A stretch of 35,580 bases of DNA from Planctomycetota bacterium (GTDB taxonomy: Bacteria > Planctomycetota > UBA1135 > GCA-002748355), in assembly GCA_024278315.1 (NCBI GenBank), contig JAJRTL010000285.1, positions 1 to 35,580 of the forward strand, given 5' to 3'. A program made the translations under genes and the position numbers. Shown one piece after another: positions 1-35,580 of the stretch (the stretch's first letter is position 1; each line of letters opens with the position of its first letter). The notes under the pieces are model-generated. The model was given only the letters and a program-made list of their open reading frames with translations, searched no databases and was not told where the DNA came from.

Positions 1-11
1 TCATCGCTCAT
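1..11 (-). CDS. Possible 5' end of a gene running off the left edge
   Basis: On the minus strand an ATG at 11-9 opens M-S-D and continues out of the window. A good Shine-Dalgarno-like AGGAGAG lies about 6 bases upstream, inside a small CCTGG-AG-CCAGG stem. It would follow the ECF sigma factor gene in the same direction after a gap of about 207 bases. Only three codons are visible, so nothing can be said of its product; in planctomycetes the gene after such a sigma factor is often a Ser/Thr kinase, but that is only expectation. Confidence 0.3.
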
Positions 12-114
12 GAGCAGTCTCTCCTGGCTCCAGGCTTTGGATCTCTCGTTCACGGCTTGTTGACACCAGGGCTCATGGGCTTGTCACCGCAATCCTACCA
101 ATTTCTCTCCCCCC

Positions 115-195
115 CACCCGAGTACATGGGGTCAGGCCCTTTTTCTCCGGGTGAAACACCCGGAGAAAAAGGGCCTGACCCCATGTACTCGGGTG
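115..195. repeat. 39-bp perfect inverted repeat (REP-like palindrome)
   Basis: Positions 115-153 and 157-195 are exact reverse complements, 39 bp each, with a three-base AAA loop. The arm carries the core GGGGTCAGGCCC followed by a T/A run and a CCGGGTG tip. The element sits 23 bp beyond the stop of the sigma factor gene, in the non-coding gap. There is no T-run after the stem, so a simple intrinsic terminator is not the best reading. Palindromes with a GGGTCAGGCCC-like core occur as dispersed REP elements mobilised by Y1 (IS200-like) transposases in other bacteria; assigning this copy to that class is an inference. Confidence 0.8.
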
Positions 196-218
196 GAGAC
201 ATCCAGCGCGGCTGTGGA

Positions 219-851
219 TCAGGACTCTTGAGGGATGAGCTCTGCGAGCTGGCCGCGCTTGAGCTTCTGCACGACTGCGGTGAGGCGGCCGGTCGCGCGC
301 ACGCGGCGCATGCGTGCTGTGTTGGCGCTGATGCCGATGCGTGCGCCGATCTCGGCATCCTCGAGGCCCTGCCAGTGCAGGTCGAGCGGCTCCTGGTCCT
401 GTGGATCCAACATCAGAAGGGCGAGGCGGAGCCACTCGCGCTCCTCCTTCTTCTCCACACGCTGGTCGGGCCGCGTGACATCCTGGCAAGGCGGATCGAG
501 ATAGAGAATCGTATCCGTGCCGAGCGCACGCTCGTTGCGCGGGTCGCGCTTGAGGGCGTTGAGCTCCCGGCCTTTGCAGCGCAGGACGTTGAGCGTGATC
601 TTGGCCATGAGTGCCCGGAACTGCCGGCGCGAACTCAGTGCAAAGCGCGGCCCATAGCGCAACACGGCGAGGACGGCCTCCTGCACGAAATCGTCCGTAT
701 CCCCCACCCGCCGCAGGGCATCGCCCAGGTGTCGGTGGACGTAGCTGCGGATCCACGGCAGATCGCGATCCAGGAGCAGGGAGAGAGCCTCACTGTCCCC
801 GCACTGCCAGCGCTCCAGCAGACTCAGCGTATTCATGATCTCATCGGACAT
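219..851 (-). CDS. ECF-family RNA polymerase sigma factor
   Basis: A 210-residue sigma-70-family protein of the extracytoplasmic-function type. Region 2 is seen in the middle of the N-terminal half, with DDFVQEAVLAVLRYGPRF matching the DLVQETFLRAW-like helix that binds core polymerase and the -10 element. Region 4 is at the C-terminus, with DAEIGARIGISANTARMR as the helix-turn-helix that would read the -35 element. The ATG at 851 (MSDEIM) is preferred over the upstream ATG at 881 because the extra ten residues are not sigma-like; MNTL at 836 is an alternative. It resembles the planctomycete ECF groups that work with Ser/Thr kinases instead of a membrane anti-sigma factor, and a kinase gene does lie nearby (2654-5344), though not adjacent. 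No anti-sigma gene is visible. Confidence 0.85.
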   Translation of the reverse strand: MSDEIMNTLSLLERWQCGDSEALSLLLDRDLPWIRSYVHRHLGDALRRVGDTDDFVQEAVLAVLRYGPRFALSSRRQFRALMAKITLNVLRCKGRELNALKRDPRNERALGTDTILYLDPPCQDVTRPDQRVEKKEEREWLRLALLMLDPQDQEPLDLHWQGLEDAEIGARIGISANTARMRRVRATGRLTAVVQKLKRGQLAELIPQES

Positions 852-1022
852 ACACCTGGAGTATAGCGTGAGTCCTGACAAGACTCTCGAAGCAGGCTAT
901 CCTGGGTCTTGATCACTCCTGGCGCTCTCCGTGCGACTGCCTGATTCCCTCTCGTTCTCCCCTTCTCCCGGATCTCACCGGGACTCTCTCCCTCATCAGC
1001 CCCCCTTTTCGGAGCCTTCATC

Positions 1023-2612
1023 GTGCCTGCCAAGACCCTGTTTCTCTCGCTCCCCCTCTGCCTCCTCACCGGCGCCACCCTGTTGGCCCAGGGAGGCATC
1101 GTCTGGCCCAACATCGAGAAGGGTCCCAACGCGGTCATCGTCCAGCTGGATGCCACGACCTACGAGGTCTACTGCCCGGGCTTCATGACCGTGGCAAGCG
1201 GCAAGAAGGACAACCCCACGGATGACGTCGGCGCAGGGATCGGGATCCCACCCGGAACCGTCCGCAAGGTCGACGCGACCGAGTTCGACGATGAGAGCGA
1301 TGGCGAACCCACCGATCTCGCCAAGCTCTTCCCCTTCGCGAAGTCGACCAAGACCTCCGCAGGCTATGGGGCCGACCCCCGTGGAGCGGGCCTGGCCTGG
1401 AGCGGTTTCCACGCCCGAGCCTCGCGTGCCGTACCGGGTTACAACCGGGGCGCCTTGCGCTTCCTCTTCCGCAACGTCCTTTCGCTCTCGGCCCTGACCA
1501 AAGCCCTCAAGGGCGCCGTCGTGGCCGTCTCGGTCAACGACGCGACCGGCAAACCTCTCAAGAACAGCCGTCTGCAGATGATGAAGATCCAGCGCGTCCT
1601 CCCCGCGCAGATCCTCTACTACAAGTTCACGCGCGCCGCCGGGGACATGGCCGTAAACTTCGCCTGGCCCTACGCGGGCGCTGCCAGCCAAGGCATCATG
1701 AAGGCCAGCTCAGGCACGGCATGGGCACCGGGCTGGCACAGTGCGGCTCTGCGCGGTGGCAATGGGATCGGCACGGTGCGCGTTTCCTGCGACACAACCT
1801 GGCGCGGCGGGCTTCACGGCAGCCTGACCCTGGCCTGGTACATGAAGCAGCGCAGCGCCATCGGCAAGACGCCTTCGCTGTTCTTCCAGGGTCCTGGCAC
1901 CTTTGCCTGCTATACGGGCGGCGCCGCAGGACGAAGCCTGCGCTGCGTTGGCTATGCGCCCACTGCCACTCCCCTGCAGTTCAAGGTCGACATCCAGAAG
2001 CTGGCTGCCAAATCCTGGATCCACCTCACCCTGCGCATCGATGCGGCGACCAAGACGGCCACGCTCTTCGTCATGGGCAAAGCGGTCGAGACTCGCAAGA
2101 TCGGGGGCATCGGGGGGGCGCACATCGGTGTCAGTCCGACCTCGAGGCTCACCATCGGAGCCCGAACCGGAAACAATGTGTACGACCTCGACGAGTTCCG
2201 CCTCTTCGCCTACGCGGCATCCTCGCGAGCCATCTCCCTCTGGCCTGGCCGCGCCATCGCGGCGGCCACGGCATACGCCGACCACGGCGACTTCCTGCTC
2301 ACCCAGAAGAACCGCCCCACACTGGGCCACAGCGCCTTCGAGCTCTGGATCGCCGGCCCACCCAAGACCGTGCTCGGCATCTCGATCGGAGCTGCCTTGG
2401 AACCTAGGATCGTGATCGCTGGCAGCGCCTGGTACAGCCTTCCCTTGACCATCCTGATCGGCGCCACCGACACTTCTGGCCGCTTTCGCCAAGCGCTACC
2501 GATCCCCACGCAGCTCTCCCTACGCGGGCTGACGCTCCACAACCAAGCCTTCATGTTGACGCCGAGCCTCAAGCTCACGATCTCCAACCCGCAGGCCACG
2601 TCCATCGAGTAG
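1023..2612 (+). CDS. Secreted protein with LamG/concanavalin-like domain
   Basis: A 529-residue exported protein of unknown role. The GTG start at 1023 follows GGAG at a spacing of 8 and is directly followed by a signal peptide (K4, then a hydrophobic run to residue 21 and a likely cut after LLAQG). Residues about 261-400 look like a LamG/concanavalin-type beta-sandwich: a W-Y strand pattern, WIHLTLRID, KTATLFVMGKAV and the closing YDLDEFRLFAYAAS are typical of that fold. The last 100 residues form a small beta domain ending in GLTLHNQAFMLTPSLKLTIS, a tail style I associate with large secreted planctomycete proteins. A carbohydrate-binding or surface role is inferred only from the fold. It is convergent with the kinase gene, 41 bp away. 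Confidence 0.75.
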   Translation: MPAKTLFLSLPLCLLTGATLLAQGGIVWPNIEKGPNAVIVQLDATTYEVYCPGFMTVASGKKDNPTDDVGAGIGIPPGTVRKVDATEFDDESDGEPTDLAKLFPFAKSTKTSAGYGADPRGAGLAWSGFHARASRAVPGYNRGALRFLFRNVLSLSALTKALKGAVVAVSVNDATGKPLKNSRLQMMKIQRVLPAQILYYKFTRAAGDMAVNFAWPYAGAASQGIMKASSGTAWAPGWHSAALRGGNGIGTVRVSCDTTWRGGLHGSLTLAWYMKQRSAIGKTPSLFFQGPGTFACYTGGAAGRSLRCVGYAPTATPLQFKVDIQKLAAKSWIHLTLRIDAATKTATLFVMGKAVETRKIGGIGGAHIGVSPTSRLTIGARTGNNVYDLDEFRLFAYAASSRAISLWPGRAIAAATAYADHGDFLLTQKNRPTLGHSAFELWIAGPPKTVLGISIGAALEPRIVIAGSAWYSLPLTILIGATDTSGRFRQALPIPTQLSLRGLTLHNQAFMLTPSLKLTISNPQATSIE

Positions 2613-2653
2613 CGCCCCTGCCGAGACGGTACGGCATTCTTGTGTGCCGCCCG

Positions 2654-5344
2654 TCAGCGAGACAGACGACGCATGGGGCGGAGCCCCATGCTGCCGCTCT
2701 TGCTGTTGGGCACCGTGCCTGCGCGATAGGCGGAGCGGGCCTGCTCGAAGGACTGGTCGTACGAGCCGCCGCGCGCAACGCGCTTGTGGGAGTCCACGGG
2801 CTCGCGTAGACCATCGCCCTCTCGCGTAGCAACCGTATAGGATCCGTACCAATCGCGACAGAGCTCGAGGACGTTGCCGTGCATGTGGTGCAGGCCGAAT
2901 GCGTTGGGGGTGAGGAGATCGACCTTGCAGTGCAGGGTGAAGCCGTCGTCGAGCTCGGGCCAGGCCTGTATCTGGCTCCAGCCGGCACCACGCCGCCTGG
3001 CCTCTTGATCAGCAAAGTTGACGCTGCCACGTAGCAAGTCGCGATCGGGACCCGTGGACCAAGGATCACTGCTCCCAGCGCGGCATGCATACTCCCACTG
3101 AGCCTCGGTCGGAAGGTCGAGACCAAACTGCCGCAGGAGTCGGTGACAGTCGTTCCAGCTCACCTCCTCGACCGGGTGGGCGAGCGTAATGCGTTGGCGT
3201 GCCACCTTCTTGCCGGCAGGAAACGCGCTGGGGTTCTCCCCCATGGAGAGCCGCTTCCACTGTCCCTGGGTCATCTCGTACTTGGACAAGAACAAGGGAT
3301 CCAGGGGGATCTCGGCGAGTGGCCGTTCGGGCTTGCGCGCCAACCGGTCGTAATTGTGCCCTCCTGGCTCCTTGTCCTGGGCCCCCATCCAGAACCTACC
3401 ACCCGGTAGAAGGACGAAAACTAGACAGGTCTCCTCATCGATCAAGAGCTTGCCGGTCGAGGGATCCCGCTCGGGAATCGTGCCAGAGCGCAGATGCCCG
3501 AACTCCTGGAGATGGGACCGTCGGTCGGTCCCGAGTGGCACGAGACCGGTCTGTGCCTGGAGTTCGAGCCCCTGATAGAGGTCGCTGGCAGCCACTTCGC
3601 GGATAGCCCGGGACCAAAGGTCTTCGTGCGCAGCGACCGTGACCGCCTCCACCTGCTGGATCCAGGCCAGATGTCCGCGAACCCTGGCGAGCGCACCCTT
3701 GCGATCATCCAGAAACGCTGAAACCTCCGAAACGAGCTGACTGAGGCTGTCGTAACGGAACTGCAGGGCCTCGTCTACGAATCGACGTCGGCCGTCCGAA
3801 TCGGTCACCGCGCGGGATGCCAGATCTCCGACCGTGGCCTTCAACATAGGCAGGCTCTTCTCGATCGGCTCCCCGTGTTCACGCATCCAGGCATCAAACA
3901 GGGCGAGGCGCCCAGGCGTCGCCGGGTAGAGCTCCTGCTCGCTCTCGACCGCCCGCTCCAGCTTGACGACCCAGGACAGACGATCGTACTCCGCGCGTGC
4001 ACGCTGGGATTCGAGCAGCAAGAACGAGATCAGCAGCCAGGCGAAGCTGACAGCGACGAGGAAGCTCGCGACCAGTGGATTGCGCTGAACCCAGCGGCGA
4101 CCACGCAGGAGCAGACCTGCGCGACGCGCACGGATGGGCTCCCGGCGCAGGACGCGCCCGAGATCGTCCGCCAGGTCCGCTGCGGTCCTGTAGCGATCCT
4201 CGCGCTTTTTCTCCATCGCCTTCTCGACCACAACGGCGAGGTCGCCTGGGATCTGTCGATTCAGTCGCGTCAGGGACGTTGGCTGCGTCTCCAGCACCGC
4301 ATCCTGAATCTCGCGCACCGAGCTGCCCTCGAAGGCACGCTCGAGCCCCAGGCACTCGTAGAGGCTCACGGCCAAGGACCAGATGTCGGTCGCGGCATCG
4401 AGTCTTCGCCCCTTGGGGTTGACTTGCTCAGGAGACATTAACATCGGCGTCCCAGGCTGATCCCCTGTCATCGTGAGGCCCGCCTGCTCCGAGTCTTCAT
4501 CGTAGGCCAGACCGAAGTCGAGGATGACCGGCTCCCCCTGCTCCGTGACCATGAGGTTGGCGGGCTTGATGTCGCGGTGCACGATGCCCTGGTCATGCGC
4601 CGCCTGGAGGGCGCGCGCCAGCTTCTCGAAGAGGGTCACCCATGTATCGATCCGCTTGCGCCCGGCACCCCAGGTGCTGCCCGAGCCGCTCGTCTCGGTT
4701 CCGGTAAACGACCCGGTCAGAGCCTCCCGTGCCTCCTCGGCCTCCTGGATGAGGTCGGCCACGGTCCGTCCCTCGATGTAACGCATGGCCATGAAGGGCT
4801 GCCCCTCGACCTCGCCCACTTCATAGACGGGACAGATTGCGGGGTGATCCAGCCGAGCCACAGCCTTGGCCTCACGCCAGAAGCGCTGCCTCGCCACGGC
4901 TGACCAGAGCCTCTCCCCCCGGATCACCTTGAGCGCCACGCGGCGTCCCAGCTTCCTGTGCGTCGCCAGATAGACTGTTCCCATACCGCCCTGCCCAAGC
5001 ACGCTCTCGATGCGATAGGGCCCGAACTCCGAAGAGTCCCCTGAACGGTCCTGCCCCGAGGAGCCGAGGGCCTCGGCCCCCTCCGGGCTTCGTTCCTGGG
5101 TCACCGCCTCCCCGGTTCCGCCCAGCGCCTCGGTCGACGATCCGACGAGAGGGGGATCCAGCTCCACATCGAGCATGCCGACCAGGATCTCCCGGAGGTC
5201 CTCGTGCTGGGCCAGAAAAGCCTCGGGATCCTCCCCCTCGAGACTCCCAGGTCGCCCCCTCCCCGAACGCCCCCTCCAGGCCTCGACGAGCCCCATGGCC
5301 CGCACATAGTCGTCGATCCTGTCCTCTGGAGGCCCTGAGCTCAT
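2654..5344 (-). CDS. Membrane Ser/Thr protein kinase fused to an FGE/sulfatase-modifying-like domain
   Basis: An 896-residue Hanks-type kinase. Residues 107-400 hold the kinase domain: glycine loop LGQGGMGTVYL at 116-126, ATP-binding Lys139, catalytic HRD at 256-258 with DIKPAN, DFG at 276-278, and SPEQ in the P+1 loop. A low-complexity insert rich in Gly/Ser/Thr lies at about 207-230. A single membrane segment at about 422-445 puts the rest outside the cytoplasm. From about 640 the protein is an FGE-sulfatase (SUMF1/EgtB-type) domain, with GGRFWMGAQ, PVEEVSWNDC, LPTEAQWEYACRAG, HGNVLELCRDW and a GGSY close. The last 40 residues contain no cysteine, so the paired cysteines of a true formylglycine-generating enzyme appear absent; a sensing or binding role is likelier than catalysis. 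The start is the ATG at 5344 behind a GAGGG that is unusually close. Confidence 0.92.
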   Translation of the reverse strand: MSSGPPEDRIDDYVRAMGLVEAWRGRSGRGRPGSLEGEDPEAFLAQHEDLREILVGMLDVELDPPLVGSSTEALGGTGEAVTQERSPEGAEALGSSGQDRSGDSSEFGPYRIESVLGQGGMGTVYLATHRKLGRRVALKVIRGERLWSAVARQRFWREAKAVARLDHPAICPVYEVGEVEGQPFMAMRYIEGRTVADLIQEAEEAREALTGSFTGTETSGSGSTWGAGRKRIDTWVTLFEKLARALQAAHDQGIVHRDIKPANLMVTEQGEPVILDFGLAYDEDSEQAGLTMTGDQPGTPMLMSPEQVNPKGRRLDAATDIWSLAVSLYECLGLERAFEGSSVREIQDAVLETQPTSLTRLNRQIPGDLAVVVEKAMEKKREDRYRTAADLADDLGRVLRREPIRARRAGLLLRGRRWVQRNPLVASFLVAVSFAWLLISFLLLESQRARAEYDRLSWVVKLERAVESEQELYPATPGRLALFDAWMREHGEPIEKSLPMLKATVGDLASRAVTDSDGRRRFVDEALQFRYDSLSQLVSEVSAFLDDRKGALARVRGHLAWIQQVEAVTVAAHEDLWSRAIREVAASDLYQGLELQAQTGLVPLGTDRRSHLQEFGHLRSGTIPERDPSTGKLLIDEETCLVFVLLPGGRFWMGAQDKEPGGHNYDRLARKPERPLAEIPLDPLFLSKYEMTQGQWKRLSMGENPSAFPAGKKVARQRITLAHPVEEVSWNDCHRLLRQFGLDLPTEAQWEYACRAGSSDPWSTGPDRDLLRGSVNFADQEARRRGAGWSQIQAWPELDDGFTLHCKVDLLTPNAFGLHHMHGNVLELCRDWYGSYTVATREGDGLREPVDSHKRVARGGSYDQSFEQARSAYRAGTVPNSKSGSMGLRPMRRLSR

Positions 5345-5522
5345 CCCTCAGAGAATAGCGGGTTTTTCCTGTGCGGTCGCAGAAAGCCCGCGCACTCCTG
5401 CTTGTGCAAGGAGCATTCGATGCTCGAGAGCCTCACACCGGCCGCCTCGGCTGGGTTCTTTTCGTTGGCCTTCCGTGGCCTGGCCGGAAGCGCGCTGGCC
5501 CCCTGCGGATAGGATGTCGGCC

Positions 5523-5909
5523 ATGAGGAAACCGGTCACGGATCTGACTCTCCCCCATCGCCTGCTCCAAGGGGCAGCCAGGGTCCTTTCCCTCTGCAGC
5601 CTCGCCTTCCTCTTCCTCTTCCTGGTCGGTGAAAGTGGTTCGGACACGGGACCCTGGGGACTGACCCAGGCCGAGCTCCTGCTCTTCATCTTCTTTCCGG
5701 TCGGCGTCATGGTCTCCCTTCTCCTGGCCTGGCGCTGGGAACAGACCGGGGGCTCGCTCGTGATCCTGTCGATACTCGCCTTCTACGTCGTTCATCAAAT
5801 ACAAACAGGGCAATGGCCGGGCGGCCCCTGGTTCCTGATCCTGGCATCCCCAGGGCCCCTGTTCCTGCTCTCAGGGCTGCTCGCGGGGCGCCAGAGTCAA
5901 CGCGAGTAG
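5523..5909 (+). CDS. Small four-helix membrane protein
   Basis: A 128-residue protein consisting almost entirely of four hydrophobic segments separated by short polar loops (around residues 17-35, 51-70, 80-93 and 102-122), with a basic N-terminus (MRKP). ATG 5523 is chosen because AGGA lies 8 bases upstream; the in-frame ATGs at 5475 and 5514 add unlikely residues. No catalytic motif is visible. It resembles the small DUF7670-type membrane proteins, but that assignment is uncertain. It is transcribed away from the kinase gene from a 178-bp divergent gap and its 3' end overlaps the end of the convergent glycosyltransferase gene by 13 bp. Confidence 0.7.
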   Translation: MRKPVTDLTLPHRLLQGAARVLSLCSLAFLFLFLVGESGSDTGPWGLTQAELLLFIFFPVGVMVSLLLAWRWEQTGGSLVILSILAFYVVHQIQTGQWPGGPWFLILASPGPLFLLSGLLAGRQSQRE

Positions 5910-7372
5910 AGCAGGAAGGGTCGCTCGAGGCTCGAGCGGGGATCGATCACATCACGGGGGATGAGGCGGTAGCCGAGATCCTCGAGATTCGGATCCTCGC
6001 CGTAGCCACGCCCCCAGAGAATCACGACGAACTTCGTCCTCGGATCAGAGACTCGTCTCTGGAATTCGGCGAACAACAACCTCCTCGGTGGAAGCGGATC
6101 CTGGTCTGCAAAGAACAAGAAACGTGGGAGATCCGAGGCAATGTCTCCACGATGGACTCCCCGATCCCGGAAGTCATGGGCAAGAGCCTTGTCGGCCCGT
6201 AGGACGGCGCGCCGCTCTCGGGGTAGCCGAACCATATGCGGTAACAGGAAGAGCAGGACCAACAGTGCGACGAAGACAGGGCCTCGCATGTGCAGTGCGG
6301 TGCCGAACCGGGCGAGGCTGGCAATCGGTCGAGCCGCCAGGGGGAGGAGGATCGGCAGCCACGTGATCCAGAAGCGTCGATTGGACTTGAACAGCGGGAC
6401 GACAAGACAGGCCACGCATGCAGTGAGAACGAGGGGAAGAATGAGTCTGCGCTGCTTCGCATCCAGGGACCAGAGACCGAAGAACGCCACGAACAGCGCA
6501 GGGAAGGCGAGGTATCCCAGACCGTCGAAACCCTGTATCAAGAACTGAAGAAGCCGTAGGACGTACCAGACGATACCTTGAGACAATCCAGGCTCGGAGA
6601 AGACCGAGAGGTGGTGCATGAAGCTGCCCACAGGCATGGCTTCGAATCGCCCTGTAATCCTGGCACGCGCGATGACATAGGCCAGGGGGAGCAAGAGGCC
6701 AGCCAGCAGGACCAGCGTAGCGCGAAGCCAGCGGCGAGCTCCTGTCCCAGACCAACGAGACCAGGGGCGGATCAACAGCCAGAGAACAGGTGCGAAGAGG
6801 ATGGCACCCTCGGGCCGCGTCAAGAAACAGAGTCCAGCCAGGAACGAGAGCAGCCACAGACGCTCCCTCGCCCATGCCAAGAGCCAGTAGCAGAGGAGCA
6901 CGAGGAAGAGGCCTTCGCTCATGGCATCGGCAGCATTCCACGCGGGCAGCATTGCCGCCGCCAACCAGAAAGCGGCAATCGCGGGCACGAGCGCAGTCTC
7001 CAATCCGGTCACGAACAAGGCCGCCACCCGCCAGAGCAACCCCACGGACAGTACCCCAAGGAGAACACACAGGATCTGGCCCGTGAACCACCAGTCCTCG
7101 TTGGAGGGTCCAGCCAGGGGGCCCACCAAAGACCACAGGAGAGGATGAAGTGGTGGGAAGACGCCTGCGAGCGCGGAAGACCAGTCCCCCGCTCGGAAGT
7201 CCTGGGCCATGGCGACGTAGTTCGCCGTATCGCGGTCAGGAGCAACCGTCCGCAGGACCACGATGGCGCGGCAGGCGAAGGCCACAACGAGAAGGAGGAG
7301 AAGCAGGCTGCCATGCCAGGCTCTCCTCCACTCATCAACCCGCTCTTCCCGGCTCATGTCCACGCCACTCAT
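5897..7372 (-). CDS. PMT/ArnT-type membrane glycosyltransferase
   Basis: A 491-residue polytopic protein with about ten to twelve hydrophobic helices, fitting the GT-C fold of dolichyl/undecaprenyl-phosphate-mannose-type transferases (PMT_2 family). After the first helix (about 21-40) comes APDRDTANYVAMAQDF; the acidic residues at 46-48 sit where the family places its catalytic Asp in the first periplasmic loop. Such enzymes transfer a sugar from a polyprenyl-phosphate carrier to lipid or protein outside the membrane; the acceptor is unknown. The long upstream extension (from 7654) is polar and unlike the family, and ATG 7372 has GAGG at a spacing of 8, so that start is used. The gene stands alone and overlaps its convergent neighbour by 13 bp. 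Confidence 0.82.
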   Translation of the reverse strand: MSGVDMSREERVDEWRRAWHGSLLLLLLVVAFACRAIVVLRTVAPDRDTANYVAMAQDFRAGDWSSALAGVFPPLHPLLWSLVGPLAGPSNEDWWFTGQILCVLLGVLSVGLLWRVAALFVTGLETALVPAIAAFWLAAAMLPAWNAADAMSEGLFLVLLCYWLLAWARERLWLLSFLAGLCFLTRPEGAILFAPVLWLLIRPWSRWSGTGARRWLRATLVLLAGLLLPLAYVIARARITGRFEAMPVGSFMHHLSVFSEPGLSQGIVWYVLRLLQFLIQGFDGLGYLAFPALFVAFFGLWSLDAKQRRLILPLVLTACVACLVVPLFKSNRRFWITWLPILLPLAARPIASLARFGTALHMRGPVFVALLVLLFLLPHMVRLPRERRAVLRADKALAHDFRDRGVHRGDIASDLPRFLFFADQDPLPPRRLLFAEFQRRVSDPRTKFVVILWGRGYGEDPNLEDLGYRLIPRDVIDPRSSLERPFLLYSR

Positions 7373-7526
7373 CGCGCGTGCCTCATCCGGGCCCGAGCCA
7401 TCGCTTGGCGATGCAGGCCAGGGCACTTGACCCGACAAGAAGTGGACCGATGAGTCAAGAAGGGGGGCTCCCCTCCGCAAGACGCAGGGAGACTGACGAG
7501 ACCTGGTGATCAAGAGGAATCTCTCG

Positions 7527-7565
7527 GAGAGCACAGAGATCGTCTTGTTGTTTCTCTGTGCTCTC
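7527..7565. repeat. 13-bp inverted repeat of CTCTGTG type, possible terminator
   Basis: Positions 7527-7539 and 7553-7565 are exact reverse complements (GAGAGCACAGAGA / TCTCTGTGCTCTC) with a 13-base T-rich loop; the right arm continues as CTCTGCGTCTCTGTGAGG to about 7580. It lies 67 bp beyond the stop of the DUF1573 gene, inside the 259-bp gap before the glycosyltransferase start. No clean T-run follows on the minus strand. CTCTGTG-type purine/pyrimidine strings recur as dispersed intergenic repeats in many environmental bacteria, so it may be a repeat and not a dedicated terminator. The rest of the gap shows nothing I recognise. Confidence 0.5.
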
Positions 7566-7631
7566 TGCGTCTCTGTGAGGAACAGCTCCGGATCCCGGTC
7601 CCACGCATCGTTGCTCTGAGGCGCAGCCTCG

Positions 7632-8960
7632 TTAGAAGTTCTTGGGGAAGCCAATCACATGGATCTGCTTCTCGGCGATCCCCTTCTCCTGGAAGACCAG
7701 ACGACCTTTGACGCGGAAGGTCTTGGCCTTGATGCCGGGCTTGGTCCTGACCACGACCTTCCAGACGACATGCGAAGGAACAGGGTCCTTGATGCCCTTG
7801 ACGCTCACCATCTTGCCGTCTTCCTTTCCAGGCGGAACGATCTCGATCGTGTAGGCGTCCTTGGGATGCGAGGACTTGTAGACATCCACTCCGGTCACAT
7901 GGATCATGTCACCCCGCTTGTTGGGCAACACGTAGAAGACCTCTTCCTTGGCGATTTTGTTGGAGAAGGCCCCCAAAACGGCCATCCGAGGTGTCACGAC
8001 GACACGGTACTGAACGTCGGCCGTCACACGGATCATGATGTTGTGACGCTCATCGTTCGTCTTGAAGATGACGTCACCCCCCATCGCCCCCTGCGGAAGA
8101 TCGGGGCCATAGTGGCCCTTGATCTCGTAGTAGAAGCCCTTGGCGTCATTCTTGCGCTCCATCGAATCGAGCTTCATGCCACTCGGCAAGTCGGGGTTCT
8201 TCTCGGTGATCTGCCAACTGCCATCCTTGACGATGTTGCTCCGCACCTTGAAGACAAACTCCTTCGCCTCCATGGGACCCATCTGTCCCAGATCCTGGAC
8301 TTCCGGCTCCACGAGGAATGCCGCGAGGATATTGGCCTGGCTGGTCAAGGTGAACGAGGGCATATCAGGGTCTGTCGTATCCACGCGGATCTCGGCGATA
8401 CGCTCGCTTGCCGCTCCGGACAAATCCAGGGACATGACGATCTTGCCCTTGGCACCCTTGGGAATCTTGATGGGTTCGGCCAGGGGCTGATCAGGTGTCG
8501 GCTTGCGCTTGTACTTCACCTCGACGCCATTGATGATGAACTTCACGTTCTGGCACTTGCAGGACGTCGAGAAGTTCGTGATCAGCTGGTCCTTGCCGGT
8601 CTTGTTCTCGAAGGGATACTCGCCCGAATCCTTATCCTGGGTATTCTCCACCACCGAGCCGAAATCCAGGTGGATCTTCTTGAACCAGCAACCTTCGGGA
8701 ATGGGCTTTCCTTTGTTGGTGGTACCGTGCCCGAGGCTCTCCGCTGGCTGTGACTGAGCCTGATCCCCACCACCGACCTGCGCGTCGGGACCCTGATTGC
8801 CAGTACCATCCTGACCCGTCACTCCGGGCTGACCCGAACTAGGAGGAGGAGGCGTCACACCCACCTGTCCAGGATCCTGGCCTTGAAAGGCAGGGTAGCC
8901 GAGAGCAGCAACAAGAAGAAAAGACAGAAGTCCGTTGGGATGTTCTGGGATCATCATCAT
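7632..8960 (-). CDS. Exported DUF1573 protein
   Basis: A 442-residue secreted protein. Residues 1-25 form a signal peptide (hydrophobic LLSFLLVAALGYPAF), followed by a Pro/Gly/Gln-rich linker to about 80. Residues about 95-205 match the DUF1573 pattern: LDFGSVVEN, a strand ending in FENKTGKDQLITNF, then STSCKCQNV in place of the usual SCGCT. The remaining residues form further Ig-like beta units. DUF1573 belongs to the ASH/MSP/HYDIN group of Ig-like folds and has no known enzymatic activity; a structural or scaffolding role on the cell surface is inferred. The three successive ATGs at 8960-8952 have no clear ribosome site, so the exact start is open. Confidence 0.8.
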   Translation of the reverse strand: MMMIPEHPNGLLSFLLVAALGYPAFQGQDPGQVGVTPPPPSSGQPGVTGQDGTGNQGPDAQVGGGDQAQSQPAESLGHGTTNKGKPIPEGCWFKKIHLDFGSVVENTQDKDSGEYPFENKTGKDQLITNFSTSCKCQNVKFIINGVEVKYKRKPTPDQPLAEPIKIPKGAKGKIVMSLDLSGAASERIAEIRVDTTDPDMPSFTLTSQANILAAFLVEPEVQDLGQMGPMEAKEFVFKVRSNIVKDGSWQITEKNPDLPSGMKLDSMERKNDAKGFYYEIKGHYGPDLPQGAMGGDVIFKTNDERHNIMIRVTADVQYRVVVTPRMAVLGAFSNKIAKEEVFYVLPNKRGDMIHVTGVDVYKSSHPKDAYTIEIVPPGKEDGKMVSVKGIKDPVPSHVVWKVVVRTKPGIKAKTFRVKGRLVFQEKGIAEKQIHVIGFPKNF

Positions 8961-9348
8961 GGCGAATAGGGGGGTGGCGGGATAGCGCGAACCTCGGCTG
9001 GAGGACCAAGGGGGAGGAATTCTAACGCCTCAGGCCTGGCTTTGCTCCCATCCGAGTCGAGCGCGGAGGGGAAAAGTCCCCTCACCCGGGCCTCCCTCCC
9101 TCAGCCCGGACGATTCATGACCGCGATGCAACGATCTCATGAATCGTCCGGGCCAGGAGCCGCCAGGCCCCGTGCCATGGCAGGATGCGCCGGAGCATCT
9201 TCGCTCTCCCGGGCCTGATACTCCTTGCAGCCACCCGCACAAGGGGTCCAATATCTGGGAAGGGGCGGACGCGCTCCTGCCTACCTGTCCCCTCCAGACC
9301 CTCCTCGAACCGCTTCCAGCCCCGCCTTCCCTACGAACCTACCGCCAA
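8961..9348. other. 388-bp divergent intergenic region
   Basis: Lies between the DUF1573 gene (-) and the kynureninase gene (+). It holds the compact hairpin copy of the dispersed repeat (9104-9153). A GTTAGAAT on the minus strand near 9020-9027 is a possible -10 for the DUF1573 gene but no matching -35 is obvious. From 9154 to 9348 the frame of the downstream gene is open, but its content (Pro-rich, no enzyme-like residues) argues against translation. Nothing else is recognised. Confidence 0.4.
9104..9153. repeat. Dispersed GCCCG-ACGATTC element, copy A (minimal hairpin)
   Basis: A perfect 17-bp inverted repeat (9104-9120 with 9137-9153) around a 16-base loop. The arms match the terminal sequences of the longer copies at 13461, 19201, 19425 and 34471, and the loop keeps CGATGCAACGATC, which joins the left-end and right-end subterminal sequences of those copies. 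It therefore looks like an internally deleted version of the same element. CA flanks it directly on both sides. Confidence 0.85.
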
Positions 9349-10560
9349 ATGAACGAGCCTTCCCCCCACGAACGCAGCCTCGAGGACTGGAGGAGCGAGT
9401 TCCCCATCCTCAGCACAAGTACCTATCTGATCTCCAACAGTCTCGGAGCCATGCCCCGCAAGACCAAGGAGAGCCTCGGCGAGTACACGCGGATCTGGGA
9501 GGAGATGGGAGTTCAGGCCTGGGCAGAGGGCTGGTGGGTCAAGCAGAACGAACTCACAACCCTGCTCGGACCGATCCTCGGCGTGCAAGCCGATGCCATC
9601 TCCCTGCACCAGAACGTGGCGGTCGCCTCAGCAGTGTTCAGTTCTGCTGTCGACTTTTCCAAGCCACGCAACAAGATCGTCTACACGGACATGAACTTCC
9701 CTTCGCTCATGTACCTCTACAACGGACTCGCTGCCCAACGGGGAGCCGAAATCCAAGTGGTGGAGAGCGAAGACGGCATCGGTGTCCCCACGGAGAAGCT
9801 CCTGGCTGCAATCGATGACCGAACGGCCCTGGTCCCCATCAGCCACGTCCTCTTCCGCTCGGCCTTCATCCAGGACGCCAAGGCCATCATCGCGCGCGCC
9901 CATGAAGTGGGAGCCATGGTCCTGCTGGATTGCTTCCAATCCGTCGGCACGGTCCCGCTCGACCTCGAAGCCTGGGGTTGTCACGCAGCGACCGGAGGAG
10001 CTCTCAAGTTACTGTGCGGCGGACCGGGCGCCTGCTTCCTCTACGTCAATCCGGACCTTGGCAAAGATCTGACTCCGGCGTTCACGGGATGGATGGCCCA
10101 CAAGAGCCCATTCGACTTCGATCCCGGCCCACAGGACCTGCGCGAGGATGGCTGGCGCTTCCTCCATGGGACGCCCAACGTGCCCGGGATCTACGCGGCC
10201 ATCGAGGGGGTGCGCATCATCCACGATGTTGGCATGGCTCGGATCCGCGAGCACTCCATGCATCAAACGGCCCTCCTCGTGGAACGGGCTCAGGCCATGG
10301 GCTTCGAGGTCAGCGCCCCGCTGGACCCTTCGGTTCGTGGCGGAACAGTGGCCGTGAACGTTCCTCATGGCTACGAAGTCTGTCAGGAGTTGCTCGAACG
10401 CAAGTTCATCGTCGACTATCGTCCGAGAGCAGGTATCCGGATTGCACCGCACTTCTATACTCGGGACGAAGAGTGTCGCGCAGCCCTCGATGAGATCCAG
10501 GCGATTCTAAAGACCGGGGCTCACGAAAAGCACAAGAACAAGCCACACAAACCGGGTTGA
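9349..10560 (+). CDS. kynU: Kynureninase-like PLP-dependent enzyme (aminotransferase class V fold)
   Basis: A 403-residue fold-type I PLP enzyme. Kynureninase cleaves L-kynurenine to anthranilate and L-alanine. The N-terminus has the family's substrate region (YLISNSLGAMP, residues 26-36). Asp194 in LLDCFQSVGTVPLDL should hold the PLP pyridine nitrogen, and Lys220 in GGALKLLCGGPGACFLYV is in the place of the Schiff-base lysine. WRFLHGTPNVPGIYAA fits the cofactor phosphate and dimer contact region. Kynureninase is preferred over a cysteine desulfurase because of CGGPG after the lysine and because the next gene, 18 bp on, is a KynB-type formamidase. ATG 9349 is used although its ribosome site is poor; the upstream open frame is not enzyme-like. 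Confidence 0.82.
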   Translation: MNEPSPHERSLEDWRSEFPILSTSTYLISNSLGAMPRKTKESLGEYTRIWEEMGVQAWAEGWWVKQNELTTLLGPILGVQADAISLHQNVAVASAVFSSAVDFSKPRNKIVYTDMNFPSLMYLYNGLAAQRGAEIQVVESEDGIGVPTEKLLAAIDDRTALVPISHVLFRSAFIQDAKAIIARAHEVGAMVLLDCFQSVGTVPLDLEAWGCHAATGGALKLLCGGPGACFLYVNPDLGKDLTPAFTGWMAHKSPFDFDPGPQDLREDGWRFLHGTPNVPGIYAAIEGVRIIHDVGMARIREHSMHQTALLVERAQAMGFEVSAPLDPSVRGGTVAVNVPHGYEVCQELLERKFIVDYRPRAGIRIAPHFYTRDEECRAALDEIQAILKTGAHEKHKNKPHKPG

Positions 10561-10578
10561 CCCCCGACAGGAGCGCGC

Positions 10579-11139
10579 ATGCCCCATCGTCACATCTATG
10601 ACATCTCGGAGCCCCTCTCGGAGGAGATCGCGCACTGGCCAGGCGACTCCAGCTTCTCGCGCGAATGGGTGATGCGACTCGACAAGGGAGACGCCTGCAA
10701 CGTATCGACGATCCGGATGTCGACGCACTGCGGCACGCATGTCGACTCGCCGTTCCACTTCTTGCAACAAGGCACAACAACCGAACGGACACCGCTCACA
10801 CCCTATCTGGGTCGATGCCTCGTCCTCAACGTCAAAGGCAAGGGTGAACCACTCGTGGTTCCGCCTGAGGCCCTGGAGGCACTCCCCAGTGTCGAGCGGA
10901 TCCTCCTGAAAACTCGCGATCAGCACGATCCGGGGACCTTCGACGAGTCTTTTTGCTCACTAGGGCCACAGGCTGCAAAGGCCTGCGTCGAGATGGGCCT
11001 CAAGCTCATCGGCATGGACACACCCTCGATGGACACCTGCCATTCCAAGGAGTTGCCGTCGCATCACATCCTCCTGCACGGAGGAGTGGTGCTTCTCGAG
11101 AATCTCGATCTCAGTGATGTCCCTGAGGGTTTCTACTAG
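10579..11139 (+). CDS. kynB: KynB-type arylformamidase (cyclase family)
   Basis: A 186-residue metal-dependent hydrolase of the cyclase (PF04199) family, close to the usual KynB length of about 200-210. Residues 50-60 carry the signature H-x-G-T-H-x-D-x-P-x-H (His50, His54, Asp56, His60), which binds the Zn or other divalent metal. The enzyme would hydrolyse N-formyl-L-kynurenine to L-kynurenine, supplying the enzyme encoded just upstream. IGMDTPSMD and HHILLHGGVVLLENL near the end are also family-typical. AGGAG lies 5 bases before the ATG. The pair forms a two-gene operon; the tryptophan dioxygenase that would start the pathway is not in the window. Confidence 0.88.
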   Translation: MPHRHIYDISEPLSEEIAHWPGDSSFSREWVMRLDKGDACNVSTIRMSTHCGTHVDSPFHFLQQGTTTERTPLTPYLGRCLVLNVKGKGEPLVVPPEALEALPSVERILLKTRDQHDPGTFDESFCSLGPQAAKACVEMGLKLIGMDTPSMDTCHSKELPSHHILLHGGVVLLENLDLSDVPEGFY

Positions 11140-11261
11140 CTCATCGCGTTACCGCTGCGCATCGTCGGTTCCGACGCATCACCGGTCCGAGCCATCCTGC
11201 GTGCGATCGACTGAAGCCGCATTCCAAGGACGCAGGCAGGCCGCACCGCGCACGCCTGCAA

Positions 11262-13418
11262 CTACCGGGGGATGAGTCGCGCGTAGTCGAGATAGCGATC
11301 CCGGATTGCCTTGACGTAGCCATACACCTCGGTTCCTCGGCAGTACCCATAGCGGGCCTGCCTGGCAATCGCTTTGTTCTCCAGCAACAGGATGCACTTC
11401 TCCACGTTGTCGAACCAACGCTCGGGATCCAAACCGCGTGCACGAGCCAACCGCATGGCATCCAACACATGCCCTCGCCCACCGTTGTAGGAAGCGAGGC
11501 CGAAGTAGATGCGCTCCTCGAGCGGGATGTGTTCATCGAAGCGATCTACCATCTTGGCGAGGTAGCGCACACCCGCATGCATCCCTGTGTCGGGGCCTTC
11601 GAGATCCGTGAAACCCATCTCCTTGCCGGTCGCAGGCATGACCTGCATCAAGCCCTGCGCGCCGACCCAACTCCGGGCTTTGGGATCGAACCGACTCTCT
11701 TGCCAGCACTGTGCCGCAATCAGTCGCCAATCCAGGCCGTAGCGCTCCGCATACTTCTTGAACAGAGCGTCATAGGTCGAGATACGCCCCTCGATGAGCT
11801 GACTCCTGTGCAAGTCCTTCTTATGATGCCGTCGATCGAAGTAGCGGCGTCTCGCGAGGTTGTATCGGGTGCCACGATAGGTCTTCTTGACGAAAGCATC
11901 GAGAGCCGCGAGCAGCTGAGGGTTGTCGGGGCGACAGGCGAACGCAATGGACTTGGCCTTGGTTCTCGGCTTGCCGATGCTGTCGAGCGCCCCTCGGGGT
12001 GCTTGCGTCAGACGTAGTGCCGGCACGACATCGCTGCGATACGCCAACTCCACGCCCAGCACGTGATCATCGGCGACCGTCAATCCGATCTTTCCGAGAC
12101 CGACCTGAGCGATCAGGGATTCGGTCTCCTGGCTCTCGGCTGCATCCATGACCTGGAGCCCCCCCATTCGATTCGACAACGCCGCGAGCGTGCTCGCGTA
12201 GCTGGAGCTCCTGCGCACGTGGATCGGATACTTGCGCAGATCCTCCAGGGTCTGGATCTTGGGGCTCCCTCGGCGCGCCACAACAATCTCATCGACGTAG
12301 AGATAGGGCAGGGAGAAGGCCACCTGCCTTTTCCGTTCCTGAGTGATCGTCATGGATGCAGCCACGAGATCCCCTCGCCCCTCTCGCAGCCAGGCGAGAA
12401 GGTCCTCACCGCTCTTGGGCACGAGGATCTCAAACCGGACACCCAGATCCTTGGCTAGCATCCTGACCAGCTCGAAATCGAATCCAACAGGCGACCCTCG
12501 ATGCAAGAAGTAGGAGACAGAGTTGTTGCGCATCAGCACACGCAGGACTCCACGCTTCTTGATCTCAGTGAGATCTCCCGTCGACCGTAAATCTCGATCG
12601 CTGTCAATCGCATGCTCGACGATGAAGGCATTCACCGCCGCAAGCAGGTCGGGGTTCTGCTTCCGGATGGCCCAACCGATCTGCCGACCTTTCTTGAGCG
12701 TGCAGAGCTCGACGAGACTTCGATCCACTACCTGAACCGCATGCAGGATGTCCTTGTCGACGACCGTCAAGGGAATACGGTTGTTGTTCACCAGATAGAG
12801 AAGGGTCTCATCATCCAGATCGGGACGAGTGGCGTGGATCTCCAATCCTGGCGCCCGAGTCAGAGCCAGATCCTGCAGGGTCTCCGCGTAGCTGGATCGC
12901 CCCCAAACGTAGACTTCGCGTCCAGCCAGCTGCTCGGGCGTATGCGGAAGCCCGGAGGCGCCCTGTCTGCCGACGAGGACCTCATCGACGACCCGCGTCG
13001 GCCGAGAGAATTCGAGCCTCTCTAGTCGACTCTTGGTGATCGTCAGATTCCCGGCGGCGAGGTCCGCTTGACCGTTCTCCACCAGATCGAAGAGCTCATC
13101 TCGCGTCTCCGTGGCAAGCAGCTGCACTTCGAGCCCCAGCGAACGAGCGAACTTCTGCGCCAGGATCCGGTCTGCCGAGGCCGGACGTTGGGTTACGGCA
13201 ACAGGTGCCGGCACACGCGGGAGCACTGCGATGCGCAGCACACCGCGCTCGCGGATCCTGCCCAGATCGCCCTTGTCCACGCGGCGCGGCAGCTTGCGTA
13301 CCACGGGAGCCCTTACCGAGACTCTCTTGTCAGCAGCCCTTTCGACCGCCTGGACACCCCGGTCATGACAGGCAAGAAGACCTGAAAAGACCAGACCAAC
13401 GACGATGCCACTCTTCAT
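11262..13418 (-). CDS. Lipoprotein lytic transglycosylase with two solute-binding domains (MltF-like)
   Basis: A 718-residue exported protein. The ATG at 13418 follows GGGAGGT at good spacing and opens a lipoprotein signal whose lipobox ends LLAC with Cys17. Two family-3 solute-binding domains follow, at about 52-272 and 283-520; each begins with a near-identical motif (IRERGVLRIAVL and IKKRGVLRVLMR) and each has the TIT block (NLTITKSRLERLEFS, SMTITQERKRQVAFS). From about 545 there is an SLT lysozyme-like domain with the catalytic Glu in CWQESRFDP (about 574), AQGLMQVMPATG and ASYNGG. Standard MltF has one binding domain, so this one has an extra copy. It should cleave peptidoglycan non-hydrolytically to 1,6-anhydro ends from the periplasm, perhaps tuned by bound muropeptide or amino acid. 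Confidence 0.9.
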   Translation of the reverse strand: MKSGIVVGLVFSGLLACHDRGVQAVERAADKRVSVRAPVVRKLPRRVDKGDLGRIRERGVLRIAVLPRVPAPVAVTQRPASADRILAQKFARSLGLEVQLLATETRDELFDLVENGQADLAAGNLTITKSRLERLEFSRPTRVVDEVLVGRQGASGLPHTPEQLAGREVYVWGRSSYAETLQDLALTRAPGLEIHATRPDLDDETLLYLVNNNRIPLTVVDKDILHAVQVVDRSLVELCTLKKGRQIGWAIRKQNPDLLAAVNAFIVEHAIDSDRDLRSTGDLTEIKKRGVLRVLMRNNSVSYFLHRGSPVGFDFELVRMLAKDLGVRFEILVPKSGEDLLAWLREGRGDLVAASMTITQERKRQVAFSLPYLYVDEIVVARRGSPKIQTLEDLRKYPIHVRRSSSYASTLAALSNRMGGLQVMDAAESQETESLIAQVGLGKIGLTVADDHVLGVELAYRSDVVPALRLTQAPRGALDSIGKPRTKAKSIAFACRPDNPQLLAALDAFVKKTYRGTRYNLARRRYFDRRHHKKDLHRSQLIEGRISTYDALFKKYAERYGLDWRLIAAQCWQESRFDPKARSWVGAQGLMQVMPATGKEMGFTDLEGPDTGMHAGVRYLAKMVDRFDEHIPLEERIYFGLASYNGGRGHVLDAMRLARARGLDPERWFDNVEKCILLLENKAIARQARYGYCRGTEVYGYVKAIRDRYLDYARLIPR

Positions 13419-13460
13419 GTTCCCACCTCCCAAGACCTGACCGGACCAGGAGCACATCCT

Positions 13461-13582
13461 AGCCCGAACGATTCAGGACCTCGATGCGTGTGACGGGGAT
13501 CTTTCGGTCCAGGACCGCAAAAACGAGCTCGGCTGCGCCGATCTCGCATTTGCACACAACGATCTCATGAAGAGTCCGGGCT
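13461..13582. repeat. Dispersed GCCCG-ACGATTC element, copy B (122 bp)
   Basis: The ends are inverted (AGCCCGAACGATTCAGGA against the complement of the right end, 14 of 18 matching). The left 60 bases follow copies C and D almost exactly; after GGACCGCAAAAACGAG it jumps to the right-hand module shared with copy E, so the centre (about 100 bp) is missing. It contains the hairpin CGAG-c-TCGGC-tgc-GCCGA-t-CTCG. Its left end abuts TAGGAT on the minus strand, a possible -10 of the transglycosylase gene, and its right end lies 38 bp past the subtilase stop. Confidence 0.85.
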
Positions 13583-13620
13583 AGCGGCTCGAGGAGGCGG
13601 GACTCGTCAATCAACGTGGA

Positions 13621-15957
13621 TCAAAAGACAACGAATCGTGTCTGCACCTGGGAGACAGGCAGGGGGAACTTGACACTCTTGGGGTCGATGGCAACAGCCT
13701 GGAAGTAGAAGCTCTTGTTGGCGAACCCAAACGGCATCGTCCAGATGAACTTGCCCTCGCCACGCTTGTCCGTCGCGAGCGTCGTGAAGAGGAACAGGTT
13801 CTTGAACCCATTTCCTATGCCCAGATCGATGACCCCGTTGAGCTTGCTGGCAGACTTGGATCCCGAGAAGTAGACCAGGATCGTATTGTTGGGACCAGCC
13901 CAGACGGCGTCGGTGTACTTCGTCAGCGAGAAGAGCCAGCCACTTCCAACGAGCTCCGGCTTGGCGACCGGGATGAATGTCATGGTCAGGCCATTGCTCT
14001 CGCCAGCAGAGTTGGCGACCTTGACCAAGACATTGCCCAACGCGATACCAACCGGTGGCATGAAGGTCACGGTCGTGTTCGTCACGGACTTGGGAGCCAG
14101 TTTGATGGCTCCGCCGATGATCACTTGCGCGACTGTACCCAGATCCTTGCCCGTCAGCGTCACGAGCTTACCCTTGAAGATCACCACCGAACTCGGGTTG
14201 ATGGCCGTGAGACTGGGCTTTTTCGGAGGGATCGCCGTCCCCACACCGGAGATCGCGAAATCCAGGAACGTGGAGCTGCTCTTGTTGGCCAGCTTGTTGA
14301 GGACCTCGGCCTTGTAGAGTCCTGTCGATCCGGCGGTGAACGAGACCATGTCGTAGGAGTTGACCTTGGATTGCGTCGAGGTGCCCACGAGGTTGCCCTT
14401 GGGGTCGTAGATGGCCAGATCGAGATCGTGGACCGGTCCACTCGTGAAACTCGTGCGATTGAACGCGATGGCAACGTTGTGCCGAGCACCCTGCTTGAGC
14501 GAGAAGGCGAAGACCACCTTGGGCACTGGACCAGTCATGCGCTTGGTGAAGACATCCTTGTTCAGCACCCGCTTGACCGCCAGATCGGCTCGGACATAAC
14601 CGGCGCCGTAGCTCGCCTTGTGGGTACCCCACTCGGCTCCGCCCAGCATCACAGCCTTGGCCTCGAGAGCCGTGATCTTGGGGTTGGCTTGCCGCACGAG
14701 GCCGGCAACACCCGCCGTCAACGGCGAGGAGAAAGAGGTTCCACTGGCACTCGTCGAGCGGGTCTCGAGGTTGCGGATCGGCATGATGACCGAGGCTCCT
14801 ACGGCAACGATGTCCGGCACCGTCTTGCCATAGGGGCTCGTACCTCTTCCACTGAAGGAGGCGAGCCTGCGGGTACTGCCCTTGCTGACGGCACCGACAG
14901 AAAGACCATTGTAGACAGCGGCTGTACCCCGGAGATTGGTAGCGTAATTCCCCGAAGACACGGTGATGAGGATGTCCGCATTCTGCGCGGCGCTATCCAG
15001 TGCCTGCTGATCCGTCGATGTGAATCGTGGGCTACCGCCGAAAGAGGCGTTGGCCACCTTGATGTTGTACTTGATGCGCAGGCTGGCACAGGTCTGCCAC
15101 CCGCGAGCGAGGATCGCCGTGCTTGTCGCACCACTCGATCCACTGGTGAGCTTCATCGAGACGATGTTGGCTCCACGAGAGGGGCCAGCATCGGCAGAAC
15201 TACTCAACCAGCCTCCACTGGCAGCACACGCCGAAGTCGCCGTGCCATGGAAGTGGGAGTCCTCGGTGTCGCTGCTGCTCCAGAGCCCCAGGGCCGAGAC
15301 CAGGCGGCTCTTGCCGATTCCGCTTCCGGTCTTGTTCTTGGGGTTGCCACCAGGGTAGTAGGTCGCATGTGGACGCCCACTGCCGGCGTGATTGGCATCG
15401 GCGCCGGTGTCGAGGATGGCGATGCCAATCCCGACTCCGGTGATGAGACTGTTGGATGCGTTCTTCCACGTATTGACGACGTCGCTCGCATTCTGCGAGC
15501 TGCTCGTTGCAGTCTTGATGTGCAGGTAGTGCCAAAGGTTCTGCTCGACGCGACTGACACCCGGGATCTTGGCAACCCCCATGGCCTTGGAATCATCGAT
15601 CCGGATCCATGCCACGTTGACGATCCAGAAGTTCTCTACTAGCTTGCCACCTCGCCTCTCGATCTCAGCCAGAATGCCCTTGCGGCCCTCGGCAGCCTTG
15701 CGAGCAATGCCATCCACGAGCTTCGCATAGGTCTCAGCGTCGACGCCCTGTGCAATGGCCTTGCGAAGAATCGTCAGGTCATAGTCCTGACGCGTGAAAT
15801 GGACCAGGTACTCACCTGGCACGACCTGACCAATCGGGCCTGCCGCAGGCGGCTCCACCGACTGGGAATCCTGAGCAGGAAGAATCGTCTGGGTGAGCAA
15901 GAAGGCGATTGCCGTAGCGCCGCAGGAATTGCGGAGGACACGCAGGGCAAAATTCAT
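13621..15957 (-). CDS. Secreted subtilisin-like serine protease (S8)
   Basis: A 778-residue exported protease. ATG 15957 has GGAG at 7 bases and opens a signal peptide ending near PAQ29; the upstream open frame is rejected. Residues 45-145 resemble an inhibitor-I9 propeptide. The catalytic domain, about 170-455, shows Asp183 in AILDTGAD, His237 in HFHGTATS, oxyanion Asn337 in VSSGNY and the nucleophile Ser408 in SASGTSFSSP. A beta-sandwich like the bacterial pre-peptidase C-terminal type follows (about 480-570), then an IPT/TIG-like domain at about 593-680 and a final beta domain of about 95 residues. The protein should act outside the cell or on its surface. It is separated from the divergent regulator gene by a 442-bp gap. 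Confidence 0.92.
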   Translation of the reverse strand: MNFALRVLRNSCGATAIAFLLTQTILPAQDSQSVEPPAAGPIGQVVPGEYLVHFTRQDYDLTILRKAIAQGVDAETYAKLVDGIARKAAEGRKGILAEIERRGGKLVENFWIVNVAWIRIDDSKAMGVAKIPGVSRVEQNLWHYLHIKTATSSSQNASDVVNTWKNASNSLITGVGIGIAILDTGADANHAGSGRPHATYYPGGNPKNKTGSGIGKSRLVSALGLWSSSDTEDSHFHGTATSACAASGGWLSSSADAGPSRGANIVSMKLTSGSSGATSTAILARGWQTCASLRIKYNIKVANASFGGSPRFTSTDQQALDSAAQNADILITVSSGNYATNLRGTAAVYNGLSVGAVSKGSTRRLASFSGRGTSPYGKTVPDIVAVGASVIMPIRNLETRSTSASGTSFSSPLTAGVAGLVRQANPKITALEAKAVMLGGAEWGTHKASYGAGYVRADLAVKRVLNKDVFTKRMTGPVPKVVFAFSLKQGARHNVAIAFNRTSFTSGPVHDLDLAIYDPKGNLVGTSTQSKVNSYDMVSFTAGSTGLYKAEVLNKLANKSSSTFLDFAISGVGTAIPPKKPSLTAINPSSVVIFKGKLVTLTGKDLGTVAQVIIGGAIKLAPKSVTNTTVTFMPPVGIALGNVLVKVANSAGESNGLTMTFIPVAKPELVGSGWLFSLTKYTDAVWAGPNNTILVYFSGSKSASKLNGVIDLGIGNGFKNLFLFTTLATDKRGEGKFIWTMPFGFANKSFYFQAVAIDPKSVKFPLPVSQVQTRFVVF

Positions 15958-16399
15958 GGAATGACTCCGTGGAAGGGCTCTTGGCCGAGATGGCAGGCAG
16001 GCAGGCCAATTGCAGGAAGGCCCGATGCCAGTGAATGGTCGCCCGCGACTCCGACTTGAAGACAGCAGGAAGTAGATAGGGCTGGAAGGAAGAAGGAAAG
16101 GTTGGGACATCCGAGGGGGTACCCGACCTGTTTGGCATTCAATCCTACCAGATCCCCACCGTGGCAGGGACTAAGGTCTGTATCGTCCAAGGATTCGAGA
16201 GCAACAGGGAAAGATGACCGATTCAACGTCCTCTGACTCCGCAGTGCAGACGCTTGGGGCATTTGCCCCAACGGCCCTGCCGCTGAGAATCCCCGCATGG
16301 CTCCCTGGCGCCCCTCGCAAGGGCCCCCTGCAGAATCCACTGTTGAGCCTGCGGGCACAGACGTAGACTGCAATCAGAACCCCATCTCTCAAACCACTT
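15958..16399. other. 442-bp divergent promoter region between protease and regulator
   Basis: Separates the protease gene (-) from the Xre regulator gene (+). Visible items are the 8-bp inverted repeat at 16254-16271 and, on the minus strand, TGGTAGGATTG at about 16138-16148, whose TAGGAT could be a -10 for the protease gene with a leader near 180 bases. The same 11 bases occur on the minus strand at about 90-104, upstream of the gene at the left edge. No convincing -35 is seen for either. Nothing else is recognised. Confidence 0.4.
16254..16271. promoter_or_regulatory. 8-bp inverted repeat, candidate operator
   Basis: TTGGGGCA and TGCCCCAA form perfect arms around two bases. It lies about 130 bp before the Xre-family regulator gene and about 300 bp before the protease gene. 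Two-fold symmetry of this size fits binding by a dimeric helix-turn-helix protein, and the neighbouring regulator is the obvious candidate; there is no direct evidence. Confidence 0.4.
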
Positions 16400-16948
16400 A
16401 TGACACTAGGCCTCAAGCTCTACTATCTACGGACCCGCGAGAAGAGGGTCACCCAATCGACCTTGGCTGGAGAGCTCACCATCCGTCAGGCCACGATCTC
16501 CAATCTCGAACAGGACCTCAGCAAGCCAGGCATCGATCTCCTCCTCAAGTTCTGTCGGTACTTCGATGTTACGCCAACCTGGCTGCTGGACGACGAGTCC
16601 CATTCCGAACCCCAGGCTTCGGATCGCTGGACCAATCGCAGTGGATTGACGACGGCTGGTCAGTATCTGGAGATCGACGAGAAAGCCCTCCACCCACTCC
16701 AGGGCAAGAGCTACCTCGTCGCACTGCTGCCTGGGACGCCAATCTACGATGAACCTGCAGCACGCCTCCGAGCCCAGAGCGGAGATGAGGACTCCCTTAC
16801 CGAGATGCTCGAGCTGGATCGACAGAGGCGGGAGATCGCGCAGGTCGAGCTGCGCAAAGAGCTGGAAGCAGAACGTACGACGAAGCGGCTTCGCCGACGC
16901 GGCCTCTCCAAAGATCAAGCCAACAAGTACTTCGACTCCAAAGCCTGA
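16400..16948 (+). CDS. Xre-family helix-turn-helix regulator
   Basis: A 182-residue DNA-binding protein. Residues 4-62 form a Cro/C1-type five-helix domain: LGLKLYYLRTREKRVTQSTLA, then recognition-helix region RQATISNLEQDLSKPGIDLLLKFCRYFDVTPTWLL in the canonical order. The middle (about 70-120) is undefined and residues about 125-170 are a charged, probably coiled-coil helix rich in Glu/Arg (LDRQRREIAQVELRKELEAE). It carries no ligand or peptidase domain. It is read away from the secreted protease gene across a 442-bp gap containing an 8-bp palindrome, so control of itself and of the protease is plausible but unproven. Confidence 0.85.
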   Translation: MTLGLKLYYLRTREKRVTQSTLAGELTIRQATISNLEQDLSKPGIDLLLKFCRYFDVTPTWLLDDESHSEPQASDRWTNRSGLTTAGQYLEIDEKALHPLQGKSYLVALLPGTPIYDEPAARLRAQSGDEDSLTEMLELDRQRREIAQVELRKELEAERTTKRLRRRGLSKDQANKYFDSKA

Positions 16949-17008
16949 CCCAAAGCTGGATTGCTGTCACGACATCCGGATCCTGCAATCGGATCCGCAA
17001 AGATCCGT

Positions 17009-17140
17009 TCAACCTACGTAGATAGTGACGAAGAGCGTGATCAGATAGATGAGCACTCCCAAGAGAATTCCCATCAGGACTTGACGAAGGATGGACGCAC
17101 GGAGAGATCGCATTTTGCCCTTGGTGTCCGCCTTCATCAT
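17009..17140 (-). CDS. 43-residue single-helix membrane peptide, coupled to ligA
   Basis: The ATG at 17140 overlaps the ligA stop codon (ATGA), so translation is probably coupled. The peptide has a basic N-terminal half (K and R at 3, 7, 9, 11, 14 and 19) and one hydrophobic segment from about residue 20 to 42 (VLMGILLGVLIYLITLFVTI), ending YVG. That is an N-in single-pass membrane protein by the positive-inside rule. A second ATG follows directly at codon 2. The family is not recognised. The overlap, the clear hydrophobic segment and the clean stop make it a likely real gene despite its size. Confidence 0.6.
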   Translation of the reverse strand: MMKADTKGKMRSLRASILRQVLMGILLGVLIYLITLFVTIYVG

Positions 17141-19188
17141 TCCAACCCTTCGATCAGCGAACGAAACCCGTCTTCATCGAGGATCTCGAGCCCTAGTTTC
17201 CTGGCCTTGTCGAGTTTCGATCCCGCCTTGCTCCCGGCAACCACGGTCGTCACCCTCTTGCTGATTCCTGATGCCGTGGCCGCTCCCAAGCTCTCGACAC
17301 GTTCACGAGCTTGATCCCGGGACATGGTCTCGAGCCCCCCAGTAAACACGAAGATCTGACTCGCCAGCGGCAGCGCCTCTCCCGCCCGGATCTCCATCGA
17401 CCGAGGACGGACTCCCGCTTCCTCCAAGCGCGAGAGAAAGGTCCGATTGCTCGCCGATTCCAAGAAACGCACGACTTCACGGGCGACGACAGGACCGACA
17501 CCTTCGATCTCGATGAGCTGTTCTTCGTCCGCTTCTCGCAGCGCCTCGAAACTACCGAAGGCCTCGGCAAGGTCCCTCGCCACCTTCCGTCCGACATGCC
17601 GAATGCCCAATCCATACAAGAATCGCGGAAGCTCGGGCTCGCGCGCACGATCCAGCTCCCTCACGAGATTCTCGTAGCTCTTCTCACCCCAACGATCCAG
17701 GGCAAGGAGTTCCTCCCGATGGTCCTGCAGGAAGAAGATGTCATCGACCGTCTTGACCAACCCGGCATCGAAGAGCTGGTCGACGTACTTGCGTCCGAGC
17801 CTATCGATATCCAAAGCTTTCCTGGACGCGAGGTGCACGATGCGTCCCTGGATCTGCGCAGGACAATCGATGTTGGTACAGAAGAGGAATGCCCCCTCCT
17901 TTTCCAGGTCCTCATGGCATTCTGGGCAGGTCTCGGGGACGTCGAAGGGGCGACTGTCCCTGGGACGTTCGGAGATGAGCACGGAGATGACCTCGGGAAT
18001 GACATCACCCGCCCGCTCTACGATCACCGAATCCCCGATGCGGACATCACGCTCAGCAAGGAGGTCGAAGTTGTGCAGAGTGGCTCTCTGCACCGTGACA
18101 CCAGAGATCTCCACAGGGGCCAGGTGGGCCACCGGTGTCACGATACCCGTTCGCCCCACCTGGAGACCGATATCCAACACCTGGCTCGTCGCCCTTCGAG
18201 GCTTGAACTTGCAGGCCAGGGCCCAGCGTGGGGCCTTGGCGGTCCGCCCCAGACGATGCTGCAGGCCAAAGTCGTCAACCTTGGCGACCGTCCCGTCCAT
18301 CTCGTAGGGCAGTTCTTCTCGTCTTAGTTCCAGATCGGCATGGTAGGCCAACACCGCTTCGATCCCGGTCCCATGGGTGAACAGGGGCGAGATCGTGAAT
18401 CCAAGGCCTGCCACGCGTTCGGCCAGCTGGGAGTAGCTCCCCAGATCCTGCCATCCTTTGAGGTCCCCCACACCCCAGAAGAGAAACTGCATCCCGAGGC
18501 TCTCGAGCCCTTCGCTCTTCAAACGCTTGAGGCTCCCCGCGACGGCATTGCGAGCGTTGCGAAAGGGGATTTCGCCCTGTGCCTCCCTCTCTGCAGCCAA
18601 TTCCTCGAAGCGTTGTCGCGGAATCAGGACCTCACCACGGATCTCGACCAGCTCAGGCGCTTTCTGCGCGTCGAAGGATGGCAATACTCCCTGGACAGCG
18701 AGGAGGTTCTTGGTGATTTCCTCGCCCGTGCTGCCATCACCGCGCGTCAAACCGCGAACCAGCTTCCCTTTCTCGTAGAGCAGACTCGCGCTGACTCCGT
18801 CGTACTTGGGCTCCAACGAATACTCGAAGGGTTCCCGAGCTTCGGCCTCATCTCCGACATCCACAGCCAGATACCGGTGTGCCTTCTGGTCGAACTCCCG
18901 GATCTCCTCCTCGCTCGTGAGGGATTCCAGGCTCAACATCGGCACACGATGCGAAACCTGCGCAAAGGCCTTGGACCGACGGAGCGGAGCCCCCACCGCG
19001 ACCAAGGGATCCTCCCTCGGCGCCAGATCGGGATGCTCCTCGACGAGGGCACGGAGTTCGCGCACACGAGCGTCGTACTCCGAGTCCGCAATCTCGGGGC
19101 TCCCTTCGTTGTAGTAGAGATCGTTGTGGCGTCGGATCTCTGCTGCGAGCTCCTCGATCCGCTTTCCGACCTCTCTCTTCTCCGTCAT
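17137..19188 (-). CDS. ligA: NAD-dependent DNA ligase
   Basis: A 683-residue LigA, normal length for the family. It seals 3'-OH/5'-phosphate nicks in replication and repair using NAD+. The Ia domain opens the protein (HNDLYYNEGSPEIADSEYD, residues 21-39, contacts the nicotinamide ring). The adenylated lysine is Lys128 in KYDG, followed by RGLTRGDGSTGEEIT. The OB fold, then a four-cysteine zinc site near 410-435 (CPEC...CTNIDC), helix-hairpin-helix repeats (FGIRHVG-like and IEGVGPVVA) and a BRCT domain at about 600-683 (FVFTGGLETMSR) are all in order. Its stop overlaps the start of a tiny membrane peptide gene. Upstream, TAAGAT next to repeat copy C could be the -10. Confidence 0.98.
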   Translation of the reverse strand: MTEKREVGKRIEELAAEIRRHNDLYYNEGSPEIADSEYDARVRELRALVEEHPDLAPREDPLVAVGAPLRRSKAFAQVSHRVPMLSLESLTSEEEIREFDQKAHRYLAVDVGDEAEAREPFEYSLEPKYDGVSASLLYEKGKLVRGLTRGDGSTGEEITKNLLAVQGVLPSFDAQKAPELVEIRGEVLIPRQRFEELAAEREAQGEIPFRNARNAVAGSLKRLKSEGLESLGMQFLFWGVGDLKGWQDLGSYSQLAERVAGLGFTISPLFTHGTGIEAVLAYHADLELRREELPYEMDGTVAKVDDFGLQHRLGRTAKAPRWALACKFKPRRATSQVLDIGLQVGRTGIVTPVAHLAPVEISGVTVQRATLHNFDLLAERDVRIGDSVIVERAGDVIPEVISVLISERPRDSRPFDVPETCPECHEDLEKEGAFLFCTNIDCPAQIQGRIVHLASRKALDIDRLGRKYVDQLFDAGLVKTVDDIFFLQDHREELLALDRWGEKSYENLVRELDRAREPELPRFLYGLGIRHVGRKVARDLAEAFGSFEALREADEEQLIEIEGVGPVVAREVVRFLESASNRTFLSRLEEAGVRPRSMEIRAGEALPLASQIFVFTGGLETMSRDQARERVESLGAATASGISKRVTTVVAGSKAGSKLDKARKLGLEILDEDGFRSLIEGLE

Positions 19189-19200
19189 GCCGCGGATCTT

Positions 19201-19424
19201 AGCCCGAACGATTCAGGACCTCGATGCATCTGACGGGGATCTTTCGGTCCAGGACCGCAAACCTGGCGGTTGGCTCGGCATTGCTTCGATTCGACGACCC
19301 TCCTGGGTCGACTTCATCTCGCGCAGCCGTCCTGAACTCGAAATCTTCTCGTCAGATCGCAAATATGCAACGGGCTTCGCCAGTTGCCCATCTGCTCGCA
19401 ACGATCTCCTGAATCATCCGGGCC
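19201..19424. repeat. Dispersed GCCCG-ACGATTC element, copy C (full length)
   Basis: About 224 bp, bounded by AGCCCGAACGATTCAGGA and CTCCTGAATCATCCGGGCC. Internal inverted repeats include GGTCC-a-GGACC, AAACC-tggc-GGTT, CGACCC-tcct-GGGTCG, a long-range 8-bp pairing (ATCTGACG at 19228-19235 with CGTCAGAT at 19350-19357) and GCAAC-g-GGC-ttc-GCC-a-GTTGC near the right end. It lies 12 bp upstream of the ligA start and is followed with no gap by copy D. Frames are open by chance but are not conserved between copies. Confidence 0.88.
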
Positions 19425-19555
19425 AGCCCGAACGATTCAGGACCTCGATGCATCTGACGGGGATCTTTCGGTCCAGGACCGCAAACCTGGCGGTTGGCAT
19501 CCCAGGTGATGTGCTCCAGGTTCGATCGCACAACCGGGCTCTCCTGGAACCCGGT
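19425..19555. repeat. Dispersed GCCCG-ACGATTC element, copy D (left part only)
   Basis: The first 74 bases (19425-19498) are identical to the first 74 of copy C (19201-19274), a direct tandem arrangement. After that the sequence departs completely, and no recognisable right end is present. It closes with a 6-bp stem ACCGGG/CCCGGT (19533-19538 with 19550-19555), just past the stop of the DUF669-like gene, which could help end that transcript. The perfect identity suggests a recent duplication or gene-conversion event. Confidence 0.8.
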
Positions 19556-19567
19556 CATCCGCACGCA

Positions 19568-20080
19568 TCAATCCTCACTCTCGCCCGAATCAGCCGACCC
19601 TGGACCGGGAGACGGGTGTTCTCCGCCTGAGGCATCCTTCTCCTCGGGATCGCAGGGGCGGATACCCTCGTACGGGACTTTCATCCGGAGTGAAGTCCGC
19701 CCTGTATCGGGATGCTGGTAGCTCTCCTCCACCACGGTCACCCAAGCCCGGCGTCCCAGGAAGTCTGCGGCGTAGAAGCGGACCGATCCCGTGTGGGGAA
19801 GCCCCAAGGCCGCCAGGACCTGGCGCGTCCTGGTCTCGGCCTTGGGCGAGAAGACCAAACCATCCCACGCGGCCATGCGACCTGTCTCGTTCCCCTGATC
19901 CACGACGAATTTTAGCCCCCAACGTGGGTATCCAGTCCGCGTCACCCCATAGCGCGCCTCGGCCACGCGGCACAAGTAGGTACCCGGAGCCACCCTCATG
20001 AACTCCGGTGGTACGGGATCATGACCAAACTCCGCTTCGGTATAGGGCTCATCTGATTGCGTCTTCTCATATTCCTGCAT
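19568..20080 (-). CDS. DUF669-like protein, unknown function
   Basis: A 170-residue soluble protein. The core (about 28-140) has the order seen in DUF669-type phage-associated proteins: an early APGTYLCRVAEA strand, GYPRWGLKFVV, a GRMAAWDGLVFSPKA turn, RQVLAALGL and a closing VTVVEESYQHP. In phages that family sits with recombination and single-strand DNA genes. The C-terminal 25 residues are acidic and Ser/Gly/Pro-rich, a style also seen in single-strand-binding proteins, but I see no OB-fold proof. ATG 20080 is used because GAGGAGAG precedes it; the longer frame to 20116 lacks that. No other phage gene is near. Confidence 0.6.
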   Translation of the reverse strand: MQEYEKTQSDEPYTEAEFGHDPVPPEFMRVAPGTYLCRVAEARYGVTRTGYPRWGLKFVVDQGNETGRMAAWDGLVFSPKAETRTRQVLAALGLPHTGSVRFYAADFLGRRAWVTVVEESYQHPDTGRTSLRMKVPYEGIRPCDPEEKDASGGEHPSPGPGSADSGESED

Positions 20081-20149
20081 GCTCTCTCTCCTCACATCTG
20101 TTGGCAGCCCTTCCATCGCCTGTGAAGAGCGTGTGTTTCGACAGATATG

Positions 20150-20188
20150 AGAAAAGGCCCCACCTGGCTTGCCAGTGGGGCCTTTTCT
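20150..20188 (-). terminator. Strong hairpin terminator, probably bidirectional
   Basis: Arms 20150-20163 and 20175-20188 are exact complements (AGAAAAGGCCCCAC and its reverse), and the loop itself pairs TGGC with GCCA, giving about 18 bp with one bulged base. The A/T-rich outer ends give TTTTCT after the stem on both strands. It lies 55 bp beyond the stop of the minus-strand gene at 20243-21886, whose transcript it should end, and 70 bp upstream of the DUF669-like gene. Confidence 0.8.
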
Positions 20189-20242
20189 ACCTGGCTCCCA
20201 GAGACCTTGCCTCAGGGGAGCCCATTTGCAGGAGTCGAGCTC

Positions 20243-21886
20243 CTACCTGCGGCGGCGCCGCTTCTTCTTCTTCTTCTTCTTTTTCTTCTTCTTGCCGTCG
20301 TCCTTTTTGTCGCCCTCCTTGTCTCCGTGCTGGCCACCCTGCTGCTGCACAGGCTGGAAGGGAGGGTTCCACAGGGACTTGGACGGATCTTCGTAGACCT
20401 CTCGGTAATTCTGAAGGACCCACTGCTTCCAATCCTGCTCGAACTTGTCGATGACCTTCTGGTACGTCGAATCGAGGAGGCGATCCTTCTTGCCCTTGAG
20501 TGCCTTGTCCAGGGCAGCCTTCTCCGCGCTGTCCCCGAAAACCTTGACCATGGCGATGCGCATCGAACTCACACGGTTGCCCAGGGCGATGAGCTCCTGC
20601 CACTTTTCGGTCTGGCCTCGAATCAGGTAGTCGACCACGGACCAGGACATGGCCAAATCCACGTCGTTGAGCTTCCGCAACTGGGTGCGGCTAAGCTGGA
20701 ACATGCTCTTGGCCTTCACATCACCCGAATAGTTGTCCGCCGCCACCTCATAGGCGATTGCGACGATATCCCCGTCCTTGCCCTTGTCGACATCACCAAC
20801 GTTGGAGTATTTCGCCTCGGTCGTCCTGAAGAACCGGTTACGGCCCGTGGCATCGATCGCGGACCACATGCCGATGCCTTCCAGAAGCCAAGCCGTCATC
20901 GAACCACGACCTCGCGAACCCGCCTCGGACTTGCCGGTCTTGATGTTGACCTCACGCCCCACGCGGAAGGTCAAGCACTGGAGCCAATGGTGCCCCATGC
21001 CGTTGGCGATGACCGATGTGCGATCGCCCGCCTTGATGATATGGAAGGGAGCGCGCTGTACGAAACTGAAACCACCCGTGTTGGTCTTGCTCAAGAAATA
21101 GCGTGCCGACTGACGGTTGATGGACTCCGGGTATTCCTTCTGCAGGAAGAGGACCATGCCCTCGTAGTCTTCCGAGTCGACGATGTAGTAGATGTTCCGA
21201 CCCCCGAAATTCTTGAAGACATCACTCTCGAGCTTACCGAAAGTAAGCCAGTTGAGCCGTCGGTAACAGTACTCCCCGATCTGCGCGTACTGCTCCAGAT
21301 GATCACGCGACATCTTCCCGAGGATGAGCAGGTGATCCGTCATCCCGACCGCGTATTCCGAATCATCGCAACCCAGCTCGTCGACATACCTGGCCTTGAG
21401 CTGCTCTGCTTCGTCCTCGTAGTTCTTCAGTGCCGAGTCGACCCTGCCGCGGTTGCCCTCTTCGTCGGGCAAGACAAGAGCTCCAGTCGAGGTCTTCTCC
21501 TCGGTGAAACTTCCATCCCCGACGCCAGAATCACCTCCCTCCGCCCCACCAGCGGCCTTGACCTTCTCGGCCTCCTCCGGCGTATACCATTTGTCGCCCA
21601 CCTTGACGTTGCCGAGCCCGCGGTTGGCCTCGCTATTCTGTGGTTCCAGCTTCAGCGCGGCGCGCCAGCACTTCTTGGCCTTGTGGGGGACCTTCTTGGA
21701 CACCGCCCAGTCCGCCAACTCCAGCAGCTCGTCGACGTCGCTGCGGTCGACTTTCTTCCAGCGCTTGTCGAACTGTTTCTCGTACTTGCTCTGGAGCTCG
21801 ATAACGATGGCGCTGTCCACGTCAGCCGTCGCCGGAGCGATCGGCATTCCGAGACACGCGAGATAGAGAAGCGTAGGCAGTGGCAT
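20243..21886 (-). CDS. Exported peptidase-MA-like protein with degenerate zinc site and Lys/Arg tail
   Basis: A 547-residue exported protein. Residues 1-21 are a signal peptide (ATG 21886 follows AAGGAAGG). Residues about 50-105 look like a TPR unit ending in VGDKWYTPEEAEKV. A charged linker follows, and residues about 180-420 follow the layout of peptidase-MA-like gluzincins: VIANGMGHHWLQCL (292-305) sits where HExxH is expected and AWLLEGIGMW (332-341) is the third-ligand motif. The first His and the Glu of HExxH are replaced by Asn295 and Gly296, so catalysis is unlikely. The C-terminus is a run of 11 Lys and 5 Arg coded by a TTC-rich strand at 20243-20300. Function unknown; a binding role for the dead domain and charge-based anchoring by the tail are inferences. 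Confidence 0.75.
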   Translation of the reverse strand: MPLPTLLYLACLGMPIAPATADVDSAIVIELQSKYEKQFDKRWKKVDRSDVDELLELADWAVSKKVPHKAKKCWRAALKLEPQNSEANRGLGNVKVGDKWYTPEEAEKVKAAGGAEGGDSGVGDGSFTEEKTSTGALVLPDEEGNRGRVDSALKNYEDEAEQLKARYVDELGCDDSEYAVGMTDHLLILGKMSRDHLEQYAQIGEYCYRRLNWLTFGKLESDVFKNFGGRNIYYIVDSEDYEGMVLFLQKEYPESINRQSARYFLSKTNTGGFSFVQRAPFHIIKAGDRTSVIANGMGHHWLQCLTFRVGREVNIKTGKSEAGSRGRGSMTAWLLEGIGMWSAIDATGRNRFFRTTEAKYSNVGDVDKGKDGDIVAIAYEVAADNYSGDVKAKSMFQLSRTQLRKLNDVDLAMSWSVVDYLIRGQTEKWQELIALGNRVSSMRIAMVKVFGDSAEKAALDKALKGKKDRLLDSTYQKVIDKFEQDWKQWVLQNYREVYEDPSKSLWNPPFQPVQQQGGQHGDKEGDKKDDGKKKKKKKKKKKRRRRR

Positions 21887-22306
21887 TGGCCTTCCTTTCC
21901 TGTTGAGGGGATTCCTGGGGTCGCCGCACGATTCTGCGGCCAGTCCTGCGCACGACCAGGCGGGTTCTGGTGCTGCGGGCTCTGAGGGTCGGGGACCCGG
22001 TTCGATCCATATAGTATGTCAGAAGGACCAAGGGCACGCATCGCGCCAGATGTGGAAGATTCACCCCCTTGTTCCCCACACTCACCACAGAGCAAAAGCC
22101 CGGTGATTTCCTGCAACACGCTGTTGTTCCCGCGCAACGAAGTCAGCCCGATGGTGGCCCCACGACCGCGCAAAGGATCCTCGGAATCGCCATAACCATC
22201 TTGTGGCCATAGTCTTGCGATATCGACAGGCCACTTGGCACGCGGGCTGCTTTGGTTCGGCAGACGACGAGACCGAAGCGATCCCCGAGAGCAGGAAGTG
22301 AGAATC
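21887..22306. other. 420-bp divergent intergenic region
   Basis: Separates the peptidase-like gene (-) from the 152-residue protein gene (+). I see GTGGCC/GGCCAC arms about 20 bases apart near 22204-22235, enclosing GATATC, and an A/T-rich CATATAGTATGTC patch near 22006-22020 that could hold a minus-strand -10. No repeat, RNA gene or further coding region is recognised. Confidence 0.35.
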
Positions 22307-22765
22307 ATGAACGACAACAACACCCCCGCCAACCAAGACGGAAACGGCAAGAGCCTGAGCTCAACGGAATACCGGCACCGCCTCCTCAACAAGCTCGGAT
22401 GCCTGATATCCGTGCTGGAAGTCGCCATCGGCAAGATAGGCAACTCCATGGATGAGGACGGAGCCAACCAAGACCGCCTCTTCCGCATCAAGTCCAACCT
22501 CGAGAACACCCTGGCCATTTGTCGACGAGCAAAAGCCACTCTCGAGAAGCGGATTGCGGAAGACGGTGGAAAGCAACCCACTGCACCCTCCACACCCAAG
22601 CCTGGCGGCAGCATCGACAAGGCCAACATGACCTTCCGAAGCTACGTCGAACTCTCCTCGATCGACGAGTTCCGCAAGTTCAAGAGCCTGGAAGCCATCT
22701 CCCAGGACGAAATCAAGGAAGTCGACATGGACGACCTCGCTGACAAGTTCTTCGGGAACGACTAG
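22307..22765 (+). CDS. 152-residue soluble protein, unknown function
   Basis: Not recognised. ATG 22307 follows AGGAAGTGAG; the frame upstream of it is open but lacks coding character. The N-terminal 22 residues are polar and Asn/Ser-rich. Residues about 24-88 form a predicted helical bundle (YRHRLLNKLGCLISVLEVAI, LFRIKSNLENTLAICRRA), then comes a Pro/Thr/Lys linker and an acidic C-terminus (DEIKEVDMDDLADKFFGND). There is no signal peptide or membrane segment. A helical N-domain with a short linear-motif tail would suit a small adaptor, but that is conjecture. A strong terminator follows directly. Confidence 0.7.
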   Translation: MNDNNTPANQDGNGKSLSSTEYRHRLLNKLGCLISVLEVAIGKIGNSMDEDGANQDRLFRIKSNLENTLAICRRAKATLEKRIAEDGGKQPTAPSTPKPGGSIDKANMTFRSYVELSSIDEFRKFKSLEAISQDEIKEVDMDDLADKFFGND

Positions 22766-22816
22766 AAACCAGCTCCGGATCCCAGAGGATCCTCCCCACT
22801 CTCCTTCCCCCATTGG

Positions 22817-22850
22817 GCCCTGCTCCCCTCGGCAGGGCTCTCTTTTTTTC
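22817..22850 (+). terminator. Intrinsic terminator after the 152-residue protein gene
   Basis: GCCCTGC (22817-22823) pairs with GCAGGGC (22832-22838) over an 8-base loop, and a run of seven T follows within six bases. It lies 52 bp past the stop of the plus-strand gene and just ahead of the end of the convergent dehydrogenase gene. Confidence 0.85.
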
Positions 22851-22869
22851 TCGCCACCGAAGGCCAGGC

Positions 22870-24495
22870 CTACCCCATGAACGGGTAGTGATAATCGGTC
22901 GGCGGTACGAAGGTCTCCTTGATGGTCCGGGTCGACACCCATCGCAGGAGGTTCATCTTGCTGCCGGCCTTGTCGTTGGTGCCGGAGGCACGACTGCCAC
23001 CAAAAGGCTGCTGACCGACGACGGCACCCGTGGGCTTGTCGTTGATGTAGAAGTTGCCTGCAGTGTTTCGCAGGGCGTTGGCGATCTGGATGATGGCTTG
23101 GCGGTCCTGTGAGAAGACACCCCCGGTGAGCGCATAGGCCGAAGCGATATCGCAGGCTTCGAGAGTCTCTTCGAGCTTGGCGTCCTCGTAGACGAAGATC
23201 GTCAGGACAGGACCGAAGATCTCTTCGACCATCGTCTTGGTGTCTGGACGCTTGGCGAGAATCACGGTCGGCTCGACGAAGTATCCTGTCGATGCATCAC
23301 AACCACCCCCGATGAGGATCTCCGAATCCGGACAGGCCTTCGCATGATCGATGTATCCCTTGATCGTATCGAAGGCGTTCTGGTCGATGACCGCGTTGAT
23401 GAAGTTGCCAAAGTCTGTCGGTGCCCCCATGCGCAACTCGCCGATCATGCCCAGCAGCTGATCTTTGACTTGTGGCCAGAGGGATGCGGGGATGTAGGCG
23501 CGACTCGCAGCCGAACACTTCTGTCCTTGGTATTCGAAGGAACCACGCACGAGCCCTGTCACCAAGGCCGGCACATGGGCGCTTGCGTGCGCAAAGACGA
23601 AGTCCTTTCCTCCAGTCTCGCCCACGATCCGCGGGTAGGAACGGTATCGGGAGATGTTCTCACCGATACTCTTCCACATCCCCTGGAAGACAGCAGTCGA
23701 GCCCGTGAAGTGCACGCCGGCAAAATCAGGATGCTGGATGACCGGATCCCCGACGGCGCCTCCCGAACCGGGGAGGAAGTTGATGACGCCCTTGGGGACC
23801 CCCGCCTCCACGAGAAGCTTCATGAGGTAGTAGGCGGAGTAGACGGCAGAGGATGCGGGCTTCCAGATCGACGTGTTCCCCATGAGCGCGGGAGCCGTGG
23901 GCAGGTTGCCGGCGATGGAGGTGAAGTTGAAAGGCGTGACCGAGAAGACGAACCCCTCGAGCGGGCGCTGCTCCAATCGGTTCCAACAACCCGGCGAACT
24001 CAAGGGTTGCTCCTCGTAGATCTCCTGCATGTACTGGGCGTTGAATCGCCAGAAGTCGATCAGCTCGCAGGCCGAGTCGATCTCCGCCTGGAAGGCGTTC
24101 TTGCTCTGCCCGAGCACGGTGGCTCCATTGATGACCTGACGCCACGGGCCCGCCAACAACTCTGCGGCCTTCAGGAAGATGGCCGCGCGATGCTCCCAGG
24201 GAGTCTCGGCCCACTCTTTGGCCGCAGCACTGCAGGCGTCGGCAGCAGCAGCCACCTCTTCGACACCGGCCTTGTGGTAGGTAGCGAGGACATGCCCATG
24301 ATCATGGGGACAGACATTGGTGGCAGTGTTCCCGGTCCGCACTTCTTCTCCAGCGATGATGATCGGTATCTCGATCTGCTCGGAGCCCATTTTCTCCAGC
24401 GAAGCCGCCAAGTTGGTTCGTTCTGGACTGCCGGGGGCGTAGCCCTGGATGGGTTCGTTGACGGCGACGGGAACGTTCGACTTGGAGTTGGACAT
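22870..24495 (-). CDS. pruA: 1-pyrroline-5-carboxylate dehydrogenase
   Basis: A 541-residue aldehyde dehydrogenase of the P5CDH (ALDH4A1-like) branch, which oxidises glutamate-gamma-semialdehyde to glutamate with NAD+ in proline and arginine breakdown. It is a stand-alone enzyme, not a PutA fusion. Visible features: SVTPFNFTSIAGNLPTAPAL (185-204) and SIWKPAS with Lys212 for the cofactor; FTGSTAVFQGMW; general base Glu293 in VGETGGKDFVFA; nucleophile Cys327 in EYQGQKCSAASRAYIP; FGPVLTIFVY and the C-terminal PFGGSRASGTNDKAGS block of this branch. ATG 24495 is chosen; the longer frame to 24846 is not enzyme-like. No proline dehydrogenase gene is in the window. Confidence 0.95.
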   Translation of the reverse strand: MSNSKSNVPVAVNEPIQGYAPGSPERTNLAASLEKMGSEQIEIPIIIAGEEVRTGNTATNVCPHDHGHVLATYHKAGVEEVAAAADACSAAAKEWAETPWEHRAAIFLKAAELLAGPWRQVINGATVLGQSKNAFQAEIDSACELIDFWRFNAQYMQEIYEEQPLSSPGCWNRLEQRPLEGFVFSVTPFNFTSIAGNLPTAPALMGNTSIWKPASSAVYSAYYLMKLLVEAGVPKGVINFLPGSGGAVGDPVIQHPDFAGVHFTGSTAVFQGMWKSIGENISRYRSYPRIVGETGGKDFVFAHASAHVPALVTGLVRGSFEYQGQKCSAASRAYIPASLWPQVKDQLLGMIGELRMGAPTDFGNFINAVIDQNAFDTIKGYIDHAKACPDSEILIGGGCDASTGYFVEPTVILAKRPDTKTMVEEIFGPVLTIFVYEDAKLEETLEACDIASAYALTGGVFSQDRQAIIQIANALRNTAGNFYINDKPTGAVVGQQPFGGSRASGTNDKAGSKMNLLRWVSTRTIKETFVPPTDYHYPFMG

Positions 24496-24674
24496 GGCTC
24501 TCTCACATGGACCCGGTTCGGGCCCTCTGGATCGGGGACAGGAACGGGGCATTCTTGCCTCCGGCCTCCAAATTGACACCCAGAGGGGTGAAAAAAACTG
24601 TGTTCCGAATAGGCCCCTGGGGTACGGCGGCGAGCGCTCATCACGTACTACGATCTCGTGCCCAGGACCTCTGC

Positions 24675-25175
24675 CTACTCGTGTCTCAGAGCCTCGACCG
24701 GATCCATCTGCGCGGCTCGCCACGCCGGGTACAGTCCCGCCAGGATCCCGACGCCAGCCGAGATGCAGAAGGCCAGGATCGCGAAGCTTGGCTGGAGGAT
24801 CGTGACCTGTTTCGTGTAATGGGTCACGAGGGCTGGCACGGCCCATCCGCCTGCGATCCCCATCACGCCACCGAAGCAGGAGAGCACGACCGTCTCCACG
24901 AGGAACTGCGAGACGATGTGATGACGCTTGGCCCCCAGGGCTCGCCGAATCCCGATCTCACGCGTGCGCTCGGTAACGGTTGCCAGCATGACATTCATGA
25001 TCCCGATGCCGCCAACGATGAGGGAGATCCCTGCAATCAGGGCCAGGATGATGCTCCACTGGTCAGCGGTGCGCTGGACCTGACGCAACAGCTCCAGGGG
25101 CACCTCGATCTTGAAATCGGGTTCATCGTGCAATCGCGTCATCAGGGCACGCAGAGCGGCGGCCGTGGGGATCAC
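24675..25175 (-). CDS. ABC permease, C-terminal part beyond an in-frame stop (MacB/FtsX-like)
   Basis: In the same frame as the preceding fragment, separated from it by TAA (25188-25190) plus four codons. From a possible GTG at 25175 it gives 166 residues with the three C-terminal helices of a MacB-type permease: WSIILALIAGISLIVGGIGIMNVML, then the family hallmark TERTREIGIRRALGAKRHHI (coupling helix), LVETVVLSCFGGVMGIAGG, and FAILAFCISAGVGILAGLYPAWRAAQMDPVEALRHE to the end. A weak AAGAGA/GAGG precedes the GTG, so re-initiation to form a split permease is conceivable. Without the stop the two parts form one normal-length permease of about 422 residues. Confidence 0.75.
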   Translation of the reverse strand: MIPTAAALRALMTRLHDEPDFKIEVPLELLRQVQRTADQWSIILALIAGISLIVGGIGIMNVMLATVTERTREIGIRRALGAKRHHIVSQFLVETVVLSCFGGVMGIAGGWAVPALVTHYTKQVTILQPSFAILAFCISAGVGILAGLYPAWRAAQMDPVEALRHE

Positions 25176-25187
25176 ATCCTCGGTCTC

Positions 25188-25946
25188 TTAGACATTGACC
25201 TGGATGCGGTGCAGCTGCACGCGCTCCATCTCTCGCGAACCTGTGCCTGACTTGACGATGAGCTCTCCGAAGAAAGCTCGCGCAGCCGACAGGGGCACGA
25301 AGATCCCGTTCCTGGCCTGCGTGGCAGCCTTGCCACCCTTCCCCTCTCCGGGGGCCTGGAGTATGCCGACGATGTGGAAGACCTCCGACCCGATGTGAAC
25401 GGGCCTTCCAATCGGGCTACCGAGTGGCGAGATGCGCTTGGCCAGCTCCGATCCCAGGACAGCGACATTGCGCTTGCGGTCCACATCCTCCTGGACGAGG
25501 AATCGTCCCTCGGCCATCCGGATGTTGGTCACGTCCATGTATTTGGGCAACGTGCCCAGGATCGAAACCTGGACGACCTGTTGGTTGAAGAGAATGCGCT
25601 TGGGGATCTCTCGCACCGGAACGACGACCTTGATCCTCGGCAGCGTCTCCGCGATGGCCTCGGCATCCTCGTAGGTGAGCCCATAGTCCTGGGCATTCCA
25701 CATCGAGCCCTGCTGGTTCTCATCCTGGGGAGGCTTGACGCTCTCCACCATGATGTTGTTGGACCCCAAGGCGCGGATCTGCTCCTGCTGCTCGTAGCTG
25801 GCACCCTCGCCGATGGCCAGCATCGCAATGACCGAGGCCACACCGAAGAACATGCCCCCCATCGTCAAGAAGGACCGGAGCTTGTTGAGCAGGAGGTTCT
25901 TGATGCCCAGCTTGATGGTCCGGTAGGCGGTGCTTTCCTCTAGCAC
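25188..25946 (-). CDS. ABC permease, N-terminal part ending at an in-frame stop (MacB/FtsX-like)
   Basis: A 252-residue product holding the first helix ([26 protein letters not shown], about 26-50) and the MacB-PCD periplasmic domain ([51 protein letters not shown]). It stops at TAA 25188-25190 just after RIQVNV, shortly before the second helix. The GTG start at 25946 overlaps the ATPase stop (GTGCTAG) and has GGGGGGA about 5 bases upstream, so coupling to the ATPase gene is likely. Alone it could not form a channel. Either the gene is a recent nonsense pseudogene, a split gene, read through, or a sequencing error is present. Confidence 0.78.
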
Positions 25947-26695
25947 GATTGTCCCCCCGCACTGGCGACGCCCTGCTGATTCTCGACGACGCGCTCCACC
26001 TTGCCGTCCATGAGATGCAGCGTCCGATGCGACCGGCAAGCGACCTCTTCGGAGTGCGTCACCATGATGATGGTCTTTCCCTCCTCGGACAGATCATCCA
26101 GGAGATCCAGGATCTCGAGCTCCGTGTTGGAGTCCAGGTTTCCAGTGGCCTCGTCCGCCAACAGGATCAGAGGATCGTTCATCATGGAGCGCGCGATGGC
26201 AACCCGCTGCTGTTGTCCGCCTGAGAGTTCATTGGGCTTGTGATCCATGCGATCACCGAGACCAACGCGCTCGGCCATCATCTGGGCCCGCTCCCGACCG
26301 TCCTTGTGGCTTCCCTGTTGATAGAAGAGGGGCACCTCGAGATTCTCCAGAACCGTGAGTTGTGCAATGAGGTTGAACGACTGGAAGATGAACCCGATGC
26401 GACTTCCCCGGATCTCGGACAGGACCTCGTCGGGAAGATCCCTCACACCTGTGCCGCCCAGGTAGTACTCTCCCCCGGTGGGTCGGTCCAGACATCCCAG
26501 CACGTTGAGCAGGGTAGACTTGCCCGAACCCGAACGTCCCATGATGGCCCAGTACTCACCACGCTTGACCTCGAAGGTCACTCCATCCAAGGCGCGCACG
26601 ATCGTGTCCCCGAGGTGGTAGTGTCGCTCGACCTTGTCAAGGTGGACCAGTTTGTCCCCAGAGATGTCCAGGGCGCCTTGATCCCTTGCGTTCAT
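25940..26695 (-). CDS. ABC transporter ATP-binding protein (MacB/LolD type)
   Basis: A 251-residue ATPase, the energy unit of the export complex. Walker A is GRSGSGKS at 53-60, Q-loop around Gln105, signature LSGGQQQR from 157, Walker [14 protein letters not shown] with Asp181 and Glu182, and the switch His in VTHS. The DEATGNLD form and FIFQSFNLI are typical of the MacB/LolD/FtsE group. ATG 26695 lies 7 bp after the stop of the HlyD-type gene; the longer frame to 26866 would overlap that gene and has no ATPase content. It sits between adaptor and permease genes, the normal order for a MacAB-type pump. Confidence 0.95.
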
Positions 26696-26702
26696 GCCTG
26701 CT

Positions 26703-28673
26703 CTACCCAGCTCCGCCCGAAGTTCGATTGCGGCCCCCGCCGCGCTCTTGATTCGATCCCGGACGGCCACCACGCGATCGGCCTCCGCCCATGTTCGCTC
26801 GCAGCGCCTTCCACTTGGGTCCGAGAACGGGATGGGCCTCCACCTTGGCCTTGAAGTCCGCATCACGCATGAGGCCGAACTTGGACTGTGAATCCGTCAT
26901 CTTGGCGGCGAACTCGGGCAGCTCCGTCTTGACCTCTTCGAAGAAGGCGTTCCATTTGGCCATGCCACCACCCTGCCTACGGCTGGATCCTCCACGAGAC
27001 TCGCGGGATCTTGCTCGAGGATCGGCGGCCTCATTGCCACCAACATTGCTCTTGAGACCCGCCTCGGCCAGGTCTCCCTTCTTTCTATGCGAATCCCGCT
27101 GCTCGAGGCGCACCTTCTCGGCTTGCTTGAGCTTCTCATCCGCCTGCTTGTTGAGCTCAACGAACTCAGGAAGAGTCACACCTTCTGGCACATGCAGATA
27201 GATCGCATCGTTCTCTTCGAGGCCCTTGGTGATGACCACGAACTTCTCGTTCGAGATGCCACGCTCGATGGGCTGCGCGATGATCTCCTTGCCGACGTCC
27301 TTCCACACGTAGAGCACGCGGCGTGCACGCTGGACCGCCTGGATCGGGATCGTTATGACGTCTTTGAGATTCTCGGCGATGATCTCCACAGATGCGGTCT
27401 GGTTGGGTTTGAGCAGGCTTGTGTCGCCATCGATGCTGGTCTCACACTTGTAGAGCTTGATCTCGGGGTTGAACCAGGATCGGTTGGAATCCGCAGTTTG
27501 GCCGACTCTTGTAACGCGTCCCGTGAAGACGGTATCCGGTAGCGCGTCGACCTTGATGATCACCTCGTACCGCGTCTTGTTGGGATCTTCGAGCAACCCG
27601 ATCTGCGACGCATGGATGGCCGTCTTGGCGATCATCGTCGAGATGTCCGGCAGGATCACGATCGCCTGCCCCTGGCGAACCTCCGTGCCTTCGTCGATCG
27701 GAGTCTGACGTCGACGATCGCCGACGTTGGCATAGACCACGAGACCGTCCGAGGGGGCCACGATCTTGGCTGCAATGAGTTGGTGGCGATACTTCTCGAG
27801 CTTGGTCACCTCGAGATCGTACTGCTCGCGCTTCGTGTCCATCTCTGCGGTGCCCTGCACCAACTTGGCCTGACAACGTAGCTTGGTCCGCTCCAGATTG
27901 GCCTCGGCTTCTTTGACCTTGGATTGCAGATTCCTCTCGTCCATCAACAAGTCATAGCGCTTGAGGATCTTGAGCTTGTTCTCGGCGACCTGGAGGTCGT
28001 TCTCCGCAGAGATGACCGAAATCCGATCGGCATCCAGATCCCGGTCGGCCACGTACTTCTTGGCGTGCAGCTTCTTTGTCCAATCGTACTTGAGCTTGGC
28101 CTGCTCCAGTTTCTCCTCTTTGAGATTGACGTCCGTCTCGAACTGGATGATGCGCTGCTCCCGCTCGCCCATCTGCTTCTCGGTCGTCGCAGTGGCCTCC
28201 ACTCCCATGAACTTCTCGACATCCATCTTCGCGAAGGTCAGCTGGATCTCAGCAGCCTCGATGTCCGACTTGTTCTGGTTGCGCTGGATTTCGAGGTTCT
28301 TCTCGGCCGTGACATAGGCGGATTTGGCGCGTGAGACGGAGATGGCCTGCGTCTCCTCCTTGTCCTTGATGTTCGTGACATCCAGTTCGCAAAGACGATC
28401 TCCCTTTCGAACCCTGCTGCCCTCAGGAACCAACCAGAGAATCGTAGCCCTTCCTTCGACATCGGAACGGACGACGACCGACTTGGCAGCCTCCAATGTG
28501 GCGGACTCGGTGATCGTGACCTTGAGATCGCCACGGCGGGCACGAAAGATATCGCCGGGATCGCGGCGGACGGATTCACCAGCGAAGATGCTGTCCCGGA
28601 AGGCAAAGAGCCCGCCACCAATAACGATGACGAGTGCCGGGAGAATGAACCTGGTTCGGTTGGGGGCGGTCAT
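26703..28673 (-). CDS. HlyD/MacA-type periplasmic adaptor, extended
   Basis: A 656-residue membrane-fusion protein joining the inner-membrane ABC pump to the outer-membrane channel. Helix 8-26 anchors it. A lipoyl half-motif follows (VVRSDVEGRATILWLVPEGSRVRKGDRLCELD, to residue 98), then a long coiled coil (about 105-300, many Lys/Glu/Gln heptads), the second lipoyl half (SDGLVVYANVGDRR), and a barrel domain with DTVFTGRVTRVGQTAD. It is about 200 residues longer than usual: past about 535 comes a Lys/Glu-rich helix, a Gly/Arg/Ser stretch, a small folded-looking unit (KWNAFFEEVKTELPEF) and a Gly/Arg tail. ATG 28673, 16 bp after the TolC-type stop, with GAGG upstream, is preferred over the far ATG 28796. 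Confidence 0.9.
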   Translation of the reverse strand: MTAPNRTRFILPALVIVIGGGLFAFRDSIFAGESVRRDPGDIFRARRGDLKVTITESATLEAAKSVVVRSDVEGRATILWLVPEGSRVRKGDRLCELDVTNIKDKEETQAISVSRAKSAYVTAEKNLEIQRNQNKSDIEAAEIQLTFAKMDVEKFMGVEATATTEKQMGEREQRIIQFETDVNLKEEKLEQAKLKYDWTKKLHAKKYVADRDLDADRISVISAENDLQVAENKLKILKRYDLLMDERNLQSKVKEAEANLERTKLRCQAKLVQGTAEMDTKREQYDLEVTKLEKYRHQLIAAKIVAPSDGLVVYANVGDRRRQTPIDEGTEVRQGQAIVILPDISTMIAKTAIHASQIGLLEDPNKTRYEVIIKVDALPDTVFTGRVTRVGQTADSNRSWFNPEIKLYKCETSIDGDTSLLKPNQTASVEIIAENLKDVITIPIQAVQRARRVLYVWKDVGKEIIAQPIERGISNEKFVVITKGLEENDAIYLHVPEGVTLPEFVELNKQADEKLKQAEKVRLEQRDSHRKKGDLAEAGLKSNVGGNEAADPRARSRESRGGSSRRQGGGMAKWNAFFEEVKTELPEFAAKMTDSQSKFGLMRDADFKAKVEAHPVLGPKWKALRANMGGGRSRGGRPGSNQERGGGRNRTSGGAG

Positions 28674-28689
28674 GGGGGTGGTCCTCGAT

Positions 28690-30429
28690 CTAGTCCTTCT
28701 CGTCTTCTTCGGAGCCCTTCGCTGGATCCTTCTTTGGGTCGTCGGACCCGGGCGCATCTGCTGGCCCCTTGAGGCGGACTTCGGGCTTGTCGTCACGCCT
28801 CCAGCTACTCATCGCGATGATATCCACGCTAAGACCACTCTTGCCGACATCGAGCAGTTGGATGTCGTTGAGCAGTTCCAGTTTTGTAACAACATAGTCT
28901 ACCAGGGCAGCCGTGAGGTTGTCTTGGGCCACTAGCAAGGCGTTCTGGGAGTCAAGATAGTCTCGCGTCTGGGCTCGACCTGCATCCACGAGCAACTTGG
29001 TGCTCTCGACACGCACCTCGGCTAGGTCTACCGCGAACTGCTGGATCTCGTAGCTGCGCCGGGACTGCTCCAGATCGCGCATGGAGATCCGCACCTCGCG
29101 TTTGACCGTATCCAGGAAGTGGGACAGGCTTCGCGCGGTTGCATCGTAGGCGATCAAGGTCTGGCGGTAGGAATTGCGCTCGGGTACCCGGTTGAGCGGA
29201 AGATCCAGCTCAATACCGACCTCCCATTGAAACTTGCGCCAATCCAGCTTGGCGGGATTCGACAGGCTCTTGTTGGGCACATCGAAAGCAGCCGAGATGT
29301 CCAAACCCAACCTGAGCGCATCCTTGGCAACAATGATGTGGCGGGCTGCATCCACGACCTGCTCCTCGAGATTCTTGAGATCGAGCCGGTTCGCCAATGC
29401 GATCTCGAAGGCCTCTTTCTCGCTGAGATCCATGGCACCTACGCCAAAGTCCTGCATGGCCTTCAGGGCACCAGCCTTGAGCTCCAGGTCGACCTCGATA
29501 GGGATGCCCAGGACCGCCTTGAACAAATCCAGCGAGGTCTTCAACCTCGTGCGCGAACTGATCTCGTTGTCACGTGCTGTCAGTTCCTGCTGACGGGCCT
29601 GGTCTACCTCGAACCGAGGCATGCGACCGGCCTCCGACATCTCCTGGCTCTGCATACGGTTGTCGGTCAGGCTCTCCGTGTTGGCGATCTGGTTGTCCAG
29701 ATTGTTCTGACTCTCGATCACTGCAAGATAGTCCGAGATCACGGACACGCAGAAATCTCGCCGGAACTGCTCATAGTCACGGATGGCATAGACGACGTCC
29801 CGCTCGTTCTGAGTCAGAGGCTCCATCGTCACGGTGCTCCCAAATCCTCGAAGAAGTGGCTGCGTGATGGACATCGAGAGGAGCGAAGTCGCATCCCAAC
29901 CACCGCCACTCGTGAAGACCTTGAAGAAGCTGCTGACGAAACTACCCAGGATCGTGGCACCACTCGCGAGGATCTTGCTGGCACTGACGTTTGCCGAGGC
30001 TCTTCCCGTCGACTGCCCGTCTTCTCCTACGCCCTGGCCAGTGCCATCTGCACCGCCGGACCAGATCGTGGAGTAACGGTTCCGAGTGGTCGTGAGGCCG
30101 AGTGCCGCTCGGTACAGGGCCTCGCGCTGCGTCTGGAATCGATCGCTGTTCTCCGCCGCGATATCGAGCGCCTCTGCCAGGCTGATCACCAGCTTGGGCT
30201 TCTTGCCCTCCTCGATCTCCTTCAGCAAGCGGGCGCGCAGACTGTTCTCCCGTGCCTCGACCTTGAAGTCGGGGACTTCATCCCCTTCCTGGTCCATGGC
30301 CGAGAGCCGCTTCTGAGCCAGGATGTCATAGACCTCGTCGTCGGCCTCCTCCACATAGCCCTCGATGGAGCAAGCCGGCAGGAGGAGAAGGAGAGGAGAG
30401 AGAGCAAGTGCTGCTCGCGAGAGGTTCAT
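28690..30429 (-). CDS. TolC-family outer-membrane efflux lipoprotein
   Basis: A 579-residue outer-membrane factor. The ATG at 30429 opens a lipoprotein signal with lipobox LLPAC (Cys20), so it is anchored as in OprM-type channels; ATG 30438 is equally possible. Two OEP repeats follow: the first begins around ISLAEALDIAAENSDRFQTQREALY and the second around MDLSEKEAFEIALANRLDLKNLEEQV, each with long helical heptads (VVDAARHIIVAKDALRL, RSYEIQQFAVDLAEVRVESTKLL). The insert near 150-220 is Gly/Ser/Thr-rich. The tail of about 35 residues is Lys/Asp/Glu-rich (DDPKKDPAKGSEEDEKD). First gene of the export operon; the adaptor gene starts 16 bp after it. Confidence 0.92.
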   Translation of the reverse strand: MNLSRAALALSPLLLLLPACSIEGYVEEADDEVYDILAQKRLSAMDQEGDEVPDFKVEARENSLRARLLKEIEEGKKPKLVISLAEALDIAAENSDRFQTQREALYRAALGLTTTRNRYSTIWSGGADGTGQGVGEDGQSTGRASANVSASKILASGATILGSFVSSFFKVFTSGGGWDATSLLSMSITQPLLRGFGSTVTMEPLTQNERDVVYAIRDYEQFRRDFCVSVISDYLAVIESQNNLDNQIANTESLTDNRMQSQEMSEAGRMPRFEVDQARQQELTARDNEISSRTRLKTSLDLFKAVLGIPIEVDLELKAGALKAMQDFGVGAMDLSEKEAFEIALANRLDLKNLEEQVVDAARHIIVAKDALRLGLDISAAFDVPNKSLSNPAKLDWRKFQWEVGIELDLPLNRVPERNSYRQTLIAYDATARSLSHFLDTVKREVRISMRDLEQSRRSYEIQQFAVDLAEVRVESTKLLVDAGRAQTRDYLDSQNALLVAQDNLTAALVDYVVTKLELLNDIQLLDVGKSGLSVDIIAMSSWRRDDKPEVRLKGPADAPGSDDPKKDPAKGSEEDEKD

Positions 30430-30509
30430 GCCCGACATGAGAGGTCTGGACGCAGATTCGATGGAGGAAAGGGGAAGCGCGGTGGAGGCCTTTGCCTCCA
30501 GGAATCCTC

Positions 30510-30539
30510 CTCCTACGCAGGGTCCACAAGCCCTGTCAG
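30510..30539 (-). promoter_or_regulatory. Putative promoter of the export operon, shared with the TlpA-like gene
   Basis: On the minus strand CTGACA (30539-30534) and TAGGAG (30515-30510) are 18 bp apart, about 75-80 bp before the tolC-like start. The 28 bases from CTGACA to the first G of TAGG match the region before the TlpA-like gene at 31662-31691 in both ends and spacing. CCCTG/CAGGG arms lie inside the spacer and could be an operator. Confidence 0.45.
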
Positions 30540-30580
30540 AACTATTCTCCAAGAGGAGCCCCCCTGCTCCGCCACAGGGA

Positions 30581-31630
30581 TCAGAGCTTGGCGCGCCTGG
30601 GCTTCTTCTTGGGCTCCTTCTTGGGTTTCTTCGGCTCTTCGACCTTCTTGCCGGCTTCCTTCTTGCCGGCTTCCTTCTTGCCAGACTCAGCGGCGGTCTT
30701 CGTGGCATCGAAGTCGGTTTTCAGCCTCTTCTCCAGGTCCGCCAGGAGCTTTTGGAACCCCTCACCTCCGGTGCCGGTCACCCGCGTATTGCCCGCACCG
30801 CCGCGGTTGTAGAGCAGGACGGCCGGGAAGGCCTTGCCGAGCCGGATCTTGGCCAGGTTCTCCTTCTTGACCTTGAGGCTGCCCTCGACGCTCGCCAGAT
30901 CCGCGCGAGAGAGCAAGTGATAGCTCAGCAACTTGGGATACCGGGTTTTGAGCGTCTGGACCGCCTTCAACTGCGCGTCGCCAAGCCCGGCCCTGGGGTG
31001 CACCAGGATCAGAAGCTCATAGTGCTCCTCGCTGCCGATCTCGATCTTGGGCCCACCCTCAGTCTCGAGAAAGAGGCGCTTGAACTCGGGCTCCTTCTCA
31101 TCCGGAGCCTCCTTGGCCAAGGCCTCCACGATCCACTCCTCGATATCCTCCTCGTTGCCTTCTGCGAAGCCGACTTCCAGATGACTGAACTTCAGGCCGC
31201 GATCGAAGAAAAGCATCGTCGGATAGCCCTTGAAGTCCTCGATCTGATCCCGGATTGCATCCGTCCCCAGCGCGAGCTGATAGGTGATTCCATGCTTCTC
31301 GGCAAACTTGCGTACCTTTTCCTCGGCCTTCGCTCCCGTGCCCTCGCGGTAGTTGAGCCCCACGATTTCCAAGCCCTTGGACTTGTACTTCTTGTAAAGC
31401 CTCTCAAGATGCGGCACGGCCTTGCGACAAGGGGGGCACCAGGTACCCCAGAAGTCGACGAGGAGCACCTTGCCCTCGAAGTCCTTCTCGGAGATCCGTT
31501 CTCCGTTGATGGTGGTGACGTCGAACTTGAAGTTCTCGATCTCGGTCTCGTCGTCCTGTGCCGAGAGACGGCCCAGCCCGAGTACGGAGGCGCAGAGCAG
31601 GGGAACGAGAATGCTTGAGATGGAAGCCAT
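30581..31630 (-). CDS. Exported TlpA/ResA-like thioredoxin-fold protein with second thioredoxin-like half and Lys-rich tail
   Basis: A 349-residue exported protein. ATG 31630 follows AGGAG and opens a signal peptide ending near LSAQ25. Residues about 33-175 are a TlpA/ResA-type thioredoxin: VLLVDFWGTWCPPC with the redox pair Cys65/Cys68, KGLEIVGLNYREG, and the cis-Pro region GYPTMLFFDRG. Such proteins reduce cysteines outside the membrane, for example in cytochrome c maturation. Residues about 205-315 look like a second thioredoxin-like fold (ELLILVHPRA, AFPAVLLYNRGG) without a CxxC. The C-terminus is basic and repetitive (GKKEAGKKEAGKK, then Pro/Lys). It lies upstream of the tolC-like gene but has its own promoter-like site, and a nearly identical one lies before tolC. 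Confidence 0.88.
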   Translation of the reverse strand: MASISSILVPLLCASVLGLGRLSAQDDETEIENFKFDVTTINGERISEKDFEGKVLLVDFWGTWCPPCRKAVPHLERLYKKYKSKGLEIVGLNYREGTGAKAEEKVRKFAEKHGITYQLALGTDAIRDQIEDFKGYPTMLFFDRGLKFSHLEVGFAEGNEEDIEEWIVEALAKEAPDEKEPEFKRLFLETEGGPKIEIGSEEHYELLILVHPRAGLGDAQLKAVQTLKTRYPKLLSYHLLSRADLASVEGSLKVKKENLAKIRLGKAFPAVLLYNRGGAGNTRVTGTGGEGFQKLLADLEKRLKTDFDATKTAAESGKKEAGKKEAGKKVEEPKKPKKEPKKKPRRAKL

Positions 31631-31661
31631 GGCTCTCCTGGATTGGAATCTGATGCTGCCC

Positions 31662-31691
31662 ATCCTACGCAGGGAGGCTCAAGCCTGTCAG
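31662..31691 (-). promoter_or_regulatory. Putative promoter of the TlpA-like gene
   Basis: CTGACA (31691-31686) and TAGGAT (31667-31662) on the minus strand, 18 bp apart, end about 32 bp before the ATG. The whole block repeats before the tolC-like gene (30510-30539) with the same spacing. The spacer contains AGGCT/AGCCT arms over two bases. Confidence 0.5.
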
Positions 31692-31753
31692 AGCCGGCTG
31701 GAACGAATCCGCCCCTCTCAGCGAAGATCTCCATCAGCGCGGGTACAGCCGGC

Positions 31754-32872
31754 TCAGATGTCCCGGAGGAAATGGGAGGAGTCCAGGCTCTTGAGGAAGA
31801 GGTGGAATTCCAGCTTCTCGTCGGCATCGATGGGCTTGGGGTCGCCCCCGAAGATGCGCGTCAGCACCCAGTTCGAGAGGCGACACTCACTGGTCATCTC
31901 GCGGCTCTCGACCATGCATTCGACCTCAAGGATGTCCTTTCGCCTCAGGAGGGCCTTCTCATGGAAGATGGCGCGCTTCTTGAGGAGTTCCTCCTCGGAA
32001 CCACTGATGAGCTGGAGCAGAACCACCGTGTCCTCGAAGGGATTGCCCTCATGGAGCTCCAGGAACAGGAGGTGACAAACGATCAGAAGTTCATCCTTGC
32101 TGAGCCCCATCTCCTGGACGAAACGCAGGAGCGGGAACTGCTGCGGGTTCTCCAAGCCCTGCAGCCTCTTTTCGATCTCCTGTCCCAGACGGTGGATCCT
32201 CCGCGTCACGGCCTTGGTGCCGCGATCTGACTCCTCTCCCCTCAGCCTGGACCACTTGTCAGCGCTGAAGAGCCGACCCGCCCTTGCCTGATGCAGGTTG
32301 TGGAGCATCTTGAGGTCGACCAAGAGCTCGCGCTGATGCGCGTAGGGCTTCCGACGCCTCCCAGGGCTCCGCGAGTGGAGCCCCAATTCCTCGAGAAAGC
32401 CATCCAGGACCTTGGGACAGAGACGGAAACGACCTTCCAGCAGATCTTCTCCTTCCAGCCGCTCCGCCTCCTCCTCCTCGATCTCCTGCTCCATCAACCC
32501 CAGCGAACGCAGCACACCATCGACCTGAAGCAGTTCCATCCCCCGGAGCAGCTCGAAACTGGTCTCGAAGACGTTGGACAGGAGTTCGCGCCCCTCGATG
32601 TAGGGCGAATCGGAGCGAAGATGCAAGCGCAGGAGAATGGCAAGGATCAAGAAGTGCTCGGCCGAGAGTTCCTTCTGGATCGTGCCGAGGAAACCTTTGA
32701 ACTTGGACTGACGGAGATCCAGAGCCAAGGCTTCCAGCTTCTGTTTGGACTGCTTGCGCAGACGCGTGAGCGTCTGCGGTTTGAGTCCCGGGTCCTGGAT
32801 CTTCCTCTTGATGGATCCCAGTTCATCACAGAGATCCAACATCCGTTTCAGGTTGGCGGTACGCGCGGACAT
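31754..32872 (-). CDS. Soluble protein with two tandem copies of a helical (AAA-ATPase N-domain-like) unit
   Basis: A 372-residue cytoplasmic protein, no signal or membrane segment. It contains an internal duplication: residues 69-165 (LSAEHFLILAILLRLHL...LLSNVF...LLRGMELL...LRSLGLMEQE...FRLCPKVLDGFL) and 257-343 (LSKDELLIVCHLLFLEL...LLQLIS...EELLKKR...LLRRKDILEVE...CRLSNWVLTRIFG) align through most of their length. This helical pattern resembles the domain that precedes the ATPase module in some bacterial AAA proteins, but here no ATPase motifs follow. The N-terminal 55 residues are a basic helix. The start at 32872 has no clear ribosome site. Function unknown; the resemblance is from memory and should be treated as tentative. 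Confidence 0.7.
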   Translation of the reverse strand: MSARTANLKRMLDLCDELGSIKRKIQDPGLKPQTLTRLRKQSKQKLEALALDLRQSKFKGFLGTIQKELSAEHFLILAILLRLHLRSDSPYIEGRELLSNVFETSFELLRGMELLQVDGVLRSLGLMEQEIEEEEAERLEGEDLLEGRFRLCPKVLDGFLEELGLHSRSPGRRRKPYAHQRELLVDLKMLHNLHQARAGRLFSADKWSRLRGEESDRGTKAVTRRIHRLGQEIEKRLQGLENPQQFPLLRFVQEMGLSKDELLIVCHLLFLELHEGNPFEDTVVLLQLISGSEEELLKKRAIFHEKALLRRKDILEVECMVESREMTSECRLSNWVLTRIFGGDPKPIDADEKLEFHLFLKSLDSSHFLRDI

Positions 32873-33125
32873 TGTCGTAAGTACAGTTTGCGGAAAAACT
32901 TGTGATAGTCGGTACGGTGGTGGCCCTTCGATTATAGACTGCGCTCTGGGATTGCAAGGAGGCCCACCGACAGCATCCGGGGCAGTCCGGATCCAGGGTC
33001 GCGATCAGGATCTCAAGCTGCTGACCCATAGGTATTTGGGCCGATTCCCCGAGAAGGCCAAACTTCCCGGGTTGGGCCCCTGAAGCACTGGCCCATAGGG
33101 AATTCTACGGAGAAGGGTTCGCGCC
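32873..33125. promoter_or_regulatory. 253-bp divergent region with structured mgtE leader
   Basis: Lies between the duplicated-domain gene (-) and mgtE (+). Near mgtE it contains two similar blocks, CTGACCCATAGG at about 33022 and ACTGGCCCATAGG at about 33090, and a stem TTTGG-g-CC ... GGCCAAA (about 33035-33064). CGGTGG and CCACCG arms also frame 32915-32960. It does not match the known M-box Mg2+ riboswitch as I recall it, so no class is assigned. Confidence 0.3.
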
Positions 33126-34472
33126 ATGCCCGAGCGTCAGAAGCTGGAAGCGCTCAAGAAGAAGGCCAGGGACCTTGAGGCTCCGGATCTCCTTCAGCTC
33201 AGCCATGAGTTCGAGCGCCTTCCACCTCACGATGTGGCGGACATCCTGGAGTCCGTCGAGATCGAGTTCCAGCTCCTCATGCTGCTCGACCTGGATGCGG
33301 AGTTTGCTGGCGAGGTCCTGGTCGAACTCAACGAGGAGTTCCAGGAAGAGTTGGTCCCCCAGGTTCCGGTGACCCAGCTGGCAGCGATCCTCGAGACCCT
33401 CCAGCCCGATGATGCTGCCGATATCTACGCGTTCGTTGGCGAAGGGCAGCAACCGGCTCTGCTGAAGCTCCTACCGGAGGACCTCCGCAAACAGATCCTC
33501 CACCTGGCCTCCTACCACCATGATTCCGCCGGCGGAATCATGACACCCGAGTTCCTCGCGGTGTCTGAGGACACGACGCTGGCCGAGGTCCTCGACCAGA
33601 TCAAACACGGAGAAGAACTCGAAACCGACCAGATCTACGTCGTCGACAAAGATCAGAAACTCTGCGGAGTGCTCAGCCTCCAGGAGATCCTGGTCGAGCA
33701 GGACCAGGATCAGCCGGTTTCGGCGATCATGGAGAGGCAGGTCGCCTCGGTCCGAGACATCGACGACCAGGAGGAAGCGCTCCACCAGGCTTCGCACTAT
33801 GGCCTCAGCACCGTGCCGGTCATCGACGAGAGTGGAGAAATCATCGGCATCGTCACTGCCGATGATCTGGACGAAGTCCAGGAAGAAGAGGCGAGCGAAG
33901 ACATCCTGCGCATGGCAGGAACGCTGGCCAAACACCCCACCCACCTACCCACGCTGGAGCGCATCCTCTACCGCTTGCCTCAGCTCGCCATCACTACGGT
34001 GACTTGCCTGATCATCGCGCTCATCATCGAACTCCTCGTCCCGGTTGGCGGGGAGGCCAACCTCCGATTGGAAGCCCTGAAATTCCTGCCGCTGATCATT
34101 GCCCTATCCGGGAACGTCGGCACGGTCGTCAACGTGCTCGTGGTCCGCGGCCTGGCCACCCAGGACCTGGACCCAAGCAGCCTGCTGAGCCCCTTCATCG
34201 AGGAGTTCAAGGTGGGCATCGGCATCGGAATCCTGAGCGCGTCCCTGACCTTCGTCGCCGTGGGCATCATGGAGAGCTGGAACCCGCTGTCCTGGGCAGT
34301 ACCACTGGCCCTGCTCGTGGCCCCCATCGTTTCCGGCGTAGCCGGGTTCATGATCCCGGTGACAGCGAACAAGCTGGGACGTGACCCGGCCCTTTCAGGC
34401 CCACTCGTCACGAATATCAATGACCTGGCTGGAACATCGGTCTATGTCCTGATCTGCTTGTCGATCCTCTAG
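33126..34472 (+). CDS. mgtE: Magnesium transporter MgtE
   Basis: A 448-residue Mg2+ channel, normal length for the family. Residues about 1-125 form the cytosolic superhelical N domain (PHDVADILESV, LQPDDAADIYAF, VPQVPVTQL). A CBS pair follows at about 135-255 (GGIMTPEFLAVSEDTTLAEVL; VSAIMERQVASVRDID; IIGIVTADDLDEV), the Mg2+-sensing gate. Five helices begin near 286, with the conserved pore/dimer motif LSGNVGTVVNVLVVRGLA and the closing GPLVTNINDLAGTSVYVLICLSIL. ATG 33126 has GGAGAAGGG upstream. The stop codon overlaps the edge of repeat copy E. Confidence 0.95.
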   Translation: MPERQKLEALKKKARDLEAPDLLQLSHEFERLPPHDVADILESVEIEFQLLMLLDLDAEFAGEVLVELNEEFQEELVPQVPVTQLAAILETLQPDDAADIYAFVGEGQQPALLKLLPEDLRKQILHLASYHHDSAGGIMTPEFLAVSEDTTLAEVLDQIKHGEELETDQIYVVDKDQKLCGVLSLQEILVEQDQDQPVSAIMERQVASVRDIDDQEEALHQASHYGLSTVPVIDESGEIIGIVTADDLDEVQEEEASEDILRMAGTLAKHPTHLPTLERILYRLPQLAITTVTCLIIALIIELLVPVGGEANLRLEALKFLPLIIALSGNVGTVVNVLVVRGLATQDLDPSSLLSPFIEEFKVGIGIGILSASLTFVAVGIMESWNPLSWAVPLALLVAPIVSGVAGFMIPVTANKLGRDPALSGPLVTNINDLAGTSVYVLICLSIL

Positions 34473-34696
34473 CCATGAGATCGTTGTGAGCAAATGCGAG
34501 ATCGGCGCAGCCGAGCTCGTTTTTGCGGTCTGACGAGCGTATTTCGAGTTCAGGACGGCTGCGCGAGATATGAGGCGACCCAAGAGGGTCGTCGAATCGA
34601 AGCAATGCCGAGCGAACCGATAGGTTCGCGGTCCTGGGCCGAAAGAAGCCGTCAGACGCATCAAGATCGTGGATCGTTCGGGCTGGCCCGAACGAT
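34471..34696. repeat. Dispersed GCCCG-ACGATTC element, copy E (full length, inverted) plus end fragment
   Basis: Copy E (34471-34684) runs opposite to copies B-D. Read on the minus strand it follows copy C through most modules, then the right-hand module of copy B. It keeps the stems CGACCC-tctt-GGGTCG, GCGAACC-tatc-GGTTCGC and the long-range pair GTCTGACG/CGTCAGAC. Directly after it a second left end (GCCCGAACGATTC) starts in the other direction, making an 11-bp perfect inverted repeat over two bases (34673-34696). The element begins inside the mgtE stop codon and fills most of the 284-bp gap before the signal peptidase gene; nothing else is seen there. Confidence 0.88.
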
Positions 34697-34756
34697 TCGT
34701 CACAGCAGAGGCATGATCCATGGGAGTCCAGGACTCTCGCAGCCGTTGGGACCACG

Positions 34757-35580
34757 ATGCTAAAAAGCCTTCTCCAGGAACTCCGGGAATTCATCGCGAC
34801 GACCGCGATCATGATCCTCACTGCCATCCTGGTCGTGACCTTCCTCTATGACCAGGTCCTGGAGGCCTATCCCGTCCCGACACGGAGCATGGAACCAACC
34901 ATCGAAGGCGATCAAACCCAAGGTGACCGGGTCCTCGTCGACAAGACCTGGGACAACTTCGGCCACCCGCGTCGCTTCGATCAGGTGGTCTTCTGGCGCG
35001 CACAGGATGAGAAGACGCTCGTCAAACGCATCGTGGGACTGCCGACCGAGTGGATCCGGATCATCAAGGGCGACCTGTTCATCGGTGATACCGCCGAATC
35101 GATGCAGAGGGTCGTCAAGGCACCCTGCGCCGATCGCGATCTCCTGGCAAGACTCTGGGATAGTCAGCTGCAAGCCAACTGGGGACAGGATTGGAATCGC
35201 CGAGAAGGTTGCAGCAACCTCCTCGGAAACGGACGCGTGGAATTGATTCCTGGAGAGGTGACCGAGACCCAGCTCTTCGAGGTCCCGCAGAATCCGAGAC
35301 CTACCGGCAGCCCCAAGTGGAACCTCTCCTTCGATCAGACGATCAACTCCAGCTACCTGGATGGTTTCGACAGACTGCAGGTCTCGCGATTCGCTCCACG
35401 AGACTTCGGCCTCGTAGCGATGGTAAGGGCGTCCGACGAGGCCGTCCCGGGCGCCACCTTCTGGGCCCAGCTGCGGCACGGCAGCATGAGCTTCATCCTG
35501 GGCTATCAGGCTAGGGGCAAGGCCAGGATCTGGGCCGTCGACTCGCGAGGAAGCCAGGCGCTTGGAAGAAACGAAGGCCA
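34757..35580 (+). CDS. lepB: Signal peptidase I, partial, with large inserted domain
   Basis: The frame is open from ATG 34757 to the window end (274 codons). One membrane anchor at residues about 13-31 precedes the protease. Ser44 in VPTRSMEPTI is the catalytic serine and Lys90 in LVKRIVGLPTEW the general base, so it is an S26 leader peptidase that removes signal peptides on the outer face of the membrane. Instead of box E following within the usual distance, at least 170 residues come after box D; the last part visible (FDRLQVSRFAPRDFGLVAMV, then FWAQLRHGSMSFILGY) looks like a LamG-type beta-sandwich. GDNS/box E must lie beyond the edge. Many secreted proteins here would be its substrates. 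Confidence 0.88.
   Translation, partial: MLKSLLQELREFIATTAIMILTAILVVTFLYDQVLEAYPVPTRSMEPTIEGDQTQGDRVLVDKTWDNFGHPRRFDQVVFWRAQDEKTLVKRIVGLPTEWIRIIKGDLFIGDTAESMQRVVKAPCADRDLLARLWDSQLQANWGQDWNRREGCSNLLGNGRVELIPGEVTETQLFEVPQNPRPTGSPKWNLSFDQTINSSYLDGFDRLQVSRFAPRDFGLVAMVRASDEAVPGATFWAQLRHGSMSFILGYQARGKARIWAVDSRGSQALGRNEG

Follow-up and report, generated by a model that had tools for sequence, protein, structure and literature searches.

Wall-cutting enzymes of the MltF type (membrane-bound lytic murein transglycosylase F), as found in Pseudomonas aeruginosa and Escherichia coli, consist of one family-3 solute-binding (SBP-3) regulatory domain followed by a C-terminal SLT transglycosylase domain. The window analyzed here, a 35,580-nucleotide stretch of DNA from a member of the Planctomycetota, encodes a relative with the same order of domains but with a second, divergent regulatory domain placed ahead of the first. 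This arrangement raises the question of whether the additional domain is a genuine binding domain, where it came from, and whether it is likely to sense a ligand of its own.

A probable lytic transglycosylase with tandem regulatory domains

The gene occupies positions 11262..13418 on the reverse strand, as do all of its features described below, and its translated reading frame, which carries Pfam matches, encodes a tandem-sensor lytic transglycosylase of 718 amino acids (coordinates include the stop codon). The frame, strand and start proposed in an earlier sequence-only reading of this DNA were borne out, with an ATG at 13418 and, 6 nt ahead of it, a ribosome-binding-site-like GGAGGT that can be read from the sequence (13425..13430). 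The product is a putative lipoprotein: under the lipobox rule, a putative signal peptide read by eye (13368..13418), which ends in LLAC (residues 14-17), would provide a lipoprotein anchor at Cys17.

Across the whole protein, Pfam recognized SBP_bac_3 in two stretches (E 3.3e-39) and SLT once (E 3.3e-22). The first SBP_bac_3 domain, hereafter D1, spans residues 50-271 (12606..13271; Pfam, AlphaFold2 and Foldseek). The second, D2, spans residues 281-527 (11838..12578; Pfam and PDB sequence match) and is an MltF-like sensor adjoining the enzyme domain, which covers residues 552-660 (11439..11765; Pfam). When the domains were excised and compared individually with SBP_bac_3 (PF00497), both passed the cut-off of 26.4 bits, D1 with 54.1 and D2 with 85.1; the D1 match begins at profile position 28, beyond the stretch in which the entry motifs differ. 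These matches, together with the predicted fold of D1, uphold the earlier proposal that two SBP-3 domains are arranged in tandem before the SLT domain.

The best PDB sequence match was P. aeruginosa MltF (4owd, E 7e-51), in which query residues 282-711 align with residues 10-426 of the 435-residue chain and the QES motifs coincide. The predicted catalytic acid is Glu574 of this motif (11697..11699), which pairs in the alignment with the QES glutamate of the P. aeruginosa enzyme; the same residue is found at the aligned position of L031, a relative from a Lentisphaerae metagenome-assembled genome (MAG). The catalytic glutamate of MltF is given as E316 in the available portion of PMC10746161, and this residue would correspond to the glutamate of QES. 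Against the NCBIfam MltF equivalog NF008112 (cut-off 354 bits), the whole protein scored 414.9 bits because both regulatory domains were counted, whereas D2 plus SLT alone scored 317; as an MltF proper, the protein is a borderline case.

D1 is predicted to adopt a complete solute-binding fold

The fold of D1 was predicted in isolation with AlphaFold2, using an input of four rows (query D1 and D2, and both domains of the Lentisphaerae relative L031). The model is a complete solute-binding fold (pLDDT 87.6, pTM 0.80), in which the sole stretch of at least three residues with pLDDT below 50 is D1 residues 20-23, inside the entry loop. Foldseek aligned this model with 1,736 PDB chains at E ≤0.001. 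The top matches were the arginine-binding protein of T. maritima (ArgBP) and an MltF fragment (5uh0); among the first 50 were P. aeruginosa MltF entries whose titles name muropeptide, tetrapeptide, Val, Ile, Leu or Cys. The whole two-lobe fold that is predicted and recognized in this way speaks against the view that the protein holds only one real SBP fold. A full-length AlphaFold2 model built from two sequences had a pLDDT of 39.5 and was set aside.

By sequence, too, D1 is closest to the regulatory domain of MltF, which was the best match of the D1 profile (E 2.5e-32, 218/220 positions), and the MltF model was the only NCBIfam match of D1 at E ≤1e-10 (101 bits). D1 is thus derived from MltF rather than from a transport protein that was fused on. 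The D1 profile also matched, in two stretches each, two other kinds of protein with tandem SBP-3 domains. In BvgS-type sensor kinases (4q0c) the tandem Venus-flytrap folds have a kinase and not a cell-wall enzyme as their output, so that the likeness is one of layout only. In GlnPQ-type ABC transporters (6h30) the tandem domains feed a transporter, and the two substrate-binding domains of GlnPQ differ in specificity.

Entry motif and ligand residues of the two domains

Query D1 and D2 share 32% identity in the alignment. The GFDFELVRML segment of D2 (its GFDFEL motif is formed by residues 312-317, 12468..12485) lies opposite SADRILAQKF in D1, ungapped at that place; gaps occur elsewhere, chiefly at an insert in D2. 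In alignment and model, an entry loop at residues 66-85 of D1 (13164..13223) takes the place of the aromatic/GFDFEL entry of D2. D1 had previously been said to lack a GFDFELVRML-type segment. The difference in motif is real, in that Gly28-Phe29, the Gly-Phe pair of GF[DE]xEL, is present in 20/20 D2s and 0/20 D1s; the segment is nevertheless substituted rather than missing, and D1 retains the helix, built from different residues.

To compare ligand residues we used the numbering of the lysine/arginine/ornithine-binding protein LAO, transferred through E. coli ArgT, which carries the LAO residue at all 16 sites checked from the available portion of the table in PMC5740067. In LAO, according to the available portions of PMC4192606 and PMC5740067, Arg77 binds the ligand carboxyl, Ser72 and Asp161 bind the amino group, and Tyr14 and Asp11 contact the side chain. 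The sites that match Ser72, Arg77 and Asp161 are T, R and D in both query domains, and both have Tyr at LAO site 122; the two domains are unlike at side-chain sites 11, 14, 17 and 52. Pocket residues of the query include Arg131 and Asp221 in D1 and Arg362 and Asp450 in D2. Extending the comparison to 20 D1 rows and 20 D2 rows, Arg77 was found in 17/20 D1s versus 20/20 D2s, Asp161 in 15/20 versus 18/20, the two together in 12/20 versus 18/20, and Ser or Thr at site 72 in 10/20 versus 18/20. Asn at LAO site 70 showed the reverse trend (16/20 D1s, 6/20 D2s). An [LVI]P[RK] sequence in the entry loop occurred in 12/20 D1s, the query included, in 0/20 D2s and in 1/15 single-sensor domains. LPR had been considered as a strict signature of D1 and was dropped on account of this frequency and because the copy in the query lies about six residues off the aligned place.

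We also asked how strongly these sites are conserved among 10 D1 rows. The eight backbone-site columns had a mean pairwise identity of 0.508, versus 0.274 for all columns, and 46 of 10,000 random sets of columns were as high, a figure that serves as a guide and not as a test, since the sets of eight and of four columns were chosen after the residues were known and random draws assume that columns are independent of one another. Under the same caveat, the four side-chain-site columns averaged 0.151 (8,899/10,000 random sets as high), and all 15 pocket columns, at 0.362, were less striking (614/10,000). The same eight columns gave 357/10,000 in 11 D2s and 56/10,000 in 11 single-sensor domains.

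Judged from these alignments, the pattern of D1 is one in which the presumed backbone grip is largely kept and the side-chain entry is changed. The sequence-only reading had suggested that the two domains might bind different ligands or that one might be structural. The differing entry motifs make different ligands plausible, and the retained Thr72, Arg77 and Asp161 speak to some degree against a purely structural D1. The backbone sites do not by themselves decide binding, because P. aeruginosa MltF, which is reportedly switched by muropeptides, has Asp at the Arg77 column of our alignment.

Phylogeny of the D1 domain

In a tree of 61 rows, the 20 D1s fell on one side of a single branch (support 95/91) and grouped together in 93% of the 200 bootstrap trees. 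Within this starred clade, query D1 joined the D1 of another genome of the same phylum, G197 (94/71), although query D1 was flagged as a long row and its placement is therefore unsure. A single D1 group was also recovered in a tree of 36 rows (93/94), where it was not starred, and in the 36-row set a constraint that pairs query D1 with query D2 carries a penalty of 8.4 log units and is not rejected (p-AU 0.128). Recent duplication was considered as the origin of D1 and set aside on the position of query D1 in the starred clade, with the uncertainty of a long row and the p-AU value just given. Since the 20 D1s form one clade, D1 is likely to be an old domain and not a recent copy; the description of the two domains as duplicated holds for an old event and does not hold for a recent one.

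The D2s, in contrast, did not form a clade in the 61-row tree: the single-sensor enzymes L045-L048 nest among them, and the D2 of L053 falls outside. The nesting of these four enzymes suggests that D1 was lost in them, and D1 for this reason seems dispensable. The position of the L053 domain may be a long-branch effect. In 14/19 proteins that have both domains, the end branch of D1 is longer than that of D2. The long D1 branches, together with the long-row flag on query D1, are compatible with relaxed constraint and with an unsure placement.

Distribution of tandem-sensor enzymes

The tandem is rare in the phylum of the window and recurrent in the class of its Lentisphaerae relative. A sample of the window's phylum yielded matches in 7/392 genomes, with one intact tandem (the window's own) and one that is frame-broken. 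In the latter (G197, L041:1573-3163), two overlapping frames encode D1 and D2, and SLT is matched separately further on, as expected of a frame-broken tandem gene or of sequencing errors. Within the window's class, 8/154 genomes matched at E ≤1e-20; only the window's own carries the tandem, the other seven being single-sensor. None of the 7 other genomes of the window's family matched at E ≤0.001.

The Lentisphaerae relative was the only one among 40 pattern matches in a scan of named genomes with the query alone, a search that reaches close relatives only. In a sample of its phylum, 19/288 genomes matched, with 7 intact tandems, one tandem with a stop codon and one cut by a contig end. In its class, 27/197 genomes matched, 13 of them with intact tandems; of the rest, 3 had a tandem that was cut or interrupted by a stop codon, 2 were doubtful, 3 were single-sensor (one partly visible) and 6 were limited to the SLT part. 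These phylum and class samples overlap, and the counts cover two phyla rather than a full survey. Two of the 13 genomes of this class with intact tandems hold two tandem-sensor enzymes each (L142 and L156 in G831, L144 and L157 in G837). Two relatives of 534 amino acids, L149 (G889) and L151 (G888), have only pieces of D1 and D2 that are recognized, possibly as shortened sensors.

Scans of viral contigs with query D2, or with the alignments of D1 and of D2, yielded no relative; the full alignment matched 70 viral loci, all within query residues 507-709 (SLT and the stretch before it). Among plasmids, 903 records matched, and no tandem was found among the best 40 of these. Among the plasmid matches listed, 23 with at least 80% query coverage span 1.2-1.3 kb each, corresponding to a single-sensor enzyme matched twice. 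A partial literature search, which is weak evidence, found no published description of a tandem-sensor lytic transglycosylase.

Genomic context

To place the gene in its genome, which is 84.8% complete, we examined what else the genome encodes. One SLT domain was found, and it is that of the tandem-sensor enzyme; two of three SBP_bac_3 stretches also belong to this enzyme. Four transpeptidase-domain matches indicate that peptidoglycan cross-linking machinery is present. On another contig (C75, L002:302-2467, reverse strand), a 721-aa ORF combines a sodium:dicarboxylate symporter domain (PF00375, E 4.1e-45) with a C-terminal SBP_bac_3 domain (E 2.1e-16), and would by its domains be a transporter carrying its own binding domain.

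Domain searches of the window identified an aminotransferase-V protein with a kynureninase C-terminal domain (9139-10560, forward strand) and a cyclase-family protein (10579-11139, forward strand). This pair (9139-11139) is convergent to the enzyme gene and looks like a kynurenine breakdown pair. A subtilase lies upstream of the enzyme gene. None of these neighbors gives a pointer to the role of the enzyme. Elsewhere in the window (2654-5344, reverse strand), an 896-aa ORF joins a protein kinase domain to an FGE-sulfatase domain.

The sparse distribution in the window's own lineage could mean that the gene reached this assembly through misbinning, as a contaminant, or that it was imported recently and has no settled role in this organism, given that no match was found in the 7 other genomes of the family (E ≤0.001) and no tandem in the other 153 genomes of the class (E ≤1e-20). 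We consider this quite unlikely. The ligA gene, which shares the contig, has its nearest relatives in genomes of the same family, which contribute 5 of its 6 best non-self rows (61, 59, 59 and 56%; 5/7 same-family genomes match), so that the contig looks resident and not an obvious contaminant, and the enzyme holds the only SLT domain found in the genome. The sparse distribution may reflect horizontal acquisition or repeated loss.

A possible two-input variant of MltF

The domain content, the fold of D1, its single clade, its kept backbone residues and its replaced entry motif were each computed here. On balance, we lean toward the reading that these belong to a two-input MltF-type enzyme, in which D2 would act as the usual sensor, and D1 would be a second, retuned sensor with a different ligand that tunes D2-SLT. 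The lipid anchor would tether the enzyme to the membrane, where the SLT domain would cleave the glycan strands of peptidoglycan. In P. aeruginosa MltF, muropeptides at the N-terminal domain open the active site, as described in the available portion of PMC10746161; by analogy D2, directly before SLT, may open the active site on binding muropeptides (or amino acids). D1, situated between the lipid anchor and D2, would keep an amino-acid-backbone grip in the query with a rebuilt side-chain entry; it may bind a small molecule other than that of D2 and so modulate D2-SLT. Catalysis, the ligand classes, the allosteric coupling and the two-input logic are what we infer within this reading.

The main competing account is that D1 no longer senses a ligand and instead serves as a spacer, extends the reach of the enzyme or makes a protein-protein contact, with regulation through D2 alone. 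This is possible, and we give it a lesser but real chance. It would explain why Gly28-Phe29 is gone in all 20 D1s, why Asp161 or Arg77 is missing from some of them, why the end branch of D1 exceeds that of D2 in 14 of 19 proteins, and why four genomes, with single-sensor enzymes that nest among the D2s, have apparently lost D1. It sits less well with the three backbone sites that are intact in query D1, with residues typical of D1 that are kept, such as Asn70 (16/20 versus 6/20), and with eight backbone-site columns conserved above random (46/10,000, in a grouping chosen once the residues were known). Alternatively, D1 and D2 might bind the same kind of ligand, D1 then being a redundant element for dose or cooperativity. 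The shared T, R and D at LAO sites 72, 77 and 161 and the shared Tyr at 122 would fit such an arrangement, but the Gly28-Phe29 split between all D2s and no D1s, and the differences of the query domains at side-chain sites 11, 14, 17 and 52, make it improbable. We hold the two-input reading at moderate strength. The fold, the backbone residues and the sustained conservation agree with it; the faster change, the residue loss in some D1s and the loss of D1 in one group would fit a spacer or a redundant part.

More broadly, and more tentatively, these proteins may represent an old branch of MltF, found in the samples of two phyla, those of the window and of the Lentisphaerae relative. In this branch the regulatory domain would have been duplicated and one copy turned into a separate sensor of amino acids or cell-wall peptides, giving combinatorial control of autolysis in one chain. 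Enzymes that cut the wall need restraint, and an allosteric sensor in MltF is already described in the available portion of PMC10746161. A natural form with two diverged sensors, its extra domain forming one clade over two phylum samples, offers a clean test of how sensors tune wall cutting. As this is the only SLT-domain enzyme found in the draft genome (84.8% complete), how it is regulated may be of greater consequence than the regulation of one transglycosylase among many.
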